A stretch of DNA of 64,000 nucleotides, from positions 1 through 64,000 of the forward strand of contig CACFIL010000005.1 in the NCBI GenBank assembly GCA_902566315.1, written 5' to 3'. The translations under genes were made by a program, and so were the position numbers. Positions 1-64,000 of the stretch are shown here, piece by piece; position 1 is the first letter of the stretch; every line of letters begins with the position of its first letter. The notes under the pieces were generated by a model. That model saw only the letters and a list, made by a program, of their open reading frames with translations. It made no database searches and was not told the DNA's origin. The DNA comes from an uncultured Pelagibacteraceae bacterium (GTDB lineage: Bacteria; Pseudomonadota; Alphaproteobacteria; Pelagibacterales; Pelagibacteraceae).

Positions 1-35
1 GCATCTGGTATTTGGTCATTGACTTTTAGCTTCAT
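1..35 (-). CDS. Partial CDS (N-terminus only, MKLKVNDQIPDA...), possibly peroxiredoxin-like
   Basis: ATG at 35-33 overlaps the thrC stop (ATGA); reverse translation gives MKLKVNDQIPDA running off the window. Product guess rests on about 12 residues. Confidence 0.35.
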   Translation of the reverse strand, partial: MKLKVNDQIPD

Positions 36-1402
36 AATTTACTTTTAACGAAATTTTTAACTGCTTCTGTATCATTTTTTAATAATTGAAAATTTTCTTC
101 TTTACTATGAACATATTGTAGCTCTTTGGGTAGTTCTTCATGTTTATTTATAGCATTATCTGTGGCAGCTGGAAATTTACATGGATGGGCAGTAGATAAA
201 ACTACACAATCATTAAATGATAGCTTGTGTGCAGCGCCTACTCCAACTGCAGTGTGGGGATCTAAAATAATATTATTTTTCTCAAAATATTTCTTTATGA
301 TTTCTAAAGTTTCATTTTCATTACAACTTTCTGAAACAAAATCTTTTTGTATAATACCTAAGTTTGATTTATCAATTATGTATTCATTTTGTTTAATTTT
401 TTTCATTATATCTGATGTAATTTCAGAATTAGAGTTATTAACGTAATAAATTAGTCTTTCAAAGTTACTTGCCAATTGGATATCCATACTTGGAGAAAGT
501 GTTTCTTTTACTTTTTTTGAAACATAATCACCATTTGAGATTGCTCTATGCAAAATATCATTTTCGTTAGTTGCAACAATAAGTTTATCTATCGGTAATC
601 CCATTTCTTTCGCAAGATATCCTGCAAAAACATCTCCAAAGTTTCCAGTTGGCACTGAAAAAGAAATAGGTTTATCAAAATAAAGTTTAAAAAAAGTATA
701 AAAATAATAAACAGCTTGGGCAATAATTCTTACCCAATTAATTGAATTAACTCCTGACATATTTATTGATTTAGAAAAATCTAAATCTGAAAACATTTGC
801 TTGACAATATTTTGACAATCATCAAAATTTCCATCGATTGCAATATTGAAAACATTTTCATCCTCAACTGTTGTCATTAACTTTCTTTGTACTGGTGAAA
901 TTCTATTATTAGGATGTAAGACAAAAATATTTAGTTTTGATTTGCCTTTAATTGCATCTATAGCGGCAGCACCTGTATCACCTGATGTAGCCACAACAAT
1001 ATTGATTTTTTTATCATTTTTACTTAAATAATATTCATACAAGTTGCCAATAAACTGCATTGCTACATCTTTAAAAGCTAATGTAGGACCATGAAATAAC
1101 TCTAATAATTTGAGATCTCCAATGTTTGATATTTTAACAACTTCTTTTTCTCGAAAAGTTGAGTAAGATTTTTTAATTAATGATGAAAGATCATCTTTTG
1201 AAATAAAGTCTGATGAAAATTGATTTATTATTTCAGTAGATAAATCATTATAATTAAGATTTTTAAGCTCTGACAATTCATCTGAGCTGAATTTTTTCAA
1301 AGATGTAGGCACATAAAGTCCTCCATCATCAGCTAAACCTTTAATGAAAACATCTTCAAAACTGTATTCTTTTGAATTATCTCTTGTGCTTACGTATCTC
1401 AT
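32..1402 (-). CDS. thrC: Threonine synthase
   Basis: MRYVSTRD N-terminus; LFHGPTLAFKDVAMQ PLP-lysine motif; VATSGDTGAAA; SVPTGNFGDVFAGY. Confidence 0.97.
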   Translation of the reverse strand: MRYVSTRDNSKEYSFEDVFIKGLADDGGLYVPTSLKKFSSDELSELKNLNYNDLSTEIINQFSSDFISKDDLSSLIKKSYSTFREKEVVKISNIGDLKLLELFHGPTLAFKDVAMQFIGNLYEYYLSKNDKKINIVVATSGDTGAAAIDAIKGKSKLNIFVLHPNNRISPVQRKLMTTVEDENVFNIAIDGNFDDCQNIVKQMFSDLDFSKSINMSGVNSINWVRIIAQAVYYFYTFFKLYFDKPISFSVPTGNFGDVFAGYLAKEMGLPIDKLIVATNENDILHRAISNGDYVSKKVKETLSPSMDIQLASNFERLIYYVNNSNSEITSDIMKKIKQNEYIIDKSNLGIIQKDFVSESCNENETLEIIKKYFEKNNIILDPHTAVGVGAAHKLSFNDCVVLSTAHPCKFPAATDNAINKHEELPKELQYVHSKEENFQLLKNDTEAVKNFVKSKL

Positions 1403-1443
1403 GAATTTTTTTTACCATTTTCCTATAAAATAAATAGGATTAT

Positions 1444-2358
1444 TTATTTTATGATCTGGTCTACCAAAAATAGGACAAAAAGCAAAAATAAGTAAAAAAT
1501 TGAGTAAGAAAATACCTTTTTGGCCTTCTTGATTTCAAATTTGTTTTTTTTGAACTTAAGAAGATCATAACAAACATAGTTGTAATAAAAGGTAAGTAAT
1601 AATGAAACTATTAAGAATGTTTTGCCTGCAAAACCAATATAATAAGGCAAAATAACAACTGGTAACATTATTAAAGAATAAACAAATATATTTCTCTTAG
1701 TTTCCTCAATACCATTAGTAATAGGTAACATAGGAATTTTAGCTTTCTGATAATCGTCTGCTTTATAAAGGCTGAGCGCCCAAAAATGAGATGGAGTCCA
1801 AAAGAATATTATTAAGAAAAATGTTATTGGTTCTAATGTTAATGAGTTTGTAGCTATAGTCCAACCTATAACTGGTGGCAGTGCGCCTGATGCACCTCCT
1901 ATCACGATATTTTGTGGAGTTTTTCTTTTTAACCAAATTGTATAGACAAAAACATAAAATGCGATTGTTATTGATAATAGTATTGCTGATGTTAAATTTG
2001 AAAAGTAATAAAGTCCAACTACTGATACTATAGATAATGTTGTTCCAAATAATAATGCGTGCTTCCTGTTTACCTTTCCAGTGGGGATTGGTCTAAGACA
2101 AGTTCTTGTCATTAATTTATCAAGATCAGCCTCATACCACATATTTAATGCACCTGCAGCACCTGCTCCCATAGTTACAAAGAAGATTGCAATTATTGAA
2201 TTTATATAAGAAACGGATACAGGGGCTGTAAGTAATCCAACAGCACAAGTAAAGATGACCAAAGACATTACCCTTGGTTTCATCAATAATAATAAGTATT
2301 TTGAATAAGAAAAAAAACTTATAGAAACTGATTTTTTTTTAATTGTATTTGCAGTCAC
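1444..2358 (-). CDS. ctaB: Protoheme IX farnesyltransferase
   Basis: UbiA-superfamily membrane protein with NMWYEADLDKLMTRTCLRPIPTGKV motif, within the cox cluster. Confidence 0.95.
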   Translation of the reverse strand: MTANTIKKKSVSISFFSYSKYLLLLMKPRVMSLVIFTCAVGLLTAPVSVSYINSIIAIFFVTMGAGAAGALNMWYEADLDKLMTRTCLRPIPTGKVNRKHALLFGTTLSIVSVVGLYYFSNLTSAILLSITIAFYVFVYTIWLKRKTPQNIVIGGASGALPPVIGWTIATNSLTLEPITFFLIIFFWTPSHFWALSLYKADDYQKAKIPMLPITNGIEETKRNIFVYSLIMLPVVILPYYIGFAGKTFLIVSLLLTFYYNYVCYDLLKFKKNKFEIKKAKKVFSYSIFYLFLLFVLFLVDQIIK

Positions 2359-2360
2359 TA

Positions 2361-2624
2361 TTACTCAACATTTAGTGAAACAAATATTACAAGTAATATA
2401 ACGCCTGCTATTAAAATATGATTCCCAAGATCGAATATACCCACTTTACTATTTTTCTTATCAATTAATCTTCTACTTAAAGGTATTTGATCATAAGGAT
2501 TTATTTTGACTTTATCACCTTGTTCTTTTTGGTTTTCAACTTTTACCGAATAACCAAACCAAACTATATAAATGAAAAAAATAAATAAAATTAAGAAAAA
2601 AGCTAAGTAACCGTAAGCGTCCAT
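2361..2624 (-). CDS. Small membrane protein of the cox cluster, unknown function
   Basis: 87 aa, two hydrophobic segments, tightly packed between ctaB and the subunit IV gene. Confidence 0.7.
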   Translation of the reverse strand: MDAYGYLAFFLILFIFFIYIVWFGYSVKVENQKEQGDKVKINPYDQIPLSRRLIDKKNSKVGIFDLGNHILIAGVILLVIFVSLNVE

Positions 2625-2625
2625 A

Positions 2626-2985
2626 TTAAGCTCCCCCTACTACAAAATAAAAGAATCTTGAAAACAGCGTATATTTAAATTCTGCAGTCATTAAAAATAT
2701 AAAACATGCAATTGCAGTCATCGGCCATAACAGAACATTTACTAAAGCGTATCTTTCCCAAAATAAGTGCATGAAAAAGGCCATAATTAGCCCTGCTTTT
2801 AGAAACATAAAGAATAATATTAATGACCATCTCAACATTCCTTGAAATTGGTACCAGTCAACCATGTAAGAAAAGAAACTTAGAACAAATAACAGTAACC
2901 AAATCCAAAGATAAATTCCTATCTTTTGAGTACTTGTTTGCTCTTCTTTTTTAGTTGTTTCGTTTATTTTGTTAGTCTCTTCCAT
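2626..2985 (-). CDS. Prokaryotic-type cytochrome c oxidase subunit IV family protein
   Basis: 119 aa, three TM segments, FLKAGLIMAFFMHLFWER motif typical of the prokaryotic subunit IV family; cox cluster context. Confidence 0.8.
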   Translation of the reverse strand: MEETNKINETTKKEEQTSTQKIGIYLWIWLLLFVLSFFSYMVDWYQFQGMLRWSLILFFMFLKAGLIMAFFMHLFWERYALVNVLLWPMTAIACFIFLMTAEFKYTLFSRFFYFVVGGA

Positions 2986-2993
2986 ATTTTATC

Positions 2994-3704
2994 TTACCAC
3001 AAATAGAAAAATGCGAAAATGAAAACCCAAACTAGATCTACGAAGTGCCAATAAAGACCTAATATTTCAATTTCAACATAATCCCCTTTCATTTTAGTAA
3101 ACCAGCCTCTTTTTTTGCTCTCATAATGACCAGCAAAAACTTTATAAGTGTAAATAAATAAGAAAATTACTCCTATTGAGACATGGAAGCCATGGAATCC
3201 TGTTATCATAAAAAAGAAAGAACCAAACTGTGATGCGCCAAAAGGATTTCCCCAAGGTCTAACACCTTCGTGAATGAGTTTAGACCACTCAAACACTTGC
3301 ATTCCTACAAAAGTAAGTCCACCTACAGCAGTAGCTAGAATTAGCCACCCACACATTTTTCGATTTTTTTCATAACCATATTTTACCGCTAAAGCCATTG
3401 TTCCACTACTTGTGATCAATACAAAAGTCATTATCGCAATCAGCAAAAGAGGGACGGGTACACCTCCTACATATAAAGAGAATACCTCACTCGTGTTAGG
3501 CCAATCAACAATAGTTGATCCTCTACCTTTCATATAAGAAATTAAAAAACAGCTAAATACAAAAGTATCACTCAATAAAAAGATCCACATCATGGCTTTG
3601 CCCCAATGCACACCTTTAAACATTGTTTGGTCTGAACCAGTGTCAGACGCCATGCCCTTGAACCCTGGTTTAAGTTCGAAGCCGTCTATTTTTTGGTCAG
3701 ACAT
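2994..3704 (-). CDS. coxC: Cytochrome c oxidase subunit III
   Basis: GFHGFHVSIGVIFL and YWHFVDLVWVFIFAFFYLW subunit III motifs. Confidence 0.95.
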   Translation of the reverse strand: MSDQKIDGFELKPGFKGMASDTGSDQTMFKGVHWGKAMMWIFLLSDTFVFSCFLISYMKGRGSTIVDWPNTSEVFSLYVGGVPVPLLLIAIMTFVLITSSGTMALAVKYGYEKNRKMCGWLILATAVGGLTFVGMQVFEWSKLIHEGVRPWGNPFGASQFGSFFFMITGFHGFHVSIGVIFLFIYTYKVFAGHYESKKRGWFTKMKGDYVEIEILGLYWHFVDLVWVFIFAFFYLW

Positions 3705-3712
3705 TATTTCTC

Positions 3713-5551
3713 TTAAGTTTTCTCTACTTCAGTATGTATTACTTCACTAGGAGCAGTTGTTTGCGGAATAAAATCATCTTTAGCTCCTGGAACACTAAAA
3801 TCATACGGCCATCTATGAACAACTGGAAGTCTCTCACCAAAGTTACCATGTTCAGGTGGAACAGTAGATGTATACCATTCTAGTGAATTTGCTTTCCAAG
3901 GATTTTGTTCAGCTTTTTTACCTGTTTTTAATGTTTTAATGATATTGAAAACTAAAATAAACTGTGCTGCACCGACTATAAATGCTGCAATACTTATAAA
4001 CTCATTCATTCCAACTGCAGATGTCATGTATGGACTGTCATACATCTCAAAATATCTTCTTGGAACTCCAATAAAACCTAAATAGTGCATTGGGAAATAA
4101 ATTGAATAAGCTCCTAAGAATGTAATCCAGAAGTGCCATTTTCCTAGACCTTCATGTAACATTTTTCCAGCTACTAATGGGAACCAATGATAAACTGCGC
4201 CCATAATAACCATTAATGGTGCAATACCCATGACCATATGGAAGTGGGCTATTACAAAATATGTATCAGATAATGGAACATCAACTGAAACATTTCCTAA
4301 AAATATCCCCGTAATTCCACCATTTACAAATGTAACAATAAATCCTAGGCACCATAACATTACAGTATTAATTCTAATATTTCCTCTCCACAAAGTAAGT
4401 ATCCAATTGTAAACTTTCATGGCTGTCGGAACGGCAATAATTAATGTCGTTGTTGCAAAGAAAAATCCGAACCAAGGGTTCATACCGCTAACGTACATGT
4501 GGTGAGCCCACACAAAGAAACTTAAACCTCCAATACCGACAATTGCCCAAACCATCATTCTGTAACCAAATATATTTTTTCTTGCATGAACAGATATTAA
4601 GTCTGAAACTATTCCAAATGCAGGCAATGCAACAATGTAAACCTCAGGGTGTCCAAAGAACCAAAACAAGTGTTGGAAAAGAATTGGGCTTCCTCCACCA
4701 TATTCAAGAACCTCTCCTGCCTTTAATATTGTTGGCATAAAGAAACTTGTTTGCAATACTTTATCTAATGTCATCATTATTGCGCTAACTAGTAGTGCTG
4801 GAAATGCTAACATTGCTAGTACAGTTGCGGTGAAAATACCCCAAACTGTTAAAGGCATTCTCATTAGAGTCATCCCTCTAGTTCTAGCTTGTAGAATTGT
4901 AATCATATAATTTAGTCCACCCATTGTGAAACCAATTACAAATAAAGATAAAGATATAAGCATTAGAAGTATTCCCATACCTGATCCAGGGGTTCCTTCT
5001 AAAATAGTTTGTGGAGGATACAAAGTCCATCCGGCCCCTGTTGGTCCGCCTGGAACAAAAAAGCTTGCCATTAAAACTGCAACTGCAACAAAGAACATCC
5101 AGAAGCTAAGCATATTGACATATGGGAAAACCATATCTCTTGCTCCCACCATAAGCGGAATTAAATAATTACCAAACCCTCCAAGAAATAGAGCTGTTAA
5201 AAAGTAAACTACCATTATCATACCGTGCATAGTTACAAATTGATAATAATGTTCTGCAGTCATAAAACCTGCTAATCCTGGAAAACCTAACTGAAGTCTC
5301 ATTAACCAAGATAAAATTAAACCTACAATTCCAGTAAATACTGCTGTTAAGAAATATTGTACTCCGATAACTTTTGCATCCTGACAAAAAACCCATTTTT
5401 CGATAAAACTATGTCCATGGTATAAATCTTGCTCACCAACTTCAGCCGGTCTTACATAATCTATATCTGGATTTACAGAACCAACTGAACCATCCATTAC
5501 TTCTGATGACTGGGCTTGGTATGATTTGTTGTTATCGTATTCGTCTGACAT
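3713..5551 (-). CDS. coxA: Cytochrome c oxidase subunit I
   Basis: WFFGHPEVYIVALPAFG, HHMYVSGMNPW and SDTYFVIAHFHMVMG heme/CuB motifs. Confidence 0.98.
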   Translation of the reverse strand: MSDEYDNNKSYQAQSSEVMDGSVGSVNPDIDYVRPAEVGEQDLYHGHSFIEKWVFCQDAKVIGVQYFLTAVFTGIVGLILSWLMRLQLGFPGLAGFMTAEHYYQFVTMHGMIMVVYFLTALFLGGFGNYLIPLMVGARDMVFPYVNMLSFWMFFVAVAVLMASFFVPGGPTGAGWTLYPPQTILEGTPGSGMGILLMLISLSLFVIGFTMGGLNYMITILQARTRGMTLMRMPLTVWGIFTATVLAMLAFPALLVSAIMMTLDKVLQTSFFMPTILKAGEVLEYGGGSPILFQHLFWFFGHPEVYIVALPAFGIVSDLISVHARKNIFGYRMMVWAIVGIGGLSFFVWAHHMYVSGMNPWFGFFFATTTLIIAVPTAMKVYNWILTLWRGNIRINTVMLWCLGFIVTFVNGGITGIFLGNVSVDVPLSDTYFVIAHFHMVMGIAPLMVIMGAVYHWFPLVAGKMLHEGLGKWHFWITFLGAYSIYFPMHYLGFIGVPRRYFEMYDSPYMTSAVGMNEFISIAAFIVGAAQFILVFNIIKTLKTGKKAEQNPWKANSLEWYTSTVPPEHGNFGERLPVVHRWPYDFSVPGAKDDFIPQTTAPSEVIHTEVEKT

Positions 5552-5594
5552 ATTTTTATCCTCTATATATATATTTTTTTTAATTAATAAATTG

Positions 5595-6431
5595 TTATTT
5601 TTTAGCTAATTTGTTCCCATCTACATTTAATTTTTCATATCTTGCTGAAAGTTGCTCAAAAGTTTCTTGTTCGCTCAGCCAAACTTCATAGTCAGCTTTA
5701 TCTTGTACTTCAACTCCACCTCTCATTGCGTAGTGACCAACTCCACAATATTCAGCACATAGAACTTCGTATTCACCTACCTTATTAGGCTCAAACCAAT
5801 AGAAAGTTACTGTGCCAGGGACTGCATCCATTTTTGCTCTAAATTGTGGAACATACCAATTATGAAGCACGTCTACTGATCTTAATAAAATTTTCACAGG
5901 TCTATTATTTTCTAAATTAATGACATCACTTTCAACCATTATGTCATCTTTTCCAAACGGATCATCTGGATTTATACCGAATGGATTGTTATCTGCAATA
6001 TTTCTAACTTGTGTCGTTCCTAATTTTCCGTCTGCACCTGGTAGCCTATACTGCCAGCCCCATTGCCACGCCATCACATCAACTTCAATCGCATTTTTTG
6101 GAACGTTTACATATTGGTTCCATATTATAAGACCAGGAGCCAAGAGTGCACATACTCCTAATGTCGTAGCCCAAGTTAAAATTTTTTCTAATTTTTTATC
6201 CTCTGGTTTATACTCAGCTCTTCTACCCTCCTTATGTTGATATCTGAAAACGCAGTAAATCATAAAAAGACAAACAGCTACAAAAACTCCTCCACCTACC
6301 CAAAATGTAAGTGTGATGGTATCATCCATTCCTTTCCAGTTTGAAGCAATATCTGTCCAATACCATGGTGTAAAAATATGGAATAAGACTGATCCAATTA
6401 TCACCAATAAAAAAATTATTCCTGCATGCAT
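5595..6431 (-). CDS. coxB: Cytochrome c oxidase subunit II
   Basis: CuA site CAEYCGVGHYAM; VMAWQWGWQY; three apparent N-terminal hydrophobic segments. Confidence 0.95.
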   Translation of the reverse strand: MHAGIIFLLVIIGSVLFHIFTPWYWTDIASNWKGMDDTITLTFWVGGGVFVAVCLFMIYCVFRYQHKEGRRAEYKPEDKKLEKILTWATTLGVCALLAPGLIIWNQYVNVPKNAIEVDVMAWQWGWQYRLPGADGKLGTTQVRNIADNNPFGINPDDPFGKDDIMVESDVINLENNRPVKILLRSVDVLHNWYVPQFRAKMDAVPGTVTFYWFEPNKVGEYEVLCAEYCGVGHYAMRGGVEVQDKADYEVWLSEQETFEQLSARYEKLNVDGNKLAKK

Positions 6432-6518
6432 AGTGTTTATATAGAAGAATAATCCTATAAATACCTATGACAAAATGTCATAAAACATATTAATTATACT
6501 AATATAATCAATGTATTC

Positions 6519-6713
6519 ATGCTTGGTAAATTAGGTATTTTAATAACAATTCTCGCTTTGGTATTAGCTTTCTATTTTGTAATTTCTTTGGGTGCAGGGA
6601 GATTTTCAAAAGGAGAGACAAAACCTGAAACTAAAAGATATCTTAGATCAGTAAATATTCTTTTAATAATTATTGCAGTGTTTGGGTCTGTAATGGTTTT
6701 ATTTCTTAAATAA
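6519..6713 (+). CDS. Small two-TM membrane protein (cox-associated, unknown function)
   Basis: 64 aa ORF filling the gap between divergent coxB and the convergent coxIII-like gene; TM-basic loop-TM layout. Confidence 0.65.
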   Translation: MLGKLGILITILALVLAFYFVISLGAGRFSKGETKPETKRYLRSVNILLIIIAVFGSVMVLFLK

Positions 6714-6716
6714 AAT

Positions 6717-7394
6717 TTAAGCTATCAAAGATTTACAAAATTCTATTACAGTATCGTTATAGGCAAACATTATTGTAAAAAATACTAACCAAACAATAAA
6801 TAAAAATAACCAGTACAGCGAAAGTGCATTAATACTTTTTTCCTCTTTTTTATATCCACTCTCCTCTGATTTAAAAATTCTTGAACTAACTTTACCCCAA
6901 AAAAAAAGTCCTCCTAATAAATGTATACCATGCAAAGCTGTAAAGAAGTAGTAAGATGAGAAATATGTATTTGTTGAAACAAAATTTCCAGTTTGCATTA
7001 ATTGATACCATAAAGCTAACTGAAGAAACAAAAATATATAACTTAGCCCGCCAACGTAAATTAAATTCTTTTTTATTGAACTTGTAATTCCATTTTTTAA
7101 ATCTTTGCTTATCTTATTAAAAAATATTGTTACTAAAATTAAAACTAACGTATTTATCCAAAGTAAATTTGTTTTAAGAATAAAAGTTGTATCCTGTTCT
7201 GGCGGAAGTGAATAAAGATAACCAGTAAAAATTAGACTAAATAAAGTTGTACTTACCCCGAAAATAATTATTACAGCAGACATTTGATTTGATATTTCAA
7301 ATGTTTTACCTGAGTGACCACTGTCTATTACTGCTTGGTCTTGTTCCCAAGGTTTTTCAGTTAATGTGCCAAATATTTTCTTTAATAGATACAT
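6717..7394 (-). CDS. Second heme-copper oxidase subunit III-like protein
   Basis: YYFFTALHGIHLLGGLFFWG and ALSLYWLFLFIVWLVFFTIMF subunit III-type motifs. Confidence 0.85.
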   Translation of the reverse strand: MYLLKKIFGTLTEKPWEQDQAVIDSGHSGKTFEISNQMSAVIIIFGVSTTLFSLIFTGYLYSLPPEQDTTFILKTNLLWINTLVLILVTIFFNKISKDLKNGITSSIKKNLIYVGGLSYIFLFLQLALWYQLMQTGNFVSTNTYFSSYYFFTALHGIHLLGGLFFWGKVSSRIFKSEESGYKKEEKSINALSLYWLFLFIVWLVFFTIMFAYNDTVIEFCKSLIA

Positions 7395-7430
7395 AATGTT
7401 TATATAGTTCCTATATATAATTTTACAATA

Positions 7431-8018
7431 ATGAAAATAAAAACCTCAATTGCAGTATTAACTGGATGTTTAACAATATTCTTTTTTTTGATGCTTCCAG
7501 TATTTCTTTCAATGAAAGAGCAAAAGGACCAATCAGTCGCAGCATTTAAGGGCTCAGATTTTGAGCTCAAAGATATGAACAATAATGTTATAACTCAAAA
7601 ATCTTTTGAAGGACCATTAACTGCAATTTTTTTTGGTTTTACAAATTGTCCTGATATTTGCCCAATGACTTTAAATAAAATGGATATCGCATTGAATAGA
7701 ATAAAGAAAAATAAAAAAAAAGATTTAAAAGTTTTTTTTATTAGCGTTGATCCTAAAAGAGATACTCCAGAAGTTATTAAAGATTATCTAAGAAATTTTG
7801 ATAACAAGTTTGTTGGAATCACAGGAGATCCGGGTGAAATTTTTTTATTGTCACAATCATGGGGAATAATCAGTCAAAAGATTTTTTTTGAAAATGGTGA
7901 TTACAATGTTGATCATAGCTCACCCGTGATACTGCTTAAAGATGGAAAATATATTGCTAAAATTTCTCATAGAGACGATATTAAAAAATCAATCAAATTA
8001 ATTAACAAATATTTATAA
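7431..8018 (+). CDS. SCO1/SenC family copper chaperone
   Basis: FFGFTNCPDICPMTL metal-binding CxxxC; FISVDPKRDTPE; DHSSPVILL. Confidence 0.95.
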   Translation: MKIKTSIAVLTGCLTIFFFLMLPVFLSMKEQKDQSVAAFKGSDFELKDMNNNVITQKSFEGPLTAIFFGFTNCPDICPMTLNKMDIALNRIKKNKKKDLKVFFISVDPKRDTPEVIKDYLRNFDNKFVGITGDPGEIFLLSQSWGIISQKIFFENGDYNVDHSSPVILLKDGKYIAKISHRDDIKKSIKLINKYL

Positions 8019-8723
8019 TTTCAAAATATAATTAAGTATTGATATTGACGATATTACTGCTGTCTCTGATCTGAGAATATTTTCACTTATTTTTAATGAT
8101 TTTACACCTTTAAAATTTAAAATATTTTTCCTTTCTTGTTCTGAAAAATCGCCCTCAGGTCCAATTATAATACATAATGATTTACTTCTGTCTTTATTTA
8201 ACTCAATTTTTTTATTTTTAGTATTTAGGTCGGTAAAAATTAAATCTATTTTATTTTCATTTTTTTTTAAGAAACTTTTTAAGTTTTGAGGTTTTTCTAA
8301 AGATGGGAGGTTTATTCTATTTGACTGCTCTGTTGCCTCTATAATTATTTTTTTTAATCTGTCAGAATTAATCTTTCTGACAATTGTTCTATCAAAAATA
8401 ATTGGAATAAATTTAGTTACACCCAATTCAGTAGCCTTCTGTATCATGAAATTTGAATAATTTGATTTTATTGGCGAAAATGCCAGCCAAATATCTACTG
8501 GGTTTTCTTCATTTCTTAATTTTTCTTGAATACTAAATTCAACTTTGCCACTAATGATATTATTAATTTTAGCTAACCACTCACCTTTTTTATTAAATAG
8601 TGAAAAATTTTCACCAATTTTAACTCTCATTACTTTTGTTAAATAGTGTGATTGTGGTTTTTCAAGCCTATAATTAAAATTAAGAGATAAACTTTCAGGA
8701 AAAAATATTCTAATATTACTCAT
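8013..8723 (-). CDS. rsmE: 16S rRNA m3U1498 methyltransferase RsmE
   Basis: SPIKSNYSNFMIQKATELGVTKFIPI; IIGPEGDFSEQE; LRSETAVISSISILN. Confidence 0.95.
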   Translation of the reverse strand: MSNIRIFFPESLSLNFNYRLEKPQSHYLTKVMRVKIGENFSLFNKKGEWLAKINNIISGKVEFSIQEKLRNEENPVDIWLAFSPIKSNYSNFMIQKATELGVTKFIPIIFDRTIVRKINSDRLKKIIIEATEQSNRINLPSLEKPQNLKSFLKKNENKIDLIFTDLNTKNKKIELNKDRSKSLCIIIGPEGDFSEQERKNILNFKGVKSLKISENILRSETAVISSISILNYILKL

Positions 8724-8739
8724 ATCAGGAAAGTAATTT

Positions 8740-9399
8740 ATGAAAAATATTAAAGCAATAATTTTCGATGCCTATGGAACTTTATTTGATGTCAATTCTG
8801 CAGCAGAAAAATGTAAAGATAAAATTGGCAGCAAATGGGAAAATTTTTCAAATTATTGGCGAACAACTCAACTAGAATACACTTGGCTTAGAAGTCTAAT
8901 GAAAAGACATAAAGATTTTTGGAAAATTACTGAGGATAGTTTAGATAAATCAATGAAAGTTTTTAACATTAATCCCAATATGAAAAGTGAATTACTTGAT
9001 CTTTATAAAATTCTATCCCCTTATCCAGAAGTAAAAGAAACTCTACAATTATTAAAAGAAAAAAATTACAAATTATCAATACTTTCAAATGGAACTCCTT
9101 CCCTTCTCAATGAATTGGTCCTCAGTAATAATCTTAAGGTTTTTGATGATATTTTTTCAGTAGAGGAAGTAGGTATTTTTAAGCCAGTCTCAAAGGTATA
9201 CGATATTCCAATTAAAAAATATAAGATTGAAAAACATGAGGTAGTTTTTTTAAGCGCAAATACATGGGATGTTTCTGGGGGTGGTAATTATGGTTTTAAT
9301 GCTATTTGGGTAAATAGAAATAATAATATTTTTGATAATCTAGATTACTCTCCTGAAAATCAGATAAATAATCTTAAACACTTGCTTGATATTATTTAA
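8740..9399 (+). CDS. Haloacid dehalogenase type II family hydrolase
   Basis: IIFDAYGTLFDVNSA motif I; LSNGTPSLL; SANTWDVSGGGNYGFNAIWVNR. Confidence 0.9.
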   Translation: MKNIKAIIFDAYGTLFDVNSAAEKCKDKIGSKWENFSNYWRTTQLEYTWLRSLMKRHKDFWKITEDSLDKSMKVFNINPNMKSELLDLYKILSPYPEVKETLQLLKEKNYKLSILSNGTPSLLNELVLSNNLKVFDDIFSVEEVGIFKPVSKVYDIPIKKYKIEKHEVVFLSANTWDVSGGGNYGFNAIWVNRNNNIFDNLDYSPENQINNLKHLLDII

Positions 9400-9420
9400 A
9401 CAAATCATTATTTTAAAATT

Positions 9421-9792
9421 ATGACAAACATTTTAGATCTTGTTGCTAGAATTTTAATCTCAGCTTTATTTCTTCTTAATGGTGTTTTTAAAATTAGTAA
9501 TTACGATGGAACAGTGGGCTGGATGGAGGGTTTTGGAATACCAGGAATTTTAATTATACCAGCGATAATTTTAGAGATAGTTGGACCTATCTTAATTATA
9601 TTAGGCTATAAAGCAAAAATTGCAGCAGGTTTATTAAGTCTATTTTGTATAGCTACAGCTGTAATTTTTCACAACGATTTTTCGGACCAGGTGCAATTAG
9701 GATCTTTTTTGAAAAATATTGCATTAGCAGGTGGGTTTCTATTTATATTTATAAATGGAACTAAAGATTTTAGTTTAGATAAGAAATTTTAA
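9421..9792 (+). CDS. DoxX family membrane protein
   Basis: ARILISALFLLNGVFKISNY...EIVGPILIILGYKAKIAAGLL pattern. Confidence 0.88.
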   Translation: MTNILDLVARILISALFLLNGVFKISNYDGTVGWMEGFGIPGILIIPAIILEIVGPILIILGYKAKIAAGLLSLFCIATAVIFHNDFSDQVQLGSFLKNIALAGGFLFIFINGTKDFSLDKKF

Positions 9793-9800
9793 TAAATAAT

Positions 9801-10637
9801 ATGTCAGATATAGAGGTAAAAAAAATTATTGAGCCTACGCCAGCATCTGACGGGGCTGGAGTTAAATTAAAAAGAAGTATTGGTGTAGAGCCAAATTATT
9901 TTGATCCATTTTTAATGTTAGATGAATTTGGATCAGAAAATAGTGAGGATTATATAGCAGGTTTTCCGCCTCATCCTCATCGAGGAATTGAAACGGTAAC
10001 TTATATGTTGGCTGGGGATTTTGAGCACAAAGATAGTACAGGTGGCGAAGGTAGAATGACTGCAGGAGATGTTCAGTGGATGAAAACAGGAAGTGGAATA
10101 ATTCACTCTGAAATGCCTGCAATGAAAGAGGGTAAGTTACATGGATTTCAATTATGGATCAATATGCCAGCTAAACTTAAAATGAGTAAACCTAATTATA
10201 TCTACATAGATGCAGACCAGATGAAATCATATAAAGATGAGGAAAAAATTGTAAAAGTCATTGCAGGAAAATTTGAAAAAACCGAGGGACCTATCAAAAA
10301 ACATAATGTTGAACCTATTTATTTTGATATAGAATTAAACAAGGACAAAGAGTTCAATTTCGATTTACCACTATCTCACAATTCATTTATTTATTTAATT
10401 GAAGGAGAGATAAAAATCGGAAATCAGCAACATCAAAAAATTGAAAATTCAAAACTAATTCTTCTAAAAAAGGGGGACAAACTTAAAGTTTATAGCTCAA
10501 CTGATACAAAGTTTCTTCTAATTGCTGGAAAGCCTATAGGTGAACCAATTGCTAGAGGTGGTCCATTTGTTATGAACACTAAACAAGAAATCTTGCAAGC
10601 AGTCGAAGATTATCATAAAGGTACATTTGTAAAATGA
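9801..10637 (+). CDS. Pirin family protein
   Basis: FPPHPHRGIETVTYMLAGDFEHKDSTG and VQWMKTGSGIIHSEMP cupin motifs. Confidence 0.95.
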   Translation: MSDIEVKKIIEPTPASDGAGVKLKRSIGVEPNYFDPFLMLDEFGSENSEDYIAGFPPHPHRGIETVTYMLAGDFEHKDSTGGEGRMTAGDVQWMKTGSGIIHSEMPAMKEGKLHGFQLWINMPAKLKMSKPNYIYIDADQMKSYKDEEKIVKVIAGKFEKTEGPIKKHNVEPIYFDIELNKDKEFNFDLPLSHNSFIYLIEGEIKIGNQQHQKIENSKLILLKKGDKLKVYSSTDTKFLLIAGKPIGEPIARGGPFVMNTKQEILQAVEDYHKGTFVK

Positions 10638-11605
10638 AATCTATTAAAGTAACAAAAACTGGCGGACCAGAAGTTCTTAAACTAGAGAATATAACTTTAG
10701 AAAAACCTAAAGCAGATGAAGTTCAAATCGAACATGTTTCAATTGGTTTAAATTATATAGATACATATCATAGGTCGGGTTTATACCCCCTTGAGTTACC
10801 AACTGGGATTGGAATGGAAGCAGCAGGTATAATTAAAGAAGTTGGTTCAAATGTTTCAAATTTTTCAGTTGGAGATAAAATTGCTTATGCTGCAGCTCCT
10901 TTAGGTGCTTATTCAACTCACAGAAATTACACATCAAAAAATATTGTAAAAGTTCCTGATAATATTGATTTAGAGCAAATCTCAAGTGCAATGACAAAGG
11001 GAATGACAACATTTTATTTATTATACAAAACTTATATTCCTAAAGAAGGTGAAACTATCTTATTTCATGCAGCGGCTGGTGGTGTGGGACAATTTTTTTG
11101 TCAGTGGGCGAAAAGTTTAGGACTAAAAGTTATTGGAACGGTTGGTAGTGATGAAAAAATTGAGATAGCAAACAAGTACGGATGTGATGACGTTATAAAC
11201 TATTCTAAGGAGGACTTTGCAAAAAAAGTGTTGGAACTCACAAATGGTAAAGGTGTTTCAGTTGTTTATGATGGTGTGGGTAAAACAACATATGATAAAT
11301 CCATTGAATGTTTAAAATTAAGAGGAACAATGGTTTCATTTGGAAATGCATCGGGTCCGCTTGATCCAATTATTGTTTCAAAATCTTTGCAGCCAAAAGG
11401 TATTTATTTTGTTAGACCCGCAATGAATCAATACTTCACAAATAGTGAAGAAATACAAGAAGCGGCTGATATGTTATTTAAACAAATTTCATCCGGAAAT
11501 GTAAAAATAGAAATTTTTAAAAAATATAGATTAGAAGATGCTGTTGAGGCTCATAAAGATTTAGAAGGTAGAAAAATTACAGGTCCAGCAGTAATTATTC
11601 CTTAA
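10634..11605 (+). CDS. NADPH:quinone oxidoreductase (zinc-free MDR family)
   Basis: GLNYIDTYHRSGLYPLELPTGIGMEAAG; HAAAGGVGQFFCQWAKSLG; ATGA overlap with upstream pirin gene. Confidence 0.95.
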   Translation: MKSIKVTKTGGPEVLKLENITLEKPKADEVQIEHVSIGLNYIDTYHRSGLYPLELPTGIGMEAAGIIKEVGSNVSNFSVGDKIAYAAAPLGAYSTHRNYTSKNIVKVPDNIDLEQISSAMTKGMTTFYLLYKTYIPKEGETILFHAAAGGVGQFFCQWAKSLGLKVIGTVGSDEKIEIANKYGCDDVINYSKEDFAKKVLELTNGKGVSVVYDGVGKTTYDKSIECLKLRGTMVSFGNASGPLDPIIVSKSLQPKGIYFVRPAMNQYFTNSEEIQEAADMLFKQISSGNVKIEIFKKYRLEDAVEAHKDLEGRKITGPAVIIP

Positions 11606-12011
11606 ACTGAACATCCATATCAGAGAGATGGAGTTTTAAAGCCTTAGTAGAAATTTGTATTTCTCTAATAAAAAATATAATTGAAATCATCATAGACAAA
11701 CAACATGTCCCGAAAATTACTCTAGCTACAATTAAACTTTCTAAATAAAGAGCAAATACAGTCAGCATATTAAATAGGAAGCCAAATGCTGCTGACATAA
11801 TTGCAAACTTTAATACTCCAATTCTGCTGTTTAAGTTTATAAGTTGATCTTTCCACTCTGGAGGCGTGTGTTTTTCAAAAACGTACTCATCATGAATTTT
11901 TCTAATTAACCCGCTTAGGGTGTGAAATCGATTGCTATATACACTCATTATAAGCGGTATTGCTGGAAACATTAATGCAGTAACAGTGTAGTCTATATTC
12001 ATTCGAATCAA
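11595..12011 (-). CDS. DUF2721 family membrane protein
   Basis: 138 aa; FPAIPLIMSVYSNRFHTLSGLIRKIHDEY pattern and two C-terminal TM segments. Confidence 0.75.
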   Translation of the reverse strand: MIRMNIDYTVTALMFPAIPLIMSVYSNRFHTLSGLIRKIHDEYVFEKHTPPEWKDQLINLNSRIGVLKFAIMSAAFGFLFNMLTVFALYLESLIVARVIFGTCCLSMMISIIFFIREIQISTKALKLHLSDMDVQFKE

Positions 12012-12054
12012 TTTGATTATGAAACTCTGCTTTGCTATTTACAAGTAAATTATT

Positions 12055-12922
12055 ATGCAAAACATCAAATTGTTCATTGAGCTTACAAGATTAAATAGAC
12101 CGATCGGCTACATGCTTTTGTTTTGGCCTTGTCTATGGGGTCTAACCATTGCTTATGATTTTAATTCTAAATTAGGAATTTTTTATTTTTATTCTTTGTT
12201 ATTTTTAATTGGATCAATACTAATGAGATCTGCTGGTTGTATTGTAAACGACATAGTTGATAAAAATTTCGACAAAAAAGTTGAGAGAACAAAAAAATAG
12301 ACCAATTGCATCAGGGAAAGTTTCTATAAAGCTAGCAATAATTTACTCTTTTATTTTATGTGGATTAGCATTTTTAGTATTGATTAATTTTAATAAATTC
12401 ACAATTTTGATGGCACTATTATCCATGCCATTGGCATTTACTTATCCTCTAATGAAGAGATTTACTTATTGGCCACAGCTATTTTTAGGAATTACATTTA
12501 ACTATGGTCTTGTTCTTGCGTGGATATCAGTAAATAATAGTGTAAATTTAGTACCAATTATTTTTTATTTTGGAGCCATATTTTGGACACTCGGTTACGA
12601 CACTATTTATGGATATCAAGATATTAAAGATGATGAGATTATAGGAGTAAAGTCTACCTCGATAAAATTTAAAGATAATCCAAAAAAATTTATTTCTTTA
12701 TGTTACATATTTTTTTTTCTTTCATTAATTTTAGTCGGTTTTTTAATGAACTTTAAAGTTTTATATTATATATCTCTAGCAATTACTTTTTTTCATTTAG
12801 GCTTTTATCAAATAAAAAATCTTCAAGTATCTAACCCTAATATGTGTCTAACAAAATTTAAAAGTAATAATTTATTAGGACTTGTTGTTTTTATAAATAT
12901 TTTGATTGGAAAAATAATTTAA
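12055..12922 (+). pseudogene. ubiA: 4-hydroxybenzoate polyprenyltransferase (ubiA) split by a single-base frameshift in a poly-A run
   Basis: ORF 12055-12300 (GCIVNDIVDKNFDKKVERTKK*) and ORF 12257-12922 (NRPIASGKVS...GYDTIYGYQDIKDD) are consecutive halves of UbiA. Removing one A from the 7-A run at 12291-12297 restores VERTKNRPIASGK. Confidence 0.9.
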
Positions 12923-14665
12923 ATGTCTAACCTTGAAATATTAAAAAGACTTTACAAAGACTATACAAAAAAATATTTAAACAAAATTTTTCTAGCAGTC
13001 TTTTTTTCTATATTAGTTGCTGGCAGCACATCAGCAACTGCTTGGTTATTAGACCCTGCTATTGATAAAATTTTTATTAATAAAGATCAAAGTTTGCTTT
13101 TAGTAATTCCATTATTAATAATTTTAGCTTTTGCTACCAAGGGGATTTCTCTCTATTTGGCAAGAGTCACAATGATTAAAGTCGCAGAAGAAGTTAAAAA
13201 AGAAATACAAGTTAACATGCTTTCATCATTTATTAAGGCTGATACTGAAAATATAGAAAACAAGCACACTGGAAAATATATTTCCAATCTTAACTTTGAC
13301 GTTAATCAAATTACAGGTATGCTTAGCACTTCTTTTTTGACTTTATTCAAAGATGGATTAACTTTAATTGGACTTCTCACTGTCATGTTTGTCCAAAATT
13401 GGAGGCTTTCTCTAGTTGCAATTATTATGATTCCCTTTGCATCTTTTATTGCAAAAAAATTAGGTAAAAGAATGGGTAAAGTAGTAACAGAAGCTCAGGA
13501 AAAATCTGGAGACTTAAATAAATATTTAATCGATATTTTTAAAAATCACAAAATTATTAAAATTTTTCAAAGAGAAAAGTTCGAAAATGAAAGATCAGAG
13601 AAATTTGTTAATGATTTAAAAGAAAAATCAATAAAAATATCTTCTGTTTTTATTAGAGCCACGCCCGTGATGGAAATTTTAACAGGAATCATGATTGCCA
13701 TACTAATCTTTTACTCGGGTAAATTGATAATGAGTGGCCAATTGAGCTTGAATAATTTTTTTTCATTTTTGGCTGCGATGATGTTGGCTTATCAGCCAGT
13801 AAAGTCTTTAGCAGTTATTAATGTTGGTGTTAGTCAGGGATTGTCTGCCAGTAAAAGAATTATTCCGATAATTGATACAAAAAATTTAATTGACACTAAC
13901 GAAGATAAAACAATGTTAAATCTAGATAATGGGACAATTAATTGTGAAAATATAAATTTTAATTATTCCACTAATTTAGAGAATAAAGTTTTAAAAAATA
14001 TAAATATCAAAATAAATGGGGGTAAAATGACAGCTCTAGTTGGGCAAAGTGGTTCTGGTAAGTCAACATTGCTAAGTTTAATTCCAAGAATTTATGATCC
14101 AAAAACTGGGATATTAGAAATAGATGGCCAAAATATTAAAGAAGTTAATTTATTTTCCTTAAGGAAAGAAATATCAATAGTTGATCAAAATGTGACTCTG
14201 TTCGATGATACGATTTTTAATAATATAAAATACGCAAAACCAGACTCAAATGATGATGAGATATACGAAGCTGCAAATCTCTCAATGTGTTCAGAATTTA
14301 TAGATAAACTTGAAAATAAATATCAAACCTTAATAGGAGAAAATGGGGTACGATTATCAGGTGGAGAAAAACAAAGGCTTTCTATTGCAAGGGCATTCTT
14401 AAAAAATAGTAAAATTATTCTATTAGATGAAGCTACTTCCTCTTTAGACTCTGAAACTGAGGAAAAAATACAAAAAGCATTAGATAAATTGACTTTAAAT
14501 AAAACAACCGTAGTAATTGCACACAGACTTTCAACTATTTTAAACTCTGATAAAATTTACGTGATGGATAAGGGTATGGTAATAGATTCAGGTAATCATG
14601 AGGAACTCTTAATTAAGTCTGATACTTATAAAAACTTTTATAATAAACAAATAAACAGAAGTTAA
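12923..14665 (+). CDS. msbA: ABC transporter permease/ATP-binding protein (MsbA-like lipid flippase)
   Basis: Fused TM domain and NBD: ALVGQSGSGKSTL, RLSGGEKQRLSIARAFL, ILLDEATSSLD; upstream of waaA/lpxK. Confidence 0.9.
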   Translation: MSNLEILKRLYKDYTKKYLNKIFLAVFFSILVAGSTSATAWLLDPAIDKIFINKDQSLLLVIPLLIILAFATKGISLYLARVTMIKVAEEVKKEIQVNMLSSFIKADTENIENKHTGKYISNLNFDVNQITGMLSTSFLTLFKDGLTLIGLLTVMFVQNWRLSLVAIIMIPFASFIAKKLGKRMGKVVTEAQEKSGDLNKYLIDIFKNHKIIKIFQREKFENERSEKFVNDLKEKSIKISSVFIRATPVMEILTGIMIAILIFYSGKLIMSGQLSLNNFFSFLAAMMLAYQPVKSLAVINVGVSQGLSASKRIIPIIDTKNLIDTNEDKTMLNLDNGTINCENINFNYSTNLENKVLKNINIKINGGKMTALVGQSGSGKSTLLSLIPRIYDPKTGILEIDGQNIKEVNLFSLRKEISIVDQNVTLFDDTIFNNIKYAKPDSNDDEIYEAANLSMCSEFIDKLENKYQTLIGENGVRLSGGEKQRLSIARAFLKNSKIILLDEATSSLDSETEEKIQKALDKLTLNKTTVVIAHRLSTILNSDKIYVMDKGMVIDSGNHEELLIKSDTYKNFYNKQINRS

Positions 14666-15903
14666 TGTTTGTTATTTATAATTTTTTTTTATTTCTATTA
14701 TTATTAATTTCACCACTAATTGTATTGATTAGAATATTTTTAGGGAAAGAAGATCAAAATAGATTTAAAGAAAAATATGGATTTTTTTCAAAAAACAATG
14801 AGCTAAGTGAAACAATTTGGATACATGGAGCAAGTGTAGGTGAAATATTAAGCATAATTCCTATTGTAAAGAGATTAGAGGAGGATAAAAAAATTAAAAG
14901 AATTTTAGTTACTTCATCAACTATTAGTTCCTCACATATTTTGTCTAAATTTAAGTTTAAAAAAACTGTTCATCAGTTTTATCCTTTTGATTTAAATTTT
15001 TTAACCAAACATTTCGTTAATCACTGGAAACCAAAATTAGCAATATTTGTAGACTCTGAAATTTGGCCGAATATGTTTAAGAATTTACATAAAAGAAATA
15101 TTCCAATAATCCTACTTAATGCAAGGATTACAAAAAAATCTTTTAATAGATGGAAATTTTTACCTAATTTTTCCAAAAAAATTTTTGAAAAAATAACTCT
15201 TGCTTTACCTCAAAATATGGAGACAAAAAAATATTTAAAATTGTTAGGAACAAAAAATATAAAACTGGTAGGTAATTTAAAATTTTTTGGCGGAACACAA
15301 AAAGATAATAAAAAAAATTTAATTCTTAAAAAAAAATTTTTAAAAAGAATTATTTTTTGTGCAGCAAGCACTCATCGAACAGAAGAATTATTCATTGGAA
15401 AAGTGCATAAAGAATTAAAGTCAGAAATTAAAAATTTGATAACAATAATAATCCCAAGACATATAAATAGAAAAAAAGAAATACTAAATGAATTAAACAA
15501 TATTGGTCTGAATTCTCAATTACATACCTCATCTAAAAAATTAAACAAAGATACTGATATATATATAGTTGATACTTACGGAGAAACTGCAAAATTCTAT
15601 TCACTATCTAAATTAACATTTTTGGGTGGGTCTCTTATACCACATGGAGGACAGAATCCTTTAGAGTCAGCAAGAGAGGGTAATTATATCTTATACGGTC
15701 CACATATAGAAAACTTTAAAGAAGTTTATAAAATATTAGAGAAATTGAAAATTACAACAAGAGTAAACTCGATTAAAAATATGAAAACTGTTGTTCGTCA
15801 AAAAATTAATTTTTTACAAAGAAATAAAGTAAATAAAAAGTTAAAATACTTAGGGGATAAAATACTAAATAAAAATTTACATGAGATTAAAAAATTTATC
15901 TAA
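14665..15903 (+). CDS. waaA: 3-deoxy-D-manno-octulosonic acid transferase
   Basis: WIHGASVGEILSIIPIVKRL; DSEIWPNMFKNL; FLGGSLIPHGGQNPLESA. Confidence 0.95.
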   Translation: MFVIYNFFLFLLLLISPLIVLIRIFLGKEDQNRFKEKYGFFSKNNELSETIWIHGASVGEILSIIPIVKRLEEDKKIKRILVTSSTISSSHILSKFKFKKTVHQFYPFDLNFLTKHFVNHWKPKLAIFVDSEIWPNMFKNLHKRNIPIILLNARITKKSFNRWKFLPNFSKKIFEKITLALPQNMETKKYLKLLGTKNIKLVGNLKFFGGTQKDNKKNLILKKKFLKRIIFCAASTHRTEELFIGKVHKELKSEIKNLITIIIPRHINRKKEILNELNNIGLNSQLHTSSKKLNKDTDIYIVDTYGETAKFYSLSKLTFLGGSLIPHGGQNPLESAREGNYILYGPHIENFKEVYKILEKLKITTRVNSIKNMKTVVRQKINFLQRNKVNKKLKYLGDKILNKNLHEIKKFI

Positions 15904-16821
15904 ATGAAAGTTTTAAAACCATTATATTTAAATGACAAAAATTTTATTTCTTATTTATTAATTCCTCTTACAATTTTTACTATTTTAATAAATTTTGGTA
16001 AAAATTTATTAATTAGAAAAAAATATAAAATCAAAACTATATGTGTGGGAAATATTTATATTGGTGGAACTGGAAAAACTTCTCTAAGCATTCAAATAAA
16101 TAAAATTTTAAGAAACAAGTTTAAAACCGTATTCATTAAAAAAAGATATTTAAATCAGCTTGATGAAAGAAAAATGCTTCAGGCTCATGGAAACCTAATT
16201 AGTGATGAAAATAGAGGTATAAGTTTAGATAAAGCTGAGGTAAAAAAATTCGATGTAGCTATTTTAGATGATGGACTACAAGATAAAAAAATAAATTACG
16301 ACATATCAATTGCTTGCTTTAATTCAACTTATGGTATCGGCAATGGATATTTACTTCCGGCAGGACCTTTAAGGGAAAAACTAGAAATATTAAAAAAATA
16401 TAGTGCAATTTTTTTGATCGGTGAAAAAAAAAATACTAAACTTTCATCAATATTAAAAAAGTTTAATAATAAAATATTTTATTCCAACTATGTTCCGATC
16501 AATATTAAAAACTTCAATAGAAAAAAAAGCTACTTATATTTTTGTGGGATTGGAAATCCAGAGGAGTTTGAAAACACACTTACTAAGTATAAGTTTAAGA
16601 TATCAAAAAAGTTTATATTTCCCGATCATCATAATTATACAAATGAAGATTTAGAGAAAATTAAAAAAACTGCTTTAAATAATAAATTAGAAATCATTAC
16701 TACAGAAAAAGATTATAAAAGACTAACAATTAATAATAAAAAAAATATTAAATATTTAAAAGTAGAATTACAAATAGAAAATTATAAAAAGTTTTTAAAT
16801 TTTTTAAAAGAAAAGATATGA
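15904..16821 (+). CDS. lpxK: Tetraacyldisaccharide 4'-kinase
   Basis: CVGNIYIGGTGKTSL P-loop; AILDDGLQDKKI; LLPAGPLREKL; FPDHHNYT. Confidence 0.95.
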   Translation: MKVLKPLYLNDKNFISYLLIPLTIFTILINFGKNLLIRKKYKIKTICVGNIYIGGTGKTSLSIQINKILRNKFKTVFIKKRYLNQLDERKMLQAHGNLISDENRGISLDKAEVKKFDVAILDDGLQDKKINYDISIACFNSTYGIGNGYLLPAGPLREKLEILKKYSAIFLIGEKKNTKLSSILKKFNNKIFYSNYVPINIKNFNRKKSYLYFCGIGNPEEFENTLTKYKFKISKKFIFPDHHNYTNEDLEKIKKTALNNKLEIITTEKDYKRLTINNKKNIKYLKVELQIENYKKFLNFLKEKI

Positions 16822-17678
16822 GAAAAATAATATATTTTATTGAATTTCTATTGGTAGAATTTTTATTTTTTATTTGTAAAGTTATAGGATATAAATCAGC
16901 ATCTAATTTAGGGTTTTTTATTGGAAAAAATTTTGGAAACTTTTTTCGAAAAAAAAAATCTATAATTGAAAATTTGCATAAATCTAAAATTGCAATAAGT
17001 ATTTCTGACGACCAATTTGTTAATAATATTTTAGGAAACTACGGGCGAATTTTAGCAGAATATCCGTTTTTAAAAGATTTTAGAAACAATAAGTTAGAGC
17101 AGTTTATTAGAATAGATGGTATCGAAAATTTGGATAAAATTAAAAATCTCAAGAAGCCTGTTGTTTTTATATCAGGACATTTTAACAACTTTGAACTCAT
17201 GGCTATGCAAATTGAGAAACATGGAATAAATCTAGCAGCTATATATAGACCACTTAATAATATTTTTTTAAATAAAACAATGGAAAGGATAAGAACTAAA
17301 TATATTTGTAGAAATCAAATCAGGAAAGGAAGATCGGGTACTAGACAAATTTTAGAAAATTTAAAAAAAGGTAACTCAATAGCCTTAATGATTGATCAAA
17401 GAGTTACAGAAGGTATAAAAATTGATTTCTTTGGAAACTTAGCGTCTACCACCACAATACCAGCTCAAATTATTAAAAAATATGAATGTGATTTGGTTCC
17501 AATTTATATTGAAAGATTAGAGAAATATAACTTTAAAATGTATGTGTCGCAGCCAATGGCAATCAACTCAAAAAAGTCTCAAGAGGAAATTTCTGATCAT
17601 TTAAATACGATCTTAGAGAAGATGATACTAAAAAATCCTGATCAATGGATTTGGACACACAATAGGTGGAAAAAATAA
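16818..17678 (+). CDS. Lysophospholipid/lipid A biosynthesis acyltransferase (LpxL/HtrB family)
   Basis: SGHFNNFELMA HX4D/E-type motif; MIDQRVTEGIKIDFFG; DQWIWTHNRWK C-terminus. Confidence 0.92.
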   Translation: MRKIIYFIEFLLVEFLFFICKVIGYKSASNLGFFIGKNFGNFFRKKKSIIENLHKSKIAISISDDQFVNNILGNYGRILAEYPFLKDFRNNKLEQFIRIDGIENLDKIKNLKKPVVFISGHFNNFELMAMQIEKHGINLAAIYRPLNNIFLNKTMERIRTKYICRNQIRKGRSGTRQILENLKKGNSIALMIDQRVTEGIKIDFFGNLASTTTIPAQIIKKYECDLVPIYIERLEKYNFKMYVSQPMAINSKKSQEEISDHLNTILEKMILKNPDQWIWTHNRWKK

Positions 17679-17681
17679 TAA

Positions 17682-17873
17682 TTACTTAGTATCTTTTTCT
17701 TTTTTTATTGAAGCTTCAACATAAGAAAAGTAAGCCTCTTGCTCATCAACATTCCAATAATTCAAATTCTGAAGCGAAATTTTCTTTCCTGAAACTGCAC
17801 AAATAACATGGTCGCCTTCTTCTATGATATCAAATTTATTTGGTAGATATTTTAATTTTGCTAACTTGTTCAT
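17682..17873 (-). CDS. DUF2093 domain-containing protein
   Basis: 63 aa; KYLPNKFDIIEEGDHVICAVSGKKISLQNLNYWNVDEQEAY. Confidence 0.8.
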   Translation of the reverse strand: MNKLAKLKYLPNKFDIIEEGDHVICAVSGKKISLQNLNYWNVDEQEAYFSYVEASIKKEKDTK

Positions 17874-17899
17874 GATTTATAGGATATATATTTGAATAT

Positions 17900-19165
17900 A
17901 TGAAAATTGCAATTCTTGGAAATGGTGGTAGAGAACATGCAATAGCAAGCAAAATCTCAAAATCCCATAAACTTGAAAAATTATTTTGTATACCAGGTAA
18001 TGCTGGCACTGACTCAATAGCAGAGAATGTAAAAATTGATTTTTATAATTTTGAAATTTTATTGCAATTCATAAAAGAAAATAAAATTGATTTAGTAATT
18101 GTAGGACCTGAAAAACCTCTAGTTGATGGTGTTGTTGATTTTCTTTCAAAAGAAAATATAAAAGTTTTTGGTCCAAACAAAAAAGTTTCACAACTAGAAG
18201 GATCAAAAATATTTACAAAGAAGATATGTGAAAAGTATAATATTCCTACTGCACAATTTGGAGTATTTAGAACTGCTACAGAAGCTTATTCACATTTAAA
18301 AAATGCAAATATGCCTATAGTCGTTAAAGCAGATGGATTAGCTGCAGGTAAGGGTGTTTATATCTGTGAGGATTTAGAAAGTGCGAATAAAGCGGTTAAA
18401 GAAATATTCAATGGAAAATTTGGTTTAGCTGAACAAATCCTTATTGAAGAATTTTTGCAAGGAGATGAAATGAGTTATTTTGTGCTTTCAGATGGAAAAA
18501 CATATAGAAGATTTAATACTGCTCAAGACCATAAGAGAGTTGGTGAGGGAGATAAAGGAAATAACACTGGAGGCATGGGTGCATATTCACCTTCTGGACT
18601 AATAAACAAAGAACTTGATAAAAAAATAATTACAAAAATTGTTAATCCTACTTTTAAGGCTATTAAAGACATGGAAGAGAATTACAAAGGATTTTTATAT
18701 GTTGGTCTGATGATTAAAGACAATAATCCATATCTTATTGAATATAACGTGAGAATGGGAGATCCAGAATGTCAAACAATTTTGCCGCTTTTATCTTCTG
18801 ATTTATTAGATCTGATTTTATCTTGCTGTAATGAAACTTTAGAGAGCCAAGATATTCTTTGGAAGAGAAAAAAAAGTATGTGTATAGTACTTTGCTCTAA
18901 TGGATATCCAGATATTTATAAAAAAAATATCGAAATACCAAGCATTGAAAATATAAAGAATGATAATTCATTTTTTATTTACCATGCAGGCACAGAAAAA
19001 AAGGATAACAAAGTATATGCTAATGGAGGGAGGGTACTGAATTTTGTTAGTATCTCTAATAATTTTAAGTCCTCAAGAGACAAAGTAATCAAAGAAATAG
19101 AAAATCTAAATTGGGAAAACGGTTTTTATCGTAGAGATATTGGATATAAAATTATAGATATATGA
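17900..19165 (+). CDS. purD: Phosphoribosylamine-glycine ligase
   Basis: MKIAILGNGGREHAIA; KADGLAAGKGV; QDHKRVGEGDKGNNTGGMGAYSP. Confidence 0.98.
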   Translation: MKIAILGNGGREHAIASKISKSHKLEKLFCIPGNAGTDSIAENVKIDFYNFEILLQFIKENKIDLVIVGPEKPLVDGVVDFLSKENIKVFGPNKKVSQLEGSKIFTKKICEKYNIPTAQFGVFRTATEAYSHLKNANMPIVVKADGLAAGKGVYICEDLESANKAVKEIFNGKFGLAEQILIEEFLQGDEMSYFVLSDGKTYRRFNTAQDHKRVGEGDKGNNTGGMGAYSPSGLINKELDKKIITKIVNPTFKAIKDMEENYKGFLYVGLMIKDNNPYLIEYNVRMGDPECQTILPLLSSDLLDLILSCCNETLESQDILWKRKKSMCIVLCSNGYPDIYKKNIEIPSIENIKNDNSFFIYHAGTEKKDNKVYANGGRVLNFVSISNNFKSSRDKVIKEIENLNWENGFYRRDIGYKIIDI

Positions 19166-19725
19166 GAGTCATTGGAGGAAGTCTCAAAGGAAAAAAATTA
19201 TTAATTCCTCTCGATAAATCTACAAGACCATTGAGAGATATTGTGCGAGAATCGATTTTCAATATTTTAGATCATTCAAGTAAAGTATATAAAAACATAA
19301 ATAACTCTAAAGTGTTGGATTTATTTTCTGGTACTGGCTCATTTGGAATTGAGTGTTTATCTAGAGGAGCTAAAAAGGTAATTTTCTTTGAGAATTACTC
19401 AAATTCGATAAAAGTTTTAAAGAATAACATATTTAATTTAAAATTAGAGAGCAAAACTAAAGTATATGAAAGTAATGCATATAATTTAAAAGAATCAAAT
19501 TTAAACAATGAAATTTTTGATGTAATTTTTCTAGATCCACCTTTTAAAGACAAAGAAATAAATATTTTAATAGATCAAATAAAAATATTAAAGATCGCTG
19601 ATACAAATACAATAATAATTATACATCGAAATAAAAAATCAGTAGATAATATTTCTAATTTTTTAAATGTTTTAGATGAAAAGAATTATGGTTTATCTAA
19701 AATTTTATTCAGTAAATTAGCTTAA
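19162..19725 (+). CDS. rsmD: 16S rRNA m2G966 methyltransferase RsmD
   Basis: MRVIGGSLKGKKL; TRPLRDIVRESIFNIL; DLFSGTGSFGIE; FLDPPF. Confidence 0.96.
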   Translation: MRVIGGSLKGKKLLIPLDKSTRPLRDIVRESIFNILDHSSKVYKNINNSKVLDLFSGTGSFGIECLSRGAKKVIFFENYSNSIKVLKNNIFNLKLESKTKVYESNAYNLKESNLNNEIFDVIFLDPPFKDKEINILIDQIKILKIADTNTIIIIHRNKKSVDNISNFLNVLDEKNYGLSKILFSKLA

Positions 19726-20891
19726 ATAAGTAATTTTGACGTTTCAGTTTTAATTAACTCAACTGAAGGTTGATCAAAAGGATTGACTTTCATTAGCCTT
19801 CCCAACAAAATTGTTTCTAGAACAAAAAAGGTAAATAATTCTCCAACTGTTTCCTCATTTTTTCTCAAAATTTCAAAACTCCTAAAAGGTATTTTTTTTC
19901 TTTTAAAAACTGTTTGAGTTGCCTGTCTTTGTGCTTTTATGATTTGATTTAAATTTTTGTTTTTTAAAATTGAAAACTTATCAAATAAATTTTTATTTGA
20001 TATTCTTTCTGTTTTTTCATTTAAAATTCCAAAAAATGTAAAAAAATTATTTTTTGGTCCATCTAAATAAAGTTGAAGCAAGCTATGATTGTCCTTGGGC
20101 ATAGATGAAATAATAGGAAAAATACCCTTATTATCTTTTCCTAAACTTTCTGCTGTAAGTTGTTGGTACCATTTGAATAAATTATTAGAACTTTCATCAT
20201 AGTTAAGAATTACTGAATTTTTTTTCCCTTTTGAAACACAGTTAAATATGAAATTAACGTTATAAATCAATTGATTTAGAAAATATTTACTTTTTATTAG
20301 GTAATTGAGCCTTTTAAATTTTCTTTCATTTAGACCTAGCAATTCTACTGGCAACATACCAACTTCAGATAAAACTGAATATCTTCCTCCAATATAATTT
20401 TTATGTTCAATAATATCTGCCTTTAATTTGTTTCCCAGTTTTATAAGAAAGCTAGATTTTTTCTCTGTGATTACTATATTTTTATTTTTTTTTTGTGAAT
20501 TAAGAATTACGTTGAAATTTGATATGGTCTCAAGTGTGCTACCAGATTTTGATACTATTAAATTTAAAGTTTTTTTCTTATTTTTAAAATTTATTTTACT
20601 ATCAAGGTTATTGTAAAAATTTATTTTTTTTTTTACCTTAAAATTTAAGAAATCATATATCGCCTCTGTTCCTAAAATTGAACCACCCATACCAATTAGA
20701 TTTATGGCATCAAAGTTTTGATATTTTTTTAAAATTCCTTTTTTATAGCTATATTTGTAATTTTTATTAAATGAATTTAACAACAAATCACTTGTAACTA
20801 ATTCTTTTTTTAAAATATTGTTTATTTTTTTTTTTGCTTTTGTATTTTTTTTTTGAACAAAATTTTTAAAAATTATTCTTTTTGAAAACAT
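19722..20891 (-). CDS. pgi: Glucose-6-phosphate isomerase
   Basis: LIGMGGSILGTEAIYDFL; IVSKSGSTLETISNF; GRYSVLSEVGMLP; NPFDQPSVELIK. Confidence 0.93.
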   Translation of the reverse strand: MFSKRIIFKNFVQKKNTKAKKKINNILKKELVTSDLLLNSFNKNYKYSYKKGILKKYQNFDAINLIGMGGSILGTEAIYDFLNFKVKKKINFYNNLDSKINFKNKKKTLNLIVSKSGSTLETISNFNVILNSQKKNKNIVITEKKSSFLIKLGNKLKADIIEHKNYIGGRYSVLSEVGMLPVELLGLNERKFKRLNYLIKSKYFLNQLIYNVNFIFNCVSKGKKNSVILNYDESSNNLFKWYQQLTAESLGKDNKGIFPIISSMPKDNHSLLQLYLDGPKNNFFTFFGILNEKTERISNKNLFDKFSILKNKNLNQIIKAQRQATQTVFKRKKIPFRSFEILRKNEETVGELFTFFVLETILLGRLMKVNPFDQPSVELIKTETSKLLI

Positions 20892-21222
20892 TTCTTTGCT
20901 TAATTTTTTTTAATAATAAACTTTCAATTGAACTAGATTCTTCTGATCCTGAATTATCTTCAATAATTTTGTTATTCTTAAGCAGCTCCTCTATATTTGA
21001 TTTACCACTTTCAATATCTCCAGTTGATTTAACACTTGCTTCTCCAGGTTTTGGTAATTTATCAAAATCTGGAGGCATAGCTAATGGATTTTTTTTATCG
21101 ATTAAAAATTCGTCACCTTGATCTGATCTTTTTTTTCCTTGCAATGCTTCTCCAACTGAACCACATGAATATAAAAATAATAAGAAGAATAATAACTTAG
21201 TAATTTGAAAGATTTTATTCAT
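20866..21222 (-). CDS. Small lipoprotein (DUF3035-like)
   Basis: Lipobox LLFLYSCGS; KKNPLAMPPDFDKLPKPGE; upstream of lspA-ileS in transcription context. Confidence 0.7.
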   Translation of the reverse strand: MNKIFQITKLLFFLLFLYSCGSVGEALQGKKRSDQGDEFLIDKKNPLAMPPDFDKLPKPGEASVKSTGDIESGKSNIEELLKNNKIIEDNSGSEESSSIESLLLKKIKQRNVFKKNNF

Positions 21223-21706
21223 TTACTTTTTTATAACTTATTAATTCAGACAAAATAAGCAAAATAATACCAATTGTAATAAATATATCAGCCACATTGA
21301 AAACAAACCAATGGTATCCATTATAATTCAGGTCAAAAAAGTCTGGGACAGCTCTATAATAAATCCTATCAAATAGATTGCCTAGTGAGCCTCCTAAAAT
21401 AATAATTAAAAAATAATATTTTAGCCCTTTTTCCTTAAATAATAGATAAATTATAACAAAATTAATTAAGATAATTAAAATGGTGACTACATTATAAAAA
21501 AGATCTTGATCTGAAGATAATAAGCCAAAACCTATTCCTTTATTCCAAACTAGATAAAAATTTAAAAATGAGTTTATGTAAATATCTACTTGTCCAGTTT
21601 CCTCTAATATATTTAGAATAAGTATTTTTGATATTCTATCTAATAAGAAAATGAATAATAAAATGAAAATACTTATTACTATTTTTTTAATATTTTCACT
21701 TTTCAT
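21215..21706 (-). CDS. lspA: Lipoprotein signal peptidase
   Basis: NKGIGFGLLSS; GGSLGNLFDRIYYRAVPDFFDL; FNVADIFITIGIILL catalytic Asp motifs. Confidence 0.97.
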   Translation of the reverse strand: MKSENIKKIVISIFILLFIFLLDRISKILILNILEETGQVDIYINSFLNFYLVWNKGIGFGLLSSDQDLFYNVVTILIILINFVIIYLLFKEKGLKYYFLIIILGGSLGNLFDRIYYRAVPDFFDLNYNGYHWFVFNVADIFITIGIILLILSELISYKKVNE

Positions 21707-24444
21707 GAAAGATGACAGTTACCATCTCTTTCACAAATATTTTCTCTAATTTTCCAACAAACTGGGCACTTATTTCCAACAGCTTTTGAACTAGTGATCT
21801 CAATTTCTTTTTCTAAATTGTTATCATTCAAGATTGAAGCAGAAGATGTAATGCAAATTTCAGAAAAATCATGGTTCTGAGCCAAACTATACATGTCTTT
21901 ATCTTTAATTTTTATCTCAATATTTGCCTCTAAACTTGAACCAATAATTTTATCTGCCCTTTTACTTTCAATACTAATGTTTGCTTCGTCTCTGATCAAT
22001 TTAAGTTTATTCCATTTGTCGTTCAATTCTTCATTTTTCCACTTATTTGGAATTTTAACAAATTTTTGTAAATGAATACTTCCTTTATCATTTTCCTTAT
22101 GAATTAAATGATAAATTTCTTCAGTAGTAAATGATAGGATTGGTGCAAACCATTTTAATAAACATTCTAGAATTACTTTTAAAATTAAGATACAATCTGA
22201 GCGTTTTTTTGAGTCTTTTGGGTCACAATAAAGAAGATCTTTTCTAATATCAAAATAAAATGCTGAGAGTTCTACAGTACAAAAATTTAATAATTCTTTA
22301 TATAAATTATGAAAATTATATGACTTAAAGTATTCATTAAAACTCTCATCTATCACATACAATCTATGCAACATATACTTTTCTAATTCAGGAATATTAT
22401 TTAAATCAATTTTATCAAAATCTATTTTTGAATATTCGTCTTGTATATTTCCTAAAAGATATCTGAAAGTATTTCTTATTTTTCTATATGACTCAGAGTG
22501 CTGGTTTAAAATTGAATAGTCTATTCTTAAATCCTCAGCATAATTTGATGAAGCAACCCAAATTCTAAGTATATCAGCACCATATTTTTTTAAAATATCT
22601 TCTGGAGCTATAACATTTCCCGTTGATTTAGACATTTTAAGTCCTTTTCCATCAACAACAAACCCGTGGGATAAAATACTTTCAAATGGTGCTCTACCTC
22701 TTGTTCCGCATGACTCTAACAGTGAAGAATGAAACCAACCTCTATGTTGATCTGAACCCTCTAGATACATTGAAGCAGGCCATTTTAAATCTTCCCTCTT
22801 TTCTAAAACAAAAGAATGAGTTGATCCACTGTCAAACCATACTTCTACAATATCACTAGTCTTATCAAAATCTTCTGCTTTATATTTGTCACCGAGTAGT
22901 CTCTGAAAATTATCTTCAAACCAACAGTCTGAGCCTTCTTTTTCATAAATTTTTGCAATATTCTCAAAAACTTCCTCATCAATAAGAATTTCTCCAGTTT
23001 TTTTGGAAATAAATATCGGAAGTGGAACGCCCCAAACTCTCTGCCTAGAGACACACCAATCTGGCCTTGTCTCTATCATTGCTTTAATTCTTTCTTTTCC
23101 TTTGCTTGGATAAAAAGTGGTATCATTTATTGCTTTAAGTGCTTTGTCTCTTAGCTTATGACTTTCCATTGAAATGAACCATTGAGGTGTTGCTCTGTGA
23201 ACTAAAGGAGCCTTTGATCTCCAAGAATGTGGGTAAGAATGTGTTAGTTTTCCATTGTTCAAAAGACCTTTTAGTTCTTTAAGCTTTTCTATAACAATAT
23301 CATTTGCTTTAAAAATATGAGTTCCTTCAAATATAGGTATGTGTTTCGTGTACCTTCCATCATCATCAACTGTTTCAATTGCTTTTATTCCATTATTGAT
23401 ACACAAATTAAAATCATCAGGTCCATGACTTGGAGCACAATGAACAATTCCTGTTCCTTGTTCAGTTGTTACAAATCTTGCCTCGAGCATTGGAACATCA
23501 TATTCATAGCCAATTTTATAAAATGGATGATTACAAACAGTTCCATCAAATTCTTTTCCTTTAAATTCTTTTAATATATTAATTTTGTTATCAGTGTCTT
23601 TAGCAACAGATGTCAAAAGTTCTTTTGCAATAACTACTTTTTCATTTTGTAAAATATCTTTATTATCTATCTCGCATAAAACATAATTCAAACCTTGGTT
23701 ATAGGCTAATGCTTTATTAGCTGGTATCGTCCATGGGGTTGTAGTCCAAATAAGAACGTTCGAACCAATTAGTTCTTTGATATTAGATTTTTTTACTGGA
23801 AAGGCTACATAGATTGTATCAGATACATGATTTTTATATTCCACTTCTGCATCTGCTAAAGCTGTTTTTTCAACTGTAGACCATAAAACAGGTTTGTAAC
23901 CTTTGTACAAACTACCCTCTTTTAAAAATTTTCCAAGTTCTCTTACAATTTGAGCTTCTGCATCGAAACTCATAGTTGAATAATAGTTTTCCCAGTCTCC
24001 AATTACTCCTAATCTTTTAAATTGATCTTTATGAATATTAATCCATTTACTTGCAAAATCTCTACATTCTTTTCTAAATTCAATAATAGGTACATCATTT
24101 TTATTTTTTTTATTTTTTTTGTATTGTTCCTCAATTTTCCATTCAATTGGTAAGCCATGACAATCCCATCCGGGTACATAAACTGAGTCTTTGCCATCCA
24201 TTTGATGAAATTTAATTATTATATCTTTTAGAATTTTATTTAATGCAGTACCCATATGAATATTTCCATTTGCATATGGAGGTCCATCGTGTAAGACAAA
24301 TTTTTCTTTGCCTTTACTTTGAGATCTTAGTTTTTCATATAAATTAATCTTATCCCAATATTTCAAATATTCAGGTTCTTTATTTGGTAGATTTGCTTTC
24401 ATAGAAAAAGCAGTTTTAGGTAAGTTTAAATGTTCCTTGCTCAT
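21703..24444 (-). CDS. ileS: Isoleucyl-tRNA synthetase
   Basis: HDGPPYANGNIHMGTALNKILKD (HIGH); GLKMSKSTGNVIAP (KMSKS). Confidence 0.98.
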   Translation of the reverse strand: MSKEHLNLPKTAFSMKANLPNKEPEYLKYWDKINLYEKLRSQSKGKEKFVLHDGPPYANGNIHMGTALNKILKDIIIKFHQMDGKDSVYVPGWDCHGLPIEWKIEEQYKKNKKNKNDVPIIEFRKECRDFASKWINIHKDQFKRLGVIGDWENYYSTMSFDAEAQIVRELGKFLKEGSLYKGYKPVLWSTVEKTALADAEVEYKNHVSDTIYVAFPVKKSNIKELIGSNVLIWTTTPWTIPANKALAYNQGLNYVLCEIDNKDILQNEKVVIAKELLTSVAKDTDNKINILKEFKGKEFDGTVCNHPFYKIGYEYDVPMLEARFVTTEQGTGIVHCAPSHGPDDFNLCINNGIKAIETVDDDGRYTKHIPIFEGTHIFKANDIVIEKLKELKGLLNNGKLTHSYPHSWRSKAPLVHRATPQWFISMESHKLRDKALKAINDTTFYPSKGKERIKAMIETRPDWCVSRQRVWGVPLPIFISKKTGEILIDEEVFENIAKIYEKEGSDCWFEDNFQRLLGDKYKAEDFDKTSDIVEVWFDSGSTHSFVLEKREDLKWPASMYLEGSDQHRGWFHSSLLESCGTRGRAPFESILSHGFVVDGKGLKMSKSTGNVIAPEDILKKYGADILRIWVASSNYAEDLRIDYSILNQHSESYRKIRNTFRYLLGNIQDEYSKIDFDKIDLNNIPELEKYMLHRLYVIDESFNEYFKSYNFHNLYKELLNFCTVELSAFYFDIRKDLLYCDPKDSKKRSDCILILKVILECLLKWFAPILSFTTEEIYHLIHKENDKGSIHLQKFVKIPNKWKNEELNDKWNKLKLIRDEANISIESKRADKIIGSSLEANIEIKIKDKDMYSLAQNHDFSEICITSSASILNDNNLEKEIEITSSKAVGNKCPVCWKIRENICERDGNCHLS

Positions 24445-25373
24445 TATGTTTTTTTAGCTTTTAAAATATCTTTTTTAATTTGATTTTTTAACTCACTGAT
24501 ACCTTTGAATTTTTTTTCTCCTCTTATAAATTTTAAAAATTCTACAGATAATTTTTTATTATAAAGATTTCCTGAAAAATTAAAAATATTTACCTCTAAA
24601 AGTATTTTTTTTTGATTAAATGTGGGTCTATAACCTAAATTTGCAATTCCTTTATAGAATTTTCTTCTATCATTAATTCTGGTTTTTACAGCATAAACAC
24701 CAGGCTTTGCTATAACATAATTTCCAATATCGATATTACAAGTTGGGAAACCAATTTTTTGTCCCATCATTCTGCCTCTTTGAACTTTTCCTTCAATTTC
24801 CCAGTTTCTTTTCAAAAAAGTATTTGCTTTTGATAGTTTTCCCTCTTCAAGCAACTTTCTAATTATTGTTGATGAGATTATTTTTTTGTTTTTCATCAAA
24901 GGCGTTGGATTTATTAAATTATAACTAAAATCATTCTCAAATTTTTTAAGCACTGCTACATCGCCCTCTCTTTTATGGCCAAATCTAAAGTTATTACTAA
25001 CAAATATAAACTTTGATCTAAGTTTTTTGGATAAAATATTTTTTATGAATTGATAGTAAGTGATTTTGGAAAAATTTTTATCAAATTTTTTATTAATTAC
25101 AAAATCAACACCAAATTTTTTTAAATAAATAACTTTTTGATTAAAATTTGATATTCTGTAATTTTTAATTTTTGTATTAAAAAACATTTTAGGTATAGGA
25201 TCAAAAGTAACAACACCAACTTTAGATTTATATTTTGTTTTATATTTTTTAGCTAACTCAAATAATTTTTGATGCCCTGAATGTAAGCCATCAAAATTAC
25301 CTATTAAGATAATTGATTTTTTAAATTTACCTGGAATATTAAAATTATTAAAAATCTTTAATTTTTTTACCAT
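24444..25373 (-). CDS. ribF: Bifunctional riboflavin kinase/FAD synthetase
   Basis: IGNFDGLHSGHQKL; GRMMGQKIGFPTCNI; KFIRGEKKFKGISELKNQIKKD. Confidence 0.96.
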   Translation of the reverse strand: MVKKLKIFNNFNIPGKFKKSIILIGNFDGLHSGHQKLFELAKKYKTKYKSKVGVVTFDPIPKMFFNTKIKNYRISNFNQKVIYLKKFGVDFVINKKFDKNFSKITYYQFIKNILSKKLRSKFIFVSNNFRFGHKREGDVAVLKKFENDFSYNLINPTPLMKNKKIISSTIIRKLLEEGKLSKANTFLKRNWEIEGKVQRGRMMGQKIGFPTCNIDIGNYVIAKPGVYAVKTRINDRRKFYKGIANLGYRPTFNQKKILLEVNIFNFSGNLYNKKLSVEFLKFIRGEKKFKGISELKNQIKKDILKAKKT

Positions 25374-26182
25374 TTTAATTCTTTCTGAAAAAAGTCAATT
25401 TTTGCTTCATAATTTTTAAGTACATTTTTAATTGATAATTTTGAAATTTCTTCTCTATGTATACCACCTGTAATAAGCAATGAATCAAAATTTTGTAAGT
25501 TAGCACCCTTTATATCTGTATTTAAATTATCACCAATACATAATATTTTTTTGTTATTTACATCTGCCGAAATTTCATAAACAGGTGGATACGGTTTACC
25601 AAAATAAATCACCTCACCTTCAATTTCTTCAAATGATTTTGCAATAGAGCCTGCGCAATATTCTCTTTTATCGCCTCGATCAACTATTAAATCAGGGTTA
25701 GTGCATATCATTTTTTTAGTTATATGTTTTGATAAAAGATTTTTGTAATACCCTAGGTCATCTTCATGTTCTTCAAAAAGACCTGAACATAATAAATAAT
25801 CCGAGTCGTCTATATTAAGCACTTTATTATCTTCAAAAGTTTTAAATAAATCAAAATCTCTTGGTGGTCCTAAGTGAAAAAATTTTTTATTGTTGAAATT
25901 TTCTAAAAGATATCTTTTTGAAGCTTCTCCAGATGTAAAAACTGTATCAGAAAAATCATTTAATCCCATTTTTTTTAGAGTATTAATTACTGTCAGGTTG
26001 GGTCTTGGAGCATTTGTCAATAATATGAATTTTTTTTCATTATTAGATAATTCATTTAAAACTTTCACAGCATTTTCATGTAGATTTATTCCGTTGTGTA
26101 ATACACCCCAGATATCTATGAAAAATAAGTCATATTCACTGAATATTGATTTTAAGCCTGATTCATCTAAATTTTTACTCAT
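25367..26182 (-). CDS. HAD-type hydrolase (NagD-like, TIGR01459 type)
   Basis: FIDIWGVLHNGINLHENA; LLTNAPRP; YFGKPYPPVYEI; IGDNLNTDIKGA. Confidence 0.9.
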   Translation of the reverse strand: MSKNLDESGLKSIFSEYDLFFIDIWGVLHNGINLHENAVKVLNELSNNEKKFILLTNAPRPNLTVINTLKKMGLNDFSDTVFTSGEASKRYLLENFNNKKFFHLGPPRDFDLFKTFEDNKVLNIDDSDYLLCSGLFEEHEDDLGYYKNLLSKHITKKMICTNPDLIVDRGDKREYCAGSIAKSFEEIEGEVIYFGKPYPPVYEISADVNNKKILCIGDNLNTDIKGANLQNFDSLLITGGIHREEISKLSIKNVLKNYEAKIDFFQKELKW

Positions 26183-26249
26183 ATTTCAGATATAGCTTAA
26201 AAATCTAATAAATTCTTGAATTTTCTCATTTATAAATTTGAGGCCTGAT

Positions 26250-26279
26250 CTTGAAATAATAGTCACATGCATCTATATG
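26250..26279 (+). promoter_or_regulatory. Candidate RpoH (sigma-32-type) promoter of groESL
   Basis: CTTGAAA at 26250-26256 followed by CATCTATATG at 26270-26279, shortly upstream of groES; no CIRCE inverted repeat seen. Confidence 0.5.
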
Positions 26280-26302
26280 AACAGTAATTTAAAGGAGTAA
26301 AT

Positions 26303-26596
26303 ATGAAGTTTAAACCGTTACACGATAGAGTTTTAATAGAAGTCTTGGATAGCAGCGAAAAAACTGCTGGTGGAATTATCATCCCTGATTCTGCGCAAGA
26401 GAAACCACAAGAAGGAAAAGTAGTTGCTGTAGGTGGTGGATCAAAAACTGAGGATGGAAAAATTATACCGATGGATGTTAAAGTTGGTGACAAAGTTCTT
26501 TTTGGAAAATGGTCAGGAACTGAAGTTAAAATTGATGGTAAAGAATACAGCATAATGAAAGAATCAGATATTATGGGTATCTCTACTTCTAAATAA
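26303..26596 (+). CDS. groES: Co-chaperonin GroES
   Basis: [33 protein letters not shown] ribosome binding site upstream. Confidence 0.99.
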
Positions 26597-26604
26597 ATTA
26601 ATAA

Positions 26605-28275
<1,671 letters not shown>

Positions 28276-28300
28276 CCCAACAAGTCTAATTAAAAATTTT

Positions 28301-28331
28301 AAAAGGGCAGATTATTCTGCCCTTTTTTTTT
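28301..28331 (+). terminator. Rho-independent terminator of groESL
   Basis: AAAAGGGCAGATTATTCTGCCCTTTTTTTTT: GC-containing stem followed by T-tract. Confidence 0.93.
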
Positions 28332-28370
28332 GTTTTCAATTAAAAGTATAAATGTATAAGAACCTCAATC

Positions 28371-30197
28371 ATGAATAATAATATTCGAAACATCACTATC
28401 ATTGCTCATGTTGATCATGGAAAAACAACACTGATTGATAATTTGATGAAACAAAGTGGTTCTTTTAGAGACAACGAAGTAGTTGATGAAAGATTAATGG
28501 ATTCTGGAGAGCTGGAAAAAGAAAGAGGAATTACAATTCTTGCTAAGCCTACTTCGATTAATTGGAAAGATACTAGAATAAATATTATTGATACTCCTGG
28601 TCACAGAGATTTTGCAGCGGAGGTTGAAAGAGTTTTAAGTTTAGCAGATGGTGCATTATTGTTAGTAGACTCTGCAGAAGGCGTCATGCCTCAAACAAAA
28701 TTTGTATTAAGCAAAGCATTAAAACAGGGATTAAAACCAATTGTAGTAATAAATAAATTAGACAAAAGCGATCAAAGGGCTGATGAAGTTTTAAATGAGA
28801 CTTTTGATTTATTTGTTAGTTTGGATGCTAATGAAGAGCAATTAGATTTTCCTGTATTATACGCAAGTGGGAGATCTGGTTGGGCATCTAAAGATATTGA
28901 TGGACCAAGAGAAAATCTTAATCCACTATTAGATTTAGTTTTGGATCATGTAAAACCCTCTCAATTTGATAGATCAAAACCATTTGCGATGCTATCGACG
29001 CTACTTTATGCTGATAACTTTTTGGGCAGAAGCTTAGTAGGAAGAATTTCACAAGGGACGGCAAAAGCAAATCAACAAATTAAAGCAATAAATTTAAAAG
29101 GTGAAAAAGTAGATGAAGGTAGACTTACAAAGATCTTTAGATATGAGGGTACAAAAAAAGTGCCCATTGAAGTTGGAGAAGCTGGAGATATCGTAGTTAT
29201 AGCTGGATTAGAAAAAGCAAATGTAGCGGATACTATTTGTGATTTAGGGGTAAATGAACCAATTGAGGCAACACCGATCGATCCACCAACAATGTCGATA
29301 AAAATAACAGTAAATAGCTCACCATTAGCAGGAACTGAGGGTAAAAAATTAACAAGTACCCAGATTAGAGATCGTCTAATTTTAGAGGCTCAAAACAATG
29401 TTGGAATTTCTTTCTCAGAAAATGCAAATAAAGATGCATTTGATATAAGTGGAAGAGGAGAATTAATGCTCGAAATATTATTAATACAAATGAGACGTGA
29501 GGGTTTTGAGATGACTGTAAGCCCTCCTAAAGTTTTATTTAAAACTGACGAAAATTCAAAAAAGTTAGAACCCATTGAAGAAATTACTATGGATTTAGAT
29601 GAAGAATATTCATCAAGGATTATTGACTCTATGAATAGAAGAAAGGGTAAATTAATTGAATTAAAAGATACTGGAAAGAATAAAAAAAGACTAATTTTTC
29701 ATGCGCCAACAAGAGGTTTAATGGGATACACAAGTAGATTTTTAACTTTAACAAAAGGAACAGGTGTTATTAACAGAATTTTTCAATCTTATGGAGATTT
29801 TGAGGGAGACATGGAGGGTAGAAGAAATGGTGCTTTAATTTCTATGGACCAGGGTAAAGCTGTTGCATTTTCAATTTTTAATTTACAGGCTAGAGGAGAA
29901 ATGTTTGTCACTCACAATGATCCGGTTTATACAGGAATGATTGTTGGCTTAGCTCCTAAACCAGGTGATATGATAATTAATGTTATGAAAGGAAAAAAAC
30001 TTACAAATATGAGAACACAAGGTACTGATGAAAATATTGTTCTAACGCCTGTAAGACAAATGTCGATTGCAGAACAGTTAAGTATACTTAATACTGATGA
30101 AGCTTTAGAAATTACACCTAAATCTTGTAGACTCAGAAAAGTAATTCTGGACCCAAACGAAAGAAAAAGAAACGAAAAACAAAATACTGCTACTTAG
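28371..30197 (+). CDS. typA: Translational GTPase TypA/BipA
   Basis: IIAHVDHGKTTLIDNLMKQSG; DTPGHRDFAAEVERVL; NKLDK; APTRGLMGYTSRFLTLTKGTG. Confidence 0.98.
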   Translation: MNNNIRNITIIAHVDHGKTTLIDNLMKQSGSFRDNEVVDERLMDSGELEKERGITILAKPTSINWKDTRINIIDTPGHRDFAAEVERVLSLADGALLLVDSAEGVMPQTKFVLSKALKQGLKPIVVINKLDKSDQRADEVLNETFDLFVSLDANEEQLDFPVLYASGRSGWASKDIDGPRENLNPLLDLVLDHVKPSQFDRSKPFAMLSTLLYADNFLGRSLVGRISQGTAKANQQIKAINLKGEKVDEGRLTKIFRYEGTKKVPIEVGEAGDIVVIAGLEKANVADTICDLGVNEPIEATPIDPPTMSIKITVNSSPLAGTEGKKLTSTQIRDRLILEAQNNVGISFSENANKDAFDISGRGELMLEILLIQMRREGFEMTVSPPKVLFKTDENSKKLEPIEEITMDLDEEYSSRIIDSMNRRKGKLIELKDTGKNKKRLIFHAPTRGLMGYTSRFLTLTKGTGVINRIFQSYGDFEGDMEGRRNGALISMDQGKAVAFSIFNLQARGEMFVTHNDPVYTGMIVGLAPKPGDMIINVMKGKKLTNMRTQGTDENIVLTPVRQMSIAEQLSILNTDEALEITPKSCRLRKVILDPNERKRNEKQNTAT

Positions 30198-30841
30198 TTC
30201 ATTATTCTATCGATAATGAACAAACTAAAAGCAATACAAGGACCAATTCCAAAAGCAAACATCAAAGTTCCAACACCAATTGTTCCACCCAAGTACCACC
30301 CAACTGAGGCTACAGAAATTTCTATAAAGCCTCTCACAGCGGCAATCGGTAGATTAGTTTTTTTTTGTAAACCAGTCATTAAGCCATCCCTAGGCCCTGG
30401 ACCTAAATTAGCTATTAAATAAATACCACTCCCGACTCCAACAATCATAACGCCTAATGCTGCCATTAATAATTTCATTATATAAGTTTCAGGGGTTGGT
30501 ATTAATGCAATTGTAATGTCTAACATTGCTGCAATGATTACGATATTGAATATGGTACCTAGACCAGGTTTTTGTTTTAAAAAAAACCATGAAGATAAAA
30601 CGACAACACTTACTAAAAAAGTGACAATACCAATGGATAATCCTGAATTAATTGAAATTCCTTGTGCCATTACAGTCCATGGAGAATTGCCAATAAATGA
30701 AATAACGACTAAGGCTTCTCCAAAACCAAATAATATAAGCCCAAAACTAAGGAAGAATAATGTTGATAATTTTGGCTTTAAATTAAAAGTCTCGTGAGAA
30801 CTCCAAGAGACTTTTGGAATATTTTTAATAGTAAGGAACAT
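30194..30841 (-). CDS. YczE/YitT family membrane protein
   Basis: Polytopic; GSGIYLIANLGPGPRDGLMTGLQKKTNLPIAAVRGFIEISV. Confidence 0.85.
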   Translation of the reverse strand: MFLTIKNIPKVSWSSHETFNLKPKLSTLFFLSFGLILFGFGEALVVISFIGNSPWTVMAQGISINSGLSIGIVTFLVSVVVLSSWFFLKQKPGLGTIFNIVIIAAMLDITIALIPTPETYIMKLLMAALGVMIVGVGSGIYLIANLGPGPRDGLMTGLQKKTNLPIAAVRGFIEISVASVGWYLGGTIGVGTLMFAFGIGPCIAFSLFIIDRIMN

Positions 30842-30880
30842 ATTTTAAGCTATTATTTATACTTTCTTTAACTAAAATCC

Positions 30881-31567
30881 ATGAAAATGAAACATTTTAT
30901 AATCGTATCCATAATTCTTATGTTTGCCTCTAAAGTGATAGCACATAGCAGTCATTATGAGGGTCTTAAAAAAATTGAGATGGATGTTCTAAGAAATAAT
31001 GAAGTTATTGGTAGCACCAACTACTTCTTTGAATTTGAGGAGGATTTATTTGTTGTAAAAAATTATACTAATTTCAAAGTAGAGTTATTTGGCGTAACAG
31101 TTTTCTCAATATTAAGTGAAACAATAGAAAAATATAAAGATGAAAAATTAGTTTTTTTTAAATCAAATACTTTTCAAAATGATAAAGAGAAATATGTGAA
31201 TCTAAATTATGATCGGGGTATAAATAAATTTATTATAGATGGATCATCTTATAAAGGTGAAGCTAGTTTAGATTGTACAATTGGGAATTGGTGGAACCAC
31301 AAGATTTTTAAAGCTGACAAACAAATCAGTCCTTTATCTGGAAGTATAAAAAAGCAGACTGTGGATTTAATAGGAAATGAAAACATTACGATTAATGGTA
31401 AAGACTATTTAACTGAACACTTTAATATTAAATCAAATGATGAAAATCTTTCTGATGAAAAAAAATTTGAATTTGATGTTTGGTATAATCCAGAAAATAA
31501 TTTAATATTAAAAGTTACTTATAATAAAATGGGTAATTGGGAATATAGATTAAGGAGTTTTGAATAA
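30881..31567 (+). CDS. Exported DUF6134-like protein
   Basis: N-terminal signal sequence; LNYDRGINKFIIDG...DCTIGNWWNHKIF pattern. Confidence 0.65.
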   Translation: MKMKHFIIVSIILMFASKVIAHSSHYEGLKKIEMDVLRNNEVIGSTNYFFEFEEDLFVVKNYTNFKVELFGVTVFSILSETIEKYKDEKLVFFKSNTFQNDKEKYVNLNYDRGINKFIIDGSSYKGEASLDCTIGNWWNHKIFKADKQISPLSGSIKKQTVDLIGNENITINGKDYLTEHFNIKSNDENLSDEKKFEFDVWYNPENNLILKVTYNKMGNWEYRLRSFE

Positions 31568-32289
31568 TGGCAATATGGGGAAGCATAATTGGTGGAATGC
31601 TAGGTTTTTCAATTGGTGGACCTTTTGGTATGCTTTTAGGATCCTTAATTGGTGGAAAAATGTCAAGAGCCAGATCAAGTGGTGGATTTAGATCTTTTGC
31701 ACAGCCACAACAAATATTTGCACTCTCTTTGATAGTTTTATCAGCAAAGCTAAGTAAAGCAGATGGACAGGTTAGTCGTGAAGAGTTAATTGCTGTTAAA
31801 GATAAATTAAAAATACCTGAAAGTGAATTAGATCAGGTTGGTAAAATTTTTAATAAAGCTAAAGAGGAAAGTACCGGGTATGAACCATATGCAAAACAAA
31901 TTGCAGAGGTTTATAGAGGAAATATGAATGTGTTAGAGGAAGTAATTAACACTCTTTTTTATATTGCTGAAGCTGATGGACACATAAGTGACAATGAATT
32001 AATTATGATAGAGGATATAGCAAGAATTTTTGGATTAAATCAGACACAAATTAACGGAATTAAAGAAAGCAGAAAGTCATCGGACAAACTTAATCCATAT
32101 ATTGTTTTAGAGAGCAAACCTGACGACTCACTCGAAGAAATAAGAAAACGTTATATTAAACTTAGCAAAGAGCATCATCCTGATCTTTTATTAAGTAAAG
32201 GTGTTCCTCAAGAAGTAATAGATGAGAGCAAAGCTAAAATGAGAGCTGTAAATTCTGCTTGGGATCAAATACAAAAATTAAAGAATTAG
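31567..32289 (+). CDS. TerB/DjlA-like co-chaperone with C-terminal J domain
   Basis: Gly-rich N-terminal membrane segment; TerB-like region ADGQVSREE/ADGHISDNE; J domain RYIKLSKEHHPDLL. Confidence 0.9.
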   Translation: MAIWGSIIGGMLGFSIGGPFGMLLGSLIGGKMSRARSSGGFRSFAQPQQIFALSLIVLSAKLSKADGQVSREELIAVKDKLKIPESELDQVGKIFNKAKEESTGYEPYAKQIAEVYRGNMNVLEEVINTLFYIAEADGHISDNELIMIEDIARIFGLNQTQINGIKESRKSSDKLNPYIVLESKPDDSLEEIRKRYIKLSKEHHPDLLLSKGVPQEVIDESKAKMRAVNSAWDQIQKLKN

Positions 32290-32568
32290 TCCTAATAAAC
32301 TCGCCATAAAATACATAGAAAATACAAAAGCAAGAACTACAATAAAATACATTATTGTAACAATTTTATCTCTTTTCCTTCTTTGTCTTACAAATGGCTT
32401 ATCATCCAAGTCGCAGATATCTCTTATGCCGACAACTTTATAATCACAAGTATAACGCCATATTGAGTCGGGCATCCTAGGATCAGTTTGATTATAATAT
32501 TGAATCCATTGAACTGTATATTTAAATAAAAGATAGCTTACTATTAAAAGAAGACCACTAGTAAACAT
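32278..32568 (-). CDS. Small membrane protein, unknown
   Basis: 96 aa with N- and C-terminal TM segments; overlaps 3' end of the preceding gene by 12 nt. Confidence 0.65.
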   Translation of the reverse strand: MFTSGLLLIVSYLLFKYTVQWIQYYNQTDPRMPDSIWRYTCDYKVVGIRDICDLDDKPFVRQRRKRDKIVTIMYFIVVLAFVFSMYFMASLLGLIL

Positions 32569-32579
32569 TAATCTAACAT

Positions 32580-33854
32580 CTAAAACTGTTCTGACTCAGT
32601 TGAGCCTTCCATTGCAGTAGTTGAGCTTTTGCCTGAGCTTATTGTATTTGAAACTGCATCAAAATAAGATGTACCTACTTCTCTTTGATGTTTAACACTT
32701 GTGTATCCATCTTTTTCTCTTGCAAATTCATGTTGTTGAATTTTTGAGTAAGCGGTCATACCCTCTGATTTATATTTTTCTGCTAATTCAAATATTGCGA
32801 TATTTTGAGTGTGGAAACCTGCTAATGTAATAAATTGAAATTTATATCCCATTTCTCCAATCTTTCTTTGAAATGATCCAATTTCCTCATCAGATAAATG
32901 TTTCTTCCAATTAAATGATGGCGAACAGTTATAAGCTAACATTTTACCAGGAAATTTTTCATGTATAGCATCAGCAAATTTCTTTGCTTCTTCTAAATTT
33001 GGAGTAGCAGTTTCACACCAAATTAAATCTGCGTATGGTGCATAAGCAAGACCTCTAGAAATTGCCTGCTCTATTCCGTCTTTAACATAAAAGAAACCTT
33101 CGGGAGATCTTTCGCCGGTTAAAAATGGTTTGTCATTTTCATCAAAATCATTTGTGATTAACTTTGCAGCATTTGCATCTGTTCTTGCTAAAATTATTAA
33201 TGGTACATCTGCAATATCAGCGGCAAGTCTTGCAGCCTTTAAATTTCTAACCATTGTTCCAGTTGGAACTAAAACTTTTCCACCCATATGACCACATTTT
33301 TTCTCACTAGCTAGTTGGTCTTCAAAATGAACTCCTGCAGCACCTGCTCTAATAAATTTTTTGGTTAATTCAAATACGTTTAGTGGTCCACCAAATCCTG
33401 CTTCACCATCAGCTATAATTGGCAACATGTAATCAGTTCTTTTACTTTTATCCATGTCACCATCTATCATTTCCATATGTTGAATTTGATCTGCTCTAAC
33501 TAGGGAATTATTCATTGTCTCAACTAATTTTGGTGCACTATCATAAGGATATAAAGATTGGTCAGGATACATTTCTCCTGCGCTGTTAGCATCAGCTGCA
33601 ACTTGCCAACCACTTAAATAAATTGCCTTTAAACCTGCCTTTGCGTGTTGTACTGCATGATTTCCTGAAAGTGACCCTAGAGTGTTTACATAAGCTTCAG
33701 TATTAAGCAGTTTCCAAAGCTTTTGGGACTGCATTTTACACATAGAATACTCGATTTTGATAGAACCTCTTAATCTTTCAACTTCTTCAGGAGTATAATC
33801 TCTTTTAATACCTGCAAATCTTTGTAAATCGTATGATATATTCTCAGCTGACAC
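32580..33854 (-). CDS. aceA: Isocitrate lyase
   Basis: [14 protein letters not shown] catalytic motif; [30 protein letters not shown] start with GAGAGGGG upstream. Confidence 0.98.
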
Positions 33855-33876
33855 TTAAACCCCTCTCTTTTGATTA

Positions 33877-33900
33877 AATGACTAGAAATGACTAATGACT
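33877..33900. repeat. Three direct copies of AATGACT between the 53-codon ORF and aceA
   Basis: AATGACT at 33877-33883, 33887-33893 and 33894-33900. Confidence 0.6.
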
Positions 33901-34060
33901 ATTTTGAGCTGTATTCTTCAGTAAATTCATTCATTCCGCTAGAGCCCCAATCGCAATGATCGTCTCTAATGTAAATACCCTTTGACTTGTGCTCAGAATG
34001 CTCTTCTTTATTAGTAATTTGGTAGTTATTTTCGATATTGTTTATTTTGTTTTTTTCCAT
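33899..34060 (-). CDS. Short ORF upstream of aceA (53 aa), unknown
   Basis: Reverse translation MEKNKINNIENNYQITNKEEHSEHKSKGIYIRDDHCDWGSSGMNEFTEEYSSK*; absent from the supplied track, which appears to stop at about 60 aa. Confidence 0.5.
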   Translation of the reverse strand: MEKNKINNIENNYQITNKEEHSEHKSKGIYIRDDHCDWGSSGMNEFTEEYSSK

Positions 34061-34073
34061 GTAAACTTTATAA

Positions 34074-34162
34074 TTTACAATATTTACAAAATCTACAATT
34101 AAATTAATTTTGCTTGTAAAATCGAATAATTTTGTGTAAATTTTAATTTACAAAATTTACAA
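34074..34162. promoter_or_regulatory. Putative operator array for the aceA regulator: phased TTTACAA repeats
   Basis: TTTACAA at 34074 and 34083, TCTACAA at 34092 (9-bp steps); inverted TTGTAAA at 34114; TTTACAA at 34147 and 34156 (9-bp step). Confidence 0.65.
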
Positions 34163-34170
34163 ATAGTAAA

Positions 34171-35595
34171 ATGAGTCAAATTGATACAAAAATTGGTCCA
34201 AAAATCAAAGCATTTAGAAGGCAACTAGGAATTCAAGCTAACAAACTAGCAGAAGAAATGTCTATTTCACCAAGCTATTTAAATTTAATAGAGAGTGGAA
34301 AAAGAAAAATTGATGGAGACTTACTTTTAAGGGTTTGTGATAAACTAAAAATAGAACTTTCCGATCTTACAAGCAAGACAGACATAAATCTTGAGAATAA
34401 TATTTCTGAATTGTTGGGTGATGAACTTTTTGAGGATCTTGATATTCTTGGACCAGAAGTAAAGGATTTAGTTAATACAAATCCAAAAATTGCTAAAGCT
34501 TTAATTAAACTGGGTGACAACTTTAAACAAAAAGATCATGAAATTTTTAACAAATTAGAAAATATTTCAGGTAAAATTATTGATGGGAGAAAAAACGCAT
34601 TTCCAGGTGAAGTAATTTCAGATTTTTTACAAGAAAATAAAAATTTTTTTCCAAAATTAGAAGAATTTGCTAATGAAATTTTTGAAAAAGTAAAACAAAA
34701 CAATAGAACAAGATATATTGCCTTATGTCAGTTTTTAAAAGATGAATATGGTATAACTGTAAAAGATGTAATACCTAAAGAAGGAAAACCATTTTCAAAA
34801 ATATATAAAGTGAAAGATAAAGAATTATTATTATCTGATTATCTCTCACTTGAAACTAAAAAACTTTTTGCAGCAGCACAAATTTCACAAGAAGGTGCCT
34901 CAAAAGAAATTGATGAATACCTTACTACATTTAATTTTCCAACTGAAGAATCTAAAAAATTAACAAGGGTTGCACTTTTGAATTATTGTGGTGCTGCAAT
35001 ATTAATGCCTTACTCTCTTTTTCATAAAGAATGCAAAGAATTAAAATATGATTTGGAACTTTTACAAAATACATTTGCTACTTCTTTCGAACAAGTAGCT
35101 CATAGAGTAACATGTTTACAAGATCCAAAACTTCCTGGAATACCTTTTCATTTTTTAAGAGTAGATGTTGCTGGAAATATTTCAAAAAGATTTTCATTAT
35201 CAGGTATAGAGATACCAAGATACGGTGGAGCATGTCCAAGATGGAATGTTTACTCAGCTTTTTCAAGGCCAGGTGTTATTCAAGCAGCAGTCAGCAAAAT
35301 GACCAACGGGGAAAGATATGTCTGTATAGCTAAAACAGTTGAAAAGGGTGTAGGAAGATATGGACAAAAAAAAAGTATGCTGTCTATAGGTCTCGGTTGT
35401 GAAGCAAAATATGCTAAAGAATTTGTATACACTGAAAATTTAGATCTCAGTGACAAAAAATCTGAATTACCTATTGGAGTATCATGTAGAACGTGTGACA
35501 GGCTTGATTGTTCACAGAGAGCTTTCCCTCCTCTTCATAAGAAATTTGATGTAGACATAAATTCTAGAGGAGTCTCTGTTTATGTAAATGAGTAA
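34171..35595 (+). CDS. XRE-family / short-chain fatty acyl-type (ScfR/RamB-like) transcriptional regulator
   Basis: N-terminal HTH (KAFRRQLGIQANKLAEEMSISPSYLNLIESGKRKIDGDLL); DUF2083-like C-terminus with SCRTCDRLDCSQRAFPP; divergent from aceA. Confidence 0.9.
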   Translation: MSQIDTKIGPKIKAFRRQLGIQANKLAEEMSISPSYLNLIESGKRKIDGDLLLRVCDKLKIELSDLTSKTDINLENNISELLGDELFEDLDILGPEVKDLVNTNPKIAKALIKLGDNFKQKDHEIFNKLENISGKIIDGRKNAFPGEVISDFLQENKNFFPKLEEFANEIFEKVKQNNRTRYIALCQFLKDEYGITVKDVIPKEGKPFSKIYKVKDKELLLSDYLSLETKKLFAAAQISQEGASKEIDEYLTTFNFPTEESKKLTRVALLNYCGAAILMPYSLFHKECKELKYDLELLQNTFATSFEQVAHRVTCLQDPKLPGIPFHFLRVDVAGNISKRFSLSGIEIPRYGGACPRWNVYSAFSRPGVIQAAVSKMTNGERYVCIAKTVEKGVGRYGQKKSMLSIGLGCEAKYAKEFVYTENLDLSDKKSELPIGVSCRTCDRLDCSQRAFPPLHKKFDVDINSRGVSVYVNE

Positions 35596-35603
35596 ATTAA
35601 AAA

Positions 35604-36761
35604 TTACTGCTGTTTCTGTCTTTTTTTTGAAATTAGCTGAGTTAGAGAATCTACCATTAAGTCTGAGGCTTTAAATATTTCATTTGCTTTAAACTCATGA
35701 GACATGTTTTTGTCTTCATTTGTCTTATCTTCTATTATTATTCCTTTATCAGGTGAATTATCCTTTATATATATTAAAATTAACCATTCTTCGTCTGATG
35801 ACTCGTCCCATTTTATAAATATTTCTCCAGTCTCAAATCTTTTATCTATGCATCTGAATATAGACATATGTCTTGTAATATATCTTTTGTTTAATTGAAA
35901 AACTAAACTGTTAGCACTTCTATAAAAACTTTCTAAAGCAAACTCAATTTTTTGTCTTGTTAAGTTATATTCCCTTTCTTTTTGAAGTAGTGCTGATCTA
36001 TCATCTTCTTCATCAGTTTTTACTCCAAGAGCTTCGACTCTTTCCCTAATTTTTTGATCTCTAATTAATCTATATTTATTTTTTAAATTTTCTATTCTCT
36101 GTTGTAATTCTGCATAGTCGCTTCTTTTTTCTTTTAGAGAAATCTTCTCTAGTTTTTCAAGTTCTTTTACTTCTCTTATCCTAAATCTTTCGATCTGCTT
36201 TTGTATTCTTAACTCTTGTAAAAACTTCTTTTGTCTTTCTGCTTGCTCTTTTCTTAGTAGTGCTTGTTCTTTTCTTAAAAATAATTTTAAATCTTTAGCT
36301 CTTAATTTTTCTATTCTCTCTTCATCTTTTAATTCTCGTTGCTTAAGTTTAAACTGCTTTTGTTCTTGCAATATTTTCTTTTTTTTAATTTTTTCTTTTT
36401 CTATATTTCTTTTCTCAATTTCTATTAATTTTAGTCTTCTTTTTTCATCCTTTCTCTGAATTTTGAATTCATTTATTTTCCCATCTATATATTGAAAAAA
36501 CTTCGATATACCTCGGTCAATTGCAAAAATGTCAAATTTGACTTTAACCTTTAATTTTGATTTTAACTTTTCTTCTACTCTGACTGATTTTGTAATTAAA
36601 TTATTCTTTATTTTTTTTTTAAGAATGAACTTTTTTTTTTGAACTTTCTTTTTTTTTGAATTAATGATCTTTTTCTTCTTTTTTATTTTTTTTCTAGCTT
36701 TTAAAGAAATTTTTCTTTTTTTTTTGATATTTTTTAATTTTTTTTTTTTATTTTTTTTCAT
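35604..36761 (-). CDS. Lys-rich coiled-coil protein, unknown function
   Basis: 385 aa: about 60-residue Lys-dominated N-terminus, long charged helical middle, distinct C-terminal domain (RSANSLVFQLNKRYITRHMSIFRCIDKRFETGEIFIKW). Confidence 0.8.
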   Translation of the reverse strand: MKKNKKKKLKNIKKKRKISLKARKKIKKKKKIINSKKKKVQKKKFILKKKIKNNLITKSVRVEEKLKSKLKVKVKFDIFAIDRGISKFFQYIDGKINEFKIQRKDEKRRLKLIEIEKRNIEKEKIKKKKILQEQKQFKLKQRELKDEERIEKLRAKDLKLFLRKEQALLRKEQAERQKKFLQELRIQKQIERFRIREVKELEKLEKISLKEKRSDYAELQQRIENLKNKYRLIRDQKIRERVEALGVKTDEEDDRSALLQKEREYNLTRQKIEFALESFYRSANSLVFQLNKRYITRHMSIFRCIDKRFETGEIFIKWDESSDEEWLILIYIKDNSPDKGIIIEDKTNEDKNMSHEFKANEIFKASDLMVDSLTQLISKKRQKQQ

Positions 36762-36792
36762 TATTACTGTTTAATTATTTATCAGTAATATT

Positions 36793-37980
36793 TTAATAAA
36801 TATAGTCCCGAGTGTTAGGAACAGAAATATTATCTTTAGATAATTGCAACTGAAAAACAACCTGATCTCCCCATTTAAATGCCATTTCACAACTGGCTAA
36901 GTAAAATTCCCACATTCTAAAAAATTTTTCATCAAACATCCCTAAAACTATATCTTTTTTAGATAAAAATCTCTCCTTCCAGTTTCTGAGGGTATGTGCA
37001 TAGTGCATTCTAAGAACTTCAATATCAGACACTATAAGACCAGACTGTTCTATGGGTTTTGCTACTTCACTCAAGCTTGGTGTGTAACCACCAGGAAAAA
37101 TATATTTTTGTATCCATGGTTGTGGATCTCTTGGAGGCATTGAAGAACCGATTGTATGAATTAATGCTATTCCTTTTTCATTCAAAAGCTTAAAAACTGT
37201 ATTAAAATATGTTTTGTAAAAATTTCTTCCAACATGTTCAAACATTCCAACACTTACAACTCTGTCAAACTTCTCATTTAACTGCCTATAATCAATAAGT
37301 TTGAAGTCTACCTGATTAGACAAATTCATTTTTTTTGCTTTATTATTGCTATATTCAAATTGATTTTCTGACAATGTTATACCTGTAACAGTAGCATTCG
37401 TTTTCTTCGCTATTGCTAATGCCAAAGTTCCCCATCCTGAACCAATATCTAAAACTTTTTGATTGGGCTGAATATTTAATTTTTTTATAATATGATCGAT
37501 CTTGTTACTTTGGGCTTGTTCAAGCGTATCATTATCATTCTTAAAATAAGCACAAGAATATTGTCTGTTTTCATCTAGAAATAGATCATAAAGTTTCTCT
37601 GAAATATCATAATGATGTGCAACATTTTCTTTTGATTTTATGATTTTGTTTAAATTTGTAAGATACCCAAAAGTACCTCTTATTTTTTTTATTATTGCTC
37701 CATATGAATTGATATTTCCTCGACCTATATTTTTAAAAGCTAGTTCTAAAAATTCTGTTAGTGTTCCATTCTTTATAACAAGAGATCCATTCATATAAGC
37801 TTCGCCAAAATATAGATCTGGATTTATAAGAAGCTTTTGCATTAACTTTTGATCAAGCAACTTAATTACTATTGGTTTTTCTTTTATTGGATTACCAATT
37901 ACATACTTTTTTGAGTTTGAATCTATAAGTTCAAAACCATCGTCTTTAAACAGATTATTTAAAAAACTTACTAAACTCAT
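36793..37980 (-). CDS. cfa: Cyclopropane-fatty-acyl-phospholipid synthase family protein
   Basis: AHHYDISEKLYDLFLDENRQYSCAYF; LDIGSGWGTLALAIAK; KYIFPGGYTPSLSEV. Confidence 0.94.
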   Translation of the reverse strand: MSLVSFLNNLFKDDGFELIDSNSKKYVIGNPIKEKPIVIKLLDQKLMQKLLINPDLYFGEAYMNGSLVIKNGTLTEFLELAFKNIGRGNINSYGAIIKKIRGTFGYLTNLNKIIKSKENVAHHYDISEKLYDLFLDENRQYSCAYFKNDNDTLEQAQSNKIDHIIKKLNIQPNQKVLDIGSGWGTLALAIAKKTNATVTGITLSENQFEYSNNKAKKMNLSNQVDFKLIDYRQLNEKFDRVVSVGMFEHVGRNFYKTYFNTVFKLLNEKGIALIHTIGSSMPPRDPQPWIQKYIFPGGYTPSLSEVAKPIEQSGLIVSDIEVLRMHYAHTLRNWKERFLSKKDIVLGMFDEKFFRMWEFYLASCEMAFKWGDQVVFQLQLSKDNISVPNTRDYIY

Positions 37981-37981
37981 T

Positions 37982-38863
37982 TTATGCTGCTTTTAATATC
38001 TCTATATCAAAATTAAGTTTTTTTAAATTTGACAACAGATCATTTTTTTCTGTTTCGTCTAATAATTTTAAAGGAGGTAAAAGATTCTTATAAATTGAAT
38101 TTTTTTCAGCCATTAAAGTATGAAGACTTGAAATTAAGTTATATTTGTCAAAAGACATCCTTACATCACACAAATTTTGATTTAGGGAAAGAGATTGATT
38201 ATTATAGAAATTATCATAGATTCTCCTAGCTAAATGACCAGTAACATTAGTTGTTGCAGTAATTATGCCATCGCAGCCTAGTTCTAATCCTTTTAAAAGT
38301 TTTGTCTCAGATCCTGGAAAAATTGAAAAATTTTTTATTTTCAAATTTTCAAATAAATTGTAACTACTATCTTTTACACCTACAATTTGATTTGGAAAAA
38401 TTTTAACTAAATGCTGAATACATTCAGGACTGAATTTATATCCTGAAAGTTTCTCGAAATTATACAAAATAATCTTACAATCATTAACTTGTTCAATAAT
38501 TTTTGAATAAAAATTTATGACATCTTTATCTTTATATTTATAGTACGCAGGAGGCATAATTAAAAATGTATTAAAATTCATACTTCTAGAAATTTTTATT
38601 AAATTTATATTATCTGCTAGAGAATTAAGACCCGTGCCAATTATAAATTTATCCTTGTATCTACTTTTGGGTAACTGATTGATTAATTGAATTTTTTCGC
38701 TTAGAGAAATTAATTGTGACTGGCCGGTACTTCCAAAAAAAACTGCTCCATGACAACCTGTATCTATAACATTTTCTGCGTGCTTGATTGTATTATCAAT
38801 ATCTAGAGAAAGGTCACTCTTAAGTATTGATAGAGAAGCAGCAAAAATACCCTTTAATTCCAT
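37982..38863 (-). CDS. Dihydrodipicolinate synthase family protein
   Basis: GCHGAVFFGSTGQSQLISLSEK; PPAYYKY; ILYNFEKLSGYKF; VGVKDSS Schiff-base Lys motif. Confidence 0.88.
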   Translation of the reverse strand: MELKGIFAASLSILKSDLSLDIDNTIKHAENVIDTGCHGAVFFGSTGQSQLISLSEKIQLINQLPKSRYKDKFIIGTGLNSLADNINLIKISRSMNFNTFLIMPPAYYKYKDKDVINFYSKIIEQVNDCKIILYNFEKLSGYKFSPECIQHLVKIFPNQIVGVKDSSYNLFENLKIKNFSIFPGSETKLLKGLELGCDGIITATTNVTGHLARRIYDNFYNNQSLSLNQNLCDVRMSFDKYNLISSLHTLMAEKNSIYKNLLPPLKLLDETEKNDLLSNLKKLNFDIEILKAA

Positions 38864-38919
38864 GATTCAATAAAATTAATATAAAATAAAATTTAGTAAA
38901 GTATTAATATTTTAAAGAT

Positions 38920-39426
38920 TTATATACTCTTAATTACAATTTCTTTAGCCTCATTCACAATTGATGCTAATCTATTTAATTCAGGACTAACATCAGGATG
39001 AATCTTTTTCATAATTTTTTTATATGAGTTTAAAATTTCACTTTTTGAATATTTTTTTTTGGGATCTAAATTTAAAATTTTATATGCCTCCTCTAAATTC
39101 ATACTCTGTTGGGTACTTGCTTGGTTAAAATTATTAAAATTAAATCTTCCAGAGTTTCTTAAAACTCTAAACAAACCCCAAAGTCTTAATAATTGGAAAA
39201 GCGATATTCCTGCCTTTGTTTTAATTAAAGGTAAAATAGCTAATACAAAAGGTAATGAAAAAATATATCTACCAGCATACACCATTATAAAAGCTAGCAA
39301 AATTGAAGATAAAATTATTAATATTCTTATAAATTTTGAAATTTTTTTCGCAGATGTTCTAGCAAACCAATTGAGAAGAACGTAGACTATTATGAAAATA
39401 ATGACTGTTATAAAAAAAATATTCAT
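38920..39426 (-). CDS. Membrane-anchored DnaJ-domain protein
   Basis: N-terminal TM segments; C-terminal J domain YKKIMKKIHPDVS. Confidence 0.87.
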   Translation of the reverse strand: MNIFFITVIIFIIVYVLLNWFARTSAKKISKFIRILIILSSILLAFIMVYAGRYIFSLPFVLAILPLIKTKAGISLFQLLRLWGLFRVLRNSGRFNFNNFNQASTQQSMNLEEAYKILNLDPKKKYSKSEILNSYKKIMKKIHPDVSPELNRLASIVNEAKEIVIKSI

Positions 39427-39444
39427 ATATTAATAATTTTCTAT

Positions 39445-41520
39445 ATGAAAATACCACAACTTGAAAAAAAACCTGAGATAAAATCTTGTCACAATACAAC
39501 TTGGGAGGATAATTACAGTTGGATACATCAATCTAATATACTTGATGTTCTAAAAGACAGTTCAAAATTATTACCAAAAGTCAGAGAGTATCTCGAAAAA
39601 GAAAATGAATACTTCGACTTCCAAATGAGTGATACAAAAGTAATAAGAAAAAAAATTTTTGATGAAATTAAAGGAAGAATAAAATTAGATGATGAGTCTT
39701 TACCTTACAAAGATAAAAACTATGAATATTGGACCAAAACTACGACGAAAGGTAACTACTCAATAAAATTAAGAAGAAAGATTGGAGAAAAAAAAGTAGA
39801 AGAAATATGGAATGGAGATTTTGAAAAAGAGAAATTAAACATTGAATATTTTGGTTTAGGGGACTTGGAAGTAAGCTTTAATGATAAATACCTTGGTTAT
39901 TCTTTAGACCTGAAAGGTTCTGAATATTATACAATTAATATCAGAGATATAGAGTCAGGTAAATTAGTTACTGAACAAATTGATGAAACAAGCGGCAGCA
40001 TAGAATTTAGTTTGGATGATAAATATATTTTTTATTCGAAATTAGATCAAAATCATAGACCTAGAACTATTTATAGGCACAAGATTGGTACATCAGTTAA
40101 AGAGGATTTATTAGTTTTTGAGGAAAAAAGTGAGGCATTTACTGTAGGAATTGGACTAACTTCAGACGAAAAATATTTTATAATTACAAGTTCTGATCAT
40201 AACACCTCAGAACAGTATTTTTTTAAAGTTGACGAAAATATTCCAAATCCTAAATTAATTCAAAAAAGACAAAGAGGTATAATTTATTCTATAAATTCCT
40301 GGGATAACTATTTTTATAAACACACTAATGAGAATGCAGAAGATTTTAAAATTGATAGATGCAAAGATTTACTTGAACAGAAATGGGATTCATTCATTCA
40401 TGCAAAAGAAGAGGTATTAATTGGAGGTTTAGTTTTTTTAAATAATTGGATAATAAGATCTGAAACATCAAATGCACTTAGTAAGATAATTTTAAGAGAT
40501 CCTAAAACCAATAAAGAAGAAGAAATTTATTTTAGCGATGAAAAAGTAATAGTTCCAAGTGTTTCTTTAATTCAAAAAGATAAGAACACAGATAATGTAT
40601 ATTTATCATATTCCTCACCTAAAACACCAGGAAGAACATTTTTATATAATTTAAAATCCAAAGAAAAAAAAATTGTAAAAGAGCAAGAAATACCATCTGG
40701 ACACAACCCAGATCATTATATTGTTGAACGTCTTGAGTGCCCATCGCATGATGGAAGAATGATTCCTATGACAATAACTAGACATAAAAATACTATTTTG
40801 GATGGTTCTTCAAATCTTTTACTTTATGGTTATGGTTCGTATGGAAATTCAATGTCTCCAGGTTTTTCGTCAACGCGTTTAAGTTTAATTGATAGAAGTA
40901 TTATTTGGGTTACTGCACATATTAGAGGAGGAATGGAAAGAGGAATGAAATGGTGGAAAGAAGGAAAACTTTTAAACAAAAAAAATACGTTTAAGGATTA
41001 TATTGCTGTTGGAGAATTCTTAATTGAAAAAAATTATACCTCTAAAGGAAAAATTATAGGAATGGGTGGTTCAGCAGGTGGGTTGTTGATGGGGGCAGTT
41101 GTAAATGAGGTACCCGAACTATTTTTAGGGGTAATAATGGCTGTGCCTTTTGTTGACTCTTTGACTACTAACCTTGACCATTCTCTACCATTAACAATTG
41201 GAGAATTTGATGAATTTGGAAATGCTAAAGATAACAAAGATCATTTTGACTATATTTACTCATATGCTCCATACAACAACATCAAAAAAATGGATTATCC
41301 ACATATTTTAATAACAACAAGTCTCAGTGATAATAGAGTTCTATTTGATGAACCAGCAAAGTTTACTGCGAAACTAAGAGATTACAAAACAGACAATAAT
41401 TTACTATTGTTAAAAACTGAAATGAACGCAGGTCACGGTGGAAAATCTGGTAGAGATGGTGCTATTGAGGAAATAGCTCTTGATTATGCTTTTGCTTTAA
41501 AAATTGCAGAAAAAATTTAA
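39445..41520 (+). CDS. ptrB: Oligopeptidase B / prolyl oligopeptidase family
   Basis: YGYGSYGNSMSPGFS; HIRGGMERGMKWWKEGK; GMGGSAGGLLMGA nucleophile; NAGHGGKSGR His. Confidence 0.95.
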   Translation: MKIPQLEKKPEIKSCHNTTWEDNYSWIHQSNILDVLKDSSKLLPKVREYLEKENEYFDFQMSDTKVIRKKIFDEIKGRIKLDDESLPYKDKNYEYWTKTTTKGNYSIKLRRKIGEKKVEEIWNGDFEKEKLNIEYFGLGDLEVSFNDKYLGYSLDLKGSEYYTINIRDIESGKLVTEQIDETSGSIEFSLDDKYIFYSKLDQNHRPRTIYRHKIGTSVKEDLLVFEEKSEAFTVGIGLTSDEKYFIITSSDHNTSEQYFFKVDENIPNPKLIQKRQRGIIYSINSWDNYFYKHTNENAEDFKIDRCKDLLEQKWDSFIHAKEEVLIGGLVFLNNWIIRSETSNALSKIILRDPKTNKEEEIYFSDEKVIVPSVSLIQKDKNTDNVYLSYSSPKTPGRTFLYNLKSKEKKIVKEQEIPSGHNPDHYIVERLECPSHDGRMIPMTITRHKNTILDGSSNLLLYGYGSYGNSMSPGFSSTRLSLIDRSIIWVTAHIRGGMERGMKWWKEGKLLNKKNTFKDYIAVGEFLIEKNYTSKGKIIGMGGSAGGLLMGAVVNEVPELFLGVIMAVPFVDSLTTNLDHSLPLTIGEFDEFGNAKDNKDHFDYIYSYAPYNNIKKMDYPHILITTSLSDNRVLFDEPAKFTAKLRDYKTDNNLLLLKTEMNAGHGGKSGRDGAIEEIALDYAFALKIAEKI

Positions 41521-41530
41521 ATAATCTCGT

Positions 41531-41558
41531 ATTGAAATTTTATTATTAGTCACCATAT
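41531..41558 (+). promoter_or_regulatory. Candidate RpoH promoter of hsp20
   Basis: TTGAAA at 41532-41537, 15-nt spacer, CCATAT at 41553-41558. Confidence 0.5.
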
Positions 41559-41562
41559 AAAC

Positions 41563-41622
41563 TATGTAGGTCGCCTTATGGGGCTTACATAAATTAACTT
41601 GCTTAACAAAAGGAGTAAATAT
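41563..41622 (+). promoter_or_regulatory. Candidate ROSE-like RNA thermometer (5' UTR of hsp20)
   Basis: 5' hairpin TATGTAGGTC...GGCTTACATA (41563-41591), then a 3' hairpin in which TTGCT (41599-41603) pairs with AGGAG (41611-41615) leaving G41601 bulged; stem extends towards the AUG. Confidence 0.6.
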
Positions 41623-42067
41623 GACGAGTAAGGATCTATCTATCTTTAACTCACTAAGACCTTTTTCTATTGGTTTCGATGATATGTTTGACCAATTTGA
41701 AAGTATGCTTGGTAATGGTGGCATGACTATGCAATCAAATTATCCACCATATAACATAAGAAAAACTGGCAAAGACAACTATTCAATCGAAGTTGCGTTA
41801 GCTGGTTTTAATAAAAAAGATGTCGAGGTTGAGTTTGAAGATAATATATTAACTGTAAGAACTAAACAGCTTAATAAGTCTGAAGATCAAAATGTAGACG
41901 GTGAAATAATTCACAAAGGAATATCACAAAGACAATTTGCAAGATCTTTTACTATTGCAGATGATGTAAAAGTAAATGAAGCTGAACTTAAGGATGGTCT
42001 TTTGACAATTGCTTGTGAAAGGATTTTACCAGATCATAAGAAAAAAAGACTTATTGATATTAAGTAA
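41621..42067 (+). CDS. Small heat shock protein Hsp20 (IbpA-like)
   Basis: YPPYNIRKTGKDNYSIEVALAGFNKKDVEVEFEDNILTV alpha-crystallin domain; GISQRQFARSFTIAD. Confidence 0.97.
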   Translation: MTSKDLSIFNSLRPFSIGFDDMFDQFESMLGNGGMTMQSNYPPYNIRKTGKDNYSIEVALAGFNKKDVEVEFEDNILTVRTKQLNKSEDQNVDGEIIHKGISQRQFARSFTIADDVKVNEAELKDGLLTIACERILPDHKKKRLIDIK

Positions 42068-42082
42068 TAAATTTTAACCTTG

Positions 42083-42104
42083 CTTGTGGGGTTCGCCCCA
42101 CAAG
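42083..42104. terminator. Perfect 9-bp hairpin with TTCG tetraloop downstream of hsp20
   Basis: CTTGTGGGG-TTCG-CCCCACAAG. Confidence 0.7.
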
Positions 42105-42105
42105 T

Positions 42106-42414
42106 TTAGAAACATCCACTAGAGCTAAAAGCTATTATAATTCCACTAGCATTAACTTCAAATCTTCTCTCGCAAGGAACACCATATTTTTTTGTTTTGT
42201 AAATTAAAACTTCATTACCAGTATCATTAACTATATCTTCGGTAGGAGCTCCTAATTCTAATTTCATTTTATTAACATCTTCACCAACAAATAATCCATA
42301 TTTTTGATTTTCCTTTTCTACAACTTCATTAGTTTTATTCTGAATAGTTTGGCAGCCTACAGTTAAAAAAAGAATTGATATTATTGTAATAATTAATTTA
42401 AATTTCATAATCAA
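42106..42414 (-). CDS. Small lipoprotein, unknown
   Basis: Lipobox ILFLTVGCQ; 102 aa. Confidence 0.8.
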   Translation of the reverse strand: MIMKFKLIITIISILFLTVGCQTIQNKTNEVVEKENQKYGLFVGEDVNKMKLELGAPTEDIVNDTGNEVLIYKTKKYGVPCERRFEVNASGIIIAFSSSGCF

Positions 42415-42547
42415 ATCATAATACTAAAATGTGACAAAAGATTAACTTAAAAGTTGAAAAAAAAACAAGATTTATATCAAAATTCAAGAAATATATTGTA
42501 TTTATATTACTTAACCCATTTTTTTTATTACAATTAAACCGATTCTA

Positions 42548-44047
42548 ATGAACACAAAACTGAAAGTATCAGAAATTTCAAAAATTTATCCAGGATGCAT
42601 TGCGAACGATAAGGTATCATTAGAATTTGGGAGTGGAAAAATATATGCATTGTTGGGAGAAAATGGGGCTGGTAAATCCACATTAGTTAAAATCTTATCT
42701 GGAGTAGTTAAACCTGATGAGGGTGAAGTTTTTTTAAATGATGAAAGCATTAAACTTAACTCTCCCCTAGATGCCAAAAAAAATAATATTGGAATGGTTT
42801 TTCAACATTTCAATCTTTTCGAGACTTTATCTGTATTTGAAAATTTGAGTATCGATATTGACAAAAAGGATGAAGAACTAAGAGCTTTAGTCAACGATAT
42901 ATTAAAAAAGTACAATTTTAAAATTGATCTAGATATTCCGGTTCTAAATTTATCAGCAGGTCAAAAACAAAAAGTAGAAATTATAAGGTGTTTAATTAGA
43001 AATCCAAAAGTGTTGATTATGGATGAACCTACATCAGTTTTAACTGAACAAGAAACTGATGATTTATTTATTTCTTTAAAACAATTTTCTAAAGATGGAA
43101 TTTTAATTATTTATATTACTCACAAATTAAAAGAAGTTTTGTCACTTTGTGATGAGGTAGCCGTAATGAGAAAAGGCAAAGTAGTTTCAGTTAGTAATAC
43201 AATTGATGAAAAAATTGAGAGTTTAGCTAATAAAATGGTAGGTGAAAATTTAAATACAATTAAAAAAAAAATTAATAATTTTAAAAAGAGCGAGGAAATT
43301 TTAAAAATCTCAAATTTAAATTTTACAAGTGACGACCCATATGAAACAAATTTAAATAATTTAAACCTTTCTTTAAAAAAAGGAGAGTGTTTAGGTATAG
43401 CTGGGATTTCAGGAAATGGACAAAATGAATTATTTCAAATACTGAGTGGAGAAATAATTACCGAAGGTACTTCTATAATGTTTAGAAATAAAGAAATTGG
43501 TAAGTTGAATCCTAAAGAAAGAAGAGAATACCTTATGGCTTTTTCACCTGAAGATCGAATCTCTCAGGCTGCAGTCCCTGAGTTAAAGATATATGAAAAT
43601 GTTGCATTAAACAATTTTAAATCATCAAACTTTTTTGAAAAAGGTTTAGTGAATGAAAAAAAAATAAAAGAACACTCCAAAAAGATACTTTCTAATTTTT
43701 CTGTTAATACAGACAATGTTGAATTAAAAAGTCAATTTTTATCTGGTGGAAATCTTCAAAAATTAATTATTGGAAGAGAATTAATTACTTCGCCTGAATT
43801 GTTGGTATGTTTTAACCCCACATGGGGTCTTGATGTTGGTGCGATCAACTATATTCATGAAACATTAATTCAAATTAATGAACAAGGAAAATCATCAATA
43901 TTAATTTCTACTGATAACGATGAACTATTAAAATTAAGTGACCGTATTTGTGTAATTTATAAAGGTAAACTATCTAAAATAATGAATGCAGATACTGTTT
44001 CGGCTGAAAAATTAGGAATTTTGATGGGAGGAGGTTCAATTGATTAA
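42548..44047 (+). CDS. ABC transporter ATP-binding protein (BMP/nucleoside or simple sugar type, duplicated NBD)
   Basis: LLGENGAGKSTLVKILSG; LSAGQKQKVEIIRCL; second domain GIAGISGNGQNELFQ and SGGNLQKLIIGREL. Confidence 0.95.
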   Translation: MNTKLKVSEISKIYPGCIANDKVSLEFGSGKIYALLGENGAGKSTLVKILSGVVKPDEGEVFLNDESIKLNSPLDAKKNNIGMVFQHFNLFETLSVFENLSIDIDKKDEELRALVNDILKKYNFKIDLDIPVLNLSAGQKQKVEIIRCLIRNPKVLIMDEPTSVLTEQETDDLFISLKQFSKDGILIIYITHKLKEVLSLCDEVAVMRKGKVVSVSNTIDEKIESLANKMVGENLNTIKKKINNFKKSEEILKISNLNFTSDDPYETNLNNLNLSLKKGECLGIAGISGNGQNELFQILSGEIITEGTSIMFRNKEIGKLNPKERREYLMAFSPEDRISQAAVPELKIYENVALNNFKSSNFFEKGLVNEKKIKEHSKKILSNFSVNTDNVELKSQFLSGGNLQKLIIGRELITSPELLVCFNPTWGLDVGAINYIHETLIQINEQGKSSILISTDNDELLKLSDRICVIYKGKLSKIMNADTVSAEKLGILMGGGSID

Positions 44048-45113
44048 AGTTGAAAAGCGTAGCGATGTATCTCGATCAATTTACTTTTTAACACCGGTTT
44101 TAGCGATTTTTCTCACATTATTTGGTGGTGGGATTATTTTTTTTATTTTGGGGTTTAATCCTATTGAGGCTTTAAAATTTTTTTTTATTACCCCCATTTC
44201 AGATTTATACGGATTAAGTGAACTTTTGGTAAAAGCTACACCACTTTGTTTAATAGCGATAGGTCTATCTTTTTGTTTTAAAAGTAATAATTGGAATATT
44301 GGTGCAGAGGGTCAGCTTATTTTTGGTGGAATAGTCGGCGGTGGAGTTGCTTTGTTATTTTATAATCATGATGGATTTTATGTTTTGCCAATAATTATTT
44401 TGTCTGGAGCAATTGGTGGGATGTTATTTGCAATGATACCAGCGATTTTAAAAACCTATTTTAATACTAATGAAATTTTAGTCAGCTTAATGCTGGTTTA
44501 TGTTGCAAAATTATTATTAGATTATTTAGTGGTTGGTCCTTGGAGCAATCCTGAAGGTTTTAATTTTCCAGAAACAAGACAATTTAGTGAGTCTGCAAGA
44601 ATGCCAATTTTATTTGACGGTTTAAGAATTCATGCTGGAATATTTATCACTCTCATCACTGTATTCTTAAGTTGGCTTATTTTGTACAAAACTTATTTAG
44701 GTTTTCAAATAAAAGTTTCAGGCTTAAGCTTAAAAACAGCAAAATATGCAGGGTTCAAAGGTAAAACAATGATTATTATTGTTTTTATGATTAGTGGAGC
44801 ATGTGCTGGTCTTGCAGGTGTAGGAGAGATAACAGGGCCAATAGGACAATTACATAGAAATATTTCTCCTGATTATGGCTTCACGGCAATAATTGTTGCT
44901 TTTTTAGGAAGACTAAATCCAATTGGAATTATTTTTGCATCTCTAATTGTTGCTCTAACTTATTTAGGAGCAGAAACAGCTCAGATATTTTTGCAAGTAC
45001 CAAAATATACAGGTCAAGTTTTTCAAGGAATGATTTTATTTTTTCTTCTTGGGTCTGATTATTTATTATTTTTTAAAATAAAATTTTTAGGTTTAAAAAA
45101 AAATGAGCTTTGA
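44040..45113 (+). CDS. ABC transporter permease (BMP-type)
   Basis: FKSNNWNIGAEGQLIFGGIVGGG; GPIGQLHRNISPDYGFTAIIVAFLGRLNPIGI. Confidence 0.94.
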   Translation: MIKVEKRSDVSRSIYFLTPVLAIFLTLFGGGIIFFILGFNPIEALKFFFITPISDLYGLSELLVKATPLCLIAIGLSFCFKSNNWNIGAEGQLIFGGIVGGGVALLFYNHDGFYVLPIIILSGAIGGMLFAMIPAILKTYFNTNEILVSLMLVYVAKLLLDYLVVGPWSNPEGFNFPETRQFSESARMPILFDGLRIHAGIFITLITVFLSWLILYKTYLGFQIKVSGLSLKTAKYAGFKGKTMIIIVFMISGACAGLAGVGEITGPIGQLHRNISPDYGFTAIIVAFLGRLNPIGIIFASLIVALTYLGAETAQIFLQVPKYTGQVFQGMILFFLLGSDYLLFFKIKFLGLKKNEL

Positions 45114-46035
45114 TTTAAATTTTATAGGTATTTTAATTGGTGCTATAATGGCATCATCAGTTCCTTTGATACTTGCTGCATCTGGGGAATTAATAACTGA
45201 AAGATCTGGCGTTTTAAATCTTGGGGTAGAAGGGATGATGATAATTGGAGCAATCTCTGGATTTGCTTTAATGGTAGTGACTGATAATTTATTTTTTGCA
45301 GTAGTAGGCTCTATGCTGTCAGGTTTAATTATATCTCTTATTTTTGGATTGCTTACCCAATCACTCCTTACAAATCATGTAGCAACGGGTCTTGCACTAA
45401 CTATCTTTGGTATTGGAATGTCGGCAATGATAGGTAAGAATTTCGTCGGGATTCCAGGAAAGGAATTTCCGTTATTATTCGTTAATTTAAAAGAAAGTAT
45501 ACCGTTTTTGGGTCCAGTATTCTTTGGTCACTCAATTATATTATATTTTGCATTTGGATTACCTTTTTTTACAAATTATTTTTTAAAGAAGACTAAAACT
45601 GGTTTGATTATCAGGGCTGTTGGAGACTCTCCAACTTCCGCCTCTAATCAAGGGATTAATGTTACATTAGTAAGATATAGTTGCATTCTTTATGGAGGTG
45701 CCATGTGTGGATTGGCAGGCGCATATCTGTCATTAATATACACTCCTCAATGGATTGAGAATATGACAGGAGGCAGAGGATGGATTGCGCTAGCTTTAGT
45801 AGTTTTTGCAACATGGAGTCCAATTAAAGTTCTTATAGGTGCATTAATATTTGGTGGAATTACAATTTTACAATTGCATATGCAGGCAGTGGGCTTAAGA
45901 ATTCCAGTTCAATTATTAAGTGCATTACCTTACATCATGACAATAATAGTTTTAGTTGTAATTTCTCGTGATAGTAGAAAAATAAAACTTAATACACCAA
46001 CTTCGCTGGGACAAATCTTCTATAAGGAAAAGTGA
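45103..46035 (+). CDS. ABC transporter permease (BMP-type)
   Basis: LILAASGELITERSGVLNLGVEGMMIIGA; GGRGWIALALVVFATWSP. Confidence 0.95.
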   Translation: MSFDLNFIGILIGAIMASSVPLILAASGELITERSGVLNLGVEGMMIIGAISGFALMVVTDNLFFAVVGSMLSGLIISLIFGLLTQSLLTNHVATGLALTIFGIGMSAMIGKNFVGIPGKEFPLLFVNLKESIPFLGPVFFGHSIILYFAFGLPFFTNYFLKKTKTGLIIRAVGDSPTSASNQGINVTLVRYSCILYGGAMCGLAGAYLSLIYTPQWIENMTGGRGWIALALVVFATWSPIKVLIGALIFGGITILQLHMQAVGLRIPVQLLSALPYIMTIIVLVVISRDSRKIKLNTPTSLGQIFYKEK

Positions 46036-46123
46036 TGTTAGCTATTCCAAAATAAATATTTTTTTTTATTAGAATATTGACTAGTTTGTAGTATCACAAA
46101 ATTAAATTTAAAGGGGAAATCAA

Positions 46124-47188
46124 ATGTATAAACTATTTTTAAGAAGTTTAATTTCTGCATTATTTTTGCTTGGCTTTAGCTTAAATGCAAATGCAGAATT
46201 TAAAGTTGGTTTTGTTTATGTTGGTCCAACTGGAGACCATGGATGGACATACCAACATGACGAAGGAAGAAAAGCAGTAGAAGCAGCTGGAATAAAAACA
46301 ACTTATGTAGAAAGCGTACCTGAAGGTGCGGATGCTGAAAGAGTGATAAGACAACTGGCTCAATCTGGTCATGATCTCATATTCACTACTAGCTTTGGAT
46401 ATATGGATCCAACAAACAAGGTTGCTAAGGATTTTCCAAATGTAAAATTTGAACATGCAACTGGGTACAAAAGAGAGCATTCAAATGTTGCTACATATTC
46501 TGCAAGGTTTTATGAAGGTAGAACTTTATTAGGACATATGGCTGGAAAGATGACAAAGACAAATATAATCGGATACATTGCTTCTTTTCCAATTCCTGAG
46601 GTTATAAGAGGAATTAATGCAATGACATTAGCCGCTCAAAAGGTTAATCCAGACATCAAAACAAAAATTGTTTGGGTTTTTACTTGGTATGATCCAGGAA
46701 AAGAATCTGAAGCAGCTCAAGCTTTGATTGATCAAGGTGCAGATATAATTATGCAACATACTGACAGTACTGCTCCGGTACAAGTTGCAGAAAAAGCAGG
46801 AGTTTGGTCTTTTGGTCAAGCAAGTGACATGCAAAGATTTGCTCCAAAATCTATATTAACGTCAATTATTGATGATTGGGCGCCTTACTATGTGGAAAGA
46901 TCAATTGCAGCAAGAGATGGTACTTGGAAACAACAAGATACTTGGCATGGGTTAAAAGAAGGAATGGTAGCAATGGCTCCATACAATTCTGTAATGGGCG
47001 ATGATTTAGTAAAAGAAGTAGAGCAACTTCAAAAAGACTTAGCTTCAGGAAAAGCTCACTCATTTACCGGTCCAATTTATGATCAAAAAGGAAATATTCT
47101 TGTAGCCGAAGGTGCAGTAGCAGACGATGGAATGCTAGCCGGAATGAATGTTTACGTTAAAGGAGTAGAAGGAGACATTCCACAGTAA
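46124..47188 (+). CDS. BMP family ABC transporter substrate-binding protein
   Basis: Signal peptide; KVGFVYVGPTGDHGWTYQHDEGRKAVE; FGYMDPTNKVAKDFPNVKFEHATGY. Confidence 0.95.
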   Translation: MYKLFLRSLISALFLLGFSLNANAEFKVGFVYVGPTGDHGWTYQHDEGRKAVEAAGIKTTYVESVPEGADAERVIRQLAQSGHDLIFTTSFGYMDPTNKVAKDFPNVKFEHATGYKREHSNVATYSARFYEGRTLLGHMAGKMTKTNIIGYIASFPIPEVIRGINAMTLAAQKVNPDIKTKIVWVFTWYDPGKESEAAQALIDQGADIIMQHTDSTAPVQVAEKAGVWSFGQASDMQRFAPKSILTSIIDDWAPYYVERSIAARDGTWKQQDTWHGLKEGMVAMAPYNSVMGDDLVKEVEQLQKDLASGKAHSFTGPIYDQKGNILVAEGAVADDGMLAGMNVYVKGVEGDIPQ

Positions 47189-47213
47189 GAAATTTTATCA
47201 AAAGATTTAAATT

Positions 47214-47241
47214 AAAGGCCAGCTTAGTCTGGCCTTTTTTT
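47214..47241 (+). terminator. Rho-independent terminator after the BMP operon
   Basis: AAAGGCCAGCTTAGTCTGGCCTTTTTTTA. Confidence 0.93.
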
Positions 47242-47764
47242 ATTTAGAATACTTTTTTTTCAAACCATCTATATCAATTTCATCATAATACTCTGATGGT
47301 TGAACAATCCATGGATCATTATCTAATAAAATCGGACAGAAATCAGGCGTAAAAGTGGAAGATTTTTTTTTCCAAAGACACGCTGTTTTAATTTCACTTA
47401 TGTGGTCCTTAACAGGCTCATATTCTTTAAGCCACTCTATACTTTTATTTAAGGTAAGTCCGGTGTCTGATAGATCATCTACTAAAAGTACTTTTTTAAA
47501 ATCTTCGTTAGTTGCAATTGCACTTATATCTCTTGCAAATATTATCTCCCCTTGTTTATCTTGAACTGTATCACCGGAGTAACTTTGAATTACAACATAA
47601 GCGGTAGGTAATTTAAAAATTCTAGATAAAATATCTATAATTGGAGCTGCACCTCTCATGATACCCACTAATACTGTTGGCTTATATTTTTGTTCAATTT
47701 CTAAAGCAAGTTTTTCGACAACCTTTTTATATTCTTCATAAGAAATTATTAATTTATCAGCCAT
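47240..47764 (-). CDS. Phosphoribosyltransferase (purine salvage type)
   Basis: VLVGIMRGAAPIIDILSR; PRPP motif VLLVDDLSDTGLTL. Confidence 0.88.
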   Translation of the reverse strand: MADKLIISYEEYKKVVEKLALEIEQKYKPTVLVGIMRGAAPIIDILSRIFKLPTAYVVIQSYSGDTVQDKQGEIIFARDISAIATNEDFKKVLLVDDLSDTGLTLNKSIEWLKEYEPVKDHISEIKTACLWKKKSSTFTPDFCPILLDNDPWIVQPSEYYDEIDIDGLKKKYSK

Positions 47765-47807
47765 AAAAATTTGGTATCATAAATAAAAATATTAAAAAAG
47801 GATAAAT

Positions 47808-48110
47808 ATGAAAACTTATTGGATAAGTTTATACTTAGAAATCTCAAGCCAGGACAACTTAAAAAAATATGGAGAAAAGGCTGTTCCTATTATAAAAAGT
47901 TACGGGGGAAAACCAGTAGTTAGAGGTGGAAAATTAAAGTCATTTAGCGGACCAAACGTTGTACGTACTGTAATATGGGAGTTTCCAACTTACAATGATG
48001 CTATTTCATGCCATGATTCAACTGAATATAAATCTGCTTGGACTCATGCAGAGGATACAACTAAAAGAATAATGTTTATTGTTGAGGGAGTAGAACAAGA
48101 ACAAATTTGA
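47808..48110 (+). CDS. DUF1330 family protein
   Basis: KTYWISLYLEISSQDNLKKYGEKAVPIIKSYGGKPVVRGGK; F.TYNDAISCHDSTEYKSAW. Confidence 0.87.
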   Translation: MKTYWISLYLEISSQDNLKKYGEKAVPIIKSYGGKPVVRGGKLKSFSGPNVVRTVIWEFPTYNDAISCHDSTEYKSAWTHAEDTTKRIMFIVEGVEQEQI

Positions 48111-48152
48111 TAAAGTAAAATTTGATTATATAATGATAAGTAAAGGAAAATT

Positions 48153-48440
48153 ATGAAAGGTTACATAGTTTGTGTGTGGGAAAAAATTAATAGTGAGGAA
48201 AAGCTAAAGGAATATGCTCTAAAAGCCAAGATAGCTGCAGATAAATACTCAGGGATATTTATAATTAGAGGCGGGAAAAGTAGAACAAATGAGGGAATAA
48301 ACTCGCCTAGAACAACTGTAGTTGAATTTCGAGATTACAACACAGCAATAGAATTTTATGATTCCCCAGAATATCAGGAAGCACTAGACGTTATTAAAGG
48401 CCATGCTTTAAGACATCATCAAATAGTTGAAGGCACTTAA
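48153..48440 (+). CDS. DUF1330 family protein (second copy)
   Basis: KGYIVCVWEKINSEEKLKEYALKAK...FIIRGGK; FRDYNTAIEFYDSPEYQEAL. Confidence 0.87.
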   Translation: MKGYIVCVWEKINSEEKLKEYALKAKIAADKYSGIFIIRGGKSRTNEGINSPRTTVVEFRDYNTAIEFYDSPEYQEALDVIKGHALRHHQIVEGT

Positions 48441-49060
48441 TATTGTATAGGCTCGTCGTCTATGGAACGCCATAAATACCAAGTAGCTACGGAACAATAC
48501 GGAGAAAACCTTTTTTTCAATCGATTTACATAGCTCATGGGTGGTAAATAGCTTTTACTATAATTGTTTGAAATAGCTCTAAGTAAACCAATATCTTGAA
48601 CGGGCCATATGTTAGATCTATTGTAAGTAAATAGTAATATCATCTCTGCAGACCATCTGCCTATTTGTCTTAACTCAGATAAATAAAGAATTGCCTCCTC
48701 GTCTCCCATTTTTTTTATAACTCTTGGATTAAATGTTTTATTTACAAATTTTTTTGCCAACTCTTTAATTCCTCTAACTTTTTGTCTACTTAAACCACAT
48801 TTTTTCAACCGACTAGGGGTAATGGCATTTACTACTTTTGGATTTATTTTTCCTTTACATTCTTTTTTAAACTTTAAAAATACAGAATTTGCCGCTGCAA
48901 CACTTATTTGTTGTCCTATTATACTTTTACATAGTGATAAAAAAATATCTTTTCTTGTTGTTAAGGTTTTATCTTTGTATTTAGAAATAAGTTTATTCAT
49001 TATCTTATCTTTAGAAAGATACTTTACTGCCTTTGACCAATAAATCGGAGGTTTACTCAT
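48437..49060 (-). CDS. DNA-3-methyladenine glycosylase II family (HhH-GPD)
   Basis: LCKSIIGQQISVAAANSVF; LRQIGRWSAEMILLF; WPVQDIGLLRAI. Confidence 0.92.
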   Translation of the reverse strand: MSKPPIYWSKAVKYLSKDKIMNKLISKYKDKTLTTRKDIFLSLCKSIIGQQISVAAANSVFLKFKKECKGKINPKVVNAITPSRLKKCGLSRQKVRGIKELAKKFVNKTFNPRVIKKMGDEEAILYLSELRQIGRWSAEMILLFTYNRSNIWPVQDIGLLRAISNNYSKSYLPPMSYVNRLKKRFSPYCSVATWYLWRSIDDEPIQY

Positions 49061-49934
49061 TTTTAAAAATTAAGTTTGGTTTTTTCAAATAGATTTCTCT
49101 TCTAAATATAATTAATGAGGATAACACTACAAGCAATGATCCCAATAAAGTTTTATAAGATGGTATTTCATTCCAAATAAGATAACCAAATACAATTGCA
49201 AATACTAGGCTTAAATACTTGAGCGGAGTAACTAAAGAAACTTCTGAAAGTTTATAAGATTGTCCAAGTAGTAAATTAGCAATGCCTCCAAGCAAACCAA
49301 TCATACACAAAAGAATAAAATCTATTAATGAAGGCATTACCCATCCAAATGGAATTGTAAATAAACCTAAAATAGATATCGCTACTGAAAAATAAAAAGA
49401 AATAAGCCAAACTGGTTCAGATGTAGATAACTGCCTGATAGCAATTGCTACATATGACATTCCTAAACAAAAAATTATTGGATAAATATAATAAAAATTT
49501 AAATTAGAAATACCTGGTTGTGTAATAATAATTACTCCAAGAAAACCAATTAAAACTGCTAACCAACGATACTTACCGATTTTTTCTGACAAAAAATAAA
49601 TAGATAAAATTGTTGCAAAAATCGGTGCTGCAAAAGAAATACCTACTACAGTTGCAAGTGGTAAATTTCTTAGTGCAATAAATACTGATACTATTGCCAT
49701 TAATCCCGCAGCACATCTAAAGAAATGTAATTTAGGTCGATCTGTTTTATAAAAATTTGAGTAATTTTTTTTTGGTATTAAAAAAAATATAGGTATTAGT
49801 CCACAAATTCCTCTAAAAAAAAGAACTTCACCAACAGGATAATTATCAGACCACTTAACAAGTACATCCATCATTGAAAATGCACACACAGACAAAAACA
49901 TGTACAAAAAGCCTAATTGATTTCTAGATAACAT
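49053..49934 (-). CDS. DMT family (EamA) transporter
   Basis: About ten TM segments; LFFRGICGLIPIFFL; PLATVVGISFAAPIFATILSIYFLSEKI. Confidence 0.92.
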   Translation of the reverse strand: MLSRNQLGFLYMFLSVCAFSMMDVLVKWSDNYPVGEVLFFRGICGLIPIFFLIPKKNYSNFYKTDRPKLHFFRCAAGLMAIVSVFIALRNLPLATVVGISFAAPIFATILSIYFLSEKIGKYRWLAVLIGFLGVIIITQPGISNLNFYYIYPIIFCLGMSYVAIAIRQLSTSEPVWLISFYFSVAISILGLFTIPFGWVMPSLIDFILLCMIGLLGGIANLLLGQSYKLSEVSLVTPLKYLSLVFAIVFGYLIWNEIPSYKTLLGSLLVVLSSLIIFRREIYLKKPNLIFKNE

Positions 49935-49968
49935 GGATTAGATTATATTATTATTGTAACATTAATCT

Positions 49969-50412
49969 ATGGAAATAGCAGTTTTAGCTTTGGGATGTTT
50001 CTGGGGTCCAGAAAAAAAATATGGACAATTAGATGGTATCTACAGAACTGAGGTTGGATATTGTGGAGGAAACAGTCCAAATACAAATTATAGAGAAGTT
50101 TGTACAGGAACAACTAATCATGCAGAAGCTGTAAAATTAGAATTTGATCCTAAAATTATTACATACGAGCAAATAATTAAGAAATTTTTTGAATTTCATG
50201 ATCCAACTACACTAAATTCTCAAGGTCCTGATTTTGGAACACAATACAGAAGTGAGATATTCTACCTAAATGATGAACAAAAAAATATTGCTCAAAAAGC
50301 GATTGATGATGTAAATAAAAAATTATCTGGAAAGGTTGTAACTAAGCTATCTGAGTTGAAAAATTACTGTACTGCTGAAGAGTATCATCAAAAGTATTTA
50401 GAAAAAAGATAG
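49969..50412 (+). CDS. msrA: Peptide-methionine (S)-S-oxide reductase
   Basis: LGCFWGPEKKYGQLDGIYRTEVGYCGG; FEFHDPTTLNSQGPDFGTQYRS. Confidence 0.97.
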   Translation: MEIAVLALGCFWGPEKKYGQLDGIYRTEVGYCGGNSPNTNYREVCTGTTNHAEAVKLEFDPKIITYEQIIKKFFEFHDPTTLNSQGPDFGTQYRSEIFYLNDEQKNIAQKAIDDVNKKLSGKVVTKLSELKNYCTAEEYHQKYLEKR

Positions 50413-50413
50413 A

Positions 50414-51229
50414 ATGTCGCTTGTATCATCAGATTGGTTGGAAAAGAATCTAAGAGCAGTAAAAATAATTGACTGTTCGTGGCATATGCCAGGAATTGAC
50501 AGAAATCCTAGAGAGGAATACATGAAAAATCATATTGCAGAAGCAATTTTTTTCGATTTAGATAAAAACTCAGATCAAAGCACAGATTTACCCCACATGC
50601 TACCTACAAAAGAAAAATGGGAAGAGATAGTATCTTCAATGGGCATATCAAATACCGATAGAATTGTAATTTATGATAACTCTGATGTTCTAAGTTCATG
50701 TAGAGGTTGGTATAACTTTATTTATTTTGGTCATGATAAACACTTAGTGAGTGTTTTAGATGGTGGTTTAAAAAAATGGTTAATTGAAAATAGGAAAACA
50801 ACAAGTGAAAAGACAATTTTAAATAATTCAACCTACAGAGCAACAGAAAATAAAAATATGGTAAAAAGTATTTTTGAAATAAATGAAAATATTGAAAAAA
50901 AAAATTTTACAGTAATCGACGCTAGAAGTAAGGAAAGATTTAATGGAAGTGTTCCAGATCCCAGGAAGAATGTGAGAAGTGGATCTATTCCAAACTCTGT
51001 ATGTCTTCCATTTAAAGAAATTATAAATAGCTCAGACAACACTTTTAAAGGGGTAAGTGAGATCTCAAAAAAGTTCAGCGAAATTATTGATTTAAATGAT
51101 GATAAAAGAGTTTTTTCATGTGGATCTGGTATAACAGCATGTGTTTTAGGTCTTGCATATTCCCTAGTAAATAATACATATTCTCCTACAGTTTATGATG
51201 GTTCATGGGCTGAATATGGAAGAATATAA
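50414..51229 (+). CDS. sseA: Sulfurtransferase (3-mercaptopyruvate/thiosulfate type)
   Basis: Two rhodanese domains; IDARSKERFNGSVPDPRKNVRSGSIPNS; catalytic CGSGITACV. Confidence 0.94.
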   Translation: MSLVSSDWLEKNLRAVKIIDCSWHMPGIDRNPREEYMKNHIAEAIFFDLDKNSDQSTDLPHMLPTKEKWEEIVSSMGISNTDRIVIYDNSDVLSSCRGWYNFIYFGHDKHLVSVLDGGLKKWLIENRKTTSEKTILNNSTYRATENKNMVKSIFEINENIEKKNFTVIDARSKERFNGSVPDPRKNVRSGSIPNSVCLPFKEIINSSDNTFKGVSEISKKFSEIIDLNDDKRVFSCGSGITACVLGLAYSLVNNTYSPTVYDGSWAEYGRI

Positions 51230-51231
51230 AA

Positions 51232-52152
51232 ATGAAAAGATCTACTAAAATAACATCAATAATAGTAATTTTTTTTCTAATTATTGCAGGTGTAATTATT
51301 GCACGAACAATGATTGGAAACCACTTTAAAAAAAAATTTAGCAAAAGACCACCACCGGGTATTATAGTTAAAACAGTTGAGCAAAGAAAGTTTCAAAATA
51401 TTATTGAAACCTTTGGAACAGCGGTTCCAATTAAAACACAGTCATACAATATTGAAAAATACGAAATTCTAGAAGAAATCAAATATAATACCAAAGTTAA
51501 GTCTGGTGATGTTATCGCAAAATTAAAAAATAGAACTATAATAGCACCATTCGATGGAGTAATTGGTAAAAGAAACTTTTCTGATGATATTAATGTTTCA
51601 GAAAGTTCTGTTGTAATTGATATAGAGGATGCATCTTTTTTATTTATTGATGTTGATGTTCCAGAAGTATTTGCACCATTTGTAGAAAAAGGACTAGGTG
51701 TTGATATAAAATTTTCTGGAAATAAGGATAAAATATATAAAGGTATAGTAGATTCTTTGGCCAGCAAAATTGATGTTAGTAATAGATCTTTAAGACTTAG
51801 AGTTAAAATGCAAAATACGAATTCTGAGATTTTGCCTGGTGCTTTAATGGAGGTAACAATTAAATATAATGAAAGAATTTCGTTAGGTATACCAGATACA
51901 AGTGTAATCCTGGAAGGTAATAAAGTTTATATTTATAAAGTAGATAAAGAGAATATAACTAACAGAGTTGAAGTTAAAGTTGGCAACAGAAACAAAGGAT
52001 ATCTAGAAGTGGAATCTGGTTTAAAAGAGGGTGACATAGTTGTTGCTGAAGGATTAAAAAAAGTAAGACCAAATGGAAAAATTAAACCCATTAAAGATGG
52101 TGAAAAAAAAAATGAGTCTAGCTGGGGTAAAAAAGAGAATAAAAGTAAATAA
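51232..52152 (+). CDS. RND efflux periplasmic adaptor subunit
   Basis: IIAPFDGVIGKRNFS; DVDVPEVFAPFVEKGLGVDIKF; GLKEGDIVVAEGLKKVRPNGKI. Confidence 0.94.
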   Translation: MKRSTKITSIIVIFFLIIAGVIIARTMIGNHFKKKFSKRPPPGIIVKTVEQRKFQNIIETFGTAVPIKTQSYNIEKYEILEEIKYNTKVKSGDVIAKLKNRTIIAPFDGVIGKRNFSDDINVSESSVVIDIEDASFLFIDVDVPEVFAPFVEKGLGVDIKFSGNKDKIYKGIVDSLASKIDVSNRSLRLRVKMQNTNSEILPGALMEVTIKYNERISLGIPDTSVILEGNKVYIYKVDKENITNRVEVKVGNRNKGYLEVESGLKEGDIVVAEGLKKVRPNGKIKPIKDGEKKNESSWGKKENKSK

Positions 52153-52156
52153 TTAA

Positions 52157-55100
52157 ATGTATTTAACTGATGTTAGTATTAGAAGACCAGCACTTTCATG
52201 GGTATTATCATTAATACTTGTTGTATTTGGAACTTTTGTTTTTTCAAAATTACCAGTAAGAGAACTTCCATCAGGTCTACAACCACCTGTGGTTCAGGTT
52301 CAGGTAAAATATGCTTCAGCCTCAGCTCCGATTGTTGATGAAGAGGTAACACAAGTAATTGAAGAAGTCATAGGTGGAGCAGAGGGAATAAAAAATATAG
52401 ATGCTAAATCAGAAAATGGGAAAAGCACAATAAATATTGAATTTGACACTGCTATTGACCTTGACAATGCAGCTAATGATGTAAGGGAAAGAATTGCTCG
52501 AGTTGTTGGAAGACTTCCCGCAGAATCTGAGGCACCAAGAATACTTAAGCAATCAGCGGGTTTTACAACTACTATGTGGCTAGCTTTGTCCTCAGAAACT
52601 TGGAGTGATCTTGAGTTGGGAGATTATGCAGAAAGATATTTAGTTGATCAGTTTTCCAGTATTAAAAATGTTGGCCGAATAAGAACAGGTGGCCTTAGGG
52701 AACAGAGTATAAGAGTGTGGATAGATCCAATCAAATTAGCTGCAAATAATTTAACTATACAAGAAGTAGAGAGATCATTAAGAAATGAAAATGTTAGATT
52801 ACCAGCAGGTACACTTGAAGCTGAAAATATAGATTTAACGATCAACATTGATAAATCATACAATGACTTAGAAAAACTAAAGGAGCTACCAATTAAGAAG
52901 GCTAAAGACAATATAGTAAGACTATCGGATATTGCAAATTTAGAATTAGGCCCTGTCACAGAGAAAGTTTTATTTAGAGCTCAGAGCAAAGGAGCACTAA
53001 ATTTAAAAACTATGGGAATAGGTATTTATGCAAGAAGTGGAGCCTCAACTGTTGAATTATCAAAAGAAGTTGAAAAAAAAATTATAGAAATAAAAAAAAC
53101 TTTACCAGCTGATTTAAATTTAGAAATAGCTTTTAATAGAGCCACTTATATTGGTGAAGCAATAAATGAAGTTTATAAAACTTTAGTCATAGCTTTTATA
53201 CTTGTAGTGATAATAATTTATTTATTTTTAGGAAACTTAAAAGCAGTTATTGTTCCTGCAATAGCTTTACCAGTAAGTCTGATTGCAACTTTCTTAGGTT
53301 TATATATATTTGATTTATCAATTAATATATTTGTCTTATTAAGTTTTATATTAGCAATTGGAATTATTACTGATGACTCGGTCATTATGACTGATGCGAT
53401 ATATAGAAGAATTGAAAATGGTGAGACACCGCTTGTAGCAGCTTATAAAGGCTCTAAACAAATTACATTTGCAATTATTGCAACAACTCTTATTTTAGTT
53501 GCAGTATTTTTACCTTTAATTTTTATTGAAGGTATTGCTGGAACATTATTTAAAGAAACTGCAATAGCGCTATCATTTGCAATTGTAGTCTCATCATTTG
53601 TTGCTCTAACACTTTCGCCAATGCTAGGTAGTAAATTTCTTGATAAAAAGAAAAAGTCTAATTTCTTGACAAGAGGATTTGATAAATTTTTTCAAGGTTT
53701 TTCAAAATTTTACACTGAGACATTGGGATTTTGGATGAATAAGAAGAAAACAATAATAACATTTATAATTTTTATCGTAGTTGCATCTGGAGCTTTGTAC
53801 AATTATACAAAAAAAGAGTTATTGCCATTAGAAGATCGTGGTGTTTACTTAGTTATAGGATTTACTGATGAGGGAAGCTCATTCCAATATACTCAAAAAA
53901 GGGCAGAAGACGTTGAAAAAAGACTTATTCCACTGCTAGATGGAGACAATAGTCCTTACAACAGATTTTTAATGATAGTTCCAGGTTTTGGATCTGAAAA
54001 TAGCTTCTTAATAATTTCACTTTTAGATAATTGGAAAAATAGAAAACAGAATTCTCAAACAATAATGAGACAAGCAATTGGAAAAATAGTTACAGTTCCC
54101 CAAACACTAGCTTTTCCTATTTCTCCACAGTCCATAAGAGTTTCTAGTTACAATAAGCCTGTTCAAATGGTTATTTATGGAAATACATATGAAGAGCTAG
54201 AGCAAATACAATCTCAAGTTATTAGAATGTTAAGAAAGAACAGAAATTTATCAAGACTTGAATCTGACTACACAAGAAATAAACCTGAAGTAAATATAAA
54301 AATTAACAAAAATAAAGCAAAAGACTTAGGAATATCAACTGAAGCAATTGGTCAAACACTAGAAACTTTGTATGGGGGTAAGACAGTTACAAAATTTAAT
54401 AAACTTGGAAAAGAATACCCTATTATTTTACAACAATATTTAGAAGATAGAAAAAATAAAGAAAGTTTAAGTAAAATATTTGTTCGATCAGAAAAAACAG
54501 GTAATTTAGTCTCTCTATCTAATCTTGTTGAATTTAATGAGAAGGGAACAGCAAGTAAGTTGTCAAGATATAACAGACAACGTGCTGTAACAATATCAGC
54601 TAACATAAGTGAAGGTTATACTTTAGCTGAGGCGATAAAGTATTTAGAGGAAACGATGACTAATGTTGCTCCAGATAAACAAATTACCTGGAAAGGAAAA
54701 TCTGAAGAATTAAAAGAAACAAGTAATGAACTTTATATTATATTTGCTCTAGCATTGTTAACAGCTTATCTTGTTATGTCAGCTACTTTTAATTCATTTA
54801 TACACCCATTTATAATTATTTTGACTGTTCCACTCGCGGTATTTGGAGGATTAATATTTATTCTATTTTTAAATTCATCAATAAATATATTTTCACAAAT
54901 CGCTTTAGTAATACTAATTGGTATTTCAACAAAAAATAGTATTCTTATAGTTGATTATGCAAATCAATTGAGAACTAAAGGTAAAGAAATTGAAAAAGCT
55001 GTAAAAGAAGCCTGCAGTTTAAGATTTAGACCAATTATAATGACATCTCTGAGCACAATGATTGCGATGTTGCCTTTAGTAATTGGAAATATTGGTCCAG

Positions 55101-55267
55101 GTGCTGGGGAAGGTTCAAGACTTGCTGTAGGTGCAACTATACTTGGTGGAATGATAATTTCTACCTTTTTCACATTATATGTAACTCCAACAATGTATTT
55201 AACTCTAGCAAAAAATACTAAGAGAATTGATGCAGTTGATATAGAGCTTAAAAAACAATTAAACTAA
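52157..55267 (+). CDS. RND efflux inner-membrane permease (AcrB/HAE1 family)
   Basis: 1036 aa; SIRRPALSWVLSLILVVFG; FILAIGIITDDSVIMTDAIYRR; ISTKNSILIVDYANQLR. Confidence 0.96.
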   Translation: MYLTDVSIRRPALSWVLSLILVVFGTFVFSKLPVRELPSGLQPPVVQVQVKYASASAPIVDEEVTQVIEEVIGGAEGIKNIDAKSENGKSTINIEFDTAIDLDNAANDVRERIARVVGRLPAESEAPRILKQSAGFTTTMWLALSSETWSDLELGDYAERYLVDQFSSIKNVGRIRTGGLREQSIRVWIDPIKLAANNLTIQEVERSLRNENVRLPAGTLEAENIDLTINIDKSYNDLEKLKELPIKKAKDNIVRLSDIANLELGPVTEKVLFRAQSKGALNLKTMGIGIYARSGASTVELSKEVEKKIIEIKKTLPADLNLEIAFNRATYIGEAINEVYKTLVIAFILVVIIIYLFLGNLKAVIVPAIALPVSLIATFLGLYIFDLSINIFVLLSFILAIGIITDDSVIMTDAIYRRIENGETPLVAAYKGSKQITFAIIATTLILVAVFLPLIFIEGIAGTLFKETAIALSFAIVVSSFVALTLSPMLGSKFLDKKKKSNFLTRGFDKFFQGFSKFYTETLGFWMNKKKTIITFIIFIVVASGALYNYTKKELLPLEDRGVYLVIGFTDEGSSFQYTQKRAEDVEKRLIPLLDGDNSPYNRFLMIVPGFGSENSFLIISLLDNWKNRKQNSQTIMRQAIGKIVTVPQTLAFPISPQSIRVSSYNKPVQMVIYGNTYEELEQIQSQVIRMLRKNRNLSRLESDYTRNKPEVNIKINKNKAKDLGISTEAIGQTLETLYGGKTVTKFNKLGKEYPIILQQYLEDRKNKESLSKIFVRSEKTGNLVSLSNLVEFNEKGTASKLSRYNRQRAVTISANISEGYTLAEAIKYLEETMTNVAPDKQITWKGKSEELKETSNELYIIFALALLTAYLVMSATFNSFIHPFIIILTVPLAVFGGLIFILFLNSSINIFSQIALVILIGISTKNSILIVDYANQLRTKGKEIEKAVKEACSLRFRPIIMTSLSTMIAMLPLVIGNIGPGAGEGSRLAVGATILGGMIISTFFTLYVTPTMYLTLAKNTKRIDAVDIELKKQLN

Positions 55268-55869
55268 AATATAATATATTTTTTAGTAGTAAGTGACTTT
55301 CGACAATTATTAAGCTGTTCCTTGTATTTCTTAGATTGATTTTCAACTTTTTTTGCTAAAAGAATAATTTTTTGGTTCTTTTTATAATTTTTGTAATTTC
55401 CCCAACCTTCATGATAAGCAACATACTGCTTAAATGCGTCATTTTTTGGGATTTTTAGGATCTTTTCTGTTTTGTTTGTGTACCACCCAATAAAATCTAC
55501 ACTATCTTTAAATCTTGTCCTAGTAGCATACTTATTCCCTGTTTCGTCTTTGTATTGTTTCCAGGTTCCTCTTATTGCTTGAGAATAACCAAAAGAACTT
55601 GATGGTCTTTTATAAGGAATAACCTTAAATAATTTTTGTCTAGGTGGTTTTGCCAACCAATCAAAATCTGACTCAATTTTAATTATAGCAAGTTGCAGAT
55701 AAATAGGTGTGCCCCATTTTTGTTCAGTTTTTTTTGCATGTTTGTACCAAAGATATCTTTCAGAAAATATTGAACAGCCATCTGCAGTATTTTTAGGAAT
55801 TGAGGAGCAGCTAGAAAATAAAATAAAAATTAAAAATAAATATATATTTTTATTTCGAATCATTTTCAT
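55264..55869 (-). CDS. Lipoprotein with SLT/lysozyme-like transglycosylase domain
   Basis: Lipobox LFSSCSS; YLQLAIIKIESDFDWLA; SSFGYSQAIRGTWKQY. Confidence 0.8.
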   Translation of the reverse strand: MKMIRNKNIYLFLIFILFSSCSSIPKNTADGCSIFSERYLWYKHAKKTEQKWGTPIYLQLAIIKIESDFDWLAKPPRQKLFKVIPYKRPSSSFGYSQAIRGTWKQYKDETGNKYATRTRFKDSVDFIGWYTNKTEKILKIPKNDAFKQYVAYHEGWGNYKNYKKNQKIILLAKKVENQSKKYKEQLNNCRKSLTTKKYIIF

Positions 55870-55871
55870 TA

Positions 55872-56387
55872 TTATCTATTTTTTTTTCTCCATATCCAAG
55901 GATATTCAAATTGCATTTGCCATAAGCCCAAAGAAAATTTTTTTGCAAAAACTTGATATTTTTTAAATTTACCGTTTGAGTATTTAGGATAATCAAATGC
56001 ATAACCATTCTTTACCATGAAAACTGATAGGCTTTCATTTTTTAAAAAACATTCACCTATTAATCTGCTATATTGATCTTTATTTTTTTCTATTTTACAA
56101 TTAACAATCTGATTTCCAATTTTTTCAATGAGCTTATCTTTAGATAACTTCCCACATAGAATTTCAACATTATTCAAAACACATGATTGTTTTTTTCCAA
56201 AAAAAAAATTTTCAGGAGCATCAATTCCACCAAAGCGAATTTTTTTATTATTTATCTTAATTGTGTCACCATCTGTAATTTTGGGTTTACCTGAAATTAA
56301 TAAATAATTTTGTTCTGAAGATAATAAGGGATTAATATTAAAAAAGAGGAAAAAAAAACTAATTAAAATCAGTTTTTGCTTTTTCAT
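55872..56387 (-). CDS. Thermonuclease (SNase)-like secreted nuclease
   Basis: ITDGDTIKINNKKIRFGGIDAPE; SRLIGECFL; NGYAFDYPKYSNGKFKKYQ. Confidence 0.9.
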   Translation of the reverse strand: MKKQKLILISFFFLFFNINPLLSSEQNYLLISGKPKITDGDTIKINNKKIRFGGIDAPENFFFGKKQSCVLNNVEILCGKLSKDKLIEKIGNQIVNCKIEKNKDQYSRLIGECFLKNESLSVFMVKNGYAFDYPKYSNGKFKKYQVFAKKFSLGLWQMQFEYPWIWRKKNR

Positions 56388-56667
56388 TTAATTCGTCCAT
56401 TTTTTTTCGTAGATCTTCATCTGACACATTTTTTTCTCTCAAATCCTCTTTAATTTTTCGAAAAACGTCTTGATCTCCTGCTTCAGCAAAATCTGCTTTT
56501 ATTACTGATTGAATATAATCTTTTTCTTGATCTGGATTATAACTTAATATTTGAGATACCCATTCACCTAAATATTTATTTCTTCTAGCACTAACTTTGA
56601 ATTGAAGCTCTTGATCGTGGGCAAATTTCTTTTCAAAACTTTTTTTTCTATCTTCAAATGAACTCAT
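56359..56667 (-). CDS. DUF1476 family: F1-ATPase inhibitor zeta subunit homolog
   Basis: FEDRKKSFEKKFAHDQELQFKVSARRNKYLGEW signature. Confidence 0.92.
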   Translation of the reverse strand: MSSFEDRKKSFEKKFAHDQELQFKVSARRNKYLGEWVSQILSYNPDQEKDYIQSVIKADFAEAGDQDVFRKIKEDLREKNVSDEDLRKKMDELNEKAKTDFN

Positions 56668-56731
56668 TTTAATAAAATAAAAAGATTTAGCTTTATGTCA
56701 ATCTAATTTAATTTATATTTGTGTTAAATTT

Positions 56732-57442
56732 ATGAATAATTTAATACTTGTTAGACACGGACAAAGCGAATGGAACCTAGAAAACCGTTTTACTGGCTGG
56801 GTAGATGTAGGTTTAGCTGCTAAGGGCAAGCTCGAAGCTTGTAAGGCAGGAGAATTAATTAAGGAATTAAACCTTGAATTATCTTATTTTTATACATCCT
56901 TACAGACTAGATCGATCGAAACACTTAATTTAATCCTCAATACTATGAGAATTAAAGATCAAAATATTGTTAATGCCTGGGAACTAAATGAGAGACACTA
57001 CGGAGCCTTAACAGGTTTAAATAAAGATGAAATGAAAAAACTTTATGGAGAAGAAAAAATTCATACTTTTAGAAGATCTTGGGATAACCCACCTGAGCCA
57101 CTAAAAAAAACTAGCCCATATCATCCTTTGAATATTGATATATATAAAAATGTTCCAAAAGATAAAATTCCAGATACAGAATCATTAAAAAATACATATG
57201 AAAGAGTAATACCTTTTTATAAAAAAAATATTGAACCTAAACTAGATAAAAATATTATTGTATCGGCTCATGGAAATTCAATTAGGTCATTATGTAAATA
57301 TATATTTAATTTAGATAATGAAAATATTTCGAGTTTGGAAATACCAACTGGCAATCCTCTATTGATTGTATCTGAAAAAGGAAAGATTAAGAATGCAAAG
57401 TATTTAGATAAGGATAGAGCAAAAGATCTTTTGGTTTTCTAA
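56732..57442 (+). CDS. gpmA: 2,3-bisphosphoglycerate-dependent phosphoglycerate mutase
   Basis: LVRHGQSEWNLENRFTGWVDVGL; NERHYGALTGLNK; SAHGNSIRSL. Confidence 0.98.
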   Translation: MNNLILVRHGQSEWNLENRFTGWVDVGLAAKGKLEACKAGELIKELNLELSYFYTSLQTRSIETLNLILNTMRIKDQNIVNAWELNERHYGALTGLNKDEMKKLYGEEKIHTFRRSWDNPPEPLKKTSPYHPLNIDIYKNVPKDKIPDTESLKNTYERVIPFYKKNIEPKLDKNIIVSAHGNSIRSLCKYIFNLDNENISSLEIPTGNPLLIVSEKGKIKNAKYLDKDRAKDLLVF

Positions 57443-58125
57443 ATAAATAATTTTTCGTATATTTCAAAATCAGTTAAATGCTTAAATTCACCTTTATACT
57501 CATAACCATAAAGTTTACTTTCTCTTAAAAGTTCATCCCATATTTCAGATATAGGAAAATAATTTAATTGTTTGTGTGATATTAATTCCTTATTAAATAT
57601 TTGACATCCGGTATATTTAAAATTATTTATTTTTTCTTTCAGAAGGATATTATTTTTTACCTCGAAATCTCCATTAAATCTTTTATCGAAACATGTCAAG
57701 TTATTTACAATTAATAAGATATTTTTTATTTTTTTTTCAAAGTAAATTTTCTCCATTTCGAAAATTGATTTGACGTAATTGTCATCCCAAATTGTATCTG
57801 GATTGATTATTAGAACATCATCCTCATTAGATTTTTTAATTAGACTTAAAGTACCACCCCCTGTTCCTAAAATTGTTTCACCATCATCTACAATTTCGAT
57901 GTTTATTGGAAAATTTTTACTATTAATAAAATCAATAATCTTTTCTTTTAAATAAAAAACATTAATTTTAATTTTTTTAATTTTTATTTTTATAAGAAAA
58001 TTAATTGTATTTTCTAATAAAGTTTCATCTTTATAAACTATTAATGGCTTGGGCAAACTATCTGTTATTGGTTGTACTCTCTTACCAAATCCAGCGCAAA
58101 GTATAAGGGCAGTTTTAATTTTCAT
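57439..58125 (-). CDS. murU: Nucleotidyltransferase, MurU-like
   Basis: TALILCAGFGKRVQPITDSLPKPLI; start moved to MKIKTALI (58125) from the ORF-track start 58149. Confidence 0.85.
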   Translation of the reverse strand: MKIKTALILCAGFGKRVQPITDSLPKPLIVYKDETLLENTINFLIKIKIKKIKINVFYLKEKIIDFINSKNFPINIEIVDDGETILGTGGGTLSLIKKSNEDDVLIINPDTIWDDNYVKSIFEMEKIYFEKKIKNILLIVNNLTCFDKRFNGDFEVKNNILLKEKINNFKYTGCQIFNKELISHKQLNYFPISEIWDELLRESKLYGYEYKGEFKHLTDFEIYEKLFI

Positions 58126-59065
58126 ATAATTTTCTAATTTTTCTATCAAAGTTTTTAGTTAAAATGTAATTTAAGTCTTTGAATATTGGGTTATTCAAAG
58201 TTCTGTATTCTATCAACTCCCATGCGTGAGGTATAAGTTTAAGGTATTTATTTTTTTTATCTCTCACAGATAATCTAGTAAATATGCCAATTATTTTTAA
58301 ATTCCTTAATACAGACAGAATTTCAAAGTCATTTTTAAACTTCTCAGGGTCTAAGTGTTTATTCTTTTTTATAAACTCATTAAAAATAAAATTTTTAATC
58401 TTTTTATCTGTTTTAAACCTAACATCGTCGATAAGAGAAGCTAAATCATATGCAATATTACCATAGACAGCATCTTGACTGTCTATCAGTCCTAAACCTT
58501 TTTTAGTTATCATTATATTAGATATATGAAAATCTCGATGTACAAAAACTTTATTTTTATAATAAATATTATTTAGTAATTTTTTAAATATCTTATTAAA
58601 TTTGACATTTAAAATTTTATTTTTTTCTCTTTTAATATATTTTGGCAAATACCAATCTAGGAATAAATTACACTCATCTAATAATTTTTTTAATGAATAG
58701 TCTGGAACTTTATAATTAGTTTTTAAAAACGTTTTTTGATACTTAGCTTTTATGTTTTTAATTTTGATCAATAAATCTAAAATTTTTTTATAGTAAATTT
58801 TTTTATTTATTGATTTTTTTTGAAATTTTTTAAAAACCGTTAAATCCCCAAAATCTTCAATCTCAATATAGTTATTTTTGTAATTCTGAGATATTAATTT
58901 AGGAGCTATAATATTTTTTTTTATTAATATTTTATTAATAGCATCATATTCTAACAAATTACTTTTTTTATTTTTTTTACAATGAACAATAATATTTTTT
59001 TTTCCTCTATAAAAATTTCTAAATGATGCATCTCCAGTTAGTTTTTTCAATTTATTTAAATTCAT
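58115..59065 (-). CDS. amgK: Aminoglycoside phosphotransferase-family sugar kinase, AmgK-like
   Basis: VHRDFHISNIMITKKGLGLIDSQDAVYGNIAYDLASLIDD; adjacent to murU and tsaE. Confidence 0.86.
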   Translation of the reverse strand: MNLNKLKKLTGDASFRNFYRGKKNIIVHCKKNKKSNLLEYDAINKILIKKNIIAPKLISQNYKNNYIEIEDFGDLTVFKKFQKKSINKKIYYKKILDLLIKIKNIKAKYQKTFLKTNYKVPDYSLKKLLDECNLFLDWYLPKYIKREKNKILNVKFNKIFKKLLNNIYYKNKVFVHRDFHISNIMITKKGLGLIDSQDAVYGNIAYDLASLIDDVRFKTDKKIKNFIFNEFIKKNKHLDPEKFKNDFEILSVLRNLKIIGIFTRLSVRDKKNKYLKLIPHAWELIEYRTLNNPIFKDLNYILTKNFDRKIRKLYEN

Positions 59066-59531
59066 TAATTATTTTTTTGTTTTTTGAAATTATTGTAAGA
59101 TAACGCTCAGTATAGCTCTTATTATATTTAAATATTAAGCTAATACTATTTTTAATTTTTAGTTTTTTTATAATTTCTGGCCATTCAATTAGGGTTATTT
59201 GTTTTTTTAAATCTTCTTGGATACCTAAGTTATTAAGCTCTTTTTGATTTTTAATTCTGTATAAATCATAGTGTTTTATTGAAATTTTTTTTATCTGATA
59301 TTCGTTTGTAATATTAAAAGTAGGACTAGGAACCTCTGATATTTTCTGTCTATTTATTCTTTGAAATGAATTTATAATGTATTTAATGAACGTAGTTTTT
59401 CCTACACCTAAATTGCCAGTTAAAAGTATGAAATCTCCTACATTGATAAGTTTACAAAGTTTTTCAGCTACAAGTTTTGTATCTTTTTCTTTAGAAATAT
59501 TTATTTTGCCGCTTCTAGTAGCGATAAGCAT
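59052..59531 (-). CDS. tsaE: tRNA t6A biosynthesis ATPase TsaE
   Basis: [36 protein letters not shown]. Confidence 0.95.
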
Positions 59532-60801
59532 GAGGCTTGTATGGTCCCTCTGGTGTTACGCTTATATAGTCAGCTTGCTCTTTTGATAATGGTGTTAATT
59601 TTGCACCAACCTTATCTAAGTGAAGTCTTGCCACTTTTTCGTCTAAGTGTTTAGGAAGTACATAAACTTTATTTTCATAGTTATCTGAATTGTTCCAAAG
59701 CTCAATTTGTGCAATAACCTGATTGGTAAATGATGCACTCATTACAAAGCTTGGGTGACCTGTTCCACAACCTAAATTTACAAGTCTTCCTTCAGCTAAC
59801 AATATTAATCTTTTGTCATCTGGGAATGTTATTTCATGTACTTGTGGTTTTACTTCATCCCATTTATAATTTTTCAAAGCTTCAACTTGAATTTCGTTAT
59901 CAAAGTGTCCAATATTGCATAAAATAGATCTGTCTTTCATAGCTCTCATATGGTCTGCCGTTACTACGTCTTTATTTCCAGTTGCAGTTACAACAATATC
60001 TGCTTGACCAATCATTTCATCCATTAAAACTACTTCGTAACCTTCCATAGCAGCTTGTAATGCACAGATAGGATCAGTTTCAGTAACTAAAACTCTCGCT
60101 CCACTTTGTCTTAAAGATGCTGCGCTACCTTTCCCAACATCACCAAAGCCTGCAACAATTGCAACTTTTCCTGACATCATTACATCTGTAGCTCTTTTAA
60201 TTCCATCAACTAAACTTTCCCTACATCCGTATAAATTATCAAATTTTGATTTTGTAACTGAGTCGTTTACATTAATTGCTGGTACTAACAATTGACCTTG
60301 TTCTTCCATTTTTTTAAGTGCTAAAACACCTGTTGTTGTTTCTTCACTCAAACCTTTTACACCTTTTAATAAATCTTTGTAATCTTTATGCATAAGAGCA
60401 GTAAGATCTCCACCATCATCTAATATCATGTTAGGGATCCAGTCTTTTTTACCCTCTATAGTCTGTTTTACACACCACCAATATTCTTCCTCTGTCTCAC
60501 CCTTCCATGCAAATACTGGGATACCAGCTTTTGCGATTGCTGCTGCTGCATGATCTTGTGTTGAAAATATATTGCATGAAGACCATCTACATTCTGCACC
60601 TAAATCAACAAGAGTTTCAATCAAAACTGCTGTTTGAATTGTCATGTGAAGACAACCTAAAATTTTTGCACCTTTAAGTGGATTTTTGCCTTTATACTCG
60701 GCTCTTACTGCCATTAGTCCTGGCATTTCGGTCTCTGCTAAAGAGATTTCTTTTCTTCCAAATTCAGCTTCGTTGATATCTTTTACTTTATAATCTGTCA
60801 T
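59515..60801 (-). CDS. ahcY: Adenosylhomocysteinase
   Basis: [56 protein letters not shown] terminus. Confidence 0.98.
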
Positions 60802-60843
60802 AAGGTAGGGCTTTTAGCAACTTTATTTATATTAATCAACTTT

Positions 60844-62346
60844 TCATTGGGTCGCCGGGAAAATAATTTCAACTTTTGCACCTCTCTCTTTATTATTTTC
60901 AGCTTTAATTTGTCCTTTATGCAATTCAACTAAGTTTTTCACTATATTTAGACCTAAGCCTGAGTGTTCTCCAAAATTTTTAGGTCTATTACTGTAAAAT
61001 CTATTGAAAATTTTAGTGGTATCCTTCTCACTAAAACCTGTCCCCTCGTCAATTACTACAATTCTAGGCTTACCTTCTTTGTCTTTACTGACCTCTACTA
61101 TAATTTCCTGATTCTCATCGCTAAAAGAAATTGAGTTTTCAAGTAAATTTGCAATTATTTGCTCTATCCTATTGTTTATACCAAGTATAAAATAATTCTC
61201 AGATCCATTGGACTTTAATCTTATTTGTATTTTTCTCTTTGAATTATAAATATTGTTAAAATCGTCAACCACAGATTTTGCAATATCCTTAATATCAATC
61301 TTTTGCATTGTTTCTGTGGAAATCACTGCTTCATCTTTCAGCATTTGAGAATAATCAGTAATTAATCTTTCTATTCTCTCAACATCATGGGAGACGATAT
61401 TAATTAGTTTTTTTCTTTTAATTTTATCTTCTGTTTCTGAAATTATCTCAGATGCACTTTTCAATGAAGCAAGGGGATTTCTAATTTCATGAAGTAGGTC
61501 TGTTGAATAATTTTCAGCTGTTGCAATTCTTTTATTCAATTCACTAGTCATTTCATCAAGTGATTTTGATAATATACCTAATTCATCATTTCTTGTCTTA
61601 ACACTTTCTATATCTGTTTTTTCGTTACTTTTATCTTTTATGATTTTTGTATAAGTAACTAAATTTTTAATAGGTTTTAAAAAATATCTATTTAACACAT
61701 ATGAAAAAATAATGATGACCAAAAGTACTACAAGAGCTGTTCTAATGATAAAGTTCTCTCTTTCCTCAATCTGTGCTATTATATTATCAGCATTTTCAGA
61801 TATAAGAATATAACCCTTGTTATTTAAATTATTAATACTTTTAATACTAAAAACAAAAAACTGTCCTTGGATTTGTTTAAAATTAGTCAATAATTTTTCA
61901 GATCCTGATAAATGGTATTTATTAAGATCTTCATCAAAGATTGTTTCATTTTTATTTTTTTTATTATTAAAATTTTTCTCATCTGACTCTTCAGTTAATT
62001 CTTCAATTAATAATGTTGATGATGGAATTGATCTAGTATCACCAATCCAATTTGATTTATCATCAAAAAATATTACTCTATCTAGTTTTTCAAAGTATGG
62101 AAATCGAGATTTTTTAGAAAATAAAAATTCGCTAATTCCATACTGATTTAATTTTATATTTGATTTTTCAAGATTAAATATTGTTTGAGTTATTATATTT
62201 GTATGATTTTTTTGTTTCTCATTAATCAAATTTTTTTTAATAGCACTTAAGTAAAAAAACGTGATTATTATTATAAATATGAAGACTACTAGATTAATAA
62301 ATAAGAATTTTTGTAATATAGAGAGATTTTTTAGTATTTTTCCCAT
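60844..62346 (-). CDS. chvG: ChvG/ExoS-family sensor histidine kinase
   Basis: HAMP; LLHEIRNPLASLKSASE; ANLLENSISFSDEN; GLGLNIVKNLVELH; adjacent to response regulator. Confidence 0.93.
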   Translation of the reverse strand: MGKILKNLSILQKFLFINLVVFIFIIIITFFYLSAIKKNLINEKQKNHTNIITQTIFNLEKSNIKLNQYGISEFLFSKKSRFPYFEKLDRVIFFDDKSNWIGDTRSIPSSTLLIEELTEESDEKNFNNKKNKNETIFDEDLNKYHLSGSEKLLTNFKQIQGQFFVFSIKSINNLNNKGYILISENADNIIAQIEERENFIIRTALVVLLVIIIFSYVLNRYFLKPIKNLVTYTKIIKDKSNEKTDIESVKTRNDELGILSKSLDEMTSELNKRIATAENYSTDLLHEIRNPLASLKSASEIISETEDKIKRKKLINIVSHDVERIERLITDYSQMLKDEAVISTETMQKIDIKDIAKSVVDDFNNIYNSKRKIQIRLKSNGSENYFILGINNRIEQIIANLLENSISFSDENQEIIVEVSKDKEGKPRIVVIDEGTGFSEKDTTKIFNRFYSNRPKNFGEHSGLGLNIVKNLVELHKGQIKAENNKERGAKVEIIFPATQ

Positions 62347-62351
62347 AATTA

Positions 62352-63056
62352 TTATTTAACATTCCATCTATATCCACTTCCATATCTTGTTTCAATTGCT
62401 GAAAATTCAGTATCTACCTTTTTAAATTTTTTTCTTATTCTTTTAACATGACTATCAATAGTCCTATCTTCTATATCTGTGTCTTCTCGATAAGCTACAT
62501 CCATAAGTAAGGCCCTCTCTTTAATTATTCCTGGTCTTTTTGCTAGTTCCTCAACAATTTTAAACTCTGTTGTAGTCAGTTTATCGGGTAATTGTTTACC
62601 ATCCCACTCACATTCGAGTTGGGAAGGATCTAATTTTAACTTACCATGAGATATTACATTTTTATTTTCTTCAATGTTGGTATCTTTATCCTTTTTTCTT
62701 AACTGAACCTTGATTCTTTCAACTAAAACTTTAGTTGAGAACCCTCCAGTTTTACCGACAAAGTCATCTGCGCCGAGTTTTAAACCGCTAACCTCGTCAG
62801 TTACTTCATCTTTAGAGGTTAAAAAAATAACTGGCATAGAGGTTTTCTTTCTAAGTTTTCTTAGAAGTTCTTCACCATCCATTCTTGGCATTTTAATATC
62901 AATCACAGCAAGATCTGGTGGTGTTCTTGACAATCCAACAAGAGCATTTTCACCATCAATATAAGTTTGAACTTTGAAACCTTCCTTTTCTAAGGCCATC
63001 TGTACAGATGTTAATAAATTTCGATCATCATCTACTAACGCAATTGTTTGTGACAT
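62352..63056 (-). CDS. chvI: ChvI/ExoR-pathway OmpR-family response regulator
   Basis: IALVDDDRNLLTSVQMALEKEGF; VIDIKMPRMDGEELL; winged-helix ERTIDSHVKRIRKKFK. Confidence 0.94.
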   Translation of the reverse strand: MSQTIALVDDDRNLLTSVQMALEKEGFKVQTYIDGENALVGLSRTPPDLAVIDIKMPRMDGEELLRKLRKKTSMPVIFLTSKDEVTDEVSGLKLGADDFVGKTGGFSTKVLVERIKVQLRKKDKDTNIEENKNVISHGKLKLDPSQLECEWDGKQLPDKLTTTEFKIVEELAKRPGIIKERALLMDVAYREDTDIEDRTIDSHVKRIRKKFKKVDTEFSAIETRYGSGYRWNVK

Positions 63057-63106
63057 AAATTAGAATAAAAATACTAAATTGTTCAGATTAGGGCAATTGT
63101 TTGTTT

Positions 63107-64000
63107 TCAATGAAGATCGCCCCAATTCTCCCCAATATTTACATCGACTAAAAGAGGTATTGAAAATGAGTGAAGTTCACTGTCTTTCACACTCAACATC
63201 AAATCCTTAATTAATTTAGTACTTTTTTTTGTTTCTTTTGATCTTTCTTCAAAAATAAGTTCATCGTGTATTTGTAACAACATTTTAAGACTATTATTTT
63301 TATTATTAGAGATTTCTTTATTTATCCTGATCATTGCTAGTCTCATTATCTCTGATGCTGACCCTTGAATTGGAGCATTTATCGCTGCCCTTTCCTGAAA
63401 ATTTCTTACATTAAAATTTTTATCATTAATTCCTGTTAGATGGGTTTTTCTTCCAAATATGTTGCTTACATAACCACTTTTTCTACAAAAATTCACAGTA
63501 GCTTTCATATAATCTTTTATTTCTGGGAATTTTTTAAAGTAAGAATTTAAAAATTCTTCTGCTTCATTATTTGAAACATTGATTTGTTTGGCTAAACCAT
63601 ATTGTGATATGCCATAAATAATCCCAAAGTTGATTGCTTTCGCTTTTCTTCTTGTTTCAGAGTCAATTTTATTAATTTCTTTTCCAAAAACCTGACTAGC
63701 TGTCAAAGTATGAATATCCTCATTATTTAAAAACGCCTTTTTCAACTGTTTTACATCTGCTAGATCTGCCAAAATTCTCATTTCAACTTGGTTGTAGTCT
63801 GCTGAAATCAATTTATTATTTTTTTCAGAAATAAAGGCTTTTCTTATATCTTTACCATCATCTGATTTTATTGGAATATTTTGTAAATTTGGATCACTAG
63901 ATGCAAGTCTACCTGTTGAAGTAGCTGCTAACAAAAAAGATGTATGAACTCTTTTAGTATTTTGATTTATATGTTCTGGCAATGCATCTGAGTAAGTATT
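63107..64000 (-). CDS. polA: DNA polymerase I, C-terminal part (runs off the window)
   Basis: RLASSDPNLQNIPIKSDDGKDIRKAFI; SADYNQVEMRILA; INFGIIYGISQYGL; LQIHDELIFE. The ORF is open beyond 63982 (NTYSDALPEH) to the window end. Confidence 0.97.
   Translation of the reverse strand, partial: NTYSDALPEHINQNTKRVHTSFLLAATSTGRLASSDPNLQNIPIKSDDGKDIRKAFISEKNNKLISADYNQVEMRILADLADVKQLKKAFLNNEDIHTLTASQVFGKEINKIDSETRRKAKAINFGIIYGISQYGLAKQINVSNNEAEEFLNSYFKKFPEIKDYMKATVNFCRKSGYVSNIFGRKTHLTGINDKNFNVRNFQERAAINAPIQGSASEIMRLAMIRINKEISNNKNNSLKMLLQIHDELIFEERSKETKKSTKLIKDLMLSVKDSELHSFSIPLLVDVNIGENWGDLH

Follow-up and report, generated by a model that had tools for sequence, protein, structure and literature searches.

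What reads the short repeated words that lie between the isocitrate lyase gene, aceA, and a divergently transcribed regulator gene in an uncultured Pelagibacteraceae bacterium, and with what effect on the two genes? A sequence-only reading of this DNA had proposed an autoregulatory switch of the glyoxylate shunt, in which a ScfR/RamB-like regulator acts through tandem operators; this proposal holds in the main, with the taxon and the gene order set right. The present analysis covers the whole stretch of 64,000 nucleotides, referred to here as the window. Judging from comparative sequence evidence, the array is very probably an operator of the divergent ScfR-family regulator, which would control both its own gene and the transcription unit that contains aceA.

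The window belongs to SAR11 (Pelagibacteraceae, Alphaproteobacteria), a very abundant group of bacteria in the ocean, and not to an actinobacterium. Loci nearly identical to this one stem from single-cell genomes of uncultured Pelagibacteraceae. The aceA gene (32580-33854, minus strand, GTG start) matches the isocitrate lyase model PRK15063 with 726 bits, above the cut-off. It is preceded by an unannotated, conserved open reading frame for a 53-residue microprotein with the core GIYIRDDHCDWGSSGMNEF (33899-34060, minus strand), the first gene of the aceA unit, so that the true intergenic gap is only 110 bp long (34061-34170). The array had been placed between aceA and the regulator; it does adjoin the regulator gene, but on the other side the microprotein gene intervenes. 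This microprotein is found in most relatives, where alignments show an invariant D..DWG..G core, and its substitutions with respect to the window copy are distributed 14:20:546 over first, second and third codon positions; the family is under strong purifying selection. Of 198 genomes of the order, 101 carry it, each in a single copy, and these include most of the sampled genomes of the genus. No match to it was found in Pfam or NCBIfam, nor a paper in a literature search by SAR11_1241, a guessed locus tag. More short acidic reading frames with a DDxCF-like motif lie near aceA in divergent family members, at loci L189 (2165-2389), L184 (1366-1524) and L186 (1352-1471), and are possibly a second or a replaced microprotein.

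The regulator (34171-35595, plus strand) combines an XRE helix-turn-helix (HTH) domain, an IrrE-like domain (Peptidase_M78) and a ScfRs C-terminal domain with four Fe-S cysteines. The three-domain ScfR layout is complete, since PF01381, PF06114 and PF09856 (ScfRs, E=7e-60) all score above their cut-offs, and the proposed family membership is thereby borne out. The best full-length NCBIfam match is RamB (NF038139), at 358 bits and under the curated cut-off of 700, so under that rule the protein is a RamB-like relative and not a RamB equivalog. It also aligns with PrpR of Mycobacterium tuberculosis (6cz6, E=6e-62), including all four Fe-S ligands, which in PrpR are Cys363 and a C-X2-C-X4-C motif (PMC6765138). 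The motifs GGACPRW and CRTCDRLDC of the regulator align to GGSCPLW and CKICNRTSC of PrpR, and the ligand set is intact. The divergent arrangement of the aceA unit and the regulator gene, which allows autoregulation, is supported as well. Downstream, a 385-residue lysine-rich reading frame (35604-36761, minus strand), conserved in at least one relative (L065), converges on the regulator gene.

The repeat words were all recovered at the positions first reported for them: TTTACAA at 34074, 34083, 34147 and 34156, TCTACAA at 34092, TTGTAAA at 34114, and TTTGTGTAAA at 34131, the last containing TGTAAA at 34135. They can be arranged into two pairs, a degenerate third box and two single boxes. Pair A, TTTACAAT-A-TTTACAAA (34074-34090, plus strand), lies on the side of the aceA unit and is kept in relatives; pair B, TTTACAAA-A-TTTACAAA (34147-34163, plus strand), lies on the regulator side and ends 7 bp short of the regulator start codon. 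Each pair spans 17 bp with a step of 9 bp, and the box TTTACAAA is itself a near-palindrome. A degenerate third box, A3 (TCTACAA, 34092-34098, plus strand), continues the 9-bp phase of pair A. Close to the midpoint lies box C, cTTGTAAA (34113-34120, minus strand), in the opposite orientation and present in nearly all relatives, and before pair B lies box B0, TGTGTAAA (34133-34140, minus strand), the conserved part of which is TGTAAA at 34135-34140.

The repeats fill the whole of the gap. It is AT-rich and short, features that could produce such words by chance or low complexity. The numbers argue strongly for another origin: the gap holds five exact TTTACAA or TTGTAAA words where 0.32 are expected, and five or more appeared in none of 20,000 dinucleotide-preserving shuffles. 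In 9 of these shuffles one 9-bp-phased pair arose, but never two, and elsewhere in the 64-kb window a 110-mer contains two words at most. Conservation refutes a chance origin, whose probability is negligible. In 20 non-redundant SAR11 gaps, all below 85% similarity, conservation reaches 97.7% in the boxes against 66.4% in the remaining gap, and none of 109 circular shifts of the box mask matched the observed box conservation. Box A3 is less constant, at 0.76 compared with 0.98 for the main boxes. Measured from first box to first box, pairs A and B lie 73 bp apart in 91 of 101 distinct operators and 74 bp apart in the other 10, and this fixed spacing occurs in loci whose microprotein-aceA gap ranges from 26 to 82 bp. 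Repeats and spacing alike are therefore retained in orthologous regions, the comparison on which the sequence-only reading had staked its proposal. A distance of 73-74 bp is close to seven helical turns of 10.5 bp and places both pairs on one face of the DNA.

Where exact boxes are paired at close step, both nearly always point the same way (161 '>>' pairs at 9 bp and a few '<<' pairs at 9-10 bp, with two convergent pairs at 8 bp). In a sister clade pair B reads TGTAAA-TGTAAA, so that the pair is flipped yet still direct. The array is rearranged in L184 and reduced to a single box in L186, two loci with divergent SAR11-family regulators that count against the operator reading. These two proteins (1635-3044 in L184, 1568-2965 in L186) are the most divergent of the SAR11 family, at about 55% identity, and their recognition-helix region reads PAFLSLIE, compared with PSYLNLIE otherwise. 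Among the 175 loci in which a regulator could be recognised, 14 encode one with two tandem HTH domains, 88-89 residues apart, and the double-HTH proteins sit on the same kind of box array. A duplicated N-terminal XRE HTH was seen in L062, L064, L065, L066, L068, L069, L081, L150, L155 and L168; in several double-HTH regulators the second B box touches the start codon or runs into it.

Alternatively, the boxes could be read by a different DNA-binding protein, say Fur, Irr or some other global or iron regulator, the ScfR neighbour being incidental. SAR11 aceA is iron-responsive and both Fur and Irr are encoded, but the distribution of the boxes follows the ScfR gene, which makes this alternative improbable. 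The ScfRs domain was found in 39 of 98 family genomes, all 39 of which have a high-scoring aceA match, a few of them split at contig ends. Five genomes appeared to carry aceA alone. Three of these (L173, L175 and L176), with no ScfR gene adjacent to aceA, have no exact box; as the genomes are incomplete, the absence refers to the region beside aceA. L175 retains the microprotein and a decayed array, and L173 and L176 are without the microprotein. The fourth, G008, was rejected as a case of aceA without ScfR, its contig being cut and both ScfR and boxes being present; the fifth, G081, is uninformative, as its contig ends after 73 bp.

Across the class, the words TTTGCAA, TTGCAAA, TTTACAA and TTGTAAA were counted upstream of the regulator in 30 ScfR loci, where 45 were found, distributed over 24 of the 30, against 2.3 expected. 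Box words are thus enriched about 20-fold upstream of ScfR genes in other Alphaproteobacteria, a factor that is approximate because the shuffles preserve no more than base composition and overlapping words of one box are merged in the count. Pairs in 9-bp phase were scored in L243 (TTTGCAAA twice, with aceA adjoining) and in L253, and in L248 another, TTGTAAAacTTGTAAA, was visible by eye. Within 61 genomes of the genus, exact 9-bp pairs occur mainly at the aceA-regulator locus, which also speaks against another protein as the reader of the boxes.

Further promoters of the genus with the same pattern were considered and taken as coincidence, since the other matches inspected lie mostly inside unrelated reading frames. 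In L159, L163, L165, L167 and L171, TTTACAA-NN-TTTACAA occurs near position 1501 inside a GFA-type (CHCKxCK) reading frame and is regarded as a coding coincidence, and a match in the bacterium's own genome sits at one end of contig 13, next to murE-like sequence. A wider regulon that includes malate synthase was likewise rejected: upstream of this gene, in 16 loci or genomes, there are three isolated single words and no pairs. Two of eight malate synthase loci scanned carry a glycine riboswitch, an element known on glcB of some SAR11 (PMC5069720).

With respect to the promoters, the element TATAAA at 34067-34072 (minus strand) is the predicted -10 element of the aceA unit. Relative to the microprotein ATG its position is -12 to -7, the same as in most relatives, and this suggests a leaderless start. 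A generic promoter scan gave sigma-70-like promoters no more often than in shuffled sequence and left the TATAAA element unscored. If the start is leaderless, pair A would span -14 to -30 with respect to the aceA unit, and for the regulator gene pair B would span -24 to -8. Another conceivable role of the repeats is that of an RNA element, a riboswitch or attenuator in the leader transcript. The inverted repeats in the gap and the glycine riboswitch on glcB in some SAR11 give this idea a basis, but the predicted starts leave almost no leader, the conserved parts are the boxes, mostly direct repeats, and the region has no Rfam match above the gathering score and no terminator-like site; an RNA element is very improbable.

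If the array is an operator of the ScfR-family regulator, the HTH domains of the latter would bind the TTTACAAA-type boxes, chiefly the two 17-bp pairs on the divergent core promoters, and the two single boxes between pairs A and B would assist binding. Because the pairs lie on the same face of the DNA and seven turns apart, one tetramer, or a cooperating pair of dimers, could occupy both promoters simultaneously, looping the DNA between them. Since the array overlaps the predicted core promoters, protein bound there would obstruct both of them, which suggests repression; together with negative autoregulation this is the simplest reading. The generic promoter scan speaks neither for nor against it. 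Control would thus most likely be repressive, relieved by a change of state in the part of the protein predicted to sense Fe-S and CoA-thioesters. Repression is not assured, because the class 2 RamB of Paracoccus denitrificans is an activator.

The same operator might accordingly serve activation of aceA from boxes C and A3, with pair B providing negative autoregulation, a serious possibility although somewhat doubtful. Boxes C and A3 lie roughly 32-60 bp ahead of the predicted start, with box C, kept in nearly all relatives, near -55. In Paracoccus, the two boxes through which the protein activates its glyoxylate operon have an 18-bp spacer and are located 82 bp in front of the malate synthase gene (PMC10370305). 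However, protein bound to pair A at -14 to -30 would block the polymerase, and RamB proteins elsewhere repress the genes concerned, icl1 in M. tuberculosis and aceA and aceB in Corynebacterium glutamicum (PMC6765138, PMC4448153).

For a repressor, relief under iron limitation would fit expression data from SAR11, although these are weak and correlative. In Ca. P. ubique under iron limitation, aceA (SAR11_1240) rose 1.58-fold (P=0.091) and with it SAR11_1242, a 'transcription regulator' two locus tags away, which rose 1.60-fold (P=0.054) (PMC2864753); from its position, SAR11_1242 is presumably the ortholog of the regulator. SAR11 isocitrate lyase is also more highly expressed in iron-poor water (PMC6618146). 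In its most elaborate form, the model would have one ScfR tetramer bridging both tandem-box operators and reading iron, through the Fe-S cluster, as well as acyl-CoA, with the microprotein as an extra part and with HTH-duplicated regulators in some lineages; in this full form it is speculative and rather unlikely. The gene set of Ca. P. ubique is among the smallest of free-living heterotrophs. A dedicated Fe-S and acyl-CoA sensor on aceA would, if true, mean that the two enzymes of the glyoxylate shunt are controlled separately, and would supply a mechanism, open to experiment, by which SAR11 isocitrate lyase expression could rise, as reported, when iron is limiting. For further study, the conserved microprotein and the double-HTH regulators offer definite new material, and both are less expected than the operator.

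The operator itself has close counterparts among ScfR-family sites. In M. tuberculosis, PrpR protects 25 bp in a DNase footprint that contains TTTGCAAA-N-TTTGCgAA (PMC3420887), that is, two 8-bp palindromes, TTTGCAAA and TTTGCgAA, with one base between them and hence a 9-bp step (PMC3420887, PMC6765138). The SAR11 site shares with it the adjacent 8-bp boxes, the length of 17 bp, the 9-bp step, the divergent regulator and target, and the ScfR-family protein, and TTTACAAA differs from the PrpR boxes by one G-to-A change per box. The description of the SAR11 operators as tandem rather than palindromic does not set them apart: the footprinted PrpR site has the same step and, since the box is a near-palindrome, the 17 bp of a site read equally as a direct or an inverted repeat. 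PrpR has one pair, in the prpD-prpR promoter, whereas SAR11 has two pairs and single boxes; the main target of PrpR is the methylcitrate operon, its 17-bp site being found also upstream of icl1. The class 2 RamB of P. denitrificans, with CoA-ester ligands and an Fe-S cluster, resembles the SAR11 regulator as an alphaproteobacterial ScfR protein divergent from a glyoxylate-cycle operon (PMC10370305). In a comparison of spacing, the SAR11 step of 9 bp differs from its 18-bp spacer; its boxes lie upstream of the malate synthase gene, while malate synthase is encoded elsewhere in SAR11 and is without box pairs. The RamB sites of C. glutamicum, AA/GAACTTTGCAAA, share the TTTGCAAA core, and that protein also regulates aceA and aceB and represses its own gene (PMC4448153), but it is a global regulator that acts on 13-bp asymmetric sites over many promoters. 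Paired TTTGCAAA-like 8-mers near the promoter of the regulator or its target, as expected of a ScfR operator, are present in SAR11 as TTTACAAA-N-TTTACAAA, and the array, as a set of putative binding sites, is a low-GC version of those already known for the ScfR family.
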